NCBI RefSeq assembly: GCF_006539125.1
Contig: NZ_BJMK01000007.1
Location: 62,001-126,000 of the forward strand
Length of the DNA stretch: 64,000 nucleotides
Source: Gluconobacter sphaericus NBRC 12467
GTDB taxonomy: Bacteria; Pseudomonadota; Alphaproteobacteria; Acetobacterales; Acetobacteraceae
Direction: 5' to 3'
Shown here: positions 1 to 64,000 of the stretch, piece after piece
How positions within the stretch are numbered: the stretch's first letter is position 1
Layout: each line of letters opens with the position of its first letter
Position numbers and translations under genes: made by a program
The notes under the pieces: model-generated
The model's input: only the letters and a program-made list of their open reading frames with translations
Databases searched by the model: none
What the model was told of the DNA's origin: nothing

Positions 1-352
1 CCGGATGCCCGTTCTCGAACTGGGCGCGGCGGATCATCTTGACCATGCCTTCATTGGCCTCGGCGCCCGAATTGCAGAACAGCACGGAGTCCGCAAACGT
101 GTTCTGCACCAGAAGTTCCGCCAGCGCCTCCGCCTGCGGAACCCGGTAAAGGTTCGAGACATGCATGACCTTCGCGGCCTGTTCCGCAATGGTTTTAACC
201 AGTTTCGGATGGGCATGTCCCAGCGAAGTCACGGCAATGCCGGCCCCGAAATCCAGATATCGTCGCCCGTTCGTCGCCGTCAGCCAGACGCCTTCGCCCT
301 GCTCGAAAGCGAGGTCGGCACGTTTGTAATTCGGCATCAGCGCGGGGATCAT
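1..352 (-). CDS. argD: Acetylornithine/aspartate-type aminotransferase (class III), N-terminal part
   Basis: PLP-dependent class III aminotransferase; the closest family I recognise is acetylornithine aminotransferase of arginine synthesis (N-acetylornithine plus 2-oxoglutarate to the semialdehyde plus glutamate). The minus-strand reading starts MIPALMPNYKRADLAFEQGE and continues with the family block GRRYLDFGAGIAVTSLGHAHP, then FCNSGAEANEGMVKMIRRAQ, whose SGAEANE segment is typical of the cofactor phosphate-binding region. Only about 117 residues lie in the window; the catalytic lysine is beyond the left edge. The start ATG at 350-352 is chosen because the homologous N-terminus begins there; no strong ribosome binding site is visible. 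The ArgD assignment over other class III aminotransferases (ornithine, GABA) is likely but not proven. Confidence 0.8.
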   Translation of the reverse strand, partial: MIPALMPNYKRADLAFEQGEGVWLTATNGRRYLDFGAGIAVTSLGHAHPKLVKTIAEQAAKVMHVSNLYRVPQAEALAELLVQNTFADSVLFCNSGAEANEGMVKMIRRAQFENGHP

Positions 353-402
353 GATGGATCTCTGAATATCTGGTTGAAAACGAAACGGTTTATGCGGAAT
401 CG

Positions 403-433
403 CAAAACCCTGCTCCGGTTGCCCGGAGCAGGG
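403..433 (-). terminator. Rho-independent terminator of the D-aminopeptidase gene
   Basis: A perfect 11-bp stem (CCCTGCTCCGG at 408-418 with its complement at 423-433) closes a 4-nt loop. Read on the minus strand it is followed by TTTT (403-407), so it fits termination of the gene ending at 521 and insulates the aminotransferase further downstream. Confidence 0.8.
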
Positions 434-520
434 CTTCAAATTCCGCCCGTGCATAGTGAAGGGCAGAACGGGGTTCCGTCAAACCCCGGCGTGCCGGAAT
501 GTGGCGGTCAACCCGGCAGA

Positions 521-2098
521 TCAGACCCGTTGATACGACAGATCCCGCGCCAGCCAGCACCCGACCCGCACTGCCGTCACGCTGCCGCCCTGCCGCTCGA
601 ATGCCAGGGTCCAGTCTCCGGGAGCCGTGTGATCGAGTGCGCGCGGGCAGGGCAGAACCCACACATCCTTTGCCAGACGCTGGAGCATTTCCATCCGTCC
701 ATCGCCCAGGATTCCCGAAAAGCCGCCATAAACCACGCCACCGGCCAGTGTGATGGTGACTTCGGCCTCGTCCAGTTCCTCGCAGCGATAGACGCCAGCC
801 AGTTCGGCAATATCCTCGCCGGGAGTTTTGTCGCAGCGCGTGAGGATGCTCGTCCGGTTTTCGCCCGGACGTTCCACCACTATTTCCGGACTCTCCGTGG
901 TTTCCTGCGCCTTTACGATGACCGATCCCCCTTCAGCTCGCGTTGTCGAAATCCCTTCCAGAGCCTCCGGCACCATCAGATAGCGCAGCGTTGCTCCACC
1001 GGTTGCAGGTTCGATTCGGGCCGACAGTCCCGTCTCCCGCTCCAGATAGGTCCCATACAGCGCGGTTGGAGGCTGCGTGCTGCGGTCCGACTCATAGGGA
1101 ACGCCCAGAGCCGCTGCCAGAATCTGCGCCGCCGCAACCTGTGCTGCGCTCATGTGATTGAACATTACCACGACTGACAGACGCTCGGACGCGACGTGCA
1201 GTCGATGGGAGCGCCAGCCCCGCAACGCGCCGCCATGCATCGTCACATCCTGTCCGAACATCGTGCTGCGTTGCAGGCCAAATCCATAAGGCGCGGCCTG
1301 ACCGTCGCTGAACGTCACCGGCGCGGTCAAACGCCGGTACAGACTGTCCGGCGCTTCACGTGTGGCATCAATGAACCGCTCCCAGGCGATCATGTCTTCC
1401 AGAGACGCCCCAAGCCCGGCATCTCCCGTCCAGATGACATTGTTGACCGCCGGGCGGAAACCGCTCTCCACGGTTCCTTCATAGCCGACTGTCCCATCCG
1501 GCATGGCACGCGTATCGGCGGCCAGAATGGCGCGTTCCATGCCCACCGGATTGAAAATGGATGTCTGGAGCAGTTCGGCAAAGTTGCGTTCTGTCCGGTC
1601 CTGAAGAATGTCGGAAATCAGCCGGAAATTCTGGTTTACATAGGAATAGGACGTGCCGGGCTGAAACTGGAGCGTCCGAGTTCCCTCAATGACACGCCGG
1701 GCCTCGCGGTCTCCGAAATCCCCTTCGATGGGCGCGCCATGCAGCATCGCTACGGCCCAGTAATCCCGCAGGCCCGACTGGTTATGCGCCAGATGCAGCA
1801 TTCCCGGCGAAGGCTCGTCGAGCTGCGGCAGCCGCGCATCCACATCCGCGTCCAGCTCCGACGGATCGTCATACAGATCCAGCAGCGTGCCGCAGGTGAA
1901 CTGTTTGGTGATGGAGCACATGCGAAACAGCGTGGAAGGCGTGAACGGAATGCGCCGCTCCACATTCGCATAGCCCCACCCATGCCGGACCAGAACCTCA
2001 CCGTCCTTCAGAACGGCCACAGCCCCGCCTGGGCCGGGAAAGCAGGCAGGGAGGGCGGAGATGGCCGCTTCAACGCGGGTAAAAAGTGAATCACTCAT
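521..2098 (-). CDS. dap: D-aminopeptidase (serine peptidase family S12)
   Basis: Predicted to release N-terminal D-amino acids from peptides and amides. The 525-residue length and three-domain layout match the Ochrobactrum-type D-aminopeptidase (about 520 residues): an N-terminal beta-lactamase-like catalytic domain followed by two C-terminal beta-barrel domains. Visible active-site motifs are SITK (nucleophile Ser and Lys of SxxK, near residue 62), YVN in the segment YSYVNQNF (YxN), and HGGALRG (HxGxxxG, third motif). No signal peptide is seen, so it is probably cytoplasmic. It is divergent from recX and has its own terminator. A general beta-lactamase-related hydrolase is the fallback; the full-length domain order favours DAP. 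Confidence 0.85.
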   Translation of the reverse strand: MSDSLFTRVEAAISALPACFPGPGGAVAVLKDGEVLVRHGWGYANVERRIPFTPSTLFRMCSITKQFTCGTLLDLYDDPSELDADVDARLPQLDEPSPGMLHLAHNQSGLRDYWAVAMLHGAPIEGDFGDREARRVIEGTRTLQFQPGTSYSYVNQNFRLISDILQDRTERNFAELLQTSIFNPVGMERAILAADTRAMPDGTVGYEGTVESGFRPAVNNVIWTGDAGLGASLEDMIAWERFIDATREAPDSLYRRLTAPVTFSDGQAAPYGFGLQRSTMFGQDVTMHGGALRGWRSHRLHVASERLSVVVMFNHMSAAQVAAAQILAAALGVPYESDRSTQPPTALYGTYLERETGLSARIEPATGGATLRYLMVPEALEGISTTRAEGGSVIVKAQETTESPEIVVERPGENRTSILTRCDKTPGEDIAELAGVYRCEELDEAEVTITLAGGVVYGGFSGILGDGRMEMLQRLAKDVWVLPCPRALDHTAPGDWTLAFERQGGSVTAVRVGCWLARDLSYQRV

Positions 2099-2163
2099 GG
2101 ATGGAATGATGGCTCCAGACCGTCTTGCCGTAAATGCCTTTCACCCGGCATAATTGTCCCATC

Positions 2164-2778
2164 ATGGAGGACAATCCCGCCCCGCCCCCCGTTCCGGATG
2201 CCGCGTCCCTGCGTGAAGCCGCGCTGGCACATCTCGCCCGCTTTGCCACGACCGAACAGGGTCTGCGTCAGATGCTGGACCGTCGTCTGCGCCGCTGGGG
2301 CGTGCGTGCGTCGCATGCCGGTCTGCCGAACGAAGATATCGAATCCGCCATTGCTGGTCTCCGCCGCGCCATCGACGGAATCGTCACGTCCATGACTGAT
2401 CTGGGCGCCGTGGACGATGCTGGGTTTGCCCGCAGCCGCGCCACGAGCCTGACCCGGACCGGTCGTTCCCGCCGTGCTGTGGAAGCGCATCTCGCCAACA
2501 AGGGGGTCGATCAGGAGACTGTACGCGACGCCCTTAACGACTCGCTGGGCGAACGCTCGGACAGCACCGCACGGGAAGCGGAACTCGCGGCCGCCCTCGT
2601 TCTGGCCCGCAAACGCCGCCTCGGCCCGTTCCAGAGGCCCGACCGTGAAGACGATGATCCCCTCAGGGGGCTTGGAGTTTTCGCCCGGAACGGCTTTTCA
2701 CGCGATGTTGCGCAGAGCGTGCTCGACATGGACCCCGATGAGGCAGAAGACCGCATTATCGCCTTCCGGAGTCTGTGA
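2164..2778 (+). CDS. recX: Regulatory protein RecX
   Basis: RecX modulates RecA filament growth in recombination and SOS repair. The protein (about 204 residues) is rich in Arg and Ala and shows the repeated helical modules of the family: an N-terminal segment ending in LDRRLRRWG, a middle module around SLTRTGRSRRAVEAHLANKG, and a C-terminal module around RKRRLGPF and FARNGFS. This matches the alphaproteobacterial RecX style. The start ATG at 2164 (MEDNPAPP) is preferred; an in-frame ATG at 2134 would add 10 residues and run close to the divergent gene. No recA lies in the window. The stop overlaps the upstream region of the next gene, indicating an operon. Confidence 0.75.
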   Translation: MEDNPAPPPVPDAASLREAALAHLARFATTEQGLRQMLDRRLRRWGVRASHAGLPNEDIESAIAGLRRAIDGIVTSMTDLGAVDDAGFARSRATSLTRTGRSRRAVEAHLANKGVDQETVRDALNDSLGERSDSTAREAELAAALVLARKRRLGPFQRPDREDDDPLRGLGVFARNGFSRDVAQSVLDMDPDEAEDRIIAFRSL

Positions 2779-2780
2779 GC

Positions 2781-3257
2781 ATGACATTCCGCTTCCTGCC
2801 GCTCGGCCTTCTCGTGATGCTCGCAGCCTGTGGCAACCGCTACGAATACAGCCGCGCCAGCTTTAACGGCCCGTTGCAATGCGCGCCCTATGCCCGCGAA
2901 CGCACCGGGCTGAAACTGAGAGGAAGCGCGGCTTCATGGTGGGGGCAGTCCAGCGGGCGCTATGCCCACACCCATACGCCCCGTCCCGGAGAAGTACTGG
3001 TTTTCCGCGCCACGTCCCGTGTTCCGAGCGGTCATGTTTCCATCGTGCGCCGACAGGTCTCGGATCGCACGATCCTCGTCGATCACGCCAACTGGGAACC
3101 TGGACGCATTGATCGTGCCGTTCCCGTCACGGACGTCTCGGCCCGCAATGATTGGACGCTGGTCCGCGTCTGGTGGGCACCGGTTCATGGTCTGGGAAGG
3201 CGTTCCTATCCGACTTACGGCTTCATTTCCCCACGGGACAGTGACGACTCTTCCTGA
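2781..3257 (+). CDS. CHAP-domain lipoprotein (putative peptidoglycan amidase/peptidase)
   Basis: Starts MTFRFLPLGLLVMLAACGNR: a short signal sequence with a lipobox (LAAC), so it is probably lipid-anchored. The rest is one CHAP-like domain: a conserved Cys in the QCAPYAR block, then a GEVLVF segment and the SGHVSIV block carrying the catalytic-type His, and NWEPG near the end. CHAP enzymes cleave peptidoglycan cross-links. ATG 2781 is preferred over an in-frame GTG at 2775 because GGAG at 2768-2771 is well spaced. It begins 2 nt after the recX stop, so the two are co-transcribed. Exact substrate unknown. Confidence 0.75.
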   Translation: MTFRFLPLGLLVMLAACGNRYEYSRASFNGPLQCAPYARERTGLKLRGSAASWWGQSSGRYAHTHTPRPGEVLVFRATSRVPSGHVSIVRRQVSDRTILVDHANWEPGRIDRAVPVTDVSARNDWTLVRVWWAPVHGLGRRSYPTYGFISPRDSDDSS

Positions 3258-3328
3258 GAGGAACGCTTGCACAATCGTCCAAGCCTTGCCACATGAGGGG
3301 AAGCCTTGGCTTTTCGGAGTAACACACT

Positions 3329-3583
3329 ATGGGTAGCATGAGCCCCGTTCACTGGCTGATCCTGGCGGTCGTCCTGCTTGTCGTGTTTGGCGGTGGCGGC
3401 AAGATCAGCGGCCTGATGGGAGACTTCGCGAAGGGCATCAAGTCCTTCAAGAAGAACATGGCCGACGATGAATCTATGACTGCGACGGACGCCACGCAGG
3501 CTCCGGGTCATATCTCTCCGCCGAACCAGAATCCCGGCTACAGCCAGACGACCAGCAGCGAAACGCACCGTAACCAGGCCTGA
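3329..3583 (+). CDS. tatA: Sec-independent translocase subunit TatA
   Basis: Pore-forming subunit of the twin-arginine export system in the inner membrane. The 84-residue protein has a short periplasmic N-terminus, one membrane helix ([12 protein letters not shown]), the glycine hinge, an amphipathic helix ([19 protein letters not shown]) and a polar disordered tail, the standard TatA plan. A GGAG-type ribosome site precedes ATG 3329. tatB and tatC are not adjacent, unlike the usual tatABC operon; the gene is instead linked to methionine salvage, its stop overlapping the mtnB start by one base. Confidence 0.93.
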
Positions 3584-4209
3584 TGCAGAACCTCAAGGTT
3601 GATGAAGGTTGGGGCAATGCTTGCCGCCAGATCGTGCAGGCTGGCCAGCGGATGGACCAGCGCGGTTGGGTTCCGGCCACGGCGGGGAACCTGTCCTGTC
3701 GCCTGCCGGACGGTCGCATCGCGATCACGCGCTCAGGTGGCCACAAGGGCTTTCTGACCGATAGCGACGTCATCGAGATCACGCCGGACGGCCTGCCGGT
3801 CGATCCCGCCAATCGCGCGAGTGCGGAAACGCTGCTGCACACGCAGCTTTACGCCCATGACCCCGCGATCGGCGCCGTGCTGCATGGCCATTCCGTCGCC
3901 GCGACTATTCTTTCGATGGATGAACCGTCCGACGCGATCACACTGGCAGGCTATGAAGTTCTCAAGGTCTTCGAAGGCCAGACGACCCACGACACGAGCC
4001 TCGAACTGCCCCTGTTTCACAACGATCAGGACATCGCCCTGCTGGCCACGGTTGTTGCGCCAAAGCTCGCGGATATGCGCCTCGGCTATCTGATTCGCGG
4101 CCACGGCGTCTATGTCTGGGGCAAGGACATGTTCACGGCCCTGGCCCGCCTCGAAGGGCTTGAGTTCCTGCTGGCCTGCGAACTCGCCCGTCTGCAGAAG
4201 AAGGCCTGA
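3583..4209 (+). CDS. mtnB: Methylthioribulose-1-phosphate dehydratase MtnB
   Basis: Methionine salvage step converting 5-methylthioribulose-1-phosphate to 2,3-diketo-5-methylthiopentyl-1-phosphate. A class II aldolase/adducin fold: the TAGNLSCRLPDG block near the N-terminus, SGGHKG, the zinc-binding HGHS motif (LHGHSVAAT) and a third His in RGHGVYVWG. The 208-residue length fits MtnB. ATG 3583 overlaps the tatA stop (1 nt) and the gene ends 2 nt before mtnD, so coupling is likely. Its neighbours mtnD and mtnC make MtnB far more likely than L-fuculose-phosphate aldolase. Confidence 0.93.
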   Translation: MQNLKVDEGWGNACRQIVQAGQRMDQRGWVPATAGNLSCRLPDGRIAITRSGGHKGFLTDSDVIEITPDGLPVDPANRASAETLLHTQLYAHDPAIGAVLHGHSVAATILSMDEPSDAITLAGYEVLKVFEGQTTHDTSLELPLFHNDQDIALLATVVAPKLADMRLGYLIRGHGVYVWGKDMFTALARLEGLEFLLACELARLQKKA

Positions 4210-4211
4210 CC

Positions 4212-4757
4212 ATGAGCCGCCTGACCGTTTACCGCGATGATGCTCCCGACACGATCCTGCTGGACGTCACTACGCCCGGCGAGATTGCGGAGACCCTGCG
4301 TCCTCACAATATCCGCTTTGACCGCTGGTCGGCTCCCGTCACACCGGCACCGGACGCCCCGGCAGAAGATGTTCTCGAGGCTTACCGACCCTATCTCGAC
4401 ACGCTGATGGGTGAGACAGGCGCAGGCAGTGCGGACGTGGTGCGGATCAACGCGTCTACGCCAAACCTTCCGGAACTCCGGAAAAAATTTCTGTCCGAGC
4501 ATACCCACAGCGAAGACGAAGTCCGCTTCTTCGTGCACGGGCAGGGCGCGTTCGTCCTGCATATCCGAGGGCGCGTCTATTCCGTCTTGTGCACCCAAGG
4601 GGACCTGATCTCTGTTCCTGCAGGCATCCCGCACTGGTTCGACGCCGGGCCGAAGCCGGACGTGGTGGCCCTGCGCGTCTTCACCGACACGACCGGCTGG
4701 ATCGCGCAATATACCGGCGATGATATTGCCAACCGCTTCCCCGCTGAAGTTCCCTGA
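4212..4757 (+). CDS. mtnD: Acireductone dioxygenase
   Basis: Cupin metalloenzyme that oxidises acireductone to the methionine precursor 2-keto-4-methylthiobutyrate plus formate (Fe form) or off-pathway products (Ni form). The 181-residue protein has the family metal site: EHTHSEDEVRFFV supplies two His and a Glu, and the distal His is in the GIPHWFD segment. It lies between mtnB (2-nt gap) and mtnC (9-nt gap). mtnA, mtnK and mtnN are not in this window. Confidence 0.95.
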   Translation: MSRLTVYRDDAPDTILLDVTTPGEIAETLRPHNIRFDRWSAPVTPAPDAPAEDVLEAYRPYLDTLMGETGAGSADVVRINASTPNLPELRKKFLSEHTHSEDEVRFFVHGQGAFVLHIRGRVYSVLCTQGDLISVPAGIPHWFDAGPKPDVVALRVFTDTTGWIAQYTGDDIANRFPAEVP

Positions 4758-4766
4758 AAGTCCCCC

Positions 4767-5450
4767 ATGATCCGTCTCGTCCTGCTTGATATCGAGGGCA
4801 CAACCCTGCCGATCTCTTTCGTGCGGGACGTCATGTTCCCCTATGCGGCGAAAGCCCTTCCGGCCCTGCTTCAGGACCACACGAACCCGACGGTCGTGGC
4901 GGCGCGGGCGGATATCGTCATGGAGCACCCGGGGCAGGACCCGCTGAAAGTCTGTCAGGACTGGATGAAGGCGGACGTGAAGGCAGCCCCTCTCAAGACG
5001 CTTCAGGGCCTGACCTGGCGTCAGGGGTTCGAGGACGGCACCCTTCGGGCCGACCTGTATCCGGATGTGCCACCCGCTCTTAAAGCATGGTCGAAAGGCG
5101 GCCTGCGTCTGGCGGTCTACTCGTCCGGCTCCATCCCGTCCCAGAAGCTGCTTTACGGTCATACGGCACAGGGCGATCTGACGCCCCTGTTCGAAGACTT
5201 CTTCGATCTTTCGACCGGTGGAAAAAAAGACGCCGAATCCTACGAAAAGATCACCGCCGCCGTCGGCCTGCCCGCAGACGAAATCTTGTTCCTGTCCGAT
5301 ATCGGCGCAGAGTTGGACGCTGCCCGGGCGGCGGGTATGAGCGTCTGCCAACTCGTTCGCGAACAGGACGGCACCGTCCCACATCCGGGTGTCGCGCAGG
5401 CCCCGGATCTAACTTCGGTCGCCAGTCAGTTCGGCCTGCCCGTCGCATGA
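4767..5450 (+). CDS. mtnC: Enolase-phosphatase E1 (MtnC)
   Basis: Bifunctional HAD-superfamily enzyme converting 2,3-diketo-5-methylthiopentyl-1-phosphate to acireductone by enolisation and dephosphorylation. HAD motif I appears as LLDIEGTT near residue 6 (the E1 variant of DxDxT), motif II as VYSSGS, a lysine in TGGKKDAESY, and the acidic motif in FLSDIGAELDAA. 227 residues is normal. Its last bases overlap ribF in an ATGA arrangement. Confidence 0.95.
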   Translation: MIRLVLLDIEGTTLPISFVRDVMFPYAAKALPALLQDHTNPTVVAARADIVMEHPGQDPLKVCQDWMKADVKAAPLKTLQGLTWRQGFEDGTLRADLYPDVPPALKAWSKGGLRLAVYSSGSIPSQKLLYGHTAQGDLTPLFEDFFDLSTGGKKDAESYEKITAAVGLPADEILFLSDIGAELDAARAAGMSVCQLVREQDGTVPHPGVAQAPDLTSVASQFGLPVA

Positions 5451-6370
5451 TTGTGCACACGGACTGGCGCAATATTCCCGCCTCCGCCCGCAATACGGTG
5501 GCAGCACTCGGCAATTTCGACGGCGTGCATCGCGGCCATGTCCACCTTCTCGACACTTTGCGGATGGCCCGACCAGATCATCCGCTGTCGGTCGTTACGT
5601 TCGACCCGCATCCCCGCACGCTGTTCCGCCCGCAGGACCCGCCGTTCCGTCTGATGCTGCCGGATGTCCGCGCCGCAGCCCTTGGCGAGCAGGGCGTTGA
5701 GCACGTCTTTCAGATCCCATTCGATGCGGAATTCTCCCGTCTGAGTGCCGACCGGTTCGTAAACGATGTCCTCGTGAAGGGCCTCGGTGTGGCGCACGTG
5801 GCCTGCGGCGCAGATTTCGCATTCGGCCACCGTCGTCACGGCAATATCGACCGTCTTGAGGCGCTTCTCGCGCCACACGGAATCGGCCTGACCATCGTGC
5901 CCCAGCTTGCCGATGATGGCGGTCCGATCTCCTCAAGTCGCATCCGTCGCCTGTTGCAGGAAGGTTATCCCGAGCGTGCAGCCGAGGAACTGGGCCGTCT
6001 CTGGAGCATCGCCGGTCCTGTCATGCACGGAGACCAACGCGGGCGGCTTCTCGGTTTTCCGACGGCCAATATTCCTCTAACCCAACATCTCGAACCCGCG
6101 CGCGGCGTCTATGCCGTCCGCGTTACACTGCCCGATGGCCGTATCGTTCCCGGTGTCGCTAATATCGGCCGTCGTCCCACGATCAATGACGGTCGGGAAA
6201 GCCGTCTTGAAGTCCATCTCTTCGACTTCAACGAAGATCTGTACGACCAGACCCTCAGCGTTGCCCTGATCGCGCTGCTGCGTGAGGAAAAGAAATTTTC
6301 CAGTCTGGAGGAACTCAAGGCCCAGATTGCAGCGGATGCCGCGCAGGCCCGCTTTATCCTGGGCATATGA
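5447..6370 (+). CDS. ribF: Bifunctional riboflavin kinase/FAD synthetase
   Basis: Phosphorylates riboflavin to FMN and adenylylates FMN to FAD. The N-terminal FAD-synthetase domain has the nucleotidyl-transferase signature ALGNFDGVHRGH (near residue 20) and SSSRIRRLL. The C-terminal kinase domain has HGDQRGRLLGFPTANI and the catalytic-type VANIGRRPT and LEVHLFDF blocks. ATG 5447 overlaps mtnC by 4 nt and yields 307 residues, the usual length; longer in-frame readings run over mtnC and are not credible. It is the last gene before a terminator. Confidence 0.95.
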   Translation: MIVHTDWRNIPASARNTVAALGNFDGVHRGHVHLLDTLRMARPDHPLSVVTFDPHPRTLFRPQDPPFRLMLPDVRAAALGEQGVEHVFQIPFDAEFSRLSADRFVNDVLVKGLGVAHVACGADFAFGHRRHGNIDRLEALLAPHGIGLTIVPQLADDGGPISSSRIRRLLQEGYPERAAEELGRLWSIAGPVMHGDQRGRLLGFPTANIPLTQHLEPARGVYAVRVTLPDGRIVPGVANIGRRPTINDGRESRLEVHLFDFNEDLYDQTLSVALIALLREEKKFSSLEELKAQIAADAAQARFILGI

Positions 6371-6403
6371 CGACCTCGATTTTTCCTTTTTTCAGCGTCG
6401 TTG

Positions 6404-6438
6404 AATCCCCTTCTCCAGTCCAGGAAAGGGGATTTTTA
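6404..6438 (+). terminator. Rho-independent terminator after ribF
   Basis: AATCCCCTT at 6404-6412 pairs with AAGGGGATT at 6426-6434, with a further TCC/GGA pairing inside and a T-run after it. It ends the recX-to-ribF operon and separates it from the iron-regulated gene. Confidence 0.85.
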
Positions 6439-6477
6439 TTACGCATTGTTCTGTGTCATTTATGTCACGTTTGGCAT

Positions 6478-6532
6478 AGAGAATGAGAATCTTTCGCAAT
6501 GTTGCTGAATCTGTATTGAGAATTATTCGCAT
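6478..6532 (+). promoter_or_regulatory. Probable Fur-binding sites upstream of the siderophore receptor
   Basis: Two AT-rich GAGAAT-type repeats sit 50-100 nt before the receptor start: AGAGAATGAGAATCTTTCGC (about 6478-6497) and ATTGAGAATTATTCGCATT (about 6514-6532). Both resemble the GATAATGATAATCATTATC Fur consensus of overlapping hexamers. Position and downstream gene fit iron repression; binding itself is inferred. Confidence 0.6.
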
Positions 6533-6580
6533 TAACTCTTTAAGGGCAGCATCCGTTTTCGTTTGCAGGATCATGATCCG

Positions 6581-8980
6581 ATGTCGTCCAGAACACCTCG
6601 TCACCCTTTGGGTCCCCTGTCCCTTGCTGCTGGTCTGACGCTCGTCTGCTCCGCCGCCCACGCACAGGACGATAGCCGGCATCATCACAAGGCCCGTCGC
6701 CACCCTGTTTCCAAAAATAACGTAGCGAACCTCCAGTCATCCAAGGCCCCTCAGCCTAAAGCTCCCACATCGGGGACTGCTCCGAAAACGGCGGACAACA
6801 GCATCGTCGCAACGCCTGAGGAAGCCGAACACCTGCAGGTCGTCGGCTCACCGATGAACACGTTGCAGACCCCCATCGGCATCGGCCGGATGCCTGAAGA
6901 CGTCCTGCACACGCCGCAGACGATCAACGTTGTGCCCAAGCTCCTGATGGAACAGCAGAACGTCAAATCTCTCGACGAGGCCCTCCGCAACGTGCCGGGC
7001 ATTACAGCATCGGTCGGGGAGGGCGAGGGTGGTATGGCAGGCGACCAGTTCTTGATCCGTGGCTTTCAGGCCCAGAACGACATCTACGAGAACGGCCTGC
7101 GCGATTTCGGCGTCTATACCCGTGACAGCTTTGATTACGATCATGTCACGGTCATCAAAGGGCCGTCCTCGGAAGTCTTCGGCAATGGGACGACGGGTGG
7201 CGCCATCAACATCAGCACCAAGGTCGCGCATCTCGGGGACAGCTATGGCGGCAGCTTCTCGGGCGGGTCTGCGGATTATTATCGCGGCACGCTCGATTTC
7301 AACAAACAGATCGGGGATTCCACGGCCATCCGCATCACCGGCATGGGCAACGAGAACAATACCGTCGGCCGGGATAATGTTTTCTCCCATCGTTGGGGGA
7401 TTGCCCCGTCCATCGCTTTCGGTCTGGGCAAACGTACGACCTTCACGCTGGAATATTTCCACCAGACGGATAACCGTGTGCCGGATTATGGTGTGCCGGT
7501 CGTCACCAAGCCGGGGACAAGCATTGCGAAGCCACTTACGGAGTATGGTCTGAACCGCAATAACTGGTACGGCACAACGTATGATCAGGATGCATCGAAT
7601 GTGGACATGCTGACGGCACGCCTGAAATTCGACCTGAACAAGAACATCACGTTCTACAACGATGCTCGCGGTGGCATGTACAGTCGGTACTTCTCCGCGT
7701 CACAGCCAGGCTGTGATACGACCTGCGCCGCTAATTATTTCACTGATCCTGAAGCGGCGACCATCAATCGTCGTGGTCATCTTGGCGGTCCGGAGCCCTA
7801 TCAGCAGAACGACTGGTCCGTGCAGGACGTGTTCTCGGGCATTGCGAAATTCTCGACTGGCAGCATTCGTCACCAGATGATCGCCGGTGTCGATATCTCG
7901 CACGTTTATGATCGTCGCACGAACTATGCGTATAATTTTAACGGCCAGAACGGCACGAAAGCAGACACGACGAGCCTGCTGCACCCATCCGCCACCCAGC
8001 CCGGTCTTCTGCTCGGGACGCTTGGCCAGTATAGTGGTAATCTCGTAAACATATCCGGTGTTGGTCATGCCATGTACAAGACGGGCGATGCCACCGATGT
8101 TGGTGCGTTCTTCTCTGAACAGATGTGGCTGGTACCCTGGTTCTCGATCCGTGGCGGCTTTCGCTGGGATCACTGGGACAGTCATTATTCCGCTAATGGG
8201 GGCACGGCCGGTGCCGGCGTGTCTTACGGACAGACGCAGGACACGTTCAATCCGACCGTCAGCCTGATGTATACGCCGACCAGCAATGCCATGGTCTATT
8301 TCAACTGGGCGCAGTCCACCACGCCGCTTGGCCTGTATGTGACGAACAGCTCCGAACCCCTGAAATCATCCACGCAGGGTTTCAGCCCCGAGCGCAGCAG
8401 TCTTTACGAACTGGGTGCGAAGTATAGCGCTTTTCATGGCCGCATGGGCTTTGCGGCCTCCGTATTCCGGCTGGAGAAGGGTAACGCCCTCATGACCGAT
8501 CCTACAACGGGGAATGTGTCATCTTCCAGCGACCGCCAGCGCAATCAGGGCGTCGAACTCAGCGTCTCGGGCGAGATCCTCAAGAACTGGACCATGATCG
8601 GCACTTACGCTTATTATGACGCCACCACTGTCTGGTCTCAGACCGCTGCCAATATCGGTAAGCGTATTCAGTACGCTCCGAAGAATTCGGCCACGATCTG
8701 GTCCACCTACACGATCGCGCCCAACCGCCCCTGGAACGTCACGTTCGGCGGCGGCCTGACATGGCGCGATGGAGTTTACCTGAATGCCGCGAATACGGGC
8801 TGGGTGCCTGCGACCGTGGAATGGGATGCCGTGGTGTCGCATAATTTCGGCAAGCACTGGCGCGTGGCCATGAACGGCTACAACCTCGACAACCGCCTGA
8901 ACTACAGCAACCTGTTCAGCGACCGCGCCACCCCGGCGGTCGGGCGTTCTTTCCTCTTCAATCTTTCGGCGAATTACTAA
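6581..8980 (+). CDS. TonB-dependent siderophore receptor
   Basis: Outer-membrane gated channel for ferric-siderophore uptake, energised by TonB-ExbBD. About 799 residues: a signal peptide ending near CSAAHAQ, a His/Lys/Pro-rich linker of about 70 residues, then the plug (start near LQVVGSPMNTLQTPIG; LDEALRNVPGIT; FLIRGFQAQNDIYENG; VIKGPSSEVFGNGTTGGAIN) and a beta-barrel ending in ...FNLSANY with a terminal aromatic residue. No N-terminal STN signalling domain is seen, so transcriptional surface signalling is unlikely. ATG 6581 is preferred over TTG 6563 because GCAGGA at 6565-6570 spaces correctly. It resembles the catecholate/ferrichrome group; the ligand cannot be read from sequence. The stop overlaps the convergent Sel1 gene by 4 nt. 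Confidence 0.92.
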   Translation: MSSRTPRHPLGPLSLAAGLTLVCSAAHAQDDSRHHHKARRHPVSKNNVANLQSSKAPQPKAPTSGTAPKTADNSIVATPEEAEHLQVVGSPMNTLQTPIGIGRMPEDVLHTPQTINVVPKLLMEQQNVKSLDEALRNVPGITASVGEGEGGMAGDQFLIRGFQAQNDIYENGLRDFGVYTRDSFDYDHVTVIKGPSSEVFGNGTTGGAINISTKVAHLGDSYGGSFSGGSADYYRGTLDFNKQIGDSTAIRITGMGNENNTVGRDNVFSHRWGIAPSIAFGLGKRTTFTLEYFHQTDNRVPDYGVPVVTKPGTSIAKPLTEYGLNRNNWYGTTYDQDASNVDMLTARLKFDLNKNITFYNDARGGMYSRYFSASQPGCDTTCAANYFTDPEAATINRRGHLGGPEPYQQNDWSVQDVFSGIAKFSTGSIRHQMIAGVDISHVYDRRTNYAYNFNGQNGTKADTTSLLHPSATQPGLLLGTLGQYSGNLVNISGVGHAMYKTGDATDVGAFFSEQMWLVPWFSIRGGFRWDHWDSHYSANGGTAGAGVSYGQTQDTFNPTVSLMYTPTSNAMVYFNWAQSTTPLGLYVTNSSEPLKSSTQGFSPERSSLYELGAKYSAFHGRMGFAASVFRLEKGNALMTDPTTGNVSSSSDRQRNQGVELSVSGEILKNWTMIGTYAYYDATTVWSQTAANIGKRIQYAPKNSATIWSTYTIAPNRPWNVTFGGGLTWRDGVYLNAANTGWVPATVEWDAVVSHNFGKHWRVAMNGYNLDNRLNYSNLFSDRATPAVGRSFLFNLSANY

Positions 8981-9753
8981 GTCGAAACGCCCCCGCCTGA
9001 AGGAGAAATTCCCATCCCCTTCAGGCGTTCGCGGACCCGCTCCAGTAGGGCCGCATCACCTTGCGGCCCCAGCACCGTGAGCTTCTGGTCCATCGCCAGC
9101 AGGATGTCGGATGTCGCATCCACAACCGCCTGACGCCACCAGTCCAGTGCCTCTTCGGTTTTTCCGGCGTCTACTAGAGCTGTCGCATAATTGTGCTGCC
9201 CTCGGTAATCGCCGCCTTCGGCCGATTTCCGGTACCAGTCCAGCGCCGCTGCCCGGTCCTGTGGTACGACCCAGCCTTCTTCCAGAAACCGCGCATAGAG
9301 ATTCATGGATTTCGCATGACCGTGACCAGCTGCCGTGCGGAACAGATCCAGCGCGCGCGGCAGATCCGCGTTCATGCCGATCCCCCGCATGGTCATGATG
9401 CCCAGATTGTAACGCCCCCATTCGTCGCCCGCGGTGGCGGCGGCCTCATAACAACGCGCGGCCTGCTGAAGGTCCTTCCTGCAGCCCCAGCCGAACTGGA
9501 AACACCGACCACGCATGTTGTGTCCCGGGCCGAACCCGGCATCTGCCGCGATCGTGAACCAGTCCAGAGCGGCTACCGGATCACGCGGGATATACACGCT
9601 GTCCAGCAGAACCTGTCCCCATTGCACGATCTGAAGGTGCTGCCCTTTGAGTGCGCCCTGTCGGATTTCCTCGATTTGCGGCGGCAGGACAGGGGGCGCA
9701 GGTCGATGCGTGGACGCCCTGCGGCTTAGGAATTTCTGAACGATCCGTTTCAT
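8977..9753 (-). CDS. Sel1-like repeat (tetratricopeptide-type) protein
   Basis: A 258-residue protein with at least four Sel1 repeats of about 36 residues: AALDWFTIAADAGF, QAARCYEAAATAGDEWGRYNLG, RALDLFRTAAGHGHAKS and AALDWYRKSAEGGDYRGQHNYA. Such solenoids are protein-interaction scaffolds. No clear signal peptide: the N-terminus is basic (MKRIVQKFLSRRAST). The ATG overlaps the stop of the upstream GumN gene by one base, implying co-transcription and translational coupling. It converges on the siderophore receptor. Function unknown; a role in envelope or iron physiology is only suggested by neighbourhood. Confidence 0.8.
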   Translation of the reverse strand: MKRIVQKFLSRRASTHRPAPPVLPPQIEEIRQGALKGQHLQIVQWGQVLLDSVYIPRDPVAALDWFTIAADAGFGPGHNMRGRCFQFGWGCRKDLQQAARCYEAAATAGDEWGRYNLGIMTMRGIGMNADLPRALDLFRTAAGHGHAKSMNLYARFLEEGWVVPQDRAAALDWYRKSAEGGDYRGQHNYATALVDAGKTEEALDWWRQAVVDATSDILLAMDQKLTVLGPQGDAALLERVRERLKGMGISPSGGGVST

Positions 9754-10724
9754 CAGAGTGCGGGTACGATCTGTTGGACCTCGAACCCGTCCTTGCGGAG
9801 CAGGCTGGGCAGCCCTTTCTGTCCCGCCATGTGCAGGGATCCTACGGCCGCGAACAGCGATGTGCCGCTCTCATGGATATTCTCGATTTTTTGCGCCATT
9901 CCGACATTCCTATCATCCAGGAGCCGCGTCATGAAGCGCCGTTCTTGCGCGGTATTCAGGCAGTCGCACCAATCCGGATAATGATCCAGCCGTTTTACGT
10001 CGCTCGATGCCCACATCTCCGCCAGACGTTGGTTCTCGGCCTGCGTCTTGCCGGAAGACACGCCCTTGATGATGTCATCAACAAAAGCATCTTCATCTGC
10101 CTGATCCGGTCCAATCAGTAAGTCCCGCTGCATTTGTACTGTCTCCAGTCCGACCAGGGGCTTTTTTAGACTGCCTGTCATGCCCTGCAGAACGCTATCC
10201 ACGGCATAATCCGGATAATATCCGTCCTGCCGTGAGGCTAGGGATTCTATGCCTGCCGCTTCCACGCCAACCGCCACATGTGCGAATGCTGCGCTGGGTA
10301 CACATTGCTGATCCATAAGTGCATCTACTTTTGCCTTGCGCCCCGACTGGACGAGATGCGACCATCGGGCGGGGTCTTCCGGCTGTCGTAGCGTGGTGGC
10401 CATGTCCGGGGTGTTCAGATCAAGCTCAAGGGCGACCTCGCTGCTGTGCAGGATCGCGGCGCGTGTTAGTGGACCGGGTAGCAGCCAGTCTTGTTTCGCC
10501 ACATGCAACGTCCCATACAGCCAAGAAGAGTGACCGTCTTTCGTCACTTTCCACAGGAAGCCCCTGTCCGGTGCCGTCTGGAACATCTGTGCCATCCGGG
10601 CCTTATCCGGCACGCTTGCCGGAGCCGGACAACGGGGAGACTGCGCGTGTGCGGCCATGTCGAACCCCGCACAGACGCCCAGAACGGCTCCTGCAACAGA
10701 CTGGAAGAGACGAAGTGCGTTCAC
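9753..10724 (-). CDS. TraB/GumN family protein (secreted)
   Basis: Starts with GTG (10722-10724) preceded by a GAAGG ribosome site, then a signal peptide (MNALRLFQSVAGAVLGVCAG... ending near AAHAQS). The mature part carries the family signature FLWKVTKDGHSSWLYGTLHV and a later VGSLHMAGQKGLPSLL block; the GTLH and GSLH histidines are conserved in TraB/GumN proteins, which resemble metal-dependent peptidases of the Tiki clan. Length 323 residues is usual. The physiological role in bacteria is poorly defined. First gene of a two-gene unit with the Sel1 protein. Confidence 0.8.
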   Translation of the reverse strand: MNALRLFQSVAGAVLGVCAGFDMAAHAQSPRCPAPASVPDKARMAQMFQTAPDRGFLWKVTKDGHSSWLYGTLHVAKQDWLLPGPLTRAAILHSSEVALELDLNTPDMATTLRQPEDPARWSHLVQSGRKAKVDALMDQQCVPSAAFAHVAVGVEAAGIESLASRQDGYYPDYAVDSVLQGMTGSLKKPLVGLETVQMQRDLLIGPDQADEDAFVDDIIKGVSSGKTQAENQRLAEMWASSDVKRLDHYPDWCDCLNTAQERRFMTRLLDDRNVGMAQKIENIHESGTSLFAAVGSLHMAGQKGLPSLLRKDGFEVQQIVPAL

Positions 10725-10832
10725 GGTTCTGCCTTCTGAAAAAGCGCCATATCCCGCATCATCCGCCAGTCCCGCTGTCCCGGCAACCCGCTTTGAGGCG
10801 GCCCTGCATTGCTGCCGCCCTCAACCCTGGAC

Positions 10833-10863
10833 TTGACCGGATTGGCTCCCGATCTCCATATGG
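10833..10863 (+). promoter_or_regulatory. Tentative promoter for ileS
   Basis: TTGACC at 10833-10838 followed after 18 nt by CATATG (10857-10862), about 16 nt before the ileS start region. A weak sigma-70-like match; no T-box or other leader element is visible. Confidence 0.3.
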
Positions 10864-10878
10864 TCCCCCTTAGTGTGA

Positions 10879-13761
10879 ATGACCGAAACTGGCCCGTCCC
10901 CCATGTCCGATAAGACTCCCGATCCTTCCGTCGCCGCATTCAAGGAACAGCAGGACCGCTACCGCGACACTGTGTTCCTCCCCCGCACCGGCTTTCCGAT
11001 GCGCGGCGGCCTGCCCAAGCGCGAGCCTGAGACGCTCGCCCGCTGGGCTGCGATGGGTCTGGACGACAGGATCCGTGAAGCCGGGAAGGGACGTCCCGTC
11101 TTCACGCTTCACGACGGCCCTCCCTACGCTAACGGCCACATTCACATCGGACACGCCCTGAACAAAGTGATGAAGGACGTGGTCAACCGCGCCCATCGCA
11201 TGTCGGGCTACGAAGTTCGTTATCTTCCGGGTTGGGACTGTCATGGCCTGCCGATCGAATGGCGGATCGAGGAACAGTACCGCAAGGCTGGCAAGGACAA
11301 GGATCAGGTGCCCCTGCTTCAGTTCCGCGCCGAATGCCGCCAGTATGCTGCCGAATGGGTGCAGAAGCAGGCGGACGATTTCAAGCGCATCGGCGTGCAG
11401 GCCGAATGGGCCAACCGCTACGTGACGATGGACTTCAGCTCCGAAGCCAAGATCGTCGATGAAATCGGCAAGTTCCTGCTCAATGGCAGCCTCTATCGCG
11501 GCCTGCGCCCTGTCATGTGGAGCCCGGTCGAGAAGACCGCCCTGGCCGAAGCCGAAATCGAATATCACGACATCGACTCCACCACGATCTTCGTGGCCTT
11601 CCCGGTCATCAAGGACCCGACGCCCGCCCATGCCCTCGCAGGTGTGTCCGCTGTCATCTGGACGACCACGCCCTGGACCATTCCGGCCAACCGTGCGCTC
11701 GCCTATGGCCCGGATATCACCTATGTCGTCCTGCGGATCGACGAGACGAACGAAAACAGCCTCGTCCCGCAGGGCGCAAAATTGCTGGTAGCCGAAGACC
11801 GTGTGGAAGCGTTCTGCACGGAAGCCGGGATCATCGCCTATCATACGCTCTACACTCTTCCGGGCACCGCCCTGGAAGGTGCGGTCTGCGCTCATCCGCT
11901 GCGTGGTCGTGGCTACGAATATGATGTGCCCATGTTGCCGGGTGAATTCGTCACCACCGATGCCGGTACGGGCCTCGTCCATATGGCCCCGTCGCACGGT
12001 CAGGACGACTTTGCGCTCTGTCGCCAGTACGGCATCGAAGTCCCCGAACTGGTTGAAGACGATGGTCGTTACGCGCCGTGGGTTCCGCATCTGGCCGGTA
12101 TTCACGTCTTCAAGGCCGCCGATCCGGTCTGTGACCTGCTGACGGAAGCCCGCCAGTCAGCCGAACATGACGACGCACCTGCCACCGGCCTTATGGCCCG
12201 CGGCTCGGTCCGTCACTCCTATCCGCATTCCTGGCGCTCCAGAGCCCCGATCATTTTCCGCGCCACGCCGCAATGGTTCATCGCGATGGATGGCGAGACG
12301 AAGCTGCGCGAAAAATCCCTGAGCGCGCTGGACAATGTCACCTTCGTCCCCGAAGCGGCCCGCCGCCGCCTGACTTCCATGATCGAGCAGCGTCCCGACT
12401 GGTGCATCTCCCGTCAGCGCGCCTGGGGCGTGCCGATCGCGGTCTTCGTTGAGAAACGCACCGGCGAGGTCCTGCGCGACCCCACTGTTATGCAACGCAT
12501 CGTCGATGCGTTCCGTGAGAAGGGGGCCGATGTCTGGTATGAGGCCGATCCGGCCGTGTTCCTTGGCGCCGATCGCAATCCTGCCGATTACGAACAGGTT
12601 TTCGACATCGTAGATGTCTGGTTTGAAAGTGGTTCGTCCCATCGCTTCGATCTGGGGCAGGAGGGGCTGAACTTCCCCGCCGATGTCTATCTTGAAGGCT
12701 CGGATCAGCATCGCGGCTGGTTCCAGTCCTCCCTGCTGGAAAGCGTCGGCACGATGGGCGTTGCGCCCTACAAGGCACTCGTGACCAACGGCTTCGTCAT
12801 GGACGAGCAGGGCCGCAAGATGTCCAAGTCGCTGGGCAATGTCGTGGCCCCGTCTGACGTGACTGACAGTCTCGGCGCGGACATCCTGCGTCTGTGGGTC
12901 TTGAATTCCGACACAAACGAAGACCTTCGCATCGGGCAGGAAATCCTCAAGCAGCAGGGCGAGCTCTATCGCCGCTTGCGGAACACGCTGCGCTGGCTCC
13001 TCGGCGCGCTGGATGGCTTCACGGCTGAAGAGGCCGTGCCTTACGCGGATCTGCCGCCGCTGGAGCAGTATATCCTGCATCGCCTGTCCGAACTGCGCGG
13101 CCTGATTTCCAACGCAGTCGAAACGCATCAGTGGGTCGGTGTCTATCCGGCGCTGCACGGGTTTTGCACCACCGATCTCTCGGCGTTCTATTTTGACATC
13201 CGCAAAGACGCGATTTACTGCGACGCCAAATCCGATCCGACGCGCCGCGCGGCCCGCACGGTTCTGGATGTTTTGCACCGCGCGCTCTGCACCTGGCTCG
13301 CGCCGGTTCTCGTCTTTACAGCAGAAGAAGCTTGGCAGGCCCGCTTCGGCGAAAACGACAGCGTGCATCTTGCGCAGTTCTTCGAGCCGGACGGCGCATG
13401 GAACGACCCCGAACTCGGCAACCGCTGGGAAGACATCCGTGCCTATCGTCGCCTTGTCACGACCGAGTTGGAAACGGCTCGCCGTGACGGTACGATCGGC
13501 TCCTCGCTCGAAGCCAGTGTCACGCTGCCTTTGTCGCAGGAAGAGGCTGGGATTTTTGGTGGACTGGACTGGGCCGAACTTCTCATCACGTCTCATGCTG
13601 AAACCGAGCTTCTGCCGGGCGACACGGCCCATGGCGGCCCGCAGGTCGAGCGTGCGCCGGGCCATAAATGCGCCCGCTGCTGGAAGGTCCTGTCCGAAGT
13701 CGGTGACGATGCAGAACATCCAGCCCTGTGCCGCCGCTGCATCAGCGTGGTGAGTGCCTGA
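10879..13761 (+). CDS. ileS: Isoleucyl-tRNA synthetase
   Basis: Charges tRNA-Ile. 960 residues with the class I signatures: PPYANGHIHIGHALNK (HIGH motif near residue 90), the editing (CP1) domain with WTTTPWTIPANRA and GTGLVHMAPSHGQDD, the KMSKS loop (GRKMSKSLGN near residue 647), and a C-terminal zinc finger (CARC near 931 and CRRC near 950). ATG 10879 gives MTETGPSP; an in-frame ATG at 10903 (MSDKTPDP) is an equally plausible start, neither having a strong ribosome site. The stop overlaps lspA by one base, the ileS-lspA pairing common in proteobacteria. Confidence 0.96.
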   Translation: MTETGPSPMSDKTPDPSVAAFKEQQDRYRDTVFLPRTGFPMRGGLPKREPETLARWAAMGLDDRIREAGKGRPVFTLHDGPPYANGHIHIGHALNKVMKDVVNRAHRMSGYEVRYLPGWDCHGLPIEWRIEEQYRKAGKDKDQVPLLQFRAECRQYAAEWVQKQADDFKRIGVQAEWANRYVTMDFSSEAKIVDEIGKFLLNGSLYRGLRPVMWSPVEKTALAEAEIEYHDIDSTTIFVAFPVIKDPTPAHALAGVSAVIWTTTPWTIPANRALAYGPDITYVVLRIDETNENSLVPQGAKLLVAEDRVEAFCTEAGIIAYHTLYTLPGTALEGAVCAHPLRGRGYEYDVPMLPGEFVTTDAGTGLVHMAPSHGQDDFALCRQYGIEVPELVEDDGRYAPWVPHLAGIHVFKAADPVCDLLTEARQSAEHDDAPATGLMARGSVRHSYPHSWRSRAPIIFRATPQWFIAMDGETKLREKSLSALDNVTFVPEAARRRLTSMIEQRPDWCISRQRAWGVPIAVFVEKRTGEVLRDPTVMQRIVDAFREKGADVWYEADPAVFLGADRNPADYEQVFDIVDVWFESGSSHRFDLGQEGLNFPADVYLEGSDQHRGWFQSSLLESVGTMGVAPYKALVTNGFVMDEQGRKMSKSLGNVVAPSDVTDSLGADILRLWVLNSDTNEDLRIGQEILKQQGELYRRLRNTLRWLLGALDGFTAEEAVPYADLPPLEQYILHRLSELRGLISNAVETHQWVGVYPALHGFCTTDLSAFYFDIRKDAIYCDAKSDPTRRAARTVLDVLHRALCTWLAPVLVFTAEEAWQARFGENDSVHLAQFFEPDGAWNDPELGNRWEDIRAYRRLVTTELETARRDGTIGSSLEASVTLPLSQEEAGIFGGLDWAELLITSHAETELLPGDTAHGGPQVERAPGHKCARCWKVLSEVGDDAEHPALCRRCISVVSA

Positions 13762-14273
13762 TGTCCCTGTGGCATGAAGGCATGAGCCGCACGAGACGCA
13801 TGGCTCTGGGTTTCGTTCTGTTGCTTCTGGTTCTCGTTCTGGATCAGGCCAGTAAGGACTGGATCCTGTATGTCTATCATCTGCCGGATCGCGGCTCGGT
13901 CGAGATCCTGCCGTTCCTGAACTTCACGATGGTTTGGAACCATGCCGTGACCTTTGGTATGTTCGGCGGTCTGGGCAGGCGGGGCCCCTGGATCTTCTGC
14001 GGTGTCTCGCTGATCGCGGTGGGGCTTCTGGTCTGGACCCTGACGCGGACGAGGCGCACCTTGGTTGCGGCGTCCTGTGGGGCGATTGCCGGTGGGGCCA
14101 TAGGCAATGTCATCGACCGCCTGCGCTATGGCGCGGTCGTGGATTTCCTGCATGCCCATGCATTCGGTTGGTCATGGTATGTCTTCAATATCGCGGATTC
14201 AGGGATTGTCTGCGGCGTCATCGTCTGGCTAATCGATTCCCTGCTCGCGGAACGTCAGGCAGCAGCCAAGTGA
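13761..14273 (+). CDS. lspA: Lipoprotein signal peptidase (signal peptidase II)
   Basis: Inner-membrane aspartyl protease that removes signal peptides from diacylated prolipoproteins. 170 residues, four membrane helices, and the two catalytic-Asp blocks: GNVIDRLRYGAVVDF and FNIADSGIV. ATG 13761 overlaps the ileS stop; upstream in-frame extension into ileS is not credible. The next gene encodes one of its likely substrates (a lipoprotein). Confidence 0.95.
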   Translation: MSLWHEGMSRTRRMALGFVLLLLVLVLDQASKDWILYVYHLPDRGSVEILPFLNFTMVWNHAVTFGMFGGLGRRGPWIFCGVSLIAVGLLVWTLTRTRRTLVAASCGAIAGGAIGNVIDRLRYGAVVDFLHAHAFGWSWYVFNIADSGIVCGVIVWLIDSLLAERQAAAK

Positions 14274-14338
14274 TGCGATTGCGGAACTTGTTCCAATGGC
14301 TTGCCCCCGCGTCGCGCGGACTGTAGGAGTGTTGCATC

Positions 14339-14911
14339 ATGATCGCGTCCCAGGGGCCCTCCATGCGCCGTAACCGTCTTTCCGTTGCCCGTCTCAGTGT
14401 CCAGATGGGTGCCATGGCTTCCGTCGGCCTGCTGCTTTCGGGCTGCTCGGGCGCCGATGTCTCACGCGCGATCGGTCTCGAACGGGCCATGCCCGATGAG
14501 TATACCGTTACCACGCGCGCTCCGCTGTCGATGCCGCCTTCTGAGCAGATGCAGCTCCCTGGTGCCGCAGATGCCCATCGTCCGGACGAAAGCCCGCGGA
14601 TGCAGGCGCTCGAAACCCTGTCGCCGGACACGGCACTGCATCCGGATTCCGGTAAGGGCAGCACCGGCCAGACCGCACTGGTAGGACAGGTGGACAAGTC
14701 CGCCAGCGCACCGAACAACGCCGAACTTGGCACGGCAGATGCTGGTTTCGTGGATAACCTGATGTTCTGGAAGGGCGGTAATGCCGGTTCCGTTGTTGAT
14801 GGTGACGCCGAAAACCGCCGTATCCGCGAGAATTCTGCTCTAGGACGTAATCCCGCAACGGGTGCGACCCCGACCGTCAAAAAGAAGAAGGCCTTCCTCG
14901 GCGTTCTCTGA
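14339..14911 (+). CDS. DUF3035-type lipoprotein
   Basis: 190 residues with a signal sequence ending in a lipobox (VGLLLSGC), followed by a low-complexity polar chain rich in Ala, Ser, Pro and Asp and a basic end (TVKKKKAFLGVL). Resembles the DUF3035 family seen downstream of lspA in alphaproteobacteria; MPDEYTVTTRAPLSMPP is the most conserved-looking part. AGGAG at 14325-14329 supports the ATG at 14339. Function unknown; predicted envelope-anchored. Confidence 0.8.
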   Translation: MIASQGPSMRRNRLSVARLSVQMGAMASVGLLLSGCSGADVSRAIGLERAMPDEYTVTTRAPLSMPPSEQMQLPGAADAHRPDESPRMQALETLSPDTALHPDSGKGSTGQTALVGQVDKSASAPNNAELGTADAGFVDNLMFWKGGNAGSVVDGDAENRRIRENSALGRNPATGATPTVKKKKAFLGVL

Positions 14912-15000
14912 ATTACTCTCCGTCCCGACTTTCCCCTGATTGGGTGGACGGGACGGCCCTGTTTGCCGTTCGGCCTCTGTCCGGACGATGAGGAGGCATC

Positions 15001-16860
15001 GTGTCCGAGGCCCCGTCTTTTTCCCGTCCCACAATCCGTCGTCTTTCCGGCCATGTCATTGACCTGATTGCAGCCGGCGAGGTCATTGAACGCCCCGCCG
15101 CTGCCCTCAAGGAACTGGTCGAAAACGCCATTGATTCCGGCGCAACCCGCATCGTAGTCGCGCTGCGTGCAGGCGGGACGGACCGGATCGACGTTACGGA
15201 TAATGGCTGCGGCATGAATCCGTTTGAGCTGGAACTGGCGGTCGAACGACACTGCACTTCCAAACTTCAGGACGACCATCTCGTCCAGATCCGGACGCTC
15301 GGGTTCCGAGGCGAGGCTCTGCCCTCCATCGGCGCCAGCGCGCGGCTCTCCATCACGTCCCGCACGCCCGATGCCGACACCGCCTGGTGCATCCGCGTTG
15401 ATGGCGGCGTCATTACCCCGCCACAACCCGCTTCCGGCCCGGTCGGCACGCGCATTGTCGTAACGGACCTGTTCTTCGCCACCCCGGCGCGACGCAAGTT
15501 CCTTAAGAGCGCGCGCGTCGAGAGCGGGCATGCCGAGTCCGTCATGCGGCGGCTGGCCCTGTCCGCTCCCCATTGTGCCATGCGTGTCCTGCTGGACGAC
15601 AAGGTCCTGTTCGACCTGCCCGAACAGAGCCCGATCAGTCGTGCGGCGTCCATCCTCGATACCACGCCCGATACACTGATCCCACTCGACGAAAAGCGCG
15701 GTGCGGTTCGCCTGTCGGGTTTTGCTTGTGGTCCGGCCCGGACCCGTGCCACCGGATCGGGGCAGTTCATTCTGGTCAACAACCGCCCGGTGACGGACCC
15801 CATGCTCCGCACTGCCATCCGTGTGGCGTATCGGCCCGTGATCGAACGTGGACGGTTCCCGGTGATGGCACTGCATCTGACAGTGCCACTGGAACGGCTA
15901 GACGTGAATGTCCATCCTGCCAAGACGGAACTGCGTTTCGCCGACGAAGCCGAAATCAGGTCTCTCGTGATTGGCGGTCTGGGCCGGGCGCTGGGTCATG
16001 GTTCGAATGGCGGTGGCGGCATTCATGCGAGTTTCGGTTCGCGCCCATCCATCGTTTATCCGTCCCGCCTGGCGGAGCCACAGGGGGCACCGGCCTCTGT
16101 TCCGCTACAGGGCAGCCTACCGACCGGTTATGACCCGCGGCCCTCGTCTTTGCCGGACGTCACTTCATCTCTGGCTCGACAGGGTTTTGCGGAAACGGAT
16201 CCGGCTTTCGCTCCCGCTGCCCGTGCTCCGCAGCAACCTGAAGCGCTTGATCCTGCATTTCCGCTGGGTGCCGCCATTGCGCAGGTCTTTGACACATACA
16301 TCTTGGCTCTTGCACCCGACGGGGACCTCGTTCTCGTGGACCAGCACGCCGCCCATGAGCGCCTGACACATGAACGCCTGCGCGAACAGTACGCCAATGG
16401 TGGCACGCTGCGGTCGCAGGCCTTGCTCCTGCCGGAAGTGGTGGACCTGCCGCGTCGCGAGGCGGAAGCACTTATGGCCCGGTCCGAAGATCTGTCAAAA
16501 CTGGGGATCGATCTTGAATCTTTCGGCCCCGGCAGTGTTCTTTTACGCTCGGTGCCGGCCCTTTTGGGTGCTCAGGATATTCAGGGGCTTCTGAAGGATG
16601 TTGCCGACGAACTGGCCAGCGATCCGGATCTAGACGCTGCCAGTACGGGAAGTTTCTCGCATCATCTGGATGCCATTCTCGCGCGCATGGCATGTCATGG
16701 CAGCATCCGCGCAGGTCGTCGCCTCAAGTCAGAGGAAATGGACGCCCTGTTGCGTGAGATGGAACTGACACCGCGTGCAAATACTTGCTCACATGGACGG
16801 CCGACATGGCTCAAATTGACACGGCGTGAACTTGAGCGTCTTTTTGGTCGCGTTAAATAA
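15001..16860 (+). CDS. mutL: DNA mismatch repair protein MutL
   Basis: Couples MutS mismatch recognition to strand processing. The N-terminal GHKL ATPase shows KELVENAIDSGA, DNGCGM, RHCTSKL and GFRGEALPSIGA. After a Pro/Ala-rich linker (about 340-420) the C-terminal dimerisation domain has DQHAAHERLTHE near residue 447, which fits the MutL endonuclease motif DQHA(X)2E(X)4E, plus ACHGSIRAG and a CSHGRPT segment. An intrinsic nicking activity is therefore likely, as in organisms without MutH. GTG 15001 is the start, with GAGGAG just upstream. 619 residues is normal. Confidence 0.95.
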   Translation: MSEAPSFSRPTIRRLSGHVIDLIAAGEVIERPAAALKELVENAIDSGATRIVVALRAGGTDRIDVTDNGCGMNPFELELAVERHCTSKLQDDHLVQIRTLGFRGEALPSIGASARLSITSRTPDADTAWCIRVDGGVITPPQPASGPVGTRIVVTDLFFATPARRKFLKSARVESGHAESVMRRLALSAPHCAMRVLLDDKVLFDLPEQSPISRAASILDTTPDTLIPLDEKRGAVRLSGFACGPARTRATGSGQFILVNNRPVTDPMLRTAIRVAYRPVIERGRFPVMALHLTVPLERLDVNVHPAKTELRFADEAEIRSLVIGGLGRALGHGSNGGGGIHASFGSRPSIVYPSRLAEPQGAPASVPLQGSLPTGYDPRPSSLPDVTSSLARQGFAETDPAFAPAARAPQQPEALDPAFPLGAAIAQVFDTYILALAPDGDLVLVDQHAAHERLTHERLREQYANGGTLRSQALLLPEVVDLPRREAEALMARSEDLSKLGIDLESFGPGSVLLRSVPALLGAQDIQGLLKDVADELASDPDLDAASTGSFSHHLDAILARMACHGSIRAGRRLKSEEMDALLREMELTPRANTCSHGRPTWLKLTRRELERLFGRVK

Positions 16861-16941
16861 CACGTAGGGTTGAAGATCGGTTTCTTGTAACACCATGTTA
16901 AGACCAGCGGCGATCGCTTTCGCGGCAAGAAAGACAATAGC

Positions 16942-18672
16942 ATGCCAGCGTCACTAAAAGGCAGTTCCGAGGTCAACAATGCCTCACTCATCCATTCTCT
17001 GCGGGCCATCCTGGGCGCGCGACACGTCCTTACGAAGCCGTCAGCGACCTACCGCTTCCGTAAGGGCTTCCGTTTCGGCATGGGCAACGTTGTTGCAGTG
17101 TTGCAGCCGGGTAGTCTGGTGGAACTGTGGCGCGCTGCAAAACTCTGTGCTGAAACGGGCCGGGTCATCATCATGCAGGCCGCCAATACCGGTCTGACCG
17201 GCGGTTCCACCCCTGACGGCAACGATTATGACCGTGATGTTGTCATCATCAGTACGAACCGCCTGGACGGCATTCACCTGATCGGTAAGGGCAGGCAGGT
17301 TGTCTGCCTGCCGGGCTCCACTCTGCATGACCTTGAAGAAAAACTCGCTGCCATTGGCCGTGAGCCTCATTCTGTCATCGGCTCGTCTTGTATCGGTGCC
17401 TCGGTTCTTGGCGGTGTCAGCAACAACTCAGGCGGCGCGTTGGTGCAGCGCGGACCGGCTTTCACCGAGATGGCCCTGTTCGGCCAGATGGGTGAGGACG
17501 GCAAGCTCCACCTTGTTAACCATCTGGGTATCCGTATTGAAGGCAATCCCGAGCAGATCCTTGCGGCTGTACAATCCGGTCAGTTTCTGGAAAATGCCAT
17601 CGACTGGAAGGCTGGTCGCGGTCACGACGAGAATTATGCCACTCATGTCCGGGACGTGGATGCCGATACGCCCGCCCGGTTCAATGCCGATCCCAACCGC
17701 TGGTATGAAGCTGCGGGATGCGCGGGCAAGCTGGTCGTGTTTGCGGTCCGCCTGGACACATTCGAGGCAAACAAAAACCCGGCCGTGTTCTATATCGGGA
17801 CGAACAGCACGTCCGATCTTGAAGACCTCCGCCGTCATGCCCTGACCCATTTTGACGAACTGCCGATCGCCGGTGAGTATCTGCACCGCGATGCGTTCGA
17901 CATCGCCGAGAAATACGGTAAGGACACGTTTGCGGTCATCCGCTATTTTGGCACGAAATACCTGCCGAAATTCTTCTCGATGAAGTCCCGCTTCGACGTT
18001 TTCGCTCAGAAGCTGCCGTTCCTGTCCGATCATTTCAGCGATCTGGCGATGCAGGTCCTCAGCCACTTCCTGCCGAAGCAGCTTCCCCGGCGCATGTGCG
18101 AGTACCGTGACCGTTTCGAGCATCACCTGATGCTCAAGGTCTCGGCCCCTATGACCGCGCCCGTTCGGACCTATCTGGGACAGTGGGCCTCAGGCACGGG
18201 GGGCGCTTTCTTCGAATGTACGCCCGAAGAAGGCAAGCTTGCCTTCCTGCACCGCTTTGCCGCGGCCGGTGCGGCCGTGCGGTACCGCGCAATCCACACG
18301 AAAACCGCCGAAGACATCGTGGCGCTCGATGTCGCCCTGCGCCGCAATGATCGTGAGTGGTTCGAGGTTCTGCCGAAGGAGATCGAGGACAAGATCATCG
18401 TCAAACTCTATTACGGTCATTTCTTCTGCCATGTGATGCACCAGGATTACGTGATCAAAAAGGGCTACAACGCCATGCAGGTGGAGCACGACATGCTCCC
18501 CGGACTGGACGCCCGCGGCGCGCGCTATCCGGCGGAACACAATGTCGGGCATCTCTACAAGGCGCCGGACGAGATGGTCGCCCATTACCGCAGCCTCGAT
18601 CCGTGCAACTGCTTCAATCCGGGCATTGGCCTTGCGACAAAGACCCGGAACTGGGTTGCCGAGAGCGTCTGA
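16942..18672 (+). CDS. dld: Quinone-dependent D-lactate dehydrogenase (membrane-associated, FAD)
   Basis: Oxidises D-lactate to pyruvate and passes electrons to ubiquinone at the inner membrane face. 576 residues, close to E. coli Dld (571). The N-terminal FAD-binding domain has IIMQAANTGLTGGSTPDG, the VCLPGSTLHDLEEKLAA segment and GSSCIGASVLGGVSNNSGG; the C-terminal membrane-binding domain contains FRYFGTKYLPKFF-like and FFCHVMHQDY segments. Peripheral D-lactate oxidation fits acetic acid bacteria, which feed such dehydrogenases into their respiratory chain. It stands alone and converges on the copper receptor gene. Confidence 0.93.
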   Translation: MPASLKGSSEVNNASLIHSLRAILGARHVLTKPSATYRFRKGFRFGMGNVVAVLQPGSLVELWRAAKLCAETGRVIIMQAANTGLTGGSTPDGNDYDRDVVIISTNRLDGIHLIGKGRQVVCLPGSTLHDLEEKLAAIGREPHSVIGSSCIGASVLGGVSNNSGGALVQRGPAFTEMALFGQMGEDGKLHLVNHLGIRIEGNPEQILAAVQSGQFLENAIDWKAGRGHDENYATHVRDVDADTPARFNADPNRWYEAAGCAGKLVVFAVRLDTFEANKNPAVFYIGTNSTSDLEDLRRHALTHFDELPIAGEYLHRDAFDIAEKYGKDTFAVIRYFGTKYLPKFFSMKSRFDVFAQKLPFLSDHFSDLAMQVLSHFLPKQLPRRMCEYRDRFEHHLMLKVSAPMTAPVRTYLGQWASGTGGAFFECTPEEGKLAFLHRFAAAGAAVRYRAIHTKTAEDIVALDVALRRNDREWFEVLPKEIEDKIIVKLYYGHFFCHVMHQDYVIKKGYNAMQVEHDMLPGLDARGARYPAEHNVGHLYKAPDEMVAHYRSLDPCNCFNPGIGLATKTRNWVAESV

Positions 18673-18687
18673 CGCTCCCGACTCTCC

Positions 18688-20829
18688 TTAGAATGCGGCG
18701 GTCAGGTTCATGTTGAAAGACCGCCCCATTCCCGGCAACGGCCCCAGAACACCCGTAGCGTCGTAATCCCCCAGCGAGAGGCCGCCCAGCGGCAGGTAAT
18801 ATCGCTGGTTCAGCACGTTCGCGAGCTCGGCATTGAGCGTGAAATACCGCCAGTGATAGGTCCCCCCAAGCCCCAGCAGAGCATAGCCGGGCGTGCGGGG
18901 CTCGTTGCGCAGCCAGTCCACGGTGTCCTTGGATTTCACGAGCGTCACCTCGACGCGACCTGTCCAGTTCTCATAGGTCTCGTGCAGCCCGATCAGGCCA
19001 TTCGCAGGCATCTGGTGATACAGGCCCGAATGCGTGACCAGATCCACACCGCGCACCCAGTTGATGTTCCCGACCAGCTCGCCCCGTCCATAAGCCGTCC
19101 TGTCCCACAGGCGCACGGAGCCTGAGGCGTTGATGCCATAGCTCTGGGCGTTGTGATTGACGAAACCCAGCATCGACAGTCCGTTCGAGAAGCTGCTCAA
19201 CCGCCGGACGTTAATGTAATTGTGCGTATAGGTATAAAACGGCTGGATCTTCAGATCCCAGCGCTGGGTCGGGTTCGGATCATGCCAGTCCACCGTGACA
19301 CTAGCCGTATTCGCGACCTCGGGCGACAGGTTCAGGTTCCCCACATAGCCGTTGCCATCGCCAAACCAGCCGATCATCCGCGTCGCCATGCTGCCCATGC
19401 CCCAGGCATAACGCTCATACAGGTTTGGCGAGCGCGTCTTGCGGGCATAGCCCCCTTCAATGGACAGGCTGTCCAGCGGCTTCCAGCGGCCCGTTGCGGT
19501 CACGTCGAAATTGACGTCCGTGCGCCCGCGTGACGCCTGGTTGAACCGCTCCGCCGCCATCGCATCGGCCATGGACATCATCCCGGTCCAGGAATAGGGC
19601 GCGACCTTGCCCGTATTCATCATCACCAGATCGTTGCGGAATCCGAGCTGTGTGGAAAAGCGGGGCAGCCACTGCGCGTCCCATTCCGCGAAATGACCCA
19701 GCCGGTCCCGATGGCCGTTATTGATGTTGTGATAGGTGCCTGGCCCCATCATCATGCTGCCCTGAAGCGGCGGCCACCAGTCGTTCAGTCCGTTATGGTC
19801 GAAGGAACTGCCCAGCTTGAGCGTGTGCTTCAGCCCGAGCGGAATGGTCGCCTTGATCGCATAGGTCGCCGTCCGCGCATCCGTATTCATCGGCATACCC
19901 GTGGTCGCGCTGTGACCGCCCTTGTCCGAAAGCATGTCCATGACATGCGTCACCCGCTGCCAGGAGCCGCGCACATCGAGCGTGCCCCAGTCGAAGTCGC
20001 CCTTGTACTTGCCGTTCACGAAGGTGGAGCGGTTATTGGTCATGTCCATGTACTGGTTGGGAAAGCCCTCATAGGGGATGTCCTGCTGACCGAAGGTCAG
20101 GGCCAGAAGATGGTTGGCCTTCTTCACGCCCAGCGTCACGGCATGGTTGAAGCTCAGATACTCGGTGGACCGCACCTGTTTCCCGCTCCCGCCTGCCTGA
20201 TAGTCGCTGGCATGGGAATAGGACGCCGTATAACGCAGGCTGAACATGTCATTGGCAACTGTCAGGGACCCTGAAGCCCCCGAACCGCCACCATTGCTGC
20301 GATAATCCCCCCGCACATGCCCGGTTACGAGGATATTGCCCGTCTTGGCAAAGAGCGGGTCTTTGCGTTCGATCTCGACGGTCCCGCCGATACTGTCTCC
20401 GCCCAGACTCACGGGCGTGATCCCCGCAATCGCCACGGCACGCGAGACGCTGTCCGGATCGACGTAAGACATGGCGGGATTCATATGGTTCGGACAGGCG
20501 GCATCAATCCGCATCCCGTCCACGAGCGTCGCCACCCGGTCGTCGGCCATGCCGTTCAGGACAGGCAGGGCGGAGACACCACCTGCAGAATAGGTGCTGT
20601 ACCCGAGTGCATGGTCCAGAAGATGCGCCGTGTCCGCGTTGCTCGTCCGGGGCTGGCGCAGACCGTTGACGGTCAGATGTTCGGCTTTGCCGGATTCGAT
20701 GGAATTTGGCTGGGGCAGGGTTTCCTGAGCATAGGCCCCTGAAAAGGCGCTCAGGGTCATAATGATGGTCGTCAGGTACGGGCGCACGTGAGGTGCACCG
20801 CCTGCGCGGGTACTGACAAAGGGGAGCAT
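18688..20829 (-). CDS. TonB-dependent copper receptor (OprC-like)
   Basis: Outer-membrane receptor. The plug contains CPNHMNPAMSYVDPDS and the barrel has YAWGMGSMATRMIGWFGDGN, both characteristic of the OprC/NosA copper-receptor group; methionine and histidine richness (GSMMMGPGTYHN) fits copper binding. The chain ends ...MNLTAAF with a terminal Phe, typical of outer-membrane barrels. ATG 20829 is preferred because GAGGA is 8 nt upstream; the open frame extends to 20934 without a good ribosome site. About 713 residues. A DUF2946 protein is encoded just upstream on the same strand, the usual partner. Energised presumably by the TonB system at 57 kb. Confidence 0.9.
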   Translation of the reverse strand: MLPFVSTRAGGAPHVRPYLTTIIMTLSAFSGAYAQETLPQPNSIESGKAEHLTVNGLRQPRTSNADTAHLLDHALGYSTYSAGGVSALPVLNGMADDRVATLVDGMRIDAACPNHMNPAMSYVDPDSVSRAVAIAGITPVSLGGDSIGGTVEIERKDPLFAKTGNILVTGHVRGDYRSNGGGSGASGSLTVANDMFSLRYTASYSHASDYQAGGSGKQVRSTEYLSFNHAVTLGVKKANHLLALTFGQQDIPYEGFPNQYMDMTNNRSTFVNGKYKGDFDWGTLDVRGSWQRVTHVMDMLSDKGGHSATTGMPMNTDARTATYAIKATIPLGLKHTLKLGSSFDHNGLNDWWPPLQGSMMMGPGTYHNINNGHRDRLGHFAEWDAQWLPRFSTQLGFRNDLVMMNTGKVAPYSWTGMMSMADAMAAERFNQASRGRTDVNFDVTATGRWKPLDSLSIEGGYARKTRSPNLYERYAWGMGSMATRMIGWFGDGNGYVGNLNLSPEVANTASVTVDWHDPNPTQRWDLKIQPFYTYTHNYINVRRLSSFSNGLSMLGFVNHNAQSYGINASGSVRLWDRTAYGRGELVGNINWVRGVDLVTHSGLYHQMPANGLIGLHETYENWTGRVEVTLVKSKDTVDWLRNEPRTPGYALLGLGGTYHWRYFTLNAELANVLNQRYYLPLGGLSLGDYDATGVLGPLPGMGRSFNMNLTAAF

Positions 20830-20942
20830 GATTTGCATCCTCGACTGATCTGAAATCCAGTCACGGCGGATCACGTCCTGAAGGGCTCCCGAAACGGGCA
20901 GACCACAGGAAGTTCCTTCCTCCGCCATGAGCACGATGGGGG

Positions 20943-21365
20943 TCAGACGAGGCGAGGTGGTCCTCGGGACGGTGGGAGCAGACGCCAGATCGCTGGCGGT
21001 GCGCGTGATGTGCCCGGGTGTTGCCGGATTTGACGTCCTGTGGCCCCACGTGCCGGTACGGCAGGCAGGCTGGCGAGGATGACTGCCAGCAGCTGCAACA
21101 GCGGGCAGAGCGGGCAGGTGCCGTCATGAGAATGGTGGTCGTGATGCTGCCCGGTCGTCATTCCGGGCATGGGCCCGGCCATCACCATGGGTGACGGCGC
21201 GACATCAATCCCCGTCAGGCGCTCAATCGTCGCCCGTGGACTTTCTTCGGGGTAGGCGCATCCTTGAAGGACCAACTGCCCTAGAAATCCCAGAAGAACC
21301 AAGGCGATGACTGCAAGGGCAGACAGATCGGACCGTTGGTTCGAGGAGGGAAAGAGGCGGGACAT
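20943..21365 (-). CDS. DUF2946-family small membrane/secreted protein
   Basis: 140 residues. N-terminal hydrophobic segment (LAVIALVLLGFLGQLVLQG), a His/Met-rich stretch (MPGMTTGQHHDHHSHDG) immediately followed by CPLCPLL, and a second hydrophobic segment (LLAVILASLPAVPA). The CPLC motif after a His-rich loop is the hallmark of DUF2946 proteins, which accompany TonB-dependent copper receptors. It lies 113 nt upstream of the receptor on the same strand. A role in copper handling is inferred from the putative metal ligands and context. Confidence 0.72.
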   Translation of the reverse strand: MSRLFPSSNQRSDLSALAVIALVLLGFLGQLVLQGCAYPEESPRATIERLTGIDVAPSPMVMAGPMPGMTTGQHHDHHSHDGTCPLCPLLQLLAVILASLPAVPARGATGRQIRQHPGTSRAPPAIWRLLPPSRGPPRLV

Positions 21366-21468
21366 GACGTCTGCATCTGGCGCGTGTGTCGCAGGCCGGT
21401 CAAGGGCGCGAAATACGGCCCATCCCTATATTTCTGTCAGTTTTCAGCCGATTATTGCTCAGGCGGGC

Positions 21469-22359
21469 TCAGTGGAGCGGCTTCTGCCGCCCTGTCAGGA
21501 CATTCCCGGCCGATGCCGCCGCGATGCACAGAACGCCCATCCAGCGCATGATGGACAGCGCCTCATGTAGGAAAATAAATCCTGAAAGCGCACCCAGCAT
21601 GGGTTCCATGCTCAGCAGGATTCCCAGCTCGCGCGGGTTCAGGGTGCGCATCGCCATCATGTCCAGAATATAGGGTACGGCCGAGGAGAGGACCGCGACG
21701 CTTAGTGCGGCTCCCCCCTGCCAGGGATGACTCAGCACCGTCGGAATCGTCGGGATCAGGCAGGGTAGCAGCAGGATACCCGCGGTGCTCATGCCCAGAG
21801 TGGTGGCGACGGGGGCGGGGAACATCTTGCCCATGCGTGTGCCGGTCAGGATATAGACCACCCACCCACACCCGCTCAGCAGGGCTGCGGCCACGCCAAA
21901 CAGATTGAGTGATGACAGGTCAGTCGTCGCTCCCTCGGGCCGCAGCAGCAGGACGAGCCCTAGCACCACAAGTCCGGCCCAGCATAGATCCAGCCATCGG
22001 CGGGATCCGACCAGTGCCAGCGTCAGAGGGCCAGTGAATTCAAGGGCTACTACGACGCCCAAGGGCAGCCTGACCAGCGCCACATAGAAGCAGAAGTTCA
22101 TGACCGCGACAGCGGCGCCATAGGGCAGCAGCAGTTTCAGCCGTTCGACGGTCAGCGAACCGCGTGTCGGCCGCCAGATGCATAGCAGGATCACTGCTGC
22201 CAGACACACGCGTAGCCCGACCATGCCGGTCGGGCCAAACAGCGGGAACAGTCCTTTCGCGAGCGTTGCGCCGACCTGAAAGGAGGAAATTCCTCCGATC
22301 AGACATCCGACGGCCTTGAGCTGGCTATTCGATTCCGTGGAACTGGCCGGTAATGACAC
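21469..22359 (-). CDS. EamA/RhtA-type metabolite exporter (DMT superfamily)
   Basis: 296 residues, about ten predicted membrane helices in two EamA halves (for example LLPYGAAVAVMNFCFYVAL and GILLSMEPMLGALSGFIFL). The PLGVVVALEFTGPL and EPMLGALSGFIFLHE blocks resemble RhtA, the inner-membrane exporter of threonine/homoserine. A GTG start at 22357-22359 lies 2 nt after the parE stop, so it is probably read through from parE. Substrate uncertain. Confidence 0.83.
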   Translation of the reverse strand: MSLPASSTESNSQLKAVGCLIGGISSFQVGATLAKGLFPLFGPTGMVGLRVCLAAVILLCIWRPTRGSLTVERLKLLLPYGAAVAVMNFCFYVALVRLPLGVVVALEFTGPLTLALVGSRRWLDLCWAGLVVLGLVLLLRPEGATTDLSSLNLFGVAAALLSGCGWVVYILTGTRMGKMFPAPVATTLGMSTAGILLLPCLIPTIPTVLSHPWQGGAALSVAVLSSAVPYILDMMAMRTLNPRELGILLSMEPMLGALSGFIFLHEALSIMRWMGVLCIAAASAGNVLTGRQKPLH

Positions 22360-22361
22360 GC

Positions 22362-24377
22362 TCAGACGTCGAGATCGTCAACGGAGCGGGCGTGTTCCTG
22401 AATAAAGCGGAACCGCAGTTCCGGCTTGCGGCCCATCAGGCTTTCTACACGTTCGCTGGTCGCCAAACGGTCCTCGGGCGGCGTGATGACGCGCAGAAGC
22501 GTCCGCCGGGCCGGGTCCATGGTTGTTTCTTTGAGATCTTTCACTGGCATCTCGCCCAGACCCTTGAACCGCGAGACTTCGACCTTTGCATTGGCCTTGA
22601 AATCTGTCTTGATCCGCCGCAGCCGGTCCTGATCGTTCATGGCATAGACCGTCTTTGGTCCATGCGTGATGCGATAGAGCGGAGGCTGGGCCAGATGCAG
22701 ATGCCCCTGCCGGATCAGTTCGGGCATCTCGCGATAGAAGAACGTCATCAGAAGCGAGGCGATATGCGCTCCGTCCACGTCGGCATCCGTCATGATGATG
22801 ACGCGCCCATAGCGCAGACGGCTGATATCGAACGATGCCCCGATGCCGCAGCCCAGTGCCTCGGTCAGATCCCGAAGTTCCTGATTGGCCCGCAGCTTGT
22901 CGGTCGTGGCGGAGGCCACGTTGAGGATCTTGCCCCGCAGCGGCAGCACGGCCTGTGTCTCGCGGTCGCGCGCCTGACGGGCGGAGCCGCCAGCCGATTC
23001 GCCCTCCACGAGGAACAGTTCCGTCTCGGCGGCATTTTCGCGTGTGCAATCCGTCAGCTTGCCCGGAAGGCGCAGCTTGCGCGTGGCGCTCTTGCGGGCC
23101 GTGTCCTTGACTTCGCGGCGGCGCAAACGCTCTTCCGCACGTTCCACCATGAAGGCCAGAAGACTGTCCGCCTGTTGCGGATTACCGCCCAGCCAGTGAT
23201 CCACGCGGTCGCGCAGCGCACCCTCGACCAGTCGCGATGCCTCCTGAGAAGTCAGCTTGTCCTTGGTCTGGCCCTGAAACTGCGGATCGCGAATGAAGAC
23301 CGAGAGCTTGGCGGCCACGGAGCCGAGTACGTCCTCGGCAGAGATCGCTGCAGCCCGCTTGACCTTGCGCTGATCGCCCCAGGCGCGAAGCCCCTTGACC
23401 AGAGCTGCCCGGAAGCCAGCTTCATGCGTGCCACCCTGCGGCGTGGGAATTGTGTTGCAGAACGAGGACAGTGAGGCCGTACCGCTTTCAAGGAAAGCTA
23501 CCGCCCATTCCACGCGGCCGCCCGTGCGGCCGTCTGCCGCAATCGGCAGCTCGACGTCGCCGGCCCAGATCGGCGTCAGTAGATCCGGATCCGGCCCGAG
23601 CTCTGTCGAAAGGGCGTCTTCCAGACCGTTGGGGAACTGAATGGTGGCTTCAACCGGCGTCTCGTCGTCCGCTTTGATGAGGGATGCTTCGCATTTCCAC
23701 TGAATCGTCACACCTCGGAAGAGTGCCGCCTTGGAGCAGCACATCCGATAGAGCCGGGCAGGAGAGAAGTGATGATTGCCGAAGATTTCCGGGTCGGGCG
23801 TAAAACGCACCGTCGTGCCACGACGGTTGGGCGCATTGCCGACTTCCGCCAACGGTGCCAACGAGACACCGCGCACGAAATCCTGCCGGTACAGCGTCCT
23901 GTCCCGCGCGACCTCGACTTCCAGCTTCTCGGACAGCGCATTGACGACCGAACTGCCAACGCCATGCAGGCCGCCGGAGGTGTCATAGGCTTTGCCGGAG
24001 AACTTTCCGCCTGCGTGCAGTGTGGTGAAAATCACCTCAAGCGCGGATTTCTCGGGAAATTTCGGATGGGGATCGGTCGGGATGCCACGGCCATTGTCGC
24101 GCACCATCAGCGTACGCGGGCCTTCCAGCCGTACATCGATGGTCGTGGCGTGCCCGGCCACTGCTTCATCCATCGCGTTATCGAGGATTTCGGAAGCCAG
24201 GTGATGATATGCGGTATCATCCGTGCCGCCGATATACATACCCGGACGGCGCCGGACGGGCTCCAGCCCTTCCAGCACCTCAATGTCGTGGGCGCCATAT
24301 TCCGTGTCGACCGTGCCCTTGCGGGCGCCGCCGGTCCGGGTTTTGCCTGTCTTTCCTGACTCGAACAGATCGCTCAT
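22362..24377 (-). CDS. parE: DNA topoisomerase IV subunit B
   Basis: ATPase subunit of topoisomerase IV, which decatenates replicated chromosomes. 671 residues: GHKL ATPase (EILDNAMDEAVAGH, RDNGRGIPTD, TSGGLHGVGSSVVNAL), transducer domain, then the TOPRIM domain (LFLVEGESAGGSA, MTDADVDGAHI) and the C-terminal RFKGLGEM block. The length and the lack of the GyrB-specific insertion point to ParE rather than GyrB. The start at 24377 fits the family. Confidence 0.93.
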   Translation of the reverse strand: MSDLFESGKTGKTRTGGARKGTVDTEYGAHDIEVLEGLEPVRRRPGMYIGGTDDTAYHHLASEILDNAMDEAVAGHATTIDVRLEGPRTLMVRDNGRGIPTDPHPKFPEKSALEVIFTTLHAGGKFSGKAYDTSGGLHGVGSSVVNALSEKLEVEVARDRTLYRQDFVRGVSLAPLAEVGNAPNRRGTTVRFTPDPEIFGNHHFSPARLYRMCCSKAALFRGVTIQWKCEASLIKADDETPVEATIQFPNGLEDALSTELGPDPDLLTPIWAGDVELPIAADGRTGGRVEWAVAFLESGTASLSSFCNTIPTPQGGTHEAGFRAALVKGLRAWGDQRKVKRAAAISAEDVLGSVAAKLSVFIRDPQFQGQTKDKLTSQEASRLVEGALRDRVDHWLGGNPQQADSLLAFMVERAEERLRRREVKDTARKSATRKLRLPGKLTDCTRENAAETELFLVEGESAGGSARQARDRETQAVLPLRGKILNVASATTDKLRANQELRDLTEALGCGIGASFDISRLRYGRVIIMTDADVDGAHIASLLMTFFYREMPELIRQGHLHLAQPPLYRITHGPKTVYAMNDQDRLRRIKTDFKANAKVEVSRFKGLGEMPVKDLKETTMDPARRTLLRVITPPEDRLATSERVESLMGRKPELRFRFIQEHARSVDDLDV

Positions 24378-24444
24378 GTCTGCGTTGTCGCTGTCCCGTC
24401 ACGGAACGTCAAGCGCACGCTTCGCGACAGGATCAGAGATTGGC

Positions 24445-25005
24445 TCAGGCGCGGTTTGTGTGGCGGGTGGCTGCCCGCTTCGTCACGCCTTTGCGGGAGT
24501 GGCGGTCAATGGTCGCCGGAGCTTCGCAGCTCTCATAGGAGGCTGGCTGGGCCACGTCCTTGGCTTCGGCGTAATGGGCGAGGTCGGCCGAGCTTTCGAG
24601 GGCGTTGATCTCGTCGAACATCGCCTCGCGTTGCTGGCAGAACACTGTGCCGGATTTCAGTCCACCGAGTGACTGGATGTCGGCAAGCTGCGTGATGTAG
24701 TCGTCATGTTCGACCTGCGCGCGACGGCCATAGGTCGTGCGGAAATAGCTGTTCAGACGTTCGTCCGCATTCAGTAGTGCCGGGCGAAACTTGCTGACGA
24801 AAGCGTTGTAACGGTCCTGCGCCTTGCACGACAGTGCCGTCACCATCAGCTCGGATTTCAGGCCAGCCACATCGAAGGCTTCGTGAGCGGGCGAGTTGCC
24901 GCAGTCCGCAGCGCGGGCGGACAGGGGATGAGCGGCAGCAAGCGTAGCGCAGGAAAGCCCAACAGCAAGCAGGCTCTTGAAGGAACGACGGAAGATCGAC
25001 GGCAT
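24445..25005 (-). CDS. Conserved periplasmic protein of unknown function
   Basis: 186 residues from ATG 25005, supported by GGAG 8 nt upstream and by a clean signal peptide (MPSIFRRSFKSLLAVGLSCA... cleaved near ARAADC). The mature protein has four or more Cys (ADCGNS, LSCKAQ, FCQQRE, YESCEA) that could form disulfides, and is helical and charged (EINALESSADLAHYAEAKDV). The tail is basic (RHSRKGVTKRAATRH). I do not recognise the family beyond similarity to hypothetical proteins of acetic acid bacteria. It lies downstream of a 312-bp divergent promoter region. Confidence 0.65.
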   Translation of the reverse strand: MPSIFRRSFKSLLAVGLSCATLAAAHPLSARAADCGNSPAHEAFDVAGLKSELMVTALSCKAQDRYNAFVSKFRPALLNADERLNSYFRTTYGRRAQVEHDDYITQLADIQSLGGLKSGTVFCQQREAMFDEINALESSADLAHYAEAKDVAQPASYESCEAPATIDRHSRKGVTKRAATRHTNRA

Positions 25006-25317
25006 TGACAGACTCCACAAGGCCGGATCGACCGGCCACAACCACTGGAACAGACTACCCGCGGTCGACCCCCCGTGAAAGCTGAATCTGCGTCTGAGGA
25101 ACGTGCGGCAAGCCCTTAATCCGAAACATGATTTCGTGGCAGAAAATGGGCGCACGCCGTCTCAACAGCAATTTATCCGCCATCAGGCATAAAATACCGT
25201 CAAAATGGCCGCTGTCCCTTCACGCAGTCTTTCGCCCCGTGCTGTCCTGTTCTACATCCGAACGTCTGTCCGCCGTGAAAATGCGGCATGTCCAGTCACG
25301 ATGCGTTGGAGTTGACC
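25006..25317. other. Divergent intergenic region
   Basis: No gene supported. Must hold promoters for the periplasmic protein (leftward) and the lipoprotein (rightward); AT-richer around 25150-25210. An open frame extending leftwards from 25155 lacks codon character and is not accepted. Confidence 0.5.
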
Positions 25318-25863
25318 GTGCGTCTGCGAGGTTCTGCCATTACCCTGGGTTCGGCACTTGCCGTATCCCTGCTTCTCTCCGGTTGTGCCCAGCAGCCGAT
25401 CGTCCAGCGTTCCGTGGCTCCGAATCCCTTCGGTTATCAGCGGACCTCCGCTGTCTGTCACGTTTCCGCCGTCAAGAAGGCTGTTGACGGGACAATGAGT
25501 GTCGACATGACGGTCCGCAGCGATGATGGGCTGTGCTCCATCGCTATCCAGAAGCCGATGGGTGGCAACTATGCGTCCTTCGGCGTTAATCCGCCGCCGG
25601 CTCACGGCAAGGCTTTCCTCTACAATTATGATGGCAAGACCTATGTGGATTACACGCCGGCCACGGCTTATGCCGGAACGGATTCGTTCACGGCCGAGCT
25701 GATCCCCGGTGGTGGCCAGAAGCGCGAGCATCTGACGATTCACGCCACGGTGGATGCAACAGGCGTCGTTGTCGCCAAGCCGCCAGCAGTCGTCGCTCCG
25801 ACGCATGCGAAGACGACTGCTAAGAAAGCCACCGTCCGTCATACGGTGCGCCGCAAGAAGTAA
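25318..25863 (+). CDS. Small lipoprotein, function unknown
   Basis: 181 residues starting at GTG 25318 with TTGGAG immediately upstream (25306-25311). The N-terminus is a lipoprotein signal (LGSALAVSLLLSGC). The middle contains a cysteine pair (AVCHVS, GLCSIA) and a beta-rich stretch with YASFGVNPPPAHGKA and YTPATAYAGTDSFTAEL, reminiscent of bacterial Ig-like/cadherin-type modules. The C-terminus is Ala/Lys/Arg-rich (AKTTAKKATVRHTVRRKK), which may contact peptidoglycan or LPS. Single gene with its own terminator. Confidence 0.7.
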   Translation: MRLRGSAITLGSALAVSLLLSGCAQQPIVQRSVAPNPFGYQRTSAVCHVSAVKKAVDGTMSVDMTVRSDDGLCSIAIQKPMGGNYASFGVNPPPAHGKAFLYNYDGKTYVDYTPATAYAGTDSFTAELIPGGGQKREHLTIHATVDATGVVVAKPPAVVAPTHAKTTAKKATVRHTVRRKK

Positions 25864-25890
25864 GTCTTTTCCATCACGTTGATGGGTCTG

Positions 25891-25924
25891 AAAGGGCGGT
25901 GAGATTTCTCTCCGCCCTTTTTTG
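25891..25924 (+). terminator. Rho-independent terminator of the lipoprotein gene
   Basis: AAAGGGCGG (25891-25899) pairs with CCGCCCTTT (25912-25920), followed by more T residues. Confidence 0.9.
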
Positions 25925-25947
25925 TGTCGGCAGAGCGTATAACAGGT

Positions 25948-25984
25948 GCAAAAAAACCGGCGACCTCATGAGAAGCCGCCGGTT
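25948..25984 (-). terminator. Rho-independent terminator of the OmpA-family gene
   Basis: AACCGGCG (25955-25962) pairs with CGCCGGTT (25977-25984). On the minus strand the stem is followed by a run of at least six T (25950-25956), 29 nt after the gene's stop. Confidence 0.88.
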
Positions 25985-26012
25985 GACCGGGATCCGGGTC
26001 TATTCGTAGGCC

Positions 26013-27161
26013 TTATTTGAAATCGATTTCCACGCGGCGGTTCTGGGGCTCGCGGGTATTGGCGGCGGTGACCACCAGCGGGTGGCTCTCGCCGAAGCCT
26101 TGCGTCGTGATTAGTCCGGCAGCCACGCCATCACGAACCAGCTCTTCCTTGACTGTGTTTGCGCGACGCTGTGAGAGCGCCATGTTGTAGGCCTCGCCAC
26201 GATGTCCCGGATGGGCGGCGGAGGTATCGGTATAGCCACTGACCTCGATATGCGTGACCTGCACGGAGGTCGAGTTGCGTGCTGCGGCGGCAACAACGGC
26301 TTTCGCGCGCGTGCTCAGCTCAGCTGAATCCCAGTCGAAGAACACCAGATAGGTGCGGGTGGGGGCCGGACCCGGGATCGGCATGGGAGCCGCAACCGGC
26401 TTCGGCGGCGGGGGCGCAGGATTGAACTCGTAGCGCAATCCCAGCATCAGTGAATGATTGAAGTCCGTGCGGGTATCGCGGTTACCGCTGGACACCCCGA
26501 ATTCCTTGGTCTTGTCCCAGCCGCCATAGATTCCGGTTGCCGTGGCATGGTGGCCGTTCGGGCCCATCAGCGTGTAAAAGCGGTACTCGGCGGTAGCGGA
26601 TAGACCCACAACCCAGGGAACAGGGAACGACAGGCCGAAGATGCCCTGATAGGCGAAGTTTCCGGCCGTGCCGCCTACATGCTGGTCAAAGGCGCCGTTC
26701 GGGGCACGAACATAGGTGTTCATGGCCTGCCAGCCATAGCCGATACCAGCGCCAAAATACGGAAAGACCCAAGACTTGCCGATATCCATGTCGAACAGGG
26801 CATTAGCCATGACGCCATAGCCCTGCTGACGGCCGCCGACGGAAGACGGGAAGGTGCTGGAGCGGAACTGCTGCAGCCGGTTGTTTCGGTAATTGCCTTC
26901 GACCTCGACGCGGAATCCGTTTCCGAGTCCGTAGCCCAAGCTGCCAATACCGGTCACACCGGCCTGATAATGGTCACGTCCGCTTGGAAAGACCGGGGAC
27001 AGGCGTGCGGTCTGGTCCTGATTGAAGCTCGCACCGCCTTCACCTGCAATATACAGGCCTTTGACGGGCTGCGCGGTTGCGGCACCCATGACGAGCATCG
27101 AAACGCCTGCAGTGAACCCGGCGCGGGTAAGCCAGGTCCTGACAACGGATCGTTGCGTCAT
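26013..27161 (-). CDS. OmpA family outer-membrane protein
   Basis: 382 residues. A signal peptide (MTQRSVVRTWLTRAG... to GAATAQ) precedes an 8-strand OmpA-like barrel (GLYIAGEGGASFNQ, GLGNGFRVEVEGNYR, FPYFGAGIGYGWQ, LMLGLRYEFN), a Pro-rich hinge (NPAPPPPKPVAAPMPIPGP) and the C-terminal OmpA peptidoglycan-binding domain (VFFDWDSAELS, VSGYTDTSAAHPG, LSQRRANTVKEEL, GFGESHPLV, NRRVEID). It anchors the outer membrane to the cell wall. ATG 27161 is chosen for the signal peptide and a GGAGA site; the longer frame to 27251 is not credible. Confidence 0.93.
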   Translation of the reverse strand: MTQRSVVRTWLTRAGFTAGVSMLVMGAATAQPVKGLYIAGEGGASFNQDQTARLSPVFPSGRDHYQAGVTGIGSLGYGLGNGFRVEVEGNYRNNRLQQFRSSTFPSSVGGRQQGYGVMANALFDMDIGKSWVFPYFGAGIGYGWQAMNTYVRAPNGAFDQHVGGTAGNFAYQGIFGLSFPVPWVVGLSATAEYRFYTLMGPNGHHATATGIYGGWDKTKEFGVSSGNRDTRTDFNHSLMLGLRYEFNPAPPPPKPVAAPMPIPGPAPTRTYLVFFDWDSAELSTRAKAVVAAAARNSTSVQVTHIEVSGYTDTSAAHPGHRGEAYNMALSQRRANTVKEELVRDGVAAGLITTQGFGESHPLVVTAANTREPQNRRVEIDFK

Positions 27162-27316
27162 GTCATTTCTCTCCAACCAGACAAATCTGCCAACCTTATC
27201 TGCGTGTGTTTTTGCCGAAAGCTCGGACGATGGCAACGCATCACACGACACAATGCCGCATCATGCGGTTTTCTTTATGGCAGGTTCACCATGTGCTGTG
27301 TCTTCACTCCCACAGT

Positions 27317-27658
27317 TTACGCCTCTTCGTCCAGATCGAGCCTTCGCGAGCCGAGGGTGCGCTCTATGGGCTGGGACACGTCCCGCATCTCCAGCTCGAT
27401 GATCCACAGGTCAGGATCATATTTTTTCTGTCGCTCCAGATAGGCGTTCACGTCTGCCGGATTGGTAGCATCTACACGGGACCATCCGTTCCCGTCTTCG
27501 CGTAGGACGCCTGTTCCACCTGAGCGATCAGTCAGGACGATCAGGACCGCGCCGGCGTCTTCGTCGCCTTTCTTCAGAACCATGGCTGAGGTTCCGTCCG
27601 AGGAAATACGGCGAAGGACAGCCCGTACCCAGAGTCCCGTTTTCAATCGTGCGCCCAT
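27317..27658 (-). CDS. DUF1491 family protein
   Basis: 113 residues, beta-rich, charged and without signal peptide. Features of the alphaproteobacterial DUF1491 family: GLWVRAVLRR near the start, GDEDAGAVLIVL, and the C-terminal WIIELEMRD block. Function unknown. Same strand as, and 25 nt downstream of, the S41 protease start of the next transcript; it may be co-transcribed with the protease. Confidence 0.78.
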   Translation of the reverse strand: MGARLKTGLWVRAVLRRISSDGTSAMVLKKGDEDAGAVLIVLTDRSGGTGVLREDGNGWSRVDATNPADVNAYLERQKKYDPDLWIIELEMRDVSQPIERTLGSRRLDLDEEA

Positions 27659-27683
27659 GACTGTTTCCGTTCGTCTTGCAAAG

Positions 27684-29435
27684 TTAGTGGATGGGCGCGC
27701 TGTTCTCGTCAGGAACAGACTCCAGCGCCGCCTTGTAGGCGGCAGGGGAAGACATCAACACCTTGGCGGCGTCCATGTCGGCATCCGAGCCGATGGCGGC
27801 CGGGCAATGTTTCCGGATATCGAGAATTTTCGTCACCGGAACCGGGTAGCGGGCCGCGCGTGCCATCTGCACGGCCTCGCCCTGCAGGGTGTTGCCCTGC
27901 TTCAGGGCAGAGAGCTGGGCCTGAAGGGACTCGGCACCGAGCGATGTGCAGACCTGCGGCATGACTCCCAAACCCTGGATGGGCCAGCCGAGCGGGGCCT
28001 GATTGCGACTCCACGTCACGAACAGTTCACCTCCGTTCGGCATCTGCCCGATCACCTGCACGAGTCCCTTGCCGAGCGTCTCGCTTCCGATCACGACCGC
28101 GCGTCGGTGATCGGCCAGTGCGGAAGCCAGGATTTCAGCCGCGCTAGCCGTCCGTCCGTCTACGAGAATCACCACCGGTGTGCCATTGGTCATGTCACCA
28201 CCCTGAACGGCCCAGATATGGTTAGCCAGAGGATTCCGGCCATACGTGGTCACGGCCACGCCATGATCCAGCAGCAGGGCCGCCGTGGTGACGGCCTGCT
28301 GAAGGACGCCGCCGCGATCACCGCGCAGGTCGAGAATGATCCCCGCGGTCTTGTTTTTGTTGGTAGAGGGAGCAGAGGTATCTGGTGTCGGCTCATCTAC
28401 GACCTGATCAAGATACTGGCTGATCTCTTCTGCTGTCTGGGTCGAAAAGGAGGTGACGCGCAGAACAGTGAATGGCCCGTCTGTCGAGGCAAATACGGTT
28501 TCGGGCGGGACCTGTGTCCGTTCCAGCTGCAGCATTGTTGTTCGATGGCCTTTTGCGGCAATCCCCAGCGTGACGGAAGTATGTTCGTTGCCCTCCAGCC
28601 ACTCCTGGACCGTGGTGACATCCTGACCACGCGTCGAACGGCCGTTGACGGAGACCAGGCGCTCGCCCGTATCCACGCCGGCCTCCCAGGCGGGGCCATT
28701 GGCGTTGACGGCCGTAATCACGATCATGCGGCCGCTCTGGCCCAGACTCAGCCCCACCGTTCCCGTATCTCCGGTCCGCCGCGTGCGGTCCGAAATGGCG
28801 GGAGAGGGACCGAGATACCGGGAATAGGGGTCAAGATGATTGAAAAGTTCGTCGAAAAAGCCCTGCAGAAGTGCGTCTGATCCGGCCTCCCGCAGTGTGG
28901 CGGAATGCTGCCAAGCGGCCTGCATAGCAGCCGTGACCAGATCGGCCCATGCCCCGTTGCTGTCTGCGCCCGGCATGATCCGGCTGAACACGACCGTCTG
29001 CCCCTGGAGAACGTTCAGTATTGCGGGTGCCTGCGCAGATGCATCGGCAGAATTCTTTGTCGCTGTCATTGCCCCAGTGGGCGAGGGTACGGGTCCTGAC
29101 ACTTCAGGGCGCGTTTCCGTGACGGAAAGGGTGGGGTCGATGGCCGTCAGCCCGTCCAGACCCCACAGGCAGAAATCCCGCGCGGAGTGCGCCTCGAGTG
29201 TGCGGGGTTCCAGAAAGCCAAGGGCTGCAATCAGCACTTCGCGTGTCAGGGAAATTGAAAGTGCCGGCTGTGGTACGGGCGCAGCAGCGGAGAGGGCGGA
29301 GGTCGCCTGCGCCGTGGTTCCGGTTGTATCCGCGGGTGTCTGTGCCTTTGCTGGTCCTGTCGGGGCGATCAGGATGAACATGCAGAACGCCAGGCAGAGA
29401 GCCGGACGACATGACGTCTCGTGGCTGCGCGGCAT
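27684..29435 (-). CDS. S41-family carboxyl-terminal processing protease (CtpA-like), periplasmic
   Basis: Serine protease with a Ser-Lys dyad acting in the periplasm. From ATG 29435 the signal peptide runs MPRSHETSCRPALCLAFCMF to PAKAQ; ATG 29447 is an alternative 4 residues upstream. Then a long Ala/Pro/Thr-rich region, the family block FNHLDPYSRYLG, a PDZ domain (GTVGLSLGQ ... NGPAWEAGVDTGERLVSVNG) and the protease core: GIILDLRGDRGGVLQQAV, DGRTASAAEILA (nucleophile Ser) and GSETLGKGLVQ (general-base Lys). An insertion of Thr/Pro/Asp-rich residues (DEPTPDTSAPSTNKN) splits the core. The usual partner M23 peptidase gene is not next to it. Confidence 0.85.
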   Translation of the reverse strand: MPRSHETSCRPALCLAFCMFILIAPTGPAKAQTPADTTGTTAQATSALSAAAPVPQPALSISLTREVLIAALGFLEPRTLEAHSARDFCLWGLDGLTAIDPTLSVTETRPEVSGPVPSPTGAMTATKNSADASAQAPAILNVLQGQTVVFSRIMPGADSNGAWADLVTAAMQAAWQHSATLREAGSDALLQGFFDELFNHLDPYSRYLGPSPAISDRTRRTGDTGTVGLSLGQSGRMIVITAVNANGPAWEAGVDTGERLVSVNGRSTRGQDVTTVQEWLEGNEHTSVTLGIAAKGHRTTMLQLERTQVPPETVFASTDGPFTVLRVTSFSTQTAEEISQYLDQVVDEPTPDTSAPSTNKNKTAGIILDLRGDRGGVLQQAVTTAALLLDHGVAVTTYGRNPLANHIWAVQGGDMTNGTPVVILVDGRTASAAEILASALADHRRAVVIGSETLGKGLVQVIGQMPNGGELFVTWSRNQAPLGWPIQGLGVMPQVCTSLGAESLQAQLSALKQGNTLQGEAVQMARAARYPVPVTKILDIRKHCPAAIGSDADMDAAKVLMSSPAAYKAALESVPDENSAPIH

Positions 29436-29613
29436 GAAATGGATCATAGGGCGGACGGCATGACGCAAGACGGGGTCCTTGGAGACGGGACGGCAAAGAA
29501 GGCTGCTCCCCGTAAGGCGACCACGCCACAAACTTCATCCACGGTAAAGACTTGCCAGACCGAATGTGGGGTCGGCAGTGCCGTCAGGCAACACTGTTGA
29601 CCCGATCCTGTTT

Positions 29614-32310
29614 TCAGTCTTCCGACGACGTGTCGGAAACAGTTTTACGCTTCCGCGGCGTTATGGTTTTTGTCTTTGTGGCAGATTTGGTCGGGCTACG
29701 CTTTGTTACCTTCTTTGGGGTCGTTTCATCCCCTTCCGCAGCCGCAACGGTTTTTTTTGTCTTTGCTGCTTTCGGAGCCGCTTTTTTCGTAGAAGTTTTT
29801 TTTGTGCCACCTTTCAGTGGCTTGCCCTTCTCCGCCAGAAGCGCCACCGCTTCATCGAGCGTGACCTCCTCCATGTCCTGCCCCTTCGGCAGGTTGGCGA
29901 TCAGCTGACCGTGCTGGGCGTAAGGGCCGAACCGTCCCTTACGGATCATGACCGCTTCGCCGTCCTTGGGGTGTGGTCCCAGATTGCGGATGGAGGCGAG
30001 CTTTTTTGCCAGCGAATCTACGGCCCGGTTCAGCCCGACTGTCAGGACGTCGTCGTCCTTGTCGAGCGTGCCATAGATGGCGCCCATCTTCACATATGGC
30101 CCGAAGCGTCCAAGGCCGGCCTCGATCTTTTCGCCCGTTTCGGGGTGAAGTCCGACCAGACGTGGTAGGGACAGCAGTCCCAGCGCCTGTTCCATGGTTA
30201 TGGTATTGCCGTCGATTCCCTTGGGAATGGTCGTCCGCTTGGGCTTGGCTTTCTTGTCCTCGGGATTGGGTTCGCCGCGCTGGATATACAGCCCGTACGG
30301 TCCGCGCCGGATCGAGATGTCCTCCCCGGTATCCGGGTCCTGGCCCAGAATTTTCGGCCCGTCATTCAGCCCTTCGGTATCGCCTTCCTCGGCCACCAGA
30401 CGGCGTGTGAACTGGCAGGTAGGATAGTTTGAACAGCCGATGAAGGCGCCGAACTTGCCAAGCCGCAGGCCCAGCCGTCCGGTTCCGCAGGAGGTACAGA
30501 CGCGCGGATCACCACCATCAGGGCGCGGCGGGAAGAAATGCGGCGCGAGGTCCTCGTCCAGAGCGTCGATAACGTCCGAGATTTTCAGATCCTTGGTCTG
30601 CGCTACAGCAGCCGAGAAATCATGCCAGAACGCAGCCATGACATCATGCCAGTCCGCACGGCCGCCTGAAATATCATCAAGCTGTTCTTCAAGCGAGGCT
30701 GTGAAACCTGAATCCACATAGCGCTCGAAGAACGATGTCAGGAATGCCGTGACCAGCCGTCCGCGATCTTCGGGCACGAAACGCCGTGCATCAAGCCGCA
30801 CGTAATTACGGTCCCGCAGCACGCCGAGAATGGAGGCGTAGGTCGAGGGACGGCCAATGCCGATCTCTTCCATTTTCTTGACGAGCGAGGCTTCCGAATA
30901 ACGCGGAGGCGGCTGGGTGAAATGCTGCTCGGCGTCCACGGCGCCGGTCGTCAGGCGGTCGCCTTCCTTCATCGGCGGCAGGAGCTTGCCGTCTTCGTCT
31001 TCAGCCTTCGTATCGTCACGGCCCTCGATATAGAGCTTGAGGAAGCCGTCGAATGCGATGGTCGAACCCGTGGCGCGCAGAAGCGTCTGGCCACTCGCAT
31101 CCGCCAGCGTTACCGCCACCTGATCCAGTTCCGCCGATTGCATCTGCGAGGCGACGGAGCGCTTCCAGATCAGCTCGTACAGCTTCTTCTGGTCGGGTGT
31201 CAGCGCGTGGCCGAGCTGCTGGGGCGTCAGAAAGACGTCCGTCGGGCGGATGGCCTCATGGGCCTCCTGCGCATTCTTGGCTTTGGTGGAATAGGCGCGC
31301 GGGAAATCCGGCACATAGTCATCGCCGAACGCCTTGCCGATATGCCCGCGGATGGACCCGATGGCTTCTTTCGCCATCGTCACACCATCGGTTCGCATAT
31401 AGGTAATCAGGCCGGTGGTTTCGCCGCGCAAATCCACGCCTTCATAAAGCTGCTGCGCCGTACGCATCGTCGTCTGTGCGCTCATGCCGAGCTTGCGAGA
31501 CGCTTCCTGCTGCAGGGTCGAAGTCGTGAATGGCGGCGGCGGGTTGCGCTTGGTACGCTTGCGCTCGACGGAGCGTACCGTGAACTGTCCGCTGAGGACC
31601 GTATCGCGTGCGCCGAAGGCCAGCTGCTCGTTGCTCAGATCGAACTGGTCGAGCTTTTCGCCCTTCAGATGCGTCAGACGGGCCTGGAACGCGGCCTTGC
31701 CGGGCGTCGTGAAGCCGCCGGTGACAGTCCAGTATTCCTTGGGGCGGAAAACTTCGATTTCGGCTTCGCGCTCACAGATCAGGCGCAGAGCAACGGACTG
31801 CACACGGCCCGCACTCCGGCTGCCCGGCAGCTTGCGCCACAGGACGGGAGACAGCGTGAAGCCCACCAGATAATCCAGCGCGCGGCGGGCCAGATAGGCG
31901 TCAATCAGCGGGCGGTCCAGCTCGCGTGGAGCGGCCATTGCCGCCGTAACGGCCGATTTGGTGATTTCGTTGAAGGTGACGCGGTGGACGTCCACGTTCT
32001 TCAGAAGATTTTTCTCTTCCAAAACGCTGCGGACATGCCAAGAGATCGCCTCACCTTCGCGATCCGGGTCAGTGGCGAGGTAAAGGTTTTTCGCCCCTTT
32101 CAGCGCCTTGGTGATGGCGGAAATCTGCTTGGCGCCGCGCTCGTCCGTCTGCCAGCTCATGGCAAAGTTCTCGTCCGGGCGCACGCTGCCGTCCTTGGGT
32201 GGCAGATCTCGCACATGCCCGAACGAAGCGAGTACGGTATATCCGCTTCCCAGATACTTGTTGATCGTCTTGGCCTTTGCCGGGCTCTCGACCACCACAA
32301 CGTCCGTCAT
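29614..32310 (-). CDS. topA: DNA topoisomerase I
   Basis: Type IA topoisomerase that relaxes negative supercoils. About 898 residues: the TOPRIM start VVVESPAKAKTINKYLG, ATDPDREGEAISWH, the catalytic Tyr in GLITYMRTDGV, one C-terminal four-Cys zinc finger (CTSC...CSNYPTC) and several alphaproteobacterial Topo_C repeats (LGRFGPYVKMG, KGRFGPYAQHG). It ends with a Lys/Thr-rich tail (GGTKKTSTKKAAPKAAKTKK onward) likely to bind DNA. ATG 32310 is set by homology; the frame runs upstream into dprA without support. It is 25 nt downstream of dprA, the common dprA-topA pairing. Confidence 0.95.
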   Translation of the reverse strand: MTDVVVVESPAKAKTINKYLGSGYTVLASFGHVRDLPPKDGSVRPDENFAMSWQTDERGAKQISAITKALKGAKNLYLATDPDREGEAISWHVRSVLEEKNLLKNVDVHRVTFNEITKSAVTAAMAAPRELDRPLIDAYLARRALDYLVGFTLSPVLWRKLPGSRSAGRVQSVALRLICEREAEIEVFRPKEYWTVTGGFTTPGKAAFQARLTHLKGEKLDQFDLSNEQLAFGARDTVLSGQFTVRSVERKRTKRNPPPPFTTSTLQQEASRKLGMSAQTTMRTAQQLYEGVDLRGETTGLITYMRTDGVTMAKEAIGSIRGHIGKAFGDDYVPDFPRAYSTKAKNAQEAHEAIRPTDVFLTPQQLGHALTPDQKKLYELIWKRSVASQMQSAELDQVAVTLADASGQTLLRATGSTIAFDGFLKLYIEGRDDTKAEDEDGKLLPPMKEGDRLTTGAVDAEQHFTQPPPRYSEASLVKKMEEIGIGRPSTYASILGVLRDRNYVRLDARRFVPEDRGRLVTAFLTSFFERYVDSGFTASLEEQLDDISGGRADWHDVMAAFWHDFSAAVAQTKDLKISDVIDALDEDLAPHFFPPRPDGGDPRVCTSCGTGRLGLRLGKFGAFIGCSNYPTCQFTRRLVAEEGDTEGLNDGPKILGQDPDTGEDISIRRGPYGLYIQRGEPNPEDKKAKPKRTTIPKGIDGNTITMEQALGLLSLPRLVGLHPETGEKIEAGLGRFGPYVKMGAIYGTLDKDDDVLTVGLNRAVDSLAKKLASIRNLGPHPKDGEAVMIRKGRFGPYAQHGQLIANLPKGQDMEEVTLDEAVALLAEKGKPLKGGTKKTSTKKAAPKAAKTKKTVAAAEGDETTPKKVTKRSPTKSATKTKTITPRKRKTVSDTSSED

Positions 32311-32335
32311 CGCTACTCCGGTATTCCGCGTCACT

Positions 32336-33520
32336 TCAGTTCGGCAGCAACGCCACGCGTCCGCCGGGCACAAACTCCACGACCCCGCCGAGCTCCAGCT
32401 CGGCCAGCGTCGCAAGCACTACCGACACGGAGAACTGGCAGCGGCGCACCACCTCGTCAACTGCTACCGGTGTTACAGACAGGAGGGAACATACTGTCTT
32501 TTGGGCCAGATCCGGCTCAACCCAGTTCTCGCTGACAGGGTTGCCCCAAGCTATGGAGGGCTCGGAAAAGCCCGTCAAAGGCGGGCTGTGGGCGGATGAA
32601 CGCTGCCAAGGCGCCGCCTCGCGTGGTGGAAGCGCCGAGGGCAGGGCCTGAAGAATATCGACGATATTTTCTGTCAGAGTAGCCTGGCCTGTTTTCAGTA
32701 ACTGGTTTCCGCCCCGGGACCGGGGATCGAGCGGTGAGCCGGGCACGACGAGGAGTTCGCGGTTATAGGACTGTGCCAGATCGGCCGTGATCAGAGTGCC
32801 GGACCCGATAGTTGCTTCAATAATCAGGCATCCAAGTGAAATTCCGGCGATCAGGCGATTGCGCCGTGGGAAATGGCGGGCCTGCGGAGCTGTGCCGAGC
32901 AGGGCTTCCGTCACCAGACAGCCCCTTTCCGCGATCTGCTGCTGAAGGGAGGCATTTTCGTGTGGATAGACATGATCCAGTCCGCCCGCGATGGCTGCGA
33001 CCGTCAGTCCCGTATGGAGTGCCGCGGCATGAGACGCCGAGTCGATGCCCCGTGCAAGCCCAGAAATCACGCAAAGTCCCGAATGGGCAATTTCGGCCGA
33101 AAGGCTCTCGGCCATCCGGATTCCGGCTGCAGACGCATTGCGGGCGCCCACAATTCCCACGGACCGCATCGAGAGTTTGCGGATATCTCCAAGTGTGAAC
33201 AGGACAGGCGGGGCATCCGGGATGCAGGACAGGAGCAGCGGATAGTCCGCATCACCCCGCACCAGCATTTTTCCACCCAGCTTTTCAAGGCGTTCCAGCT
33301 CATCCGACATGCGCGAGACGGTCGGAATAACAGGGTCTTCCCGGCGTCCCGCCTGGCGCATACGGTCGGGGAGGGCGGCAAGGGCAGTGCCCGCACTGCC
33401 ATACTGCGTCATCAGTCGCGCAAAGTTGATCGGGCCGACGCCCGTTGTCCGCGCCAGACGCAGTATGTCGATTCGGTCTGCTGCGGGCAGGACGGGACGC
33501 ATGTCCGGAGAAGCTGTCAT
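32336..33520 (-). CDS. dprA: DNA processing protein DprA/Smf
   Basis: Loads RecA on incoming single-stranded DNA during natural transformation. 394 residues: an N-terminal SAM-like region (RTTGVGPINFARL), the Rossmann DprA core (SVGIVGARNAS, SGLARGIDSASH, GGLDHVYPHEN, FPRRNRLIAGIS, ATIGSGTLITAD) and a C-terminal winged-helix domain (AVDEVVRRCQFSVSVVLATL and ELGGVVEFVPGG). Between plsY and topA on the same strand. comEC is 6 kb away. Confidence 0.93.
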   Translation of the reverse strand: MTASPDMRPVLPAADRIDILRLARTTGVGPINFARLMTQYGSAGTALAALPDRMRQAGRREDPVIPTVSRMSDELERLEKLGGKMLVRGDADYPLLLSCIPDAPPVLFTLGDIRKLSMRSVGIVGARNASAAGIRMAESLSAEIAHSGLCVISGLARGIDSASHAAALHTGLTVAAIAGGLDHVYPHENASLQQQIAERGCLVTEALLGTAPQARHFPRRNRLIAGISLGCLIIEATIGSGTLITADLAQSYNRELLVVPGSPLDPRSRGGNQLLKTGQATLTENIVDILQALPSALPPREAAPWQRSSAHSPPLTGFSEPSIAWGNPVSENWVEPDLAQKTVCSLLSVTPVAVDEVVRRCQFSVSVVLATLAELELGGVVEFVPGGRVALLPN

Positions 33521-33564
33521 AGGATATTTTCCTTAAGACAGATTTCTTAACGGATACTTAAAAT

Positions 33565-34197
33565 CTAGCGCCGGGATGCCTGATCAACCTTCACGCGCGG
33601 TTCGCGTCCCGTTACAAGCCGGGCAATATTGCTGGAGTGCCGGGCCCAAATCAGAAGCGAAATAAGAAGAGTCGCCACCGGGATCGGCGTGTGGAGTGTC
33701 CGTCCGGACAATAGCACCATCAGTCCTGGTGCCAGCAGGAATGCCGCCAATGCCCCGGCCGAGGAAATCCGGCTTAGCCGTGCGACCAGCAGCCAGACCA
33801 CGCAGCAGGCCAGTCCCACCGGCCAGCACAGGACCCAGATCGTTCCGAGCCCCGTTGCAACGCCTTTCCCGCCCCGGAAACCGAGCCAAACCGGGAAACA
33901 GTGTCCGCTGACAACCGCTACGGCCGCCACCGCCATGGTAGTTTCGCTGGCGCCAGGGAAGAAAAACCGGGCGATCAGGACTGCCAAAGCTCCTTTGAAG
34001 GCATCCAGAAGCAGTGTTGCGGCTGCGAGACTCCGACGGCCTGTGCGCAGGACGTTAGTCGCACCGATATTGCCCGAGCCGATTTTGCGGATGTCGCCGC
34101 CACCGGCCATGGCCGTCAAAAGTAGGCCGAAAGGGATGCTCCCGATAGCATAGGATACAAGAGACAGCAGGATCAGCTGTGCCTGAAAGCCGCTCAT
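33565..34197 (-). CDS. plsY: Glycerol-3-phosphate acyltransferase PlsY
   Basis: Inner-membrane enzyme transferring acyl groups from acyl-phosphate to glycerol-3-phosphate, the first step of phospholipid synthesis. 210 residues, about five membrane helices, and the three PlsY blocks: SYAIGSIPFG, GSGNIGATNVLR and GHCFPVWLGFRGGKGVAT. ATG 34197 overlaps the dihydroorotase stop (ATGA), so it is translationally coupled to the pyr genes. Confidence 0.95.
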   Translation of the reverse strand: MSGFQAQLILLSLVSYAIGSIPFGLLLTAMAGGGDIRKIGSGNIGATNVLRTGRRSLAAATLLLDAFKGALAVLIARFFFPGASETTMAVAAVAVVSGHCFPVWLGFRGGKGVATGLGTIWVLCWPVGLACCVVWLLVARLSRISSAGALAAFLLAPGLMVLLSGRTLHTPIPVATLLISLLIWARHSSNIARLVTGREPRVKVDQASRR

Positions 34198-35495
34198 GAA
34201 GCGGCTCCCGCCCATTCATCATCAGACAGCTTATCCGCGGTAAAGACTTCCACACCGCGTTTGAAGGTCCGAAGGACGCGGCCCTTCAGGTCTTTTCCAT
34301 CGAATGGCGTGTTTTGCGCCCGGCCCGGAAGGCTTCCGGCCACGACGGTCCAGGAGCCTTCCGGATCAAATAGGCACAGATCGGCATCGCTTCCGACCGC
34401 CAGCGTTCCGGCTTGAAGGCCAAGCAGTGCCGCAGGGGCCGATGTCACCAGGCGCAGGGCATCAATCAACGGTAGTCCAGCCCCGAGTGTGACGCCCAGA
34501 AGGGTGACTAGTCCTGTACCGCCTGCCCGTGCCTGTGCAAATGGCAGCCGTTTGTCATCCGCATCCGCCGGGGCATGATCCGACGCTACGGCGTCGATCG
34601 TGCCATCCGCCAGCGCCGCACAGACGGCCTTGCTGTCCGCTTCGTTGCGCAGGGGAGGCGACAGTTTCGCATAGGTGCGGAAATCGCCGATATCGTCTTC
34701 GGTCATGGCAAAATAGGGCGGTGCCGTATCGCAGGTCACCCGGATGCCGCGGCTTTTGGCCTCGCGGATCAGGTCCAGCCCTTCTGCCGTAGAGACGTGT
34801 GCGAAATGCAACCGCGCCCCTGTCATGGCGGCCAGACGCAGATCTCGCGCGATCATGATGCCCTCGGCTTCTGCCGGAGCCGAGGGCAACCCCATCCGCA
34901 CAGCCCGCGCTCCGGCTGTGGCGCAGGCGCCTTTGGCGAGAGAAGGTTCTTCCGGATGCTGCACCACGATGGCGTCGATGAAGCGCGAATAGGACAGCAG
35001 ATTGCGCATCTGCTTGGCGTCCGAAATGGCCCGCGTCCCGTCCGTAAATGCCACAGCTCCGGCGTTTTGGAGCAGGCCGAGTTCGACTATCTCCTCGCCC
35101 TCGCAGCCGCGTGTCAGCGCGCCATAGGGATGGATCGAGACCATGCCTGTCTCTTCGCCTCGGACACGTAGGAGATGAACCAGCGCCGGATTGTCGATCG
35201 GGGGCGAGGTGTTGGGTAGGACCGCCATGGTGGTGATGCCGCCTGCCACGGCCGCTCGCGCACCAGAAGAGACACTCTCGCGATATTCCGAGCCTGGCTC
35301 GCCAAGTGCCACGCGCATGTCCACCAGACCAGGACACAGAATGGCCCCCGCTCCGTCAATGACCCGCGCCCCTTCGGGAATCGATCCGTCCTCGCAGGCG
35401 ACGATTTTACCCTGACGGACGACAAGCCGTCCGGTCTCGTCCCGACCGGAAGCAGGGTCGATCAGGCGGACATTTTCAAAAACAATATCAGTCAT
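34194..35495 (-). CDS. pyrC: Dihydroorotase-like protein lacking the HxH metal site (PyrC'-type)
   Basis: 433 residues of the type I dihydroorotase family. The position of the first metal-binding pair, normally DxHxH, reads [12 protein letters not shown]: Arg61 and Ala63 replace both histidines, and a second conserved His-containing segment reads [12 protein letters not shown] instead of the usual PHH form. Retained are the QHPEE, HFAHVST and SDHAP blocks. This matches the catalytically inactive PyrC' proteins that stabilise class A aspartate transcarbamoylase, known from Pseudomonas. The gene overlaps pyrB by 4 nt and plsY by 4 nt. An active PyrC must then be encoded elsewhere. Activity loss is inferred from the missing ligands. 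Confidence 0.88.
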
Positions 35496-36433
35496 ATTGG
35501 CATCCGTGCCCGGGACAGACGGTCTAGAACCGCCATCCGCACAGCCACGCCCATTTCAACCTGTTCGGAAATCACGCTCTGGTCCGAATCTGCCACGTCT
35601 GAGGCAATTTCTACCCCGCGGTTCATTGGCCCCGGATGCATGACGAGCGCGCCGGGTTTGGCCAGTGCCAGACGGCGGCGGTCCAGTCCGAAAAAATGGA
35701 AATATTCCCGCGCACTTGGCACCAGACCCGCGCCCATGCGTTCCTTCTGAAGCCGCAGGGACATGACGACGTCCGCGCCATCCAGCGCCTTGTCCATGTC
35801 CGAATACATCTCGACATTGCCGAGGCTGGCCATGGCCCCCGGAAGCAGCGTCGGTGGTCCGACCAGCCGCACCCGGTTTCCGAACGCTGTCAGCAGATGA
35901 ATGTTGGAGCGCGCCACACGGCTGTGCCCGACATCTCCGCAGATCGCGACCGTGAGGCCCTCAAGGCGGCCGAAATGTCGCCGGATGGTCAGCGCATCCA
36001 GCAGCGCCTGTGTTGGGTGTTCATGCGTGCCATCGCCCGCATTAACAACGCTGGCTTCGACTTTCTGCGACAGCAGGGCGGGTGCGCCGGACTGCGCGTG
36101 GCGGATGACCAGCAGGTCACAGCGCATGGCGTTGAGCGTTGCCGCCGTATCCAGCAGCGTCTCGCCCTTGTTCACCGAACTTGTGGCGACGGACATGTTG
36201 ATGACGTCCGCCCCAAGCCGCTTGCCCGCAAGTTCGAAACTCGTGCGGGTGCGGGTGCTGTCTTCGTAGAACAGGTTGATGACCGTCCGCCCCCGCAGCG
36301 CATCGCGCGGCGCGGAGCGCGAACGGCTCAGCAGCGCATAGCTCTCCGCCAGATCAAGGAACGGCACGAGCTGTTCGGCCGACAGCCCCTCGATTCCCAG
36401 GAGATGCCGGGGGACGGAGGGCCGCTCAGCCAT
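35492..36433 (-). CDS. pyrB: Aspartate carbamoyltransferase catalytic subunit
   Basis: Makes N-carbamoyl-L-aspartate in pyrimidine synthesis. 313 residues from ATG 36433 ([17 protein letters not shown]); an ATG at 36451 is possible but overlaps gltX further. Signature blocks: [20 protein letters not shown] (carbamoyl-phosphate loop), [24 protein letters not shown] and [12 protein letters not shown]. No pyrI regulatory subunit is encoded nearby; pairing with a PyrC' overlap suggests a dodecameric class A enzyme. Overlaps gltX by 8 nt. Confidence 0.95.
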
Positions 36434-37844
36434 CGGTGGATGCAGAAGCAAGAACGGCTGCGATGCGGGCCAGAACCTCGTCCTGTCCCAGAGCCGCGAG
36501 TGTCAGGTCAATACCCGGAGACGTCGTGGAGCCGGTCATGGCCGCGCGCAGCGGCTGGGCCACGGAGCCGAGCTTGATCTCGTGTTTTTCAGCATAGGCG
36601 CGCAGCGTCGCATCGACTGTTTCGGGCGTGAAGTCCGAAAGCGCGGCCAGATCCTTGCCGACGCCTTCAAGAACCGTGCGTCCGTCCTCGCCCAGCAGCT
36701 TCTCGGCCTTGGGTGTGAAGGTCAGGGGCAGGGTGAAACCTGCGAAAGCGGCATTGTCCGCCAGTTCCACGAGCGTTTTTGCGCGCTCCTTGAGACCCGG
36801 CATCATTGCAAGGATGCGTGCGCGGGTCTTGTCATCCGTCACAACGTCGTCTCGACCTGTAAGGCGCTGCATGACGTCATCTGTCAGACGCGCATCATCG
36901 GCGATACGCATCCAGATCCCGTTCAGATGCGCCAGCTTGACGTAATCCATGCGGGACGGGGAGCGGCCCACGCCATCCAGATCGAACAGCTTGATCTGTT
37001 CTTCGCGGGACAGGACTTCGGCATCGCCATGACCCCAGCCCAGACGCAGCAGGTAGTTGCACAGGGCTTCCGGCAGATAGCCTTCCTCGCGGAAATCCAC
37101 GACCGACTGTGCGCCATGGCGCTTGGACAGCTTGGCGCCGTCGGGGCCGTGGATCAGCGGCAGATGCGCGAAATGCGGCAGGTTCCAGCCCATGGCGCGA
37201 TAGATCATGGCCTGACGGAACGTGTTCGTCAGATGATCGTCACCGCGCATGACATGGGTGATGTCCATATCGTGATCGTCCACGACCACGGCGTGCAGAT
37301 AGGTCGGCGTGCCGTCCGAACGCAGCAGGATCAGATCGTCCATTTCGGAGTTTGCGACCCGGACTTCGCCCTGCACCAGATCCTTGATGACCGTCTCGCC
37401 ATCACGCGGCGCCTTCAGACGCACGACATAGGGTGCACCAGCAGGCGCTTCGGATGGATCCCGGTCCCGCCATGTGCCGTCGTAACGGGGCGGGCGCTTC
37501 TCGGCCATGGCCTTCTCGCGCATGGCGGTCAGCTCTTCGGGGGTGCAAAAGCACTTGTAAGCCTGACCCTTTTCCAGAAGCTCAAGCGCCACTTCCGTAT
37601 GGCGGTCCTGCCGGGCGGACTGGAAAACCGGTTCCGCATCTGCCTCGATTCCCATCCAGGCCAGACCGTCAAAAATCACGTCCACTGCTTTTTGAGTGGA
37701 GCGTTCCTTGTCGGTGTCCTCGATCCTCAGGAGAAATTCGCCGCCATGATGACGGGCAAAGAGGAAATTGAACAGGGCGGCGCGGGCGTTGCCGACATGC
37801 AGCAGACCCGTTGGGGAGGGGGCAAATCGCGTACGGATGGTCAT
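36426..37844 (-). CDS. gltX: Glutamyl-tRNA synthetase
   Basis: Charges tRNA-Glu (and possibly tRNA-Gln if the amidotransferase route operates). 472 residues with class I motifs: [19 protein letters not shown] (HIGH-like) and [11 protein letters not shown] (KMSKS-like), plus [14 protein letters not shown] and [19 protein letters not shown]. The alphaproteobacteria often carry two gltX copies; which one this is cannot be told from the window. First gene of the gltX-pyrB-pyrC'-plsY overlap chain. Confidence 0.94.
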
Positions 37845-38022
37845 GCCGCCGTCATATCATGCTCTGACCCGCGCTTCCATCCGCCTGCGCCTGCGTAGCT
37901 CAGGTGTTTCGTCACGCGCCATCGCTTTACAAAACGCTAAGGTTCTTCAAGCGCGTGTGATTTCCAACCGCCTCCCGAAGCGGCCTATTGTGGGATTCAA
38001 TAGTCCGGGTGGTGCCTTTCCA

Positions 38023-38610
38023 ATGAACAGACGAGATTTCAATGCCCTGCTGGCAGGGCTGGGTCTGACCTTCGGAGAGGGGAAGATCCATCACGCCAGC
38101 GCCACGACCTCTCGTGTGGATGTCTTTAAGCTGCGCGCCAATGACTGGGTTCCGAATAATCCGGATCTGCCCGTCATCGTCTATCGCAATGCGCTTGAAG
38201 CCGGGCCGGATCGCGAGGCGGTGTATGAAGACCTGTTCAGCCGGAACGACTGGCCGCCGCAGTGGCGAAACGGTGTTTATCCGTTTCATCACTATCACAG
38301 CCTTGGTCATGAAGTTCTGGGCTTTTCCAATGGTTCCGCACGCCTGATGCTTGGCGGCCCGAACGCCCGGACGGTCGAGGTACGCGGTGGCGACATCGCC
38401 GTGCTTCCGGCCGGAACGGGGCATTGCAATCTCGGATCGGACACGGAGTTCGCCGTCATCGGCGCTTATCCACCCAACCAGTCTTTCGACATCCTCCGCG
38501 CTGCGCCTACGGCGGAGCAGAGTGCCCGTATTCACGGTCTACCATTCCCGAAAACCGATCCGGTTCAGGGCGCAGCAGGTGTTCTCGCGCGGGAGTGGCA
38601 CCCTTCATGA
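38023..38610 (+). CDS. YjlB-like cupin protein
   Basis: 195 residues, ATG 38023 (MNRRDFNALLAGLGLTFGEG). A single cupin domain with metal-type ligands: PFHHYHSLGHEVLGF, followed by SARLMLGG, GDIAVLPAGTGHCNLG, resembling the YjlB cupins. The RRDF start resembles a twin-arginine signal but the following segment is short, so export is uncertain. Its stop overlaps an ATG at 38607 (ATGA), linking it to the next gene. Confidence 0.78.
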   Translation: MNRRDFNALLAGLGLTFGEGKIHHASATTSRVDVFKLRANDWVPNNPDLPVIVYRNALEAGPDREAVYEDLFSRNDWPPQWRNGVYPFHHYHSLGHEVLGFSNGSARLMLGGPNARTVEVRGGDIAVLPAGTGHCNLGSDTEFAVIGAYPPNQSFDILRAAPTAEQSARIHGLPFPKTDPVQGAAGVLAREWHPS

Positions 38611-38697
38611 TGGCCTTTCCTCTCAGACGACGCCCTTTCCTCGCAGCACTCGCCGGTCTGGCCACCGTCAGTAATGCCGGCGCGGTGGGTTCCCCAC
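38607..38697 (+). other. Out-of-frame Tat-like leader preceding the F420-type reductase
   Basis: ATG 38607 overlaps the cupin stop and opens a frame encoding PLRRRPFLAALAGLATVSNA, a plausible twin-arginine signal peptide. The reductase body begins in a different frame: 38698 minus 38607 is 91, one more than a multiple of three. Removing one C from the TCCCC run at 38691-38695 would join them as ...AVGSHMQQTRIG. Either a real frameshift, a slippery site or a sequence error. Confidence 0.55.
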
Positions 38698-39333
38698 ATG
38701 CAGCAGACGCGGATCGGCATCATCGGCACCGGACATGTCGGCACAACGCTGGCTGAATTCTGGGTCCACGCGGGTTACCACGTCATGGTCGCAGCCCGCT
38801 CCCTGGGTGAGGCGCAATCGCTGGCCACCTCGCTGGGCCCGCTCGCAACAGCGGGAACTCCGGCTCAGGCGGCGGCTTATGGAGACATAGTAGTTCTGGC
38901 TGTGCCCTATCGGGCTATCCCGCAGCTTGGCCCGCAACTGAGTCGGACGTTGTTGGACAAGGTAGTGCTTGATCCATCCAACCCTTATCCGTGGAGGGAT
39001 GGGCCTATTGCGGAGACCGCGCAGAAGGACGGGGCGGGGGTGACGACACAGCGTTATTTTCCTTCCGCGCATGTGGTCCGGGCGTTCAACTCAATTGACA
39101 TGACTACGCTTCGTTCTGAAGCGCATCGTGCTCTCCCTTTGCTGGCTGTGCCGGTTGCGGGGGATGATGCGGGGGCGGTGTCACAGGTAGAGACGTTGGT
39201 GAGGGCAGCCGGATTCGAGCCTGTCGTGACTGGGAATCTTGCGACCGCAAAACTGTTCCAGCCAGGCAGCACAGGTTTTGAGTTGGAACAGGATGTCGCT
39301 GGTCTGAAGCAGGCACTTCACCTGCCGCAGTAG
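38698..39333 (+). CDS. NADPH-dependent F420 reductase-like (dinucleotide-binding) protein
   Basis: 211 residues of the NADP-oxidoreductase/coenzyme F420-dependent family: the Rossmann dinucleotide loop TRIGIIGTGHVGTTLAEFW at the N-terminus, DIVVLAVPYRAIPQ, VVRAFNSIDM and VPVAGDDAGAVSQV. Such proteins in bacteria lacking F420 act on other substrates; the true substrate is unknown. An in-frame ATG at 38674 is possible, but an upstream leader in another frame (38607-38697) suggests the native start may be earlier and the gene frameshifted. Cytoplasmic if translated from 38698. Confidence 0.75.
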   Translation: MQQTRIGIIGTGHVGTTLAEFWVHAGYHVMVAARSLGEAQSLATSLGPLATAGTPAQAAAYGDIVVLAVPYRAIPQLGPQLSRTLLDKVVLDPSNPYPWRDGPIAETAQKDGAGVTTQRYFPSAHVVRAFNSIDMTTLRSEAHRALPLLAVPVAGDDAGAVSQVETLVRAAGFEPVVTGNLATAKLFQPGSTGFELEQDVAGLKQALHLPQ

Positions 39334-39408
39334 GGGAAGTCTGTTCGGGAAGCGTCGGCCTCGAGAGAGGAGGCGCGTCCTGCGGAAAAATCCGTTACGG
39401 TCCTGTCC

Positions 39409-41610
39409 GTGAAGACAGTGCCCCTTTCCGTTCCGGACCTTGATCCAGACGAACTTCTGGTCTGTGTGGAGTCTCCTGACCCTGCACTGATTCTGCCGCC
39501 TGCCATCATTCGGTCCTTTTTGGATCAGGGGCGGCAGATGATCTCCTGGCTTCCGGTCGCGGTAGGGCTCGGCGCTCTGCTTTATCTGGTTCTGCCGTTC
39601 GAGCCTTCCGTGTTGTGTGGTGTGTTCGTTACGGTTCTGCCGATCCTGATGGGGGGCGCCTGTTTCTGGTGGGGCTGGCAGCGGCTGTTTCCGCGTCTGT
39701 TGGGATTCGCATTGCTCTCTGCGGCGATCGGCTTTGGTGACCTGGCGTTTCAGGCCCGGATGCAGCCGCCCATGCCAGCTCTGCCTAGCCATGCTACCGT
39801 TCTTACCGGGCGCGTCCAGTCGCTGGAAATCCTGCCACCTCGTAATGACGACGAGGATGACGGCCATCGCGTGACTTTGGCGGATGCCGTGTTCGAGACG
39901 CCTGTCGATGCCGGGATGGCACCGTTACGCCGGACGCTGCATATCCGTCTGCGCGATGATGACGACGTGCTTCTTGAACCCGGAAGCACGATCCGCCTCC
40001 GCACCATGCTGCGCGCACCGCCGCCGCCTTCTTGGCCCGGCGGACGGGATCTTCAGCGGGAAGCCTGGTTCTCGGGGGTGGCTGGAAGTGGTTATGCGCT
40101 CGGGCCCGCCAATTTTTTAGGCGCACACGCCCGCCAATCGTGGCTTGAGGCCCTGCGCGAGGCTGTGGCTCTGCGTGCCCATGCTGCGCTGTCCGACCAG
40201 ACTGCCGCCATTGCCGCCACGCTTCTTGCAGGAGAGGCCGGGAGCATCGACCAGCATACGCGCGAGACGTTTTCCGCTTCGGGTTTGGCGCATCTTATTG
40301 CCGTGGCCGGGCTGCATTTGGGGCTCGTGATGGCGGTCGTCATCGTGACGCTGCGCCATGGACTGGCCACTATTGAATATGTTGCCTTGCGCTGGCCATG
40401 CCGGCAGATTGCCGCTGTTGCCGGACTGTTGGCCGGAGCGGGTTATGTGATGTTGACAGGAGCGCATCTTCCCAGCCTGCGGGCGCTGGGCATGGCCAGT
40501 ATCGTAACACTGGCCATCGTGACCGGACGGCGTGTTCTGTCTATGCGGTCGCTGTCCATTGTGGCGCTTCTGATTCTGTTGGTTTCCCCGGTTTCTGTCG
40601 TCGATGTGTCGTTTCAGATGTCCTTTTCCGCCGTGATGGGGCTGATCGCTGGCTATGGTGTCTTGCGTGAGCCGCTTATGCGTTTGCGGGGTGAGGGAGA
40701 GTGGTATCGCGTTGTCGCGTCCCATTGTGCCGCGCTTGTTCTGACGAGTCTTCTGGCCGGACTGGCGACACTGCCAGTTAGTATGGCGCATTTCGGCGCG
40801 TTTCAGCCCTGGTTCGTGTTGGCGAATCTCGTGGCCGTGCCGCTGGCGGCGGTCTGGATCATGCCGGTCGGTCTTCTGGCGCTCGTGGCCATGCCGCTCC
40901 ATGCCGAAGCACCGTTCCTGAAGTTCATGGGAGTGGGAATCCGCGTGGTGCAGACATTGGCGGAGCGTGTGGCGGCGTTTCCGATGGCGCATCAGTCCGT
41001 ACCCGCAATGCCAGGCTGGGGCCTGCTTCTGGTGATGCTTGGGCTGTGTTTCCTATGTTTGTGGAAAGGTAGGATATGTCTTGTAGGATTGCTGCCCATC
41101 ATGGTCGGGGTGGTCTCGATCTGGCTTGCGCCGAAGCCGGATATTTTTATTTCTCCAGATGCGGGGTTGATGGGCGTGCGTCGCCAGGGTGTCCTTCTGA
41201 TCGGGCCTCATTCCAGCTTGCAACGCCGTACATTGGAAGACTGGCAGCAGGCGCTTGCTCTTCCCATGGCGCCCCTGCCGTCAGACTGTCTGGCCGGCCT
41301 GTGTCGAATGCCTCTCGGTGCGCAGACTGTTCTGCTGCGTGTACGTGATGCGTCGGATGGCAATACGCTGCCGACTGCGGAGCAGTGCGGGGGCGTGAGC
41401 CTGTTCATTAGCGTTTCGCCCGTGCGGAAAGGTTGCCCGGGCGTATCGTCCATTGATCGGTTTTCGGTTTGGCGGGATGGGGCCTACAGCGTGTTTACAG
41501 AGCGGGGTCTTACAGTCGTGTCGGACCGGAGCTGGCGTGGAAACCGGCTCTGGGTTCCGCCCGTGGGCTGGCATGGCATGCCTAACCTGCCTCTGGCCCA
41601 GTCTGAATGA
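39409..41610 (+). CDS. comEC: ComEC/Rec2-type DNA uptake channel
   Basis: Inner-membrane channel for DNA import in natural transformation. 733 residues: N-terminal membrane segments (around 40-110), an extracytoplasmic OB-fold-like region (RTLHIRLRDDDD, GSTIRLRTMLRAP), and the Competence domain with FSASGLAHLIAVAGLHLGLV and many helices. The C-terminus (about 600-733) shows no HxHxDH motif of the metallo-beta-lactamase nuclease domain often fused to ComEC. dprA lies 6 kb away. Start ATG 39409. Confidence 0.85.
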   Translation: MKTVPLSVPDLDPDELLVCVESPDPALILPPAIIRSFLDQGRQMISWLPVAVGLGALLYLVLPFEPSVLCGVFVTVLPILMGGACFWWGWQRLFPRLLGFALLSAAIGFGDLAFQARMQPPMPALPSHATVLTGRVQSLEILPPRNDDEDDGHRVTLADAVFETPVDAGMAPLRRTLHIRLRDDDDVLLEPGSTIRLRTMLRAPPPPSWPGGRDLQREAWFSGVAGSGYALGPANFLGAHARQSWLEALREAVALRAHAALSDQTAAIAATLLAGEAGSIDQHTRETFSASGLAHLIAVAGLHLGLVMAVVIVTLRHGLATIEYVALRWPCRQIAAVAGLLAGAGYVMLTGAHLPSLRALGMASIVTLAIVTGRRVLSMRSLSIVALLILLVSPVSVVDVSFQMSFSAVMGLIAGYGVLREPLMRLRGEGEWYRVVASHCAALVLTSLLAGLATLPVSMAHFGAFQPWFVLANLVAVPLAAVWIMPVGLLALVAMPLHAEAPFLKFMGVGIRVVQTLAERVAAFPMAHQSVPAMPGWGLLLVMLGLCFLCLWKGRICLVGLLPIMVGVVSIWLAPKPDIFISPDAGLMGVRRQGVLLIGPHSSLQRRTLEDWQQALALPMAPLPSDCLAGLCRMPLGAQTVLLRVRDASDGNTLPTAEQCGGVSLFISVSPVRKGCPGVSSIDRFSVWRDGAYSVFTERGLTVVSDRSWRGNRLWVPPVGWHGMPNLPLAQSE

Positions 41611-41674
41611 GTATCTTTCAACCTTTTGGAAAGTAATCGCCCTGTAGGATCGCCTGACAAGGAGGTCCGCTATC

Positions 41675-42184
41675 GTGGCTTGCAAACCCGCAACGGGCGT
41701 TCTGCTCGCATATGCACTGACGGCTGCCGTTCCGGCACAGGCTGCTCCCGCCGTGATCTGGGACGGGCTGAGTCTGGGCATGAGCGTTGCGGAAGCAAAG
41801 TTCAGCCATCCGGAAATGACGGCGCTGCCCACGCCGGTGCCGCGTGCGGGTTTCGCGCGCTATGTGATGCAGGGGCCTTCGATAGGCTCCTGCCTTTCGA
41901 ATGTGGATGTGAATTTTCTCGGTGGCCGTCTGGCTTCGGTTGAGGTGCATGCCCTGACGGATACGGATTCCGGCGATGTTCGGATCTGTGCCGATGAATG
42001 GGGGCGCGCGGTCCGTCAGAAATACGGCCTGCCGCTATTCGATATCCGAACCCCCCTGACTGAAAACATCACCTGGAATGCCAATGGCTTTTCGGTCACG
42101 ACCCATATGCGCGTGGTCAATACGGTCGTGGTCTATTCCGTGTCCTATCAGGCCTCTCGCCGGACAGCGGCCCAGATCCTTTAG
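41675..42184 (+). CDS. Secreted protein of unknown function
   Basis: 169 residues from GTG 41675, with a strong AAGGAGG site at 41659-41665. Signal peptide (ATGVLLAYALTAAVPAQAA) then a compact domain: VIWDGLSLGMSVAEAKFSHP, GSCLSNVDVNFLGGRLASVE and VTTHMRVVNTVVVYSVSYQ, with two Cys. I do not recognise the family. It converges on nth with a 4-nt overlap. Confidence 0.68.
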   Translation: MACKPATGVLLAYALTAAVPAQAAPAVIWDGLSLGMSVAEAKFSHPEMTALPTPVPRAGFARYVMQGPSIGSCLSNVDVNFLGGRLASVEVHALTDTDSGDVRICADEWGRAVRQKYGLPLFDIRTPLTENITWNANGFSVTTHMRVVNTVVVYSVSYQASRRTAAQIL

Positions 42185-42879
42185 GTGGCAGCGACTTTTC
42201 GTGTTGGCGGAGCCTGCATCCGTTTGTCCGGATAGAGGCACCATTTCGTTGCCGGGCAGCGCCAGCATTCCGGTGTACGTGCCTTGCAGACATAGCGCCC
42301 ATGCAGGATCAGCCAGTGATGTGCCGGACGCAGCATGTCTTTCGGGATCCGCGCGACCAGACCATCCTCGACCTGGCGCACGGTTTTGCCCGGCGCCAGG
42401 CCAGTCCGGTTGCCGATGCGGAAGATATGCGTATCGACTGCCATCGTATCCGCCCCGAACGCGACATTCATCACGACATTTGCCGTCTTGCGACCCACAC
42501 CGGCCAGCGCTTCGAGCGAAGCCCGGTCGGACGGGACCTGTCCTCCGTGCCGTGCCAACAACTGTTCGCATAACAGCGCCACGTTATGCGCCTTTGCCCG
42601 CCATAGTCCGATGGTGCGGATATGGCGAGCAATGCCTTCTTCCCCGAGGGCGGTCATTGATGCGGGGTCAGGCGCTTCCTCGAACAGGCCTTTCGTTGCC
42701 TTGTTGACGGATTTGTCCGTGGCCTGGGCTGAAAGCACGACGCTCACCAGAAGTTCGAACGGATTGCAGAATACCAGTTCGCTCTCCGCGTTGGGGTTGG
42801 CTTCGGCCAGTGCGGTGATGAAGGCTTTCGCGGCAGCCTTGCTCATGGCCCGGCTTGCGGTTGCGGGGGCATCGGTCAT
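42181..42879 (-). CDS. nth: Endonuclease III
   Basis: DNA glycosylase/AP lyase for oxidised pyrimidines. 232 residues from ATG 42879, supported by GGAG about 9 nt upstream. Helix-hairpin-helix with the catalytic Lys (LEALAGVGRKTANVV), catalytic Asp in AVDTHIFRIGNRTG, and the iron-sulfur cluster spacing C-x6-C-x2-C-x5-C (CKARTPECWRCPATKWC) near the C-terminus. Confidence 0.95.
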   Translation of the reverse strand: MTDAPATASRAMSKAAAKAFITALAEANPNAESELVFCNPFELLVSVVLSAQATDKSVNKATKGLFEEAPDPASMTALGEEGIARHIRTIGLWRAKAHNVALLCEQLLARHGGQVPSDRASLEALAGVGRKTANVVMNVAFGADTMAVDTHIFRIGNRTGLAPGKTVRQVEDGLVARIPKDMLRPAHHWLILHGRYVCKARTPECWRCPATKWCLYPDKRMQAPPTRKVAAT

Positions 42880-43025
42880 GACGGGGGCTCCACCGGGATG
42901 TCTTGCAGGCTGTTGCGTCCGGTCCGGACAGACAGCAAGATACGGCAAAGTTCTAAAAATTCCATGCCATCACACCGTGGCCTGCCCTGCATCACAGCGC
43001 AGGCAGACAGACGGCGGAGCCTTTT

Positions 43026-44864
43026 GTGTCCGATACTACCCCCCTCATGACCCGCCAGCAGAAGGAAGGCCGCAAACAGGACGTGTCCTTCACGGAAGTC
43101 CTCTCCTTCGTTTCAAGTCGCTGGTGTCACCATCCCCTGCTGCTGTCGAAAACCCTTGGCGGCGTTGGCCTGGCCACGCTGGCCGATGTCTGCACGCCCA
43201 TTCTCGCAGGGCGTCTGGTGGATGATATTTCCCGCCATGCCGCAGGCTCCGCCGTGCAGCAGACTGCCGAACTGCTGCATCTGCGGGACGATGCGGTCCT
43301 GATGGTTACGGGGCTGATTGTCCTTGGGCTGGTCGGGCTCTTCGGGCGGCGTTCGTCCTTTATCGGGATTTCGCACCTTACGCTCGCCATCATGCACCAT
43401 ATTGCCAATCAGGCTTTCGATCGGGTGCAGCGCTTTTCGACGGACTGGCATTCTAACAACTTTGCCGGCTCCACCGTCCGCAAGCTGACGCGTGGCATCT
43501 GGGCGATTGATACGCTGGACGATACGCTGCTGCTTCTGATCGCGCCCGAAGTGCTGGTTCTGGGCGGAACGACGGCCGTTCTCATGTTCCGCTCGCCGCT
43601 CATGGGTTCGGTACTGGCCGTCTCGGTCGTGCTGTTCGCCTGGCTTTCCATCATCCTGACCCTGCGTTACGTCGCGCCCACCGCCCGTGCTTCCAATGAA
43701 TGGGACACGAAAATGGGTGCAGCGATGGCTGATGCCGTGACCTGCAACCCGGTCGTCAAGGCGTTCGGTGCGGAAGACCGTGAGGATGCGCGGCTCGACA
43801 GCATTATCCATGGCTGGCGTCAGCGCACTCTGAAAACCTGGATCCGCGGGACAAACAGCGCCAATCTTCAGGCTCTGGCGTCGCTTGCCATGCGGATGCT
43901 ACTGATCGGACTGGCTGTCTTGCTGTGGTGGGACGGCAAGGCGGGCCCGGGTGACGTGGCCTATGTGTTGACGATGATGTTTCTCGTGCAGGGCTATCTG
44001 CGCGATTTGGGACAGCAGGTCAGTCAGGTGCAGCGTTCGGTCAACGAAATGGAAGAGTTGGTGGCAATTTTCCGCCGCGATCCCGCCATTCAGGACGCTC
44101 CCGATGCGCAGAAGGCCCATTTCTCGCACGGTGCCATCCGGTTCGAGCATGTGGACTTCCAATATCCCGGACAGGCCAAGCCGCTTTATCATGATCTGAG
44201 CATTGATATCGTGCCGGGCTCCCGTGTGGCGCTTGTCGGACCGAGCGGATCGGGCAAGACGACGCTGACTAAGCTGCTTCAGCGTCTTTATGACGTGAAT
44301 GGCGGGCGGATCGTGGTAGATGGGCAGGATATTGCGCATGTCACGCAGGATTCCCTGCGTTCGCACATTGCTATCGTCCCGCAGGAGCCGATCCTGTTTC
44401 ACCGGACGCTAGCAGAAAACATTGCTTATGCGCGCCCGGACGCCAGTCGTGCAGAAATCGAGGAGGCCGCCCGGTTTGCAAATGCCGCGCCGTTCATCGA
44501 GCGTCTGCCTGAAGGTTACGAAACCATGGTCGGAGAGCGTGGCGTGAAGCTCTCGGGAGGCGAGCGCCAGCGTGTCGCCATCGCCCGGGCCTTTTTGGCT
44601 GACGCGCCGATCCTGATCTTTGATGAAGCGACGTCCAGCCTCGATTCAGAGTCCGAATCCCTCGTGCAGGACGCCATGCGCCGCCTCATGCAGAACCGGA
44701 CGGTCATCGTCGTGGCGCATCGTCTCTCCACGGTCATGGAACTGGACCGTATTCTGGTCTTCAGTCAGGGTGAACTGAAGGAAGACGGGACTCATGCCGC
44801 GCTGATCGAGCGAGAAGGCGGGATCTACCGTCGCCTGTTCGAGCTTCAATCTCTGGAAGCCTGA
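43026..44864 (+). CDS. ABC transporter, fused permease and ATP-binding protein (MsbA/ATM-type)
   Basis: 612 residues. The N-terminal half is a six-helix exporter domain; the C-terminal nucleotide-binding domain has Walker A GPSGSGKTT (near residue 405), the signature LSGGERQR (near 509), Walker B ILIFDEATSSLD (near 529) and an H-loop in VVAHRLSTV. The GTG start at 43026 has GGAGCC upstream. Half-size, so it acts as a homodimer or with a partner. It could export lipid or a multidrug substrate; substrate not determinable. Confidence 0.85.
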   Translation: MSDTTPLMTRQQKEGRKQDVSFTEVLSFVSSRWCHHPLLLSKTLGGVGLATLADVCTPILAGRLVDDISRHAAGSAVQQTAELLHLRDDAVLMVTGLIVLGLVGLFGRRSSFIGISHLTLAIMHHIANQAFDRVQRFSTDWHSNNFAGSTVRKLTRGIWAIDTLDDTLLLLIAPEVLVLGGTTAVLMFRSPLMGSVLAVSVVLFAWLSIILTLRYVAPTARASNEWDTKMGAAMADAVTCNPVVKAFGAEDREDARLDSIIHGWRQRTLKTWIRGTNSANLQALASLAMRMLLIGLAVLLWWDGKAGPGDVAYVLTMMFLVQGYLRDLGQQVSQVQRSVNEMEELVAIFRRDPAIQDAPDAQKAHFSHGAIRFEHVDFQYPGQAKPLYHDLSIDIVPGSRVALVGPSGSGKTTLTKLLQRLYDVNGGRIVVDGQDIAHVTQDSLRSHIAIVPQEPILFHRTLAENIAYARPDASRAEIEEAARFANAAPFIERLPEGYETMVGERGVKLSGGERQRVAIARAFLADAPILIFDEATSSLDSESESLVQDAMRRLMQNRTVIVVAHRLSTVMELDRILVFSQGELKEDGTHAALIEREGGIYRRLFELQSLEA

Positions 44865-44983
44865 TACGGGAGCGGAAAGGGAAGGGGTTTTTGCATCCTT
44901 TCATGTCCGGCAGCGTTTTTTTTGTAGTGGGTTTTACCGGCCGGACGATGCATGCCCGACGGGAGCCACACAGGAGACCGCCC

Positions 44984-46363
44984 ATGACCATCCGTTCCGT
45001 TTTCGCCGCCCTGCTGCTCGCAACACCTTCCGCTCTGAGTGCAGGGAGCGCGATGGCCGAGCCGGTAGCGTTTGAGCATGCGCGTCTGATCGATGGAACG
45101 GGTGCTCTGGCGCAGCCGGATACGACGGTGGTTATCGATAATGGTACCATCATCTCCGTCGGTATTCCTGCACCGGCCGAGGTGCGACATGTGGATCTGA
45201 CGGGCAAGACGCTTATGCCCGCTCTCATCAGCAATCACGTCCATGTCGGGCTTGTGAAGGGCACGGGGGGCAGTCGGGACAACTACACCCGATCCAATAT
45301 TCTTGCGGCCCTGAAGCAGTATTCCGATTACGGTGTTCTGACGGTCACGGCGCTAGGCCTGAACCGCTCTCCGCTTTTCGATACGTTGAGGCAGGAGCAG
45401 CATGATGGCCGTAATTCGGGTGCGGATTTGTATGGCGTGGACCAAGGTATTGGTGCGCCTGAGGGCGCCCCTCCAGCAGCCATGGTCAAGGGTGTTGGTC
45501 CCGATCAGGTTTTCCGGCCTACCACGCCGGAAGAGGCCCGCAAGGACGTGGATCAGATGATCGCGGAGCATACGGATTTTGTGAAGTTGTGGGTGGACGA
45601 TTTCCGTAATGACGTGCCCGACGGCAAGACCTATCCAATGTTGTCCCCGGCCATCTATCAGGTGGTCATTGACGAAGCGCATCAGCATGGCACGCGGGTT
45701 GCGGTCCATATTCATGATCTTGCCGTCGCCAAGGCCATTGTTGCTTCGAAGGCGGACATCCTTGCTCATGGCGTGCGGGACCAACCTGTCGATCATGATC
45801 TGATCGCCGCGATGCTTCGTCAGGGGACGTGGTATATCGCGACGCTGGATCTGGATGAGGCGAACTATCTTTATGCCGAACAGCCTGAGTTACTTTCCAA
45901 CCCGTTTGTGCTGGCGGGTATCGATCCGGCTTTGCGTCGTCAATTCACGGACCCGAAATGGCGCTCGGAGACGATGGCCAAACCGCTGACCAAGGCCTCA
46001 CATTATGCGCTGTCTATCAATCAGAAGAACCTTGCCGTTCTGTATCGTGCGGGCGTGAAAGTTGGTTTTGGTACGGATTCCGGGGCTGCTCCGACGCGTA
46101 TTCCCGGCTTTGCTGAGCATCGTGAGCTCTACCTGACGGTGCAGGCGGGACTGTCGCCCGTGCAAGCCATCAGTCTGGCGACGGGCAATGCTGCAGCCCT
46201 GTTGCACTTGGCTGATCGCGGTGTGATCGCGCCGGGCCGCCGGGCCGATCTGCTGGTTGTGAACGGCAATGCTGATGAAAGTATTGGTGCCGTGGACCAG
46301 ATCGATCAGGTCTGGCAGCGGGGCGTCCTTGTCAGCCACGGCCCCGTGCGCTCAAAGAATTGA
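44984..46363 (+). CDS. Secreted amidohydrolase-family protein
   Basis: 459 residues from ATG 44984, with CAGGAGACC upstream; a signal peptide runs MTIRSVFAALLLATPSALSA to AMAEP. Metal-dependent hydrolase fold: LMPALISNHVHVGLVKG (HxH metal pair), VAVHIHDLAVAKAIV (His), GFGTDSGAAP (Asp), and the C-terminal GRRADLLVVNGNADESI block of imidazolonepropionase-like amidohydrolases. Probably periplasmic; substrate unknown. Confidence 0.8.
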   Translation: MTIRSVFAALLLATPSALSAGSAMAEPVAFEHARLIDGTGALAQPDTTVVIDNGTIISVGIPAPAEVRHVDLTGKTLMPALISNHVHVGLVKGTGGSRDNYTRSNILAALKQYSDYGVLTVTALGLNRSPLFDTLRQEQHDGRNSGADLYGVDQGIGAPEGAPPAAMVKGVGPDQVFRPTTPEEARKDVDQMIAEHTDFVKLWVDDFRNDVPDGKTYPMLSPAIYQVVIDEAHQHGTRVAVHIHDLAVAKAIVASKADILAHGVRDQPVDHDLIAAMLRQGTWYIATLDLDEANYLYAEQPELLSNPFVLAGIDPALRRQFTDPKWRSETMAKPLTKASHYALSINQKNLAVLYRAGVKVGFGTDSGAAPTRIPGFAEHRELYLTVQAGLSPVQAISLATGNAAALLHLADRGVIAPGRRADLLVVNGNADESIGAVDQIDQVWQRGVLVSHGPVRSKN

Positions 46364-46370
46364 AGAACGG

Positions 46371-47594
46371 TTATCCGGTAGTCTGGGTGCGCAAACGCAC
46401 TGAAACCAGTCGGAACATCGGTCCCGTCAGGGTGGTGGAAATCACGGCCAGCACCATTAGCGATGCAAAAGCGAACTCCGAAATCATGCCATGGGCATGC
46501 AGGATGGTTGCCGCCACGATTTCCATGAGCCCCTTGCATTGCAACAGAGAGCCGATTCCTAGTGCCTGACTGTGCGTGAGGCCCGGTGCAGGCGGGAAGA
46601 CCCAGACGGCCAGGATCTTCGTGACGATGGCAATCACGACCAGTAGCAGGGATGCCAGAACGGACGGCCAGGTCAGTGCATCACCGTCGATCCGCAGTCC
46701 GCTATGGCCAAAGAACATCGGAGCCAGCCAGATCAGTGAGAACGTCCCAACGGTCTCGACTGGCAGGTGACGCACCCAGCGCGGCGGCATGAGCGCACCC
46801 GCGAAATAGGCGCCGATCAGCTCGTGCAGTCCTAGCTCATGGCTCGCCCAGGAGCCTGCGGCGAGATAGGCTGGAACCGCGGCCCAGATGATCCAGATCG
46901 GTGGGTTCTTAAGGTTTCGCGTGGCCCAGCTGCTTAGTAGTGCCATGCCGACGAGAAGCAGGACGGCCAGCCCCTCGAAGCCGGTCCAGCCATGCAGGGC
47001 AGCAGGGCCGCGCGCTGCGAACTGCAGAATGGCCAGTCCGATCCAAAGAGCTGCATCGTCTACAACTGCAAGCTTCAGGGCAAGCTGCCCGACGGGGCGG
47101 TAGACAGGCTCCAGTTCGCGTACAATCCCGATCAGGACCGGTAGCGCACTCACGGAAATGCAAAGGCCGATCGCCATGGCGCCGATCCAGCCATTTCCGT
47201 GGGGGGGCTGCCAGCCATGCAATGGTAGAAAGAAAAATTTGACCAGAATGCTTCCAATGACGAACGGGATTCCCAGTGCCACGAGTGCTCCGCCCAGCAG
47301 GCGCCCGAGTGTCGGGGAGGGGAGGTTTGCGGTTTCGGGAGCATGGGTGGGGTTCTGCCACATTTCCAGTCCGGCGGTGAACGCCAGAACCAGAACGGCC
47401 AGCCAGCCGATATAGTCGCCGTAAAGCGAGGGGATACCGACTTTTGACGCGGGAAAATGCAGGACAGCCAGAAAAATGCCGATAAGAATGGGCAGGATGG
47501 CAATTGGAATGGAGCGTCTGAGCAGCTGCCACAGTCCCCACGGAATAAGGACAAATATAAATGCATCCGTAAACAGTGCTGTCACATTCCCCAT
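46371..47594 (-). CDS. Cation:proton antiporter (Na/H exchanger, CPA2-type)
   Basis: 407 residues, about twelve membrane helices. Contains the paired acidic motif in LALKLAVVDDAALW and the GAYFAGALMPP segment typical of the Na+/H+ exchanger family (PF00999). No C-terminal TrkA-N nucleotide-binding domain, so it is a short form rather than a full Kef system. Probably involved in ion or pH homeostasis. It converges on the amidohydrolase with a 7-nt gap. Confidence 0.82.
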   Translation of the reverse strand: MGNVTALFTDAFIFVLIPWGLWQLLRRSIPIAILPILIGIFLAVLHFPASKVGIPSLYGDYIGWLAVLVLAFTAGLEMWQNPTHAPETANLPSPTLGRLLGGALVALGIPFVIGSILVKFFFLPLHGWQPPHGNGWIGAMAIGLCISVSALPVLIGIVRELEPVYRPVGQLALKLAVVDDAALWIGLAILQFAARGPAALHGWTGFEGLAVLLLVGMALLSSWATRNLKNPPIWIIWAAVPAYLAAGSWASHELGLHELIGAYFAGALMPPRWVRHLPVETVGTFSLIWLAPMFFGHSGLRIDGDALTWPSVLASLLLVVIAIVTKILAVWVFPPAPGLTHSQALGIGSLLQCKGLMEIVAATILHAHGMISEFAFASLMVLAVISTTLTGPMFRLVSVRLRTQTTG

Positions 47595-47730
47595 GACGTT
47601 CCCTTTTTTTGTTTCAGGCGCGCGTAAGGTAACATGGAAAATGAGGTTAATGAAAACTAATAAAAAATCTTAATAAATATAAAAATGCTTCAGAATTAAA
47701 ACGTAATGTTAAAACAATAATTGAGTTCGG
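47595..47730. other. AT-rich intergenic region between the antiporter and the glycosyltransferase
   Basis: Marked drop in GC compared with neighbours (runs such as AAAAAATCTTAATAAATATAA). Must contain the antiporter promoter on the minus strand. No gene seen. Confidence 0.5.
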
Positions 47731-47772
47731 AAAAAACGGGCTTCAGGAATTTTTCGCGGAAGCCCATTTTTT
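47731..47772 (-). terminator. Bidirectional rho-independent terminator
   Basis: GGGCTTC (47738-47744) pairs with GAAGCCC (47759-47765); the hairpin is flanked by A-run on the left and T-run on the right, so it can terminate in both directions. On the minus strand it ends the glycosyltransferase-like gene. Confidence 0.82.
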
Positions 47773-47774
47773 TC

Positions 47775-49118
47775 TTATGCTTGGCTAAGTTTCTCAGCTT
47801 CGTCGATGTAAGCTCGCATAGCCAGATGTTTCTCTGCAGTATTCCAGAAGTGGATGAAGCCACGGGGATAGGCAGGGTCTGTAGGATGGTCGTAACCACC
47901 GACTTGCGTGTGTGCACTGACGGGCTCGCCATCGAAGTCGTCGAGTTTGTACAGTGTGTAGTTTAGCACGCTCTGGTCATAGAACGGAATGGATTTGCGG
48001 CCATGCTGCGATGTGTAGCGGACCAGTGTCTGATAGGCGGCTCTGATGTAGCGGGCATGATCTGCCATGTTCGGTACCAGGAGAAGGCCGCCGTTGAAAC
48101 CATGCAGTCCTTCGCATATGAACGGATCGGCCTGTACGAGGGTGGATCCTGTGTGTTCCGATGTAGCGATCTGATGAAAAGGCTCGATCTGTGCGCTGCA
48201 GCGCCTAGCTTTTATAGCTTCGAGAAGGAAGGGCTCAATCGGGCGGTCAAAAACGATATCAACATCCGAATACAGGATGGGCTGGTATTCATCGAGTAAT
48301 GACGTGTTGAAGATCGTCAGGCGGGCACCGACATAGTCGAGTTGGTCTGAGCCCTGCATCGGAATGACCTGGATCTGGCCGCGAAGGGCCTCAGGGGCCA
48401 GACCTTTCAGATGGTCTGCTTCAATGTTGCTGACGATCAGTATCGTGCCGTCGTATTTTGCCAGCGATCCAATGCTGCGAATACATTCACAATACTGTTG
48501 CAGAGCCACTCCATGCCCGAAAACGACGAGGACGACGGCGGGATTGAGCAGAAACGCTTCATGAACTTTCCAGTCGTCGAAAAATATGAATCGGGGCAGG
48601 TGTTTCGTGGTTGCGGCGCTGTTGAAGAATGCTTCCATTGGAAGCTTCTTTTCTCCGAAAGTGACCTGGTCGAAATTCGATTCTCGGAGATTCAGCTTTA
48701 CGACGGTGTCGCTGCCTCCCAAAATCCAGCGGTAGCTGGCAACTCGCTTAGCGGCATGGAAGGTTTCGATATCGAGAAGCTTGAATGTTTCCCAGAGGTT
48801 GCGGTGCTCAGCAATGAAATCAAGACCGCCAAGATGGTTAGCCCGGCCAAATTTGCCATCGTACTGAAAGCTGTAATGCCCATTGCCATGATACTCTGAA
48901 GTTATCGCAACAGTGGGGACGGCACGCGTGATGGTCAGTGTCGCAAGATCCAACCAGCGATCTGAATCTCCCAGCGTGCAGAATCCTTGGAGGCCGTTTT
49001 TGTTGTAAAAACAAAGGACATCTTCAGGACGTGTAATGTTTGAAAGATCGCGCTGAACGATGCGCTCTCCTTCCACATGAAAAACTTTCAAATCGTGGCT
49101 GACCAGAATTTTTAGCAT
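47775..49118 (-). CDS. Glycosyltransferase-like protein (GT-A fold, DxD)
   Basis: 447 residues, no signal peptide or membrane helix. The C-terminal half looks like a GT-A nucleotide-sugar transferase: YSDVDIVFDRPI carries a DxD-type metal site, with GFNGGLLLVPN downstream, a GT8-like pairing. The N-terminal half (YHGNGHYSFQYDGKFGRANH) is not recognised. The gene stands alone in an AT-richer patch next to an insertion-sequence remnant, which suggests horizontal acquisition. Likely a cell-surface or glycan modification enzyme; donor and acceptor unknown. Confidence 0.6.
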   Translation of the reverse strand: MLKILVSHDLKVFHVEGERIVQRDLSNITRPEDVLCFYNKNGLQGFCTLGDSDRWLDLATLTITRAVPTVAITSEYHGNGHYSFQYDGKFGRANHLGGLDFIAEHRNLWETFKLLDIETFHAAKRVASYRWILGGSDTVVKLNLRESNFDQVTFGEKKLPMEAFFNSAATTKHLPRFIFFDDWKVHEAFLLNPAVVLVVFGHGVALQQYCECIRSIGSLAKYDGTILIVSNIEADHLKGLAPEALRGQIQVIPMQGSDQLDYVGARLTIFNTSLLDEYQPILYSDVDIVFDRPIEPFLLEAIKARRCSAQIEPFHQIATSEHTGSTLVQADPFICEGLHGFNGGLLLVPNMADHARYIRAAYQTLVRYTSQHGRKSIPFYDQSVLNYTLYKLDDFDGEPVSAHTQVGGYDHPTDPAYPRGFIHFWNTAEKHLAMRAYIDEAEKLSQA

Positions 49119-49306
49119 TGGTTCCCGCGCACTTTCTTTGTGAATGGCGGATCACAACATTGCATAAATCATATTCGGAAACAAACAGTCGAAAAAAGGA
49201 AAGTAAGGGTTGCTGTCAGTACCTCTTGGAGGAAGATTAGGGGAGGAGTTCAGAAGCTGGTATTATGCTTTTTTTTGGCGTCTGTTTTTGCGGAATTGAA
49301 AGATAT
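49119..49306. other. AT-rich spacer upstream of the glycosyltransferase gene
   Basis: No coding signal. Should include the minus-strand promoter for the glycosyltransferase; ends at the insertion-sequence boundary. Confidence 0.4.
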
Positions 49307-49931
49307 TAGGCTCAGGCCACATAGGCAGAAGATGACGATTGCAGCGAGGCCGATGGCGGAGGAGAACGCGGTCGGGTATCTGTCATAGCATGTTGCAATA
49401 CGCCGCCAGTCCTTGAGGCTGCCAAACATGATTTCAATGCGGTTGCGGCGTTTGTACTCCCACCTGTTGTATTTGACTGGTTTTGTGTGGGATCTTCTTC
49501 CCGGAATGCAGGGCCTACTTCCTTATGCCTCCAGAACATCCCGGCACCAGTTCGCATCATAGCCCCGGTCCGCCAGTAGCCACTGTGCCATGGAAGGGCT
49601 GTTCAGAAGAGCTGAGGCTTCGGTGCCATTACTGACCTGTCTTGTTATCATGAAGAAGCTTAGCGATCGTCCGTTCTGATCGGTGACCGCATGCAGTTTA
49701 GTGTTCACGCCGTCTTTGGCGCGACTGGTCAGGCAGCGTGGATCCCCTTTTTGACCGCAGGATTGAAGCTGTGCGGTGCGCCTTGAGATACGTCGCATCA
49801 ATCATAATCGTCTGAGGCTCTGCCTTTTCGGAAGACAGACCATCCGTCATCCATAAGGGGCCGTTCATCTTCAGTCTCCCTTACAGAGCTTGGATTCCTC
49901 CAATTACTCATATCAATGGGGCCTGAGCCTA
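49307..49931 (-). mobile_element. Degenerate IS5-family insertion sequence (IS427-like)
   Basis: About 0.62 kb bounded by a perfect 12-bp inverted repeat: TAGGCTCAGGCC at 49307-49318 and GGCCTGAGCCTA at 49920-49931. The outer TA on each side could be the 2-bp target duplication of IS427-group elements, leaving a 10-bp repeat extendable with mismatch (GGCTCAGGCCNCAT). Typical members are about 0.85 kb, so roughly 0.25 kb of the transposase N-terminus is missing. Sequence beyond 49931 (GGGTCTGTCTTCTAATCC) also looks IS-like, so the true end could be further out. Confidence 0.75.
49310..49868 (-). pseudogene. IS5-family transposase remnant
   Basis: Three blocks of a DDE transposase in two frames. 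Block 1 (from 49868): MIDATYLKAHRTAS with the first catalytic Asp. Around 49750-49762 the frame shifts, then KKGDPRCLTSRAKDGVNTKL continues with LADRGYDANWCRDVLEA (second Asp). A TAA at 49523-49525 interrupts the chain, then PCIPGRRSHTKPVKYNRWEY and RRNRIEIMFGSLKDWRR (third, Glu) follow. The N-terminal third is deleted. Certainly inactive. Confidence 0.85.
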
Positions 49932-50094
49932 GGGTCTGTCTTCTAATCCTCAACCGTTTGACGCCTGCGTTATATCGTCGTTGCGCTTCCATAACGCAGC
50001 TGTCCCATAAGGCTTCCTTTCACTCTCGTGAAAATACTACACTATTAAAATACGGGACTGAACAACAAGACAGGAAAAGCGTTCCTCGCCTTTC
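49932..50094. other. Spacer between the IS remnant and rdgB
   Basis: No gene seen. The first 20 bases resemble an insertion-sequence tip; the remainder is unremarkable. Confidence 0.4.
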
Positions 50095-50703
50095 TCATGC
50101 GGAAAGATCCAGGCAAGTGTCCAGAAACGCTGTCAGAGCCCGCCCGCGATGGCTCACGGCGTTTTTTTCGGTTTCAGTCATTTCCGCGAAAGTCCGGCTT
50201 TCACCTTCGGGCACGAACATCGGGTCGTAACCGTGTCCATGTTCGCCTCTCGGGGGCCAGACGACGGTGCCGTGACATTCGCCTTGTACGGTCCGGGTCT
50301 CGCCATTCGGCCAGGCCAGGCATAGGGCGGCGACGAAGAATGCCCGGTGATCCGGATTATCGCCCATCTCTCGATGCACGCGCTCCATCGCAACCTGCAT
50401 GTCTTTCGTGGGGCCGCCCCAGCGGGCGGAATAGACACCCGGTCGGTTATCCAACGCTGAAACGCAGAACCCGGAATCATCGGCCAGCGCGGGCAGTCCG
50501 GAAGCCCGGGCGGCAGCCAGAGCCTTGATAGCGGCATTGCCGGTGAAGGTCTCTTCCGTTTCTTCCGGCTCGGGCAGATCCAGCTCTGCGGCCGAGAGTA
50601 CGGTGATTCCGCTCTTGGCTAGCAGGGTGGAGAACTCGCGGAGCTTGCCGGCATTATGGCTGGCGAGAACAATCTTCGAGCCGCGGGTAAGTGTACGCAT
50701 CAT
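50095..50703 (-). CDS. rdgB: XTP/dITP pyrophosphatase (RdgB/HAM1)
   Basis: Removes non-canonical purine nucleotides (XTP, dITP) from the pool. 202 residues with the family blocks: [49 protein letters not shown] and SHRGRAL. Two adjacent start codons (50703 and 50700) are possible; the second overlaps the rph stop, so translation is coupled. Standard rph-rdgB pairing. Confidence 0.95.
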
Positions 50704-51422
50704 GCAGTCTCCAGCGCTTTATTCTGCGATTCGAACAGTCGGGCCGTGCCGAGCTTCGCCAGCCGCAGAAGTTCGAAGAATTCGCTTTCCTGAAACGGTT
50801 TGTCCTCTGCCGTTCCCTGAATTTCGATGATGCCACCATCTGCTGTCAGGACGAAATTCGTATCTGCCTGTGCGCTGCTGTCCTCGATGTAATCCAGATC
50901 CAGCACGGCTCCGGTCTTCGTTAGCCCGCAGGAAACAGCCGCGACCTGTGCCGTCAGGGCCTGCGACCGTTTGGCTTTTTTTAGCGCCAGAGAGAGTGCC
51001 ACCCAAGCGCCTGTGATGGATGCGCAGCGCGTGCCGCCGTCCGCATTCAGTACGTCGCAGTCGAGCGTGATGGTCCGTTCGCCGATTTTCTTCAGATCCA
51101 TACAGGCCCGCAGCGAACGTGCGATCAGACGTTGGATTTCCTGCGTTCGGCCGGACTGCTTGCCTTTGGCCGCCTCGCGCTGCCCCCGGTTGTGCGTGGC
51201 GCGCGGGAGCATCCCGTATTCCGCCGTGATCCAGCCCTGTCCTTTGTTGCGCAGGAAGGACGGTACGCGGTCTTCGATCGTGGCCGTGCACAGGACTTCG
51301 GTTCCGCCAACGCGGATGAGGGCCGAACCTTCGGCATGGCGGGCAAAACCCGTCTCGATGGAAATAATGCGGCTTTCGTCCGGCGCACGTCCTGAAGGAC
51401 GTTTGCCTGCGGTGTCTGTCAT
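50700..51422 (-). CDS. rph: Ribonuclease PH
   Basis: Phosphorolytic 3'-5' exoribonuclease that trims tRNA 3' ends. 240 residues from ATG 51422: [62 protein letters not shown] and [17 protein letters not shown]. Longer upstream frame into the hrcA side is not credible. Overlaps rdgB and faces hrcA across an 82-bp divergent promoter region. Confidence 0.95.
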
Positions 51423-51504
51423 GTAAAAAGATCCTGTGGTCGAATATGTCCCGCCTCTACCGCGTTTGACGTGAAGGCATCCAGCCCCGACAGTTGGTTT
51501 TACC

Positions 51505-52575
51505 ATGATGCGACCCCAGTCTTCCCTGTTCCGTCCCTCCATCCCGATGTCCCACGGACTGGGAGATCGGGAAGCCGCGATCTTGCGAGAAATCGTTGAG
51601 GAATATGTTGAAACCGGCGAACCTATCGGCAGCCAAACTCTGGCCCAGCGCCTGCAGCCTAGCCTGTCTCCGGCCACCATCCGCAATGTCATGGCGGAAC
51701 TGGCCCGCGCCGGATTGCTGTTCAGCCCACATGTCTCGGCCGGGCGATTGCCGACCGAAAAAGGCGTTCGCCTGTTCGTGGATGGCCTGCTTCAGTTCAG
51801 TTCTTTGACGGAAGAAGACCGAGCGAGCATCGATAGCCGCCTTGATATTCATGGCCGCTCCTATCAGGATATTCTTTCCGAAGCGTCGTCCCTGTTGTCG
51901 GGCCTATCTTCTGCAGCTGGACTGGTGCTCGCTCCGAAATCGGATGCCACGCTCAAGCATATCGAGTTCGTGGCCCTCGGGCCGGGACGTGCTCTGGTGA
52001 TTCTGGTTGGTTCGGACGGGCAGGTGGAGAACCGTATCATCGAGACGCCGCCTGGTGTTCCGCCCGCGGCGCTGGTCGAGGCTGGGAACTACCTCAATTC
52101 CTGTCTCGGTGATCTGACGCTCGGCAATCTTCGCGAACGGGTCCGGACGGAGATGGATGCTAGCCGTCACGAACTGGGAGCGCTGACTGCCAGCGTCATC
52201 GAAAGCGGACTGGCTACGTGGGATGCTGATGGAGGTACGCTGTTTGTGAAAGGACAGGGGAAACTGCTGGCCGATATCACTGAGATCGAACGCCTGACCA
52301 GTATTCGGATGCTGTTCGACCATCTTGAGACGCAGGAGACTATGCTCCAGCTTCTGCAACTGGCGGATGCGTCCGAAGGGGTGCGGATCTATATCGGGCG
52401 TGAAAGCGGCATGTTCGGGATGTCGGGCGTGTCCATGATCGTGGCGCCTGCCCGCAACGAAGCCCAGAAGATTGTAGGCGCCATTGGCGTGATCGGCCCG
52501 ACCCGTCTGAACTATGGGCGGATCGTGCCGGTCGTGGACTACACTGCGCGGATGGTTGGGCGGCTTCTGGGCTGA
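51505..52575 (+). CDS. hrcA: Heat-inducible transcription repressor HrcA
   Basis: Represses groESL/dnaK class heat-shock genes by binding CIRCE elements. 356 residues: winged-helix N-terminus ([54 protein letters not shown]), GAF-like domain and C-terminal MSMIVAPA and [12 protein letters not shown] blocks. Two adjacent ATG codons (51505, 51508). No CIRCE-type inverted repeat is visible upstream and grpE is not downstream; instead a penicillin-binding protein follows. Confidence 0.94.
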
Positions 52576-52678
52576 GGTAACGCGGAAATACCGCTTGTCC
52601 CAGACCTGCATCTTTGTCACGAAATGACCCTTTTAGACGGGGGCGACGGCGGATACGGAACAATGCTATGCAGAAGCC

Positions 52679-55339
52679 ATGACGCGACGTTCCTTCCGCT
52701 CCCATAATCCCCAAGGCTCTGGCAATCCACAGGGTCCTGGCGCTATGCCGCCCCGTCCTCCACGTTTCCGCCGCTATCGGCAGTCCTTGGCGATAATTGC
52801 CGGTGTAGGGCTGGTGGGGATCGCCGGAGCAGGGGTTCTGGGCTGGACGACCTATGCCAAGCTGGTGGCGGATCTGCCCAGCGTGGATAGTCTGCGCGCC
52901 TACCAGCCGCCGACCGTCAGTCGTATTTATGCTTCCGATGACCGTCTGATGGCGGAACTGGCCAATGAGCGCCGGATTTTTGTGCCGATCAACGCTATTC
53001 CTGAGCGCGTGAAGAATGCCTTCATCGCGACCGAAGACCATAATTTCTATACGCATGGCGGCGTGGATTTCATGGCGATCGGCCGTGCGGGCCTGACGGA
53101 CATTTTTGCGCGTCATGGCCGCCGTCCGCTGGGTGCTTCGACCATCACTCAGCAGGTGGCGAAGGTCATGCTGCTCAACAGCAACGTCGTGAGCCTCGAT
53201 CGCAAGATCAAGGAAGCCCTGCTTGCCATGAAAATGGAGCAGGTGCTGTCCAAGGACAAGATTCTCGAGATTTACCTGAACGGCATCTATCTGGGGAACG
53301 GCGCTTATGGTGTCGCCGCCGCCGCCCAGAGCTATTTCAACAAGCCGCTTGACCAACTGGATGATGCCGAGGCTGCTTCTCTGGCTGCTCTTCCTAAGTC
53401 GCCGACGAACTACAATCCGTTCCTGCACCCGCAGGCTGCGATGGCGCGCCGTAACCTTGTGCTGGACCTGATGGTTGAGGCCGGTGTGCTGACACGCCAA
53501 CAGGCTGACCAGGAAAAGCAGGAGCCGCTGGTTCCGCAGCAGAAGCAGCGCTTCGGGCCTTTGCCGGATTCTGAATGGTTTGGTGAGGAAGTCCGTCGTC
53601 AGCTTATCGCCCAGTACGGACAGGATCGGGCGGCTCAGGGCGGCCTGGAAGTTCATACCAGTCTCGACCAGGGTCTTCAGGTTACCGAGACGCACCTTTT
53701 GCGTGAAGGGCTGATGAATTACGACCGCGTTCATAGCGGTTGGCGGGGCTCTCTGCGCAACCTACCGGACATTCAGGATGATGGTTGGGAAAGCGCGCTC
53801 GATCACGTTACTCCTCCCGGTGGTATGTTGCGGGAGTGGCGTCTGGCGGTTGTGCTTCCGGGTGGCACACATGTGGGCTGGATCGAGGAAGGCTTGGCCC
53901 GCAAAGGCGTACTTCTTGAGACGGATATTGCCTGGGCGCGCCGAATGCATCCGCTGCGGGGTGGTGATGTCATCATGATCGAGCCGCAGGAAGGCGGCTT
54001 CGCAGCCCTGCGCCAGATCCCGCAGGTTGAAGGCGCTGCTGTCACGTTGGACGTCCATACGGGCCGCGTTCTGGCGATGGTTGGCGGCTGGTCGTTCCAT
54101 GAGAGCCAGTTCAACCGTGTAACGCAGGCACTGCGTCAGCCGGGATCGTCTTTCAAGCCTTTCGTTTATCTGGCTGCCATGGAAAAGGGGATTTCCCCCT
54201 CTGAGCGCTTCGATGATTCGCCTATTTCTTATGGTGACTGGCACCCCCAGAACTACGAGCATGATAACTGGGGCCCCACGACATTGCATGACGCGTTGCG
54301 TGAAAGCCGCAATCTGGTCACGATCCGGGTGGCCGCTCATCTCGGCATGAAGGCCGTCGCCGATACGGCTATCCGGGCCGGGCTGGTGGCACAGATGCCG
54401 CATGTGTTGCCTGCGGCGCTCGGCGCCGTCGAGACGACCGTCATGCGTGAGGCTGCGGCTTACGCCACTATCGCTAATGGCGGCCATATCGTTACACCGA
54501 CCCTCGTGGACGACATCCAGGATCGTGCCGGAACTGTTTTGTGGCAGGCGGGTGGCCTGAAGCTGGGTACTGCCATGCAGGCTCCCCCTGCCGAACAGCC
54601 GGCTTCCACGGATGGCACGACGCCTCCCGCCCCTGCGACAGCTCCTCCAACTCCTTCCGTAACATCGGCGGTTCCCCTGCCGGGTAGTGTGCCTGTTCCG
54701 GCTCTGACGGATGTGCGGCCGATTCTAGCCAGCGAACAGAGTACCTTTCAGATCGTGAAGATGATGCAGGACGTGATCGCCCGCGGGACTGGTCGCATGG
54801 CAGGTGTGGGCATTGATCGCCCTATCGCAGGCAAAACAGGCACTAGTCAGGATTTCCATGACGCCTGGTTTGCCGGCTTCTCGCCTGATATCGTCACGGT
54901 TGTCTGGGTCGGTTTTGACACGCCCCAGACGTTAGGTCGCAATTCCGATGGTGGCCGCGTGGCCGGGCCGATCTGGAACCGGATCATGAAGGTTGCCCTG
55001 GCCAATCGTCCGAAGCTGGATTTCCGGGTGCCTGACGGCATCACGCTGGCCAGCTACGATACGGGACGCATCTCCGCGGTGGATGGCTTCAAGACCGATC
55101 AGGTTCCGGGCGCTTCCGTCGAACTACATGGTTTCGGCGCAGGTACGGAAGCCCTGACCGCCGCCGATACGGGCGTGGATAGTGTAATTTCGGATTCCGA
55201 AAGCGATATGGCCCAGACGCCCGGCCATGGCGGGGGAATGACCGGAACTGGCTCTGGAAGCAGTACGGCCGTAGCTCCGGGGCAGCCCCAGAAACCTGCT
55301 CCGTCTGATGGTGACATTGGCGTGGGTGGCCTATACTAA
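52679..55339 (+). CDS. mrcA: Penicillin-binding protein 1A (bifunctional transglycosylase/transpeptidase)
   Basis: Class A PBP that polymerises and cross-links peptidoglycan. 886 residues: Pro/Arg-rich cytoplasmic start, one membrane anchor (SLAIIAGVGLVGIAGAGVLG), glycosyltransferase domain with ATEDHNFYTHGGVD and GASTITQQVAKVML, and the transpeptidase with SSFKP (SxxK), SRN (SxN) and KTGTS. A Pro/Ala/Thr-rich insert (about residues 640-680) interrupts the transpeptidase and a Gly/Asp-rich tail ends the protein. Precedes prfB by 59 nt. Confidence 0.93.
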   Translation: MTRRSFRSHNPQGSGNPQGPGAMPPRPPRFRRYRQSLAIIAGVGLVGIAGAGVLGWTTYAKLVADLPSVDSLRAYQPPTVSRIYASDDRLMAELANERRIFVPINAIPERVKNAFIATEDHNFYTHGGVDFMAIGRAGLTDIFARHGRRPLGASTITQQVAKVMLLNSNVVSLDRKIKEALLAMKMEQVLSKDKILEIYLNGIYLGNGAYGVAAAAQSYFNKPLDQLDDAEAASLAALPKSPTNYNPFLHPQAAMARRNLVLDLMVEAGVLTRQQADQEKQEPLVPQQKQRFGPLPDSEWFGEEVRRQLIAQYGQDRAAQGGLEVHTSLDQGLQVTETHLLREGLMNYDRVHSGWRGSLRNLPDIQDDGWESALDHVTPPGGMLREWRLAVVLPGGTHVGWIEEGLARKGVLLETDIAWARRMHPLRGGDVIMIEPQEGGFAALRQIPQVEGAAVTLDVHTGRVLAMVGGWSFHESQFNRVTQALRQPGSSFKPFVYLAAMEKGISPSERFDDSPISYGDWHPQNYEHDNWGPTTLHDALRESRNLVTIRVAAHLGMKAVADTAIRAGLVAQMPHVLPAALGAVETTVMREAAAYATIANGGHIVTPTLVDDIQDRAGTVLWQAGGLKLGTAMQAPPAEQPASTDGTTPPAPATAPPTPSVTSAVPLPGSVPVPALTDVRPILASEQSTFQIVKMMQDVIARGTGRMAGVGIDRPIAGKTGTSQDFHDAWFAGFSPDIVTVVWVGFDTPQTLGRNSDGGRVAGPIWNRIMKVALANRPKLDFRVPDGITLASYDTGRISAVDGFKTDQVPGASVELHGFGAGTEALTAADTGVDSVISDSESDMAQTPGHGGGMTGTGSGSSTAVAPGQPQKPAPSDGDIGVGGLY

Positions 55340-55398
55340 GACGCACCAGAACAGACCGAATGGGGCGGTGACAGGCCGCCCTTTCAGTGGAGGACATT

Positions 55399-56530
55399 AT
55401 GTCGGCCGAAACCGAGGCCCTTTCAGAGCAGATCAAGCAGTCGGTGGCACTGCTGAGGAGGCATCTTTGACTGGGATGTCGCAACAACACGCCTCGCGGA
55501 ACTAAATCACCGCGTTGAAGATCCTGACCTGTGGAATGATGCGGATGCTGCTCAGAAGCTGATGCGCGAGCGGACAACGCTTGCGAACCAGATTGAAGGA
55601 GTGCAGCGGATCGAATCCGAGGTTGAAGGCACGCTCGAACTAGTCGAATTGGCGGAAATAGAAGGGGACGAAAGTCTCGTCCAGGACGCCGTGCAGACTC
55701 TGCGCGCCATTGCTGAAGATGTTCGCAAGCGAGAAATCGAAAGCCTGCTCTCGGGTGAAGCGGACAGTAATGACTGTTACGTCGAGGTGAATGCGGGCGC
55801 CGGTGGTACGGAAGCCCAAGATTGGGCCGAGATGCTCCTACGCATGTACACGCGTTGGGCCGAGCAGCATGGCTATAAGGTCACCTTCATTGAAGGTAGC
55901 GAAGGCGAACAGGCCGGCATTAAATCTGCTACCATCCAGGTGAGCGGTCCTAATGCCTATGGCTGGCTTAAGACCGAGGCGGGCGTACACCGTCTGGTTC
56001 GGATCTCGCCCTTCGATGCGGCAGCCCGTCGCCAGACGTCGTTCGCGTCTGTCTGGGTCTATCCGGTCGTCGACGATTCGATCGAGATCGACATCAACGA
56101 TTCGGATCTGCGCGTTGATACGTTCCGGGCGTCGGGTGCGGGTGGACAGCACGTCAACAAAACGGATTCGGCTATCCGCATTACCCATATTCCGACCGGG
56201 ATCGTGGTGGCCTGTCAGACCGACCGTTCGCAGCATCGTAACCGGGCCAAGGCAATGGAAATGCTGCGGGCTCGGATGTACGAAGCGGAGTTGCAGAAGC
56301 GCGAAGCCGCTGCTGCCCAGACGGAGGCCTCAAAGACGGACATTGGCTGGGGGCACCAGATCCGCTCCTACGTCCTGGCGCCTTATCAGCTGGTCAAGGA
56401 TCTGAGGACGGGGGTGGAGAAGGGGAATCCGGGCGCGGTGCTCGATGGTGCCTTGGACGACTTTATGTCGGCTTCTCTGGCCCAGAGTGTGGGAGCGACC
56501 CGATCCGAAGCTAGTGCCTCGGCCCAGTAG
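55399..56530 (+). CDS. prfB: Peptide chain release factor 2 (with programmed +1 frameshift)
   Basis: Recognises UGA/UAA stops and releases the nascent chain. The gene is read in two frames: 55399-55467 ([16 protein letters not shown]...) then, after +1 slippage at the in-frame TGA 55468-55470, from GAC 55469 onward ([20 protein letters not shown]...). About 376 residues, normal for RF2. The tripeptide region SPF ([10 protein letters not shown]) decodes the stop and GGQ ([12 protein letters not shown]) catalyses hydrolysis. GGAGG-type ribosome site before ATG 55399. A partial reading starting at 55562 would miss the N-terminal domain. Confidence 0.96.
55456..55471 (+). promoter_or_regulatory. 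RF2 autoregulatory +1 frameshift site
   Basis: AGGAGG (55456-55461), a 3-nt spacer, then CTT TGA C (55465-55471). This Shine-Dalgarno-like stimulator plus slippery CUU-UGA-C is the classical RF2 arrangement: low RF2 leaves the UGA unread long enough for the ribosome to slip, raising RF2. Confidence 0.95.
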
Positions 56531-56561
56531 GGCAGAAAGAGGGATTGCAATCAGGATCCTG

Positions 56562-56606
56562 CAGGGTACCAGAACGGATAAAGTCGTTCTGGTACCCTGT
56601 TTTTTA
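56562..56606 (+). terminator. Strong rho-independent terminator after prfB
   Basis: A perfect 15-bp stem (CAGGGTACCAGAACG at 56562-56576 with its complement at 56585-56599), 8-nt loop, followed by a run of T. Confidence 0.95.
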
Positions 56607-56918
56607 TGAAATCTGTCACAATAGGCAGAGAGAAATTGCGTCAAGCTGATTCTCTGCGATATTTTTGATCATGAGGCGATAATCAAAACCGAAGAATATG
56701 TCGTCATTATGAAAAAAACGTTTCGATAAAGGCAATAACCCGCTTGACAGCGGGGGGGTTAGACTGCCCAATCAGCATATCGGGTATGTTCTCAAAGCAT
56801 GTGACGCATATTATGGGTCTGCGGTGAGGGAACCCGAGGGAAACACAGAAATCGGGGGCACCGCACCCGGCAGATGTGGATCAACGCCGGTGTCAGTGAG
56901 GGGTAAGAAGGTTTCGAC
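56607..56918. other. Promoter region of the tonB operon
   Basis: 312 bp without a gene. A TTGACA box at 56744-56749 is followed by a run of seven G (56752-56758) and no convincing -10 at the standard distance, so the promoter is tentative. An AT-rich stretch lies at 56640-56730. Confidence 0.45.
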
Positions 56919-57587
56919 ATGAAGAGCTACGCCGCACAGCAGCGCAAGCCGACAGACTACATTGTCGCGATCGTCGTGGCCGTGCTGGCTATGGGCGCCG
57001 TGATCTATGCGCTCATGAGCGGTGCCGTGAGCAAGCTGGTCCAGGAAAAGCCGCCTATCAAGACGGAAGTCATCAAGGAACAGCCCAAGCCACCACCGCC
57101 ACCGCCACCACCGCCGCCGCCGCAGATGGAGCAGCCGCCTCCGCCGTATATTCCGCCGCCGAAGATCTCCGTGCCGCCGCCGCCCAAGGCGATCCAGCGT
57201 GTGACCCACGCCAAGCCGCCGCATCCGGTGCCGCCCAGCCCGACTCCATCGCCAGAGCCTGTTCCGGCTCCGCCGCAAGGACCGCCAGCTGAAGCAGTTC
57301 CAGATCACTCGGCTGGTGCACGACCGATCAACGGCGCACAGGCAGTCTATCCGGACGAAGCTATGGAAGAAAATCGCGAAGGTCATGTGACCGCGTCGTG
57401 TGACATTCTTCCGACAGGCAAGACGGCGAATTGTACCATTGTGAGCTCAAGCGGTGGCCACGAGTTCGTGGAAAGTGCGCTCGACTTCCTTCGTCGGGCC
57501 CGTTATCAGCCCGCCGTCGTGAACGGCGCTCCGGTAACAGAGCATCATCACGTGCTGCACATCGACTTTACGATGGGCGACGACTGA
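56919..57587 (+). CDS. tonB: TonB energy-transducing protein
   Basis: Couples the proton-motive force from ExbBD to outer-membrane receptors. 222 residues: cytoplasmic start MKSYAAQQRKPTDY, one membrane helix (IVAIVVAVLAMGAVIYALM), a very proline-rich periplasmic arm including a run of eleven prolines (about residues 58-68) and further PP repeats, then the TonB C-terminal domain (YPDEAMEENREGHVTASCDI ... VESALDFLRRARYQPAVVNG). AGAAGG precedes the ATG. First gene of the tonB-exbB-exbD-exbD-TPR unit. Confidence 0.92.
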   Translation: MKSYAAQQRKPTDYIVAIVVAVLAMGAVIYALMSGAVSKLVQEKPPIKTEVIKEQPKPPPPPPPPPPPQMEQPPPPYIPPPKISVPPPPKAIQRVTHAKPPHPVPPSPTPSPEPVPAPPQGPPAEAVPDHSAGARPINGAQAVYPDEAMEENREGHVTASCDILPTGKTANCTIVSSSGGHEFVESALDFLRRARYQPAVVNGAPVTEHHHVLHIDFTMGDD

Positions 57588-57724
57588 TCTTTCGATTGCC
57601 GTCAAACAGAATTGCTCTGTCAGGTTCTCCAAACTTGGCAGGGCTCAGAAAAGGGCCGGTCTCCATATGGCCGACAACCCAGAAAGCTCAGAAAACGGGC
57701 ATCTCTAACGAGGATATGGAGTTC

Positions 57725-58810
57725 ATGACCAGACTGTTCCGCCTTCCTGCCCTTGCCGTTCCGACGAAGGCGCGTGCCGTCCGTGCCAGCGCACTGGCTC
57801 TGACGCTGGCCCTGGCTTCCGGTGCCGTTGCACCGGCCGTCGCTTTCGCCCAGCCGGCTCCGGCCGACCAGAGTGCTCCCGCAGCGGCTCCGGTGGATCC
57901 TTCTTCCAACCCGGCTGCCCCGACGACGTCTGCCGATCCGGCTGGCGCTCCGGCTGCAGCCGCTCCTAACGATGCTGGCGCTCCGGCCGACCAGAGCGCT
58001 CCTGCGACGACTCCTGCCGATGAATCTCCTGCCGCGGCCGCAACGCCGGGCGAGAGCGCAACAGCAACGCCGGAAGCTCCCGCTCCGCAGGGCAACCCGT
58101 ACGGCCTCGGCGCTCTGTGGGCCAATGGTGATGCGATTGCCCGTGGCGTCCTGATCATCATGGTGATCATGTCCGCTGGTACCTGGATCATCATGGTCAT
58201 GAAGTTCCTGGAACAGGGCCGTATGTTCGCGGCATCCAAGGAAGCTGCCCGCGAGTTCTGGACTAAGCCGTCCGTTCAGCAGGGTGCTGCATCCCTGAAG
58301 GCGTCTTCCCCGTTCCGCTACATCGCAGAGACGGGCATCGTTGCCGCCGAGCACCACGAAGGTTCCATGCGTGACTCGATTGATCTGCCGTCCTGGACTG
58401 AAATGTCCATTTCGCGCTCGGTCGATACCATTAACACTCGTATGCAGGGCGGCCTCGCTTTCCTTGGTACGGTGGGTTCCACGTCTCCGTTCGTCGGTCT
58501 GTTCGGTACGGTCTGGGGTATCTATCACGCCCTGACGGCTATCGGCATCTCCGGCCAGGCATCCATTGATAAGGTTGCCGGTCCGGTTGGTGAGTCCCTC
58601 ATTATGACGGCTATCGGTCTTGCGACCGCTGTTCCGGCCGTGCTGGGTTACAACCTGCTCGTCCGCCGCAACAAGGGTGCCATGGATCGCGTCCGCAACT
58701 TCGCTGCCGACATCCAGTCCGTCCTGATCGGTGGCTTCCGTCATGGCGTCAGCCCGGAGCAGGGCAGCATGTCTGTTCCGACCACCATCACCACCAGCGA
58801 GCGGATCTGA
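57725..58810 (+). CDS. exbB: ExbB/TolQ-type proton channel protein with long N-terminal extension
   Basis: Proton-channel subunit energising TonB. About 361 residues, longer than the usual 220-250: a signal-peptide-like segment (ASALALTLALASGAVAPAVA), then a Pro/Ala/Thr/Asp-rich stretch of about 95 residues, then three membrane helices of the MotA/TolQ/ExbB fold (GVLIIMVIMSAGTWIIMVM; LGTVGSTSPFVGLFGTVWGI; MTAIGLATAVPAVLGYNLLV). ATG 57725 is preferred; ATG 57716 (MEFMTRLF) is possible. The periplasmic extension may bind partners and occurs in some alphaproteobacterial ExbB proteins. Confidence 0.9.
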   Translation: MTRLFRLPALAVPTKARAVRASALALTLALASGAVAPAVAFAQPAPADQSAPAAAPVDPSSNPAAPTTSADPAGAPAAAAPNDAGAPADQSAPATTPADESPAAAATPGESATATPEAPAPQGNPYGLGALWANGDAIARGVLIIMVIMSAGTWIIMVMKFLEQGRMFAASKEAAREFWTKPSVQQGAASLKASSPFRYIAETGIVAAEHHEGSMRDSIDLPSWTEMSISRSVDTINTRMQGGLAFLGTVGSTSPFVGLFGTVWGIYHALTAIGISGQASIDKVAGPVGESLIMTAIGLATAVPAVLGYNLLVRRNKGAMDRVRNFAADIQSVLIGGFRHGVSPEQGSMSVPTTITTSERI

Positions 58811-58814
58811 TCCT

Positions 58815-59240
58815 ATGGGAATGAACGTCGGAGGAGGCGGCGGTGACGACGAGGTGGTGTCGGCAATCAACACCACTCCCCTCGTCGACGTCATGCTGGT
58901 GCTGTTGATCATCTTTCTGATCACCATCCCCGTCGCCACGCATACGGTGAAGGTCAAGCTGCCGGTTGATGCTAATCAACCGACACAGACCAAGCCGGGC
59001 AACGTTGTTCTGGCCGTGAATGCGAACGGTCAGGTGTTCTGGGACACAACACTCGTTCCGAACCATACCGAACTTCTGAACCGTCTCGTCGAGGCGGCAA
59101 AGAAAAAGCCGCAGCCGCAGATCCAGATCCGCGGTGACCAAGCTGCCAAGTATCTGGCAGTCGGCCAGGTGGTTGCAACCTGCCAGGAAGCAGGGATTGC
59201 CCACGTGGACTTCATTACCGAGCAGCCTCACTCGAACTGA
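58815..59240 (+). CDS. exbD: ExbD biopolymer transport protein, copy 1
   Basis: Membrane partner of ExbB. 141 residues: Gly-rich start (NVGGGGGDDE), single helix with the essential Asp in NTTPLVDVMLVLLIIFLIT, periplasmic domain (VKVKLPVDANQP ... IQIRGDQAAKYLAVGQVV). Begins 4 nt after exbB. A second exbD follows, so the two may form a heteromeric complex. Confidence 0.92.
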   Translation: MGMNVGGGGGDDEVVSAINTTPLVDVMLVLLIIFLITIPVATHTVKVKLPVDANQPTQTKPGNVVLAVNANGQVFWDTTLVPNHTELLNRLVEAAKKKPQPQIQIRGDQAAKYLAVGQVVATCQEAGIAHVDFITEQPHSN

Positions 59241-59249
59241 GGTCGTGTC

Positions 59250-59273
59250 GGGTCGTTTTGAATAAAACGGCCC
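59250..59273 (+). other. Intercistronic hairpin between the two exbD genes
   Basis: GGGTCGTTTT (59250-59259) pairs with AAAACGGCCC (59264-59273), one G-T wobble, 4-nt loop, no T-run after it. More likely an mRNA-stability or attenuation element than a terminator. Confidence 0.5.
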
Positions 59274-59312
59274 GTTCCTGCTTTCACGTCACCCTTTTGG
59301 AGAACCGCCGTC

Positions 59313-59747
59313 ATGGGCATGAGCGTCGGATCTGACAGCACGCACGAAGACGAAGGCATTGTCGATATCAACACCACGCCGTTGATCGACGTGATGCTGG
59401 TGCTGCTGATCATGCTGATCATCACCATCCCACTTCAGACACACTCGGTGGCGATCGATCTGCCTCAGGGCAATCCTCCTCCATCGACCGAACAACCCAA
59501 GCTTGTGACCGTCAGCATCGGCTACGATAATAGCATTTCTTGGAATAACGAGCCGATCACGTCCGAGGCCGCTCTTCAAGCCCATTTCGAAGCTGCCGCA
59601 GCAATGCCGGATCAGCCTGAAATGCATATCCATCCCGATCGTCTTGCCGACTATAAGACGGTGGCCCATGTTATGGCAGATGCACAGCGTCTCGGCATGA
59701 CCAAGCTGGGGATTGTCGGTCTGGATCAGTTCATGGAAGGACAGTAA
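59313..59747 (+). CDS. ExbD biopolymer transport protein, copy 2
   Basis: 144 residues, same plan as copy 1: acidic start (GSDSTHEDEG), helix with Asp in NTTPLIDVMLVLLIMLIIT, then a distinct periplasmic domain (MHIHPDRLADYKTVAHVMAD). TTTTGGAG 10 nt before ATG 59313. It diverges enough from copy 1 to suggest a specialised role rather than a recent duplicate; similar ExbD1/ExbD2 pairs are known from Xanthomonas. Confidence 0.9.
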   Translation: MGMSVGSDSTHEDEGIVDINTTPLIDVMLVLLIMLIITIPLQTHSVAIDLPQGNPPPSTEQPKLVTVSIGYDNSISWNNEPITSEAALQAHFEAAAAMPDQPEMHIHPDRLADYKTVAHVMADAQRLGMTKLGIVGLDQFMEGQ

Positions 59748-59750
59748 TTC

Positions 59751-60992
59751 GTGTTTTTGTCCCTTTGCCGCCGTCTGAGCGCCCGTAATCTCCTGCTGGC
59801 CGGTGTTTTCGGTATCGCCGCTCTTGCTGGCTCTGCTCATGCTGACGATGTCCTCGGCCAAGCCGTGGGCAAGGACCTTCAGCAGGCCCAGAGTGCCCTG
59901 GCATCCAAGAACTACGCCAAGGCGATGGAAGCCGTCGACGCCGCAGATGCGGTCAAGGGCAAGACTGATTACGAAGCCTACACCACGGCCCAGATGCGTG
60001 CGGCTATCGCCGCACAGTCCGGCAACACGGATGCTGCCATTAGGGCCTATGATGTCCTAATCAATAGCTCCCGTACGCCGAAGACCGCCAAGGGTCAGAT
60101 GCTGATGGCGCAGGCTACGATGGCTTACAGCGCCAAGCAGTACGCCCGCGCTATTCCTGCGACCGAGCGTTATCTTAAGGAATACGGCGTTGATCCGCGC
60201 ATGCAGACGATGCTGATTCAGTGCTACTACCTACAGCAGGACTGGAAAGGCACTGCCAAGGCAGCTCAGGAACAGGTGGACGCCACAATTAAGGCTGGCA
60301 AGATTCCGCCTGAGAACCAGCTCCAGATGCTGGCTACAGCCTATACGAACCTGAAGGACGCGGATGCTAAAACGCATGCTTATGTCCTGCTGGCGAAATA
60401 TTATTCCAAGCCTGACTACTGGTCGATGTTGATCCACGATTTGGTGGCCAACCCGAATCTTTCGCCGCCGCTTGTTTTCTATGTCGAGCGTCTACGTCTG
60501 GCGACCGGTGTGCTCAAGGATCCGTCCGATTATCAGGATATGGGTGAGCGCGCGGTCCAGATGGGCCTACCCCAGTTGGCACTCAACCTGCTGAACCAGG
60601 GTTATGCCAATCATTCGCTCGGCAATGGGCCGACCGCAGCGGCAGACGCGAAGTTCCATGCTTTTGTGGCTCAGCAGGCTTCAACGAACCGGAGCCAGCT
60701 GGTTACTGCCGTCACCCAGGCTGCTTCTGCGTCGAACGCAGGCCCGGCTCTGACCGCTGGTTACAATCAGGTGCTGAACGGACAGGTCGATGCCGGTCTG
60801 GCTCTGATGAAGACAGGATTGGGCAAGAACCCGCGTTATCCGGATCTGGCTCAGGTCGAATACGGCATGGCGCAGATGGACGGTGGCCAGAAGGCTGAAG
60901 CCATCAAGACTTTTGCTTCCGTGCAGGGCAATGGCCCGGCCAAGGACGTTGCTGAACTTTGGTCGCTGCTGCTGTCGCGTCCTGCGAAATAA
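59751..60992 (+). CDS. Secreted TPR-repeat protein of the TonB operon
   Basis: 413 residues from GTG 59751 (GGAAGG upstream). A signal peptide (NLLLAGVFGIAALAGSAHA) is followed by repeated tetratricopeptide-like helices (ALASKNYAKAMEAVDAADAV; AYSAKQYARAIPATERYL; DYQDMGERAVQMGLPQLALN; GYNQVLNGQVDAGLALMKTG). Predicted periplasmic scaffold. It starts 3 nt after exbD copy 2, so it is part of the energy-transduction unit, but its role is unknown; an interaction with TonB or a receptor is inferred only from linkage. Confidence 0.78.
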   Translation: MFLSLCRRLSARNLLLAGVFGIAALAGSAHADDVLGQAVGKDLQQAQSALASKNYAKAMEAVDAADAVKGKTDYEAYTTAQMRAAIAAQSGNTDAAIRAYDVLINSSRTPKTAKGQMLMAQATMAYSAKQYARAIPATERYLKEYGVDPRMQTMLIQCYYLQQDWKGTAKAAQEQVDATIKAGKIPPENQLQMLATAYTNLKDADAKTHAYVLLAKYYSKPDYWSMLIHDLVANPNLSPPLVFYVERLRLATGVLKDPSDYQDMGERAVQMGLPQLALNLLNQGYANHSLGNGPTAAADAKFHAFVAQQASTNRSQLVTAVTQAASASNAGPALTAGYNQVLNGQVDAGLALMKTGLGKNPRYPDLAQVEYGMAQMDGGQKAEAIKTFASVQGNGPAKDVAELWSLLLSRPAK

Positions 60993-61017
60993 AATATCCG
61001 TTTTAGAGAAGTATAGA

Positions 61018-61047
61018 AAAGCCGGGGGTTCTGCCCCGGTTTTTTTT
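61018..61047. terminator. Bidirectional terminator between the TPR gene and flgH
   Basis: CCGGGG (61022-61027) pairs with CCCCGG (61034-61039), T-run on the right and A-rich on the left; it can end both the rightward TonB operon and the leftward flgH. Confidence 0.85.
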
Positions 61048-61051
61048 GTGT

Positions 61052-61798
61052 TCAGAACGGTAGGATTGCGTCCATGACCTGCTGGCCATAACGGGGTGTC
61101 TGAAGCTGCGTGAGAGTCCCGCGGCCGCCATAGGAAATCCGCGCTTCCGCCATCCGGTCATGCGTCACGGTATTGTCAGCCGTGATATCCTGTGGCCGGA
61201 CGATGCCACTGACCCCCAGTTCCCGCAACTCGCTGTTCACCCGGACTTCCTGCTTTCCCATCACGACGAAATTGCCGTTGGGCAGGACCTGAGTGATCGT
61301 TCCTGCCAGACGCAGGGTCACGGTCTCGTTGCGGGCGATTTTTCCGGTTGCGCCAGAATCGCTGCTACTGGCGGTGCTCAGGCTGTTCGCGCCCGTAATG
61401 GCGCTGATGACCTTTCCCTTGATCCCGAACAGATTGGGAATGCCGAATTTCTCGTCAGCGGTGCGGTCGGCAGTTGTTCCGTTGTTGAAGGCGGCGTTGT
61501 CGGTGATATCCACGATGATCGTGACCAGATCACCCACCTGCGATGCCCGCTGATCCTTGAAGAATGCCTTGCTGCCCGAACGCCAGAGGCTCGCGGCCTC
61601 ATCGGGGGGGGGCTGGAGCGGTGGCATCGGCATGGTGACGGGGCGATAGGAATTGGCCAGTGTGGGATCGGTAATGGATGTCATGCGGGGAGGTCGCCCG
61701 ATCTCCGACATTTGGGCGAGGGAGTTACAGGCTGACAGGGTCGGCAAAAGTCCGAGCAGTCCCAGAGTACGAACAGAGTGTCGAAAAGCGTGCCGCAT
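61052..61798 (-). CDS. flgH: Flagellar L-ring protein FlgH
   Basis: Outer-membrane lipoprotein of the flagellar basal body ring. 248 residues from ATG 61798: lipoprotein signal (LGLLGLLPTLSAC), then the L-ring blocks SLWRSGSKAFFKDQRASQVGD, VTIIVDITDNAAFNNGTT, VTLRLAGTITQVLPNGN and GIVRPQDITADNTV. It stands alone: no other flagellar gene lies in the window. The adjacent gene is a sugar-nucleotide pseudogene, not flgA or flgG. Confidence 0.92.
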   Translation of the reverse strand: MRHAFRHSVRTLGLLGLLPTLSACNSLAQMSEIGRPPRMTSITDPTLANSYRPVTMPMPPLQPPPDEAASLWRSGSKAFFKDQRASQVGDLVTIIVDITDNAAFNNGTTADRTADEKFGIPNLFGIKGKVISAITGANSLSTASSSDSGATGKIARNETVTLRLAGTITQVLPNGNFVVMGKQEVRVNSELRELGVSGIVRPQDITADNTVTHDRMAEARISYGGRGTLTQLQTPRYGQQVMDAILPF

Positions 61799-62101
61799 GG
61801 GAAAGTTGAGATCCGTCAGTTCCGTATGATTTCCAGCAAACACGAGAATGGTAAAAAACCTGTTAAGACGTCGTTATTCAGGTCTTCTGAAAAGACTCGG
61901 ACTTCGCCTGCATCTGACGGGAAGATTGTTTGCACGTGACGGCTTCTGCTTGTTCCTTGCCCTGTCCGGGGACGTGATCGAAAATAGTATGGCGTGGCCG
62001 ACATGCCTGATGGCCCGGGCCCATTCTGTCGGGAGAATGCCTCATGCCAATCGTTTCAGTTTCCTTCCATGCGGATGTGTTCTCCGCATTCCTGTTCTGA
62101 A
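61799..62101. other. Divergent intergenic region between flgH and the epimerase pseudogene
   Basis: 303 bp. No ORF here is supported. Must carry the flgH promoter; AT-rich near 61850-61890. Confidence 0.4.
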
Positions 62102-63092
62102 ATGGCACTGCGGATTCTGCTAACCGGCGGACAGGGATTCGTCGGTCAGCATCTCAATGCGCGTTTGCAAGACTGCATTTCCGGTCACGCCCTACTTGAA
62201 GATCCAATGGGCCTTCGGGGCCGCGTTGCCGTCGAACGGTTCGTGAAAGACAAAAAAAACGACGCCTGTCTACATCTGGCCGCCGTGTCCTCGATTGTTC
62301 GTGCAAAAGCGGAAAATGCTGAGGCCTAGACCGTGAATCTCGATGGAACGCTTATCCTGCTCCAAACCTTCGAAACCGACGCTCCTCAGGCCAGTTTCGT
62401 GTTTGTTTCGACAGCCGCGATTTACGGCGCCAGTTTTTCCTCGGGGTAGCCACTCGATGTGTTCGACGTCATCGCGCCGGTTAATGCTTCTGCGTCCAGC
62501 AAGACCACGGCGGATCTGGCGATTGGTAACTTGATTCAGGAGGGGCTGCATGGCGTGTGTCTACGTGCTTTTACCTCAGTTGGAACGGCACAGGATGAAG
62601 ACGCTATTCTACCATTCCTTGTGGCACAGGTCGCTCGGATCGAGGCGGGACAGTAGGCCCCCGGCCATTATTGTGGGCCATCCGGATGCCGGTTTTGACA
62701 TAACCGACGTTCGTGATGCCTGTGACGCTTATATTGATGCGCTTGCCCTTCCCCCGCCTCTGCCGAACGGAACGATTCTAAACATCTGTTCCGGTGTGAC
62801 CCGGAGCGCGCAGTCCATGGCGCATGATCTGTTGGAGGTTGCCGGGATTTCCGCCTCTCTTGAGGTTGATGCCACGATCGTCTGTCCGTCCGTGCAGGGC
62901 AACCCCGCCGCTGCTCGCCAGGCACTGGGCTGGGCGCTGCGTATTCTGTGGCATGAGCTCTGGTCATCGTTCTCAGTGACTGGCGTTACCGAAACAGGTC
63001 GTAAAGTCCTGCTTTCGAGATTGTCAGGTGCTGGACAGCGCCTGAACGCGTTGTCATTCTTCCCGCAGAACCGGCAACCGGAGTGCGTATAA
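62102..63092 (+). pseudogene. NAD-dependent sugar-nucleotide epimerase/dehydratase pseudogene
   Basis: Reads as one short-chain extended dehydrogenase: MALRILLTGGQGFVGQHLN (Rossmann TGGxGFVG), HLAAVSSIVRAKAENAEA, FVSTAAIYGASFSS, then DITDVRDACDAYIDAL and a C-terminal domain. Three in-frame TAG codons interrupt it, at 62327, 62446 and 62654, and near 62650-62660 the frame shifts by one. Comparison with the family pattern suggests TGG or CAG at the stops. The catalytic YxxxK is not clearly kept. Probably once an epimerase or a GDP-6-deoxyhexose reductase of surface polysaccharide synthesis. Its end overlaps the atzG start. Confidence 0.8.
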
Positions 63093-63271
63093 TGACAGAC
63101 CCTTATGATACCGAAATTACGGTGCTCGCCTGTGCGAGTGGACTGACCATTCCTGTTGAATTTCACGCCGGCGTGCGGGCCAACCTCGATCTTTTGCGCA
63201 GCTATGGTGCGTTGATCGAAGGGGTGGACCTGTCAGATCGCCTCGAACCTGCCTTCCGGTACGAACCGTGA
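63092..63271 (+). CDS. AtzG-like small subunit (DUF4089)
   Basis: 59 residues from ATG 63092, with GGAG about 8 nt upstream: MTDPYDTEITVLACASGLTI then FHAGVRANLDLLRSYGALIE and a C-terminal LEPAFRYEP. Resembles AtzG-like partners of AtzE amidases, which form an AtzE-AtzG complex. Its stop overlaps the atzE start (GTGA), supporting a two-subunit enzyme. Confidence 0.78.
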   Translation: MTDPYDTEITVLACASGLTIPVEFHAGVRANLDLLRSYGALIEGVDLSDRLEPAFRYEP

Positions 63272-64000
63272 GCGGCCTTCAGCAGCGCACTCTCGCCCTC
63301 GCGGCCAGTGTGCGCAAAGGCGAGATTTCCGCCCGCGACCTTACCGTGAAGACCCTGGCCGATATCGAGGCACGGGACAAAGATTATAACTGCGTCACGC
63401 GCTTGTTGATGCATCGTGCGCTGGAAGCTGCCGAGCGGGTGGATCGTCTGGTGTTGCAGGGACAGGATCCGGGGCCGCTTGCCGGGGTGCCTTTTGGCAT
63501 CAAGGATCTGTTCGATGTGCGTGGTGAAATCACGACGGCCGGATCAAAGGTTCTCGCCAATGATCCGCCCGCCACGCAGGATGCAATACTTGTTGCTCAT
63601 ATGATCGCAGCCGGGGCCATTCCCATTGCGCTAACGAACATGGACGAGTTCGCCTACGGGTTCGCTACGATCAACGCCCATTACGGCAATACCCGCAATC
63701 CGCATGCTCCCGAGCGTCTGGCTGGTGGGTCGTCAGGAGGTTCTGCAGCCGGTGTGGCGGCGCGGATGTTTTCTCTTGGTCTTGGGTCCGATACGAACGG
63801 CTCTATCCGTGTTCCGGCATCGCTTTGCGGGATCTGGGGGTTGCGAGCGACTCAGGGACGTTTATCGGTTGAAGGCAGTTATCCGTTCGTACCGAGTCTC
63901 GATACGGTTGGCCCGTTTGCCGACAGTGCGAGGGGCCTGAAAGCCTGTTTTGAAGCCCTCTGCGCCAGATCGCTGACGGATGTGGATGTGGGTAGTTTGC
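63268..64000 (+). CDS. AtzE-family amidase (partial, right window edge)
   Basis: Amidase-signature hydrolase; AtzE acts on 1-carboxybiuret in cyanuric acid breakdown, but homologues elsewhere have other amide substrates. From GTG 63268 (translation MSGLQQRTLALAASVRKGE). Visible Ser-cisSer-Lys triad blocks: PFGIKDLFDV (Lys), LAGGSSGGSAAGVA (cis-Ser) and GSDTNGSIRVPAS (nucleophile Ser). About 244 residues are in the window; the rest lies beyond the edge. Start overlaps atzG. Confidence 0.85.
   Translation, partial: MSGLQQRTLALAASVRKGEISARDLTVKTLADIEARDKDYNCVTRLLMHRALEAAERVDRLVLQGQDPGPLAGVPFGIKDLFDVRGEITTAGSKVLANDPPATQDAILVAHMIAAGAIPIALTNMDEFAYGFATINAHYGNTRNPHAPERLAGGSSGGSAAGVAARMFSLGLGSDTNGSIRVPASLCGIWGLRATQGRLSVEGSYPFVPSLDTVGPFADSARGLKACFEALCARSLTDVDVGSL

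Follow-up and report, generated by a model that had tools for sequence, protein, structure and literature searches.

A tonB-exbB-exbD1-exbD2 cluster in Gluconobacter sphaericus that ends with a candidate gene for a TtpD-like TPR accessory

Genes and flanking signals of the locus

The window, a stretch of 64,000 nucleotides from the genome of Gluconobacter sphaericus NBRC 12467, contains five + strand genes between positions 56919 and 60992, which encode TonB, ExbB, two ExbD proteins and a TPR protein, in that order. Open reading frames and a domain search identify all five, confirming what had been observed in a sequence-only reading of this DNA. The first gene, tonB (56919-57587), codes for 222 residues comprising a transmembrane segment, a long Pro-rich stretch and a TonB_C domain at residues 141-218 (E 7e-21, 74.8 bits, cut-off 24.6). 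The product of exbB (57716-58810), translated from the ATG at 57716, has 364 residues with a MotA_ExbB domain at residues 224-326 (E 2e-28, 99 bits, cut-off 22.9). Its residues 1-45 resemble a signal peptide, as judged by eye, and lead into an 81-residue stretch (residues 46-126, positions 57851-58093) that is 36% Ala and 22% Pro. The Ala/Pro-rich extension described earlier is thus present behind a signal-like segment, but it is shorter than the 'about 100' residues given for it.

The two ExbD genes follow. exbD1 (58815-59240) encodes 141 residues (ExbD E 4e-28, 98.7 bits) with the membrane Asp at residue 25, and exbD2 (59313-59747) encodes 144 residues (ExbD E 3e-26, 92.6 bits), also with the membrane Asp; the cut-off for both is 25.4 bits. 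The last gene (59751-60992) has a GTG start and codes for a TPR protein of 413 residues. The secreted character proposed for this protein agrees with its signal-like N-terminus, and its repeats are matched by TPR_16 (E 9e-8) and TPR_19 (E 3e-5). According to the coordinates, the gaps from tonB to the TPR gene are 128, 4, 72 and 3 nt, so the tight order on one strand holds. The TonB_C, MotA_ExbB and ExbD domains exceed their curated cut-offs in adjacent genes. The Thr, Glu and Thr positions of the ExbB channel and the membrane Asp of ExbD, located by motif, are present as described in PMC8599685 (statements with a PMC number are drawn from extracts of the papers concerned).

A PBP1A-like gene and prfB (52679-56530, + strand) are the upstream neighbours, which are conserved within the Acetobacteraceae and stand outside the five-gene unit. 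Between prfB and tonB there is a terminator-like hairpin of 17 pairs with a T run (56561-56600, + strand), known from its consensus match only. The same is true of a terminator-like hairpin (61022-61046, strand unassigned) that separates the TPR gene from a convergent flgH-like gene. Terminator-like sites 3' of the TPR gene were located at 61022-61039 and 61025-61037. Such sites are not in excess, the site scan having found 5 compared with 4.4 ± 2.2 in shuffled sequences, and the scan lists no promoter-like site on the same strand upstream of tonB. Control of tonB by Fur was rejected on the E. coli-type consensus: the best box upstream of the gene matches 12 of 19 bases, which was equalled in 175 of 500 shuffles. 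The best matches to this E. coli-type box in the 25 relatives printed reach only 9-12 of 19 bases, as unshuffled values. A Fur box has been predicted for the corresponding operon of Gluconacetobacter diazotrophicus (PMC9368920).

The ExbB and ExbD proteins in comparison with published systems

The dual exbD genes and the Ala/Pro-rich ExbB are already published as features. The first four Gluconobacter genes are equivalent to the tonB-exbB-exbD1-exbD2 clusters of Xanthomonas and Sphingobium (PMC3551730, PMC8599685), and the same four genes have been reported from G. diazotrophicus (PMC9368920). The extracts of these reports name no TPR gene alongside, whereas Gluconobacter has one. A long ExbB, with a signal peptide and an Ala/Pro-rich periplasmic extension (24.6% Ala, 14.5% Pro) that contacts HasB, occurs in Serratia marcescens and in Alphaproteobacteria (PMC9008036). 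The Gluconobacter extension differs from this type in its composition (36% Ala, 22% Pro over 81 residues).

In a tree calculated without Xanthomonas sequences, ExbD2 forms a single clade (support 100/99) across the Acetobacteraceae and other Proteobacteria, apart from ExbD1. Two separately descended paralogues thus stand in tandem after exbB, and the likeness to Xanthomonas ExbD1/ExbD2 that had been noticed earlier is borne out to this extent. ExbD2 and the TPR protein might restrict this Ton system to particular substrates or signals, a role put forward for ExbD2 in Xanthomonas; exbD2 of X. campestris is needed for pectate-induced responses and is dispensable for iron uptake (PMC3551730). This is an unlikely explanation of the Gluconobacter genes. 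The membrane Asp is retained in all 22 ExbD1 and all 22 ExbD2 sequences. In Sphingobium SYK-6, disruption was unsuccessful for each of tonB1, exbB1, exbD1 and exbD2, and many substrates were converted to a greater extent when additional operon copies were supplied (PMC8599685). The source genome has four ExbD genes, namely the operon pair, the TolR gene of a tol-pal-type locus and one in an exbB-exbD-TonB trio. Because 45 matches to TonB-dependent receptors are present in the same genome, a general role of the operon is at least as likely as a specialised one, and the 'specialised' transduction complex suggested by the sequence-only reading does not find support.

Gene order and relatives of the TPR protein

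Of the 80 named loci from acetic acid bacteria, 55 have the order tonB-exbB-exbD1-exbD2-TPR. This recurrence rules out chance, and the expected conservation across the Acetobacteraceae is real rather than confined to the source genome. Six loci outside the Acetobacteraceae, Caballeronia among them, have the same five-gene order. The block exbB-exbD1-exbD2-TPR is complete in 40 of the 45 other TPR-bearing Acetobacteraceae genomes, and the exbD pair lies elsewhere in the remaining 5. An adjacent exbD pair, even where it is unlinked to the TPR gene, is present in all 46 TPR-bearing genomes of the family and in none of the 8 TPR-less genomes with three ExbDs. This count is exclusive of another 40 genomes that lack the TPR gene and have just two ExbDs, for 9 of which both places are listed, none adjacent; two ExbDs do not rule out an adjacent pair, as the TPR-bearing genome G009 has two and both are in the operon. 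Row G007, a 61-residue match within a 1079-residue frame, was left out. A further set of 49 genomes gives no contrast because all 49 carry a TPR relative; adjacent exbD pairs are found in many of them, among the matches listed. All of the co-occurrence within the family may reflect shared ancestry.

The TPR protein could also be a general envelope or peptidoglycan factor, merely placed last in a TonB operon near the PBP1A gene. PBP1A and prfB often adjoin the unit within the Acetobacteraceae. In the 5 of 46 genomes with the exbD pair elsewhere the TPR gene adjoins prfB, an arrangement that is also compatible with a role independent of TonB. Outside the Acetobacteraceae, 18 of 40 TPR relatives lack ton genes to a distance of 4 kb. 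However, 16 of these 18 come from one alphaproteobacterial family, where 16 of the 17 loci collected have the TPR gene as an orphan, and 21 of the other 23 relatives have ton genes on their own strand within that distance (relatives G482, G491, G568 and G549 were left out of the flank comparison). The TPR frame starts only 3 nt after exbD2 in the source genome and 4 nt after it in G. diazotrophicus PA1 5. In the flanking stretches examined, none of the six five-gene loci outside the Acetobacteraceae has a PBP1A or prfB match beside the unit. An envelope factor therefore appears improbable, and an accessory of the Ton motor is the preferred reading of the TPR protein. PBP1A was rejected as a member of the unit, which occurs without it in these six stretches.

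The AlphaFold2 model of the TPR protein has 21 helices after the signal-like N-terminus and a mean pLDDT of 92.9. Its matches in the PDB are generic TPR solenoids (best Foldseek E 6e-6, TM-score at most 0.38 among the matches listed), and therefore the fold does not lead to a function. VIA-align gave a Z score of 17 over 175 residues for the comparison with MamA.

A TPR protein was earlier considered to be 'not a standard component' of such an operon, but a precedent exists. The TonB2 operon of Vibrio vulnificus ends with the gene for TtpD2, a TPR protein of 425 residues that is essential for TonB2 iron uptake (PMC6957404). As in Vibrio TonB2 (TtpB-TtpC-ExbB-ExbD-TonB-TtpD), the Gluconobacter TonB operon closes with the gene for a TPR protein of about 400 residues. 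The Gluconobacter operon differs in having a single, Ala/Pro-tethered ExbB, two ExbDs and tonB as the first gene, whereas tonB is next to last in Vibrio. TtpB (DUF3450) and TtpC are absent from 56919-60992 according to the open reading frames and the domain search, there being one ExbB and no sixth gene. The layout in Salinivibrio kushneri is DUF3450-ExbB-ExbB-ExbD-TonB-TPR, with 449 residues in the first ExbB.

In 15 TtpC-type loci from six other family groups, a profile of the Acetobacteraceae TPR protein matches the gene that follows tonB. Profile-profile comparison of the Acetobacteraceae protein with 17 TPR proteins of TtpC-type operons resulted in a probability of 99.9 (E 2e-33, 373 columns), 15 of the 17 having been collected with the same kind of profile. 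These proteins score above the best TPR of the PDB (26.9 bits), which is partly due to the collection threshold of E 1e-8. The family profile has no match in two Vibrionaceae proteins at the TtpD position, which generic TPR models (MamA, PrsT) score at 42-47 bits. Profile-profile comparison with these two copies alone, a set that does not include V. vulnificus TtpD2, gave a probability of 87. The TPR protein may be related to TtpD in sequence. Any link to TtpD2 itself would be indirect, because the profile finds the last genes of TtpC-type loci and misses the two Vibrionaceae copies.

In the Tol-Pal system, too, an ExbB/ExbD-type motor and a periplasmic TPR protein, CpoB, are encoded together. 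An origin of the operon TPR from CpoB was rejected: the CpoB-like gene of the source genome sits at the separate tol-pal-type locus, and its product gave no HMM match and a profile-profile probability of 0.3 with the operon TPR. Loci of the PVC group, compared by gene layout, consist of a TPR gene, a tolQ-like gene, two tolR-like genes and a vWA transducer, the vWA protein being in place of TonB. No publication on the acetic-acid-bacterium TPR gene, experimental ones included, was recognised in a search of an open-licence collection that contains few subscription papers.

Komagataeibacter loci and the place of the TPR protein

All 11 Komagataeibacter loci have lost exbD1, exbD2 and the C-terminal domain of TonB; what they keep is the TPR protein together with a short ExbB and a stub of TonB. 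A separate tonB-exbB-exbD1-exbD2 set without a TPR gene is found elsewhere in the genome. In this genus, then, the TPR gene has neither exbD nor a complete tonB beside it.

Such a locus might be the decaying remnant of an old operon that has had too little time to vanish. The losses would be in line with decay, as would the weak constraint on the stub (dN/dS 0.29) and a genome of the related group g73, in which an ambiguous base interrupts the reading frame of exbB, a gene with a pairwise dN/dS of 0.37 there. Nevertheless, all three frames are intact in 11 of 11 Komagataeibacter loci, and the channel residues T, E and T are retained in each of the 11 ExbBs. The ratios of summed dN to summed dS over the 11 genomes, obtained by the Nei-Gojobori method on non-independent pairs, are 0.127 for the TPR gene and 0.077 for exbB, compared with 0.122 and 0.082 in the intact operons of Gluconacetobacter. 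ExbB and the TPR protein are as constrained in Komagataeibacter as in intact operons, and a mere remnant is very unlikely. An earlier test with two genomes looked looser (TPR 0.17, ExbB 0.15).

The reading of the five genes as the operon of a proton-driven Ton motor, in which the TPR protein is a TtpD-like periplasmic accessory, is considered probable. An ExbB ring with its periplasmic Ala/Pro tether, the two ExbDs and TonB would power the TonB-dependent receptors, and the fifth gene would supply an accessory of the TtpD kind. The TPR solenoid may bind the base of the motor, where its partner would be ExbB, the Pro-rich part of TonB close to the membrane, or both, because ExbB and the TonB stub remain beside the TPR gene in Komagataeibacter. 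The ExbB tether, the ExbDs and the C-terminal domain of TonB would be dispensable in cis. A single ExbB ring probably accommodates both ExbD1 and ExbD2, which might form a heterodimer. Komagataeibacter would thus represent a natural deletion series that narrows the site of the accessory to ExbB and membrane-proximal TonB.

Ton motors are usually described as consisting of three proteins. If dual-ExbD systems need a TPR accessory as Vibrio needs TtpD2, the standard Ton model misses a component. A wider proposal is conceivable, though rather doubtful: TtpD-like TPR proteins would be a general, unrecognised part of Ton motors, encoded at the ends of dual-ExbD and TtpC-type operons or unlinked to them. 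The stub, ExbB and TPR protein of Komagataeibacter would then be the minimal set of partners, forming a dedicated sub-complex that joins the separate TPR-less motor, so that each system would have two ExbBs, as Vibrio TonB2 does. Among the 15 TtpC-type loci, one ExbB only was detected in L151, L168 and L170, and the other 12 contain a short second ExbB.

The operon and its conservation in the acetic acid bacteria

The five genes of the sequence-only reading are present on the forward strand at the positions it gave, and their products have the expected domains: tonB (56919-57587), a long ExbB (57716-58810), two ExbD proteins (exbD1, 58815-59240; exbD2, 59313-59747) and a TPR protein (59751-60992). 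The Ala/Pro-rich extension of ExbB was also found, but the stretch comprises 81 residues and not the ~100 claimed. The TPR protein has a signal-like N-terminal start. No lipobox could be seen in it by eye, and a lipobox-like motif occurs in one of the 46 family TPR sequences. Terminator-like hairpins are positioned 5' of tonB and 3' of the TPR gene; the hairpin scan gave no excess of terminator-like sites. A flgH-like gene (61052-61843), convergent with the TPR gene, is otherwise found only in loci L041 and L042 among 38 family relatives.

Domain matches in the genome (3.06 Mb, 97 contigs) number four each for ExbD and MotA/ExbB, 45 for TonB-dependent receptors and six for TonB_C, the last in five frames. 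Its adjacent exbD pair is that of the five-gene operon. One ExbB/ExbD set belongs to a tol-pal-type locus, L040, in which gene names were assigned by order, length and sequence by eye. An exbB-exbD-TonB trio without an adjoining TPR gene is found in locus L039 (5755-7757). It may correspond to the exbB-exbD set that PMC7567684 mentions near a ferrisiderophore receptor in G. oxydans. Among named sequences, the TPR protein is closest to those of Gluconobacter (98% to that of G. oxydans NBRC 14819).

The TPR protein has matches in 47 of 150 Acetobacteraceae genomes, one of which is a fragment and was excluded, leaving 46 genomes including its own. In 40 of the other 45, exbB, exbD1, exbD2 and the TPR gene lie together; tonB accompanies them in 34, and the remaining six stretches start at a contig end. 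The exbD pair is located elsewhere than the TPR gene in the other five (L056, L059, L061, L062 and L075). None of eight TPR-less family genomes with three ExbDs has an adjacent pair. The gene order is conserved across the family: 55 of 80 named loci have the five genes in order. One further locus, L203, has them with split frames, 13 are interrupted by a contig end (two Komagataeibacter included), and the other 11, all from Komagataeibacter, are arranged differently. A profile search of 150 genomes from the order gave TPR matches in 96. The contig ends directly 5' of the TPR gene in seven of the 80 (L220, L221, L232, L236, L239, L251 and L254; six titled Acetobacter, one Komagataeibacter), and a repeated exb region may have broken these assemblies.

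The Komagataeibacter locus without exbD

The old site contains prfB, a TonB stub, ExbB and the TPR gene in all 11 Komagataeibacter loci with sufficient upstream sequence (L225, 5595-8221, and L210, L212, L214, L217, L223, L230, L231, L233, L238 and L252), with exbD absent between ExbB and the TPR gene in every one. The stub, 103-110 residues long by letters, retains the transmembrane (TM) and Pro-rich parts of TonB and has lost the C-terminal domain; that of L225, the sole stub tested, has no Pfam match. The old-site ExbB is without the Ala/Pro stretch, its longest frame being 255-256 residues in ten loci and 371 in L252, and all 11 loci retain its channel residues. A histidine was seen by eye in the TM segment of the stubs and of the L043 TonB (examples only), and none in that of the window (56919-57020) or of L041.

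All 11 genomes have an adjacent exbD pair elsewhere, in a second set of exbB, exbD1 and exbD2 with an Ala/Pro-rich ExbB. Ten of these sets include tonB, and the eleventh starts inside exbB at a contig start. No TPR gene was found near the second sets within the stretches fetched from the 11 genomes. Genomes G135 (L089) and G060 likewise have a TPR-less tonB-exbB-exbD1-exbD2 set elsewhere, as do G073 and G142 a TPR-less exb set without tonB, on stretches at contig starts.

The sum dN/sum dS at the Komagataeibacter old site is 0.127 for the TPR gene, 0.077 for ExbB and 0.29 for the stub, compared to 0.122, 0.082 and, for the full tonB, 0.117 in the intact operons of nine Gluconacetobacter. Constraint is normal on ExbB and the TPR protein and weaker on the stub, which evolves faster. 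In one genome of g73, a group related to Komagataeibacter, the exbB frame is broken at an ambiguous base. The simplest reading of these sequences is that the old-site ExbB and TPR protein would still be functional, most likely with the complete set acting in trans.

Relatives of the TPR protein and the ExbD pair

A search of 398 genomes from the phylum detected TPR relatives in 47 at E 1e-8. Ton genes lie within 4 kb on the same strand in 22 of the 40 loci fetched outside the family. Only one of 17 loci from f6, an alphaproteobacterial family with a relative in 49 of 49 genomes sampled, is so linked, and the linkage without f6 is 21 of 23. A Sphingomonas record has one relative, unlinked. The five-gene layout recurs in L131, L132, L133, L134 and L137, and in Caballeronia (L171). 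In a second layout, found in 15 loci of six family groups, a TtpC-like ExbB of ~450 residues precedes exbD, tonB and the TPR gene. Two Vibrionaceae records have the complete TtpB-TtpC-ExbB-ExbD-TonB-TPR layout, one read from annotation, the other from frame lengths and order. The TtpC-type operons L148 and L170 also have two exbD genes, placed 5' of tonB and the TPR gene, and may combine both layouts.

The family TPR protein was compared, profile to profile, with 17 TPRs from TtpC-type operons (15 had been fetched using the same kind of profile), and the probability was 99.9 over 373 columns. It was 87 for the two Vibrionaceae copies alone and 0.3 for the genome's own protein resembling CpoB, the periplasmic TPR protein of Tol-Pal. 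The TPRs of 15 TtpC-type loci score 36.7-105.4 bits with the equivalent family profile, compared to 26.9 bits for the best PDB TPR. The family profile has no direct match to the two Vibrionaceae copies, which score 42-47 bits with generic TPR models. Because of these probabilities and scores, the family TPR protein and those at the TtpD position, which share the same place in the operon, are probably homologous, and may share descent with V. vulnificus TtpD2 itself.

The AlphaFold2 model of the TPR protein is a solenoid (mean pLDDT 92.9) with 21 helices following the signal segment. With ordinary energetics presumed for the Ton motor, the solenoid would sit in the periplasm at the base of ExbB/TonB, where it might bind and steady either TonB, by its Pro-rich arm, or the ring of ExbB.

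Dual exbD operons (PMC3551730, PMC8599685, PMC9368920), a long ExbB (PMC9008036) and a TPR gene ending a TonB operon (PMC6957404) have each been described before. Searches of the open-licence literature found neither their conserved five-gene combination, nor the recurrence of the TPR protein in several layouts, nor the Komagataeibacter locus that lacks exbD; relative to that literature these are apparently new.

A tree was drawn for 56 ExbD/TolR proteins, with a long-branch warning from the tree tool; in it ExbD2 is one clade (support 100/99) and ExbD1 as drawn falls into more than one. Together they form a single group separate from TolR and the TtpC-type ExbD (100/100). The membrane Asp is kept in 56 of 56. 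Either the exbD pair thus predates the acetic acid bacteria, or both genes have been transferred together from group to group.
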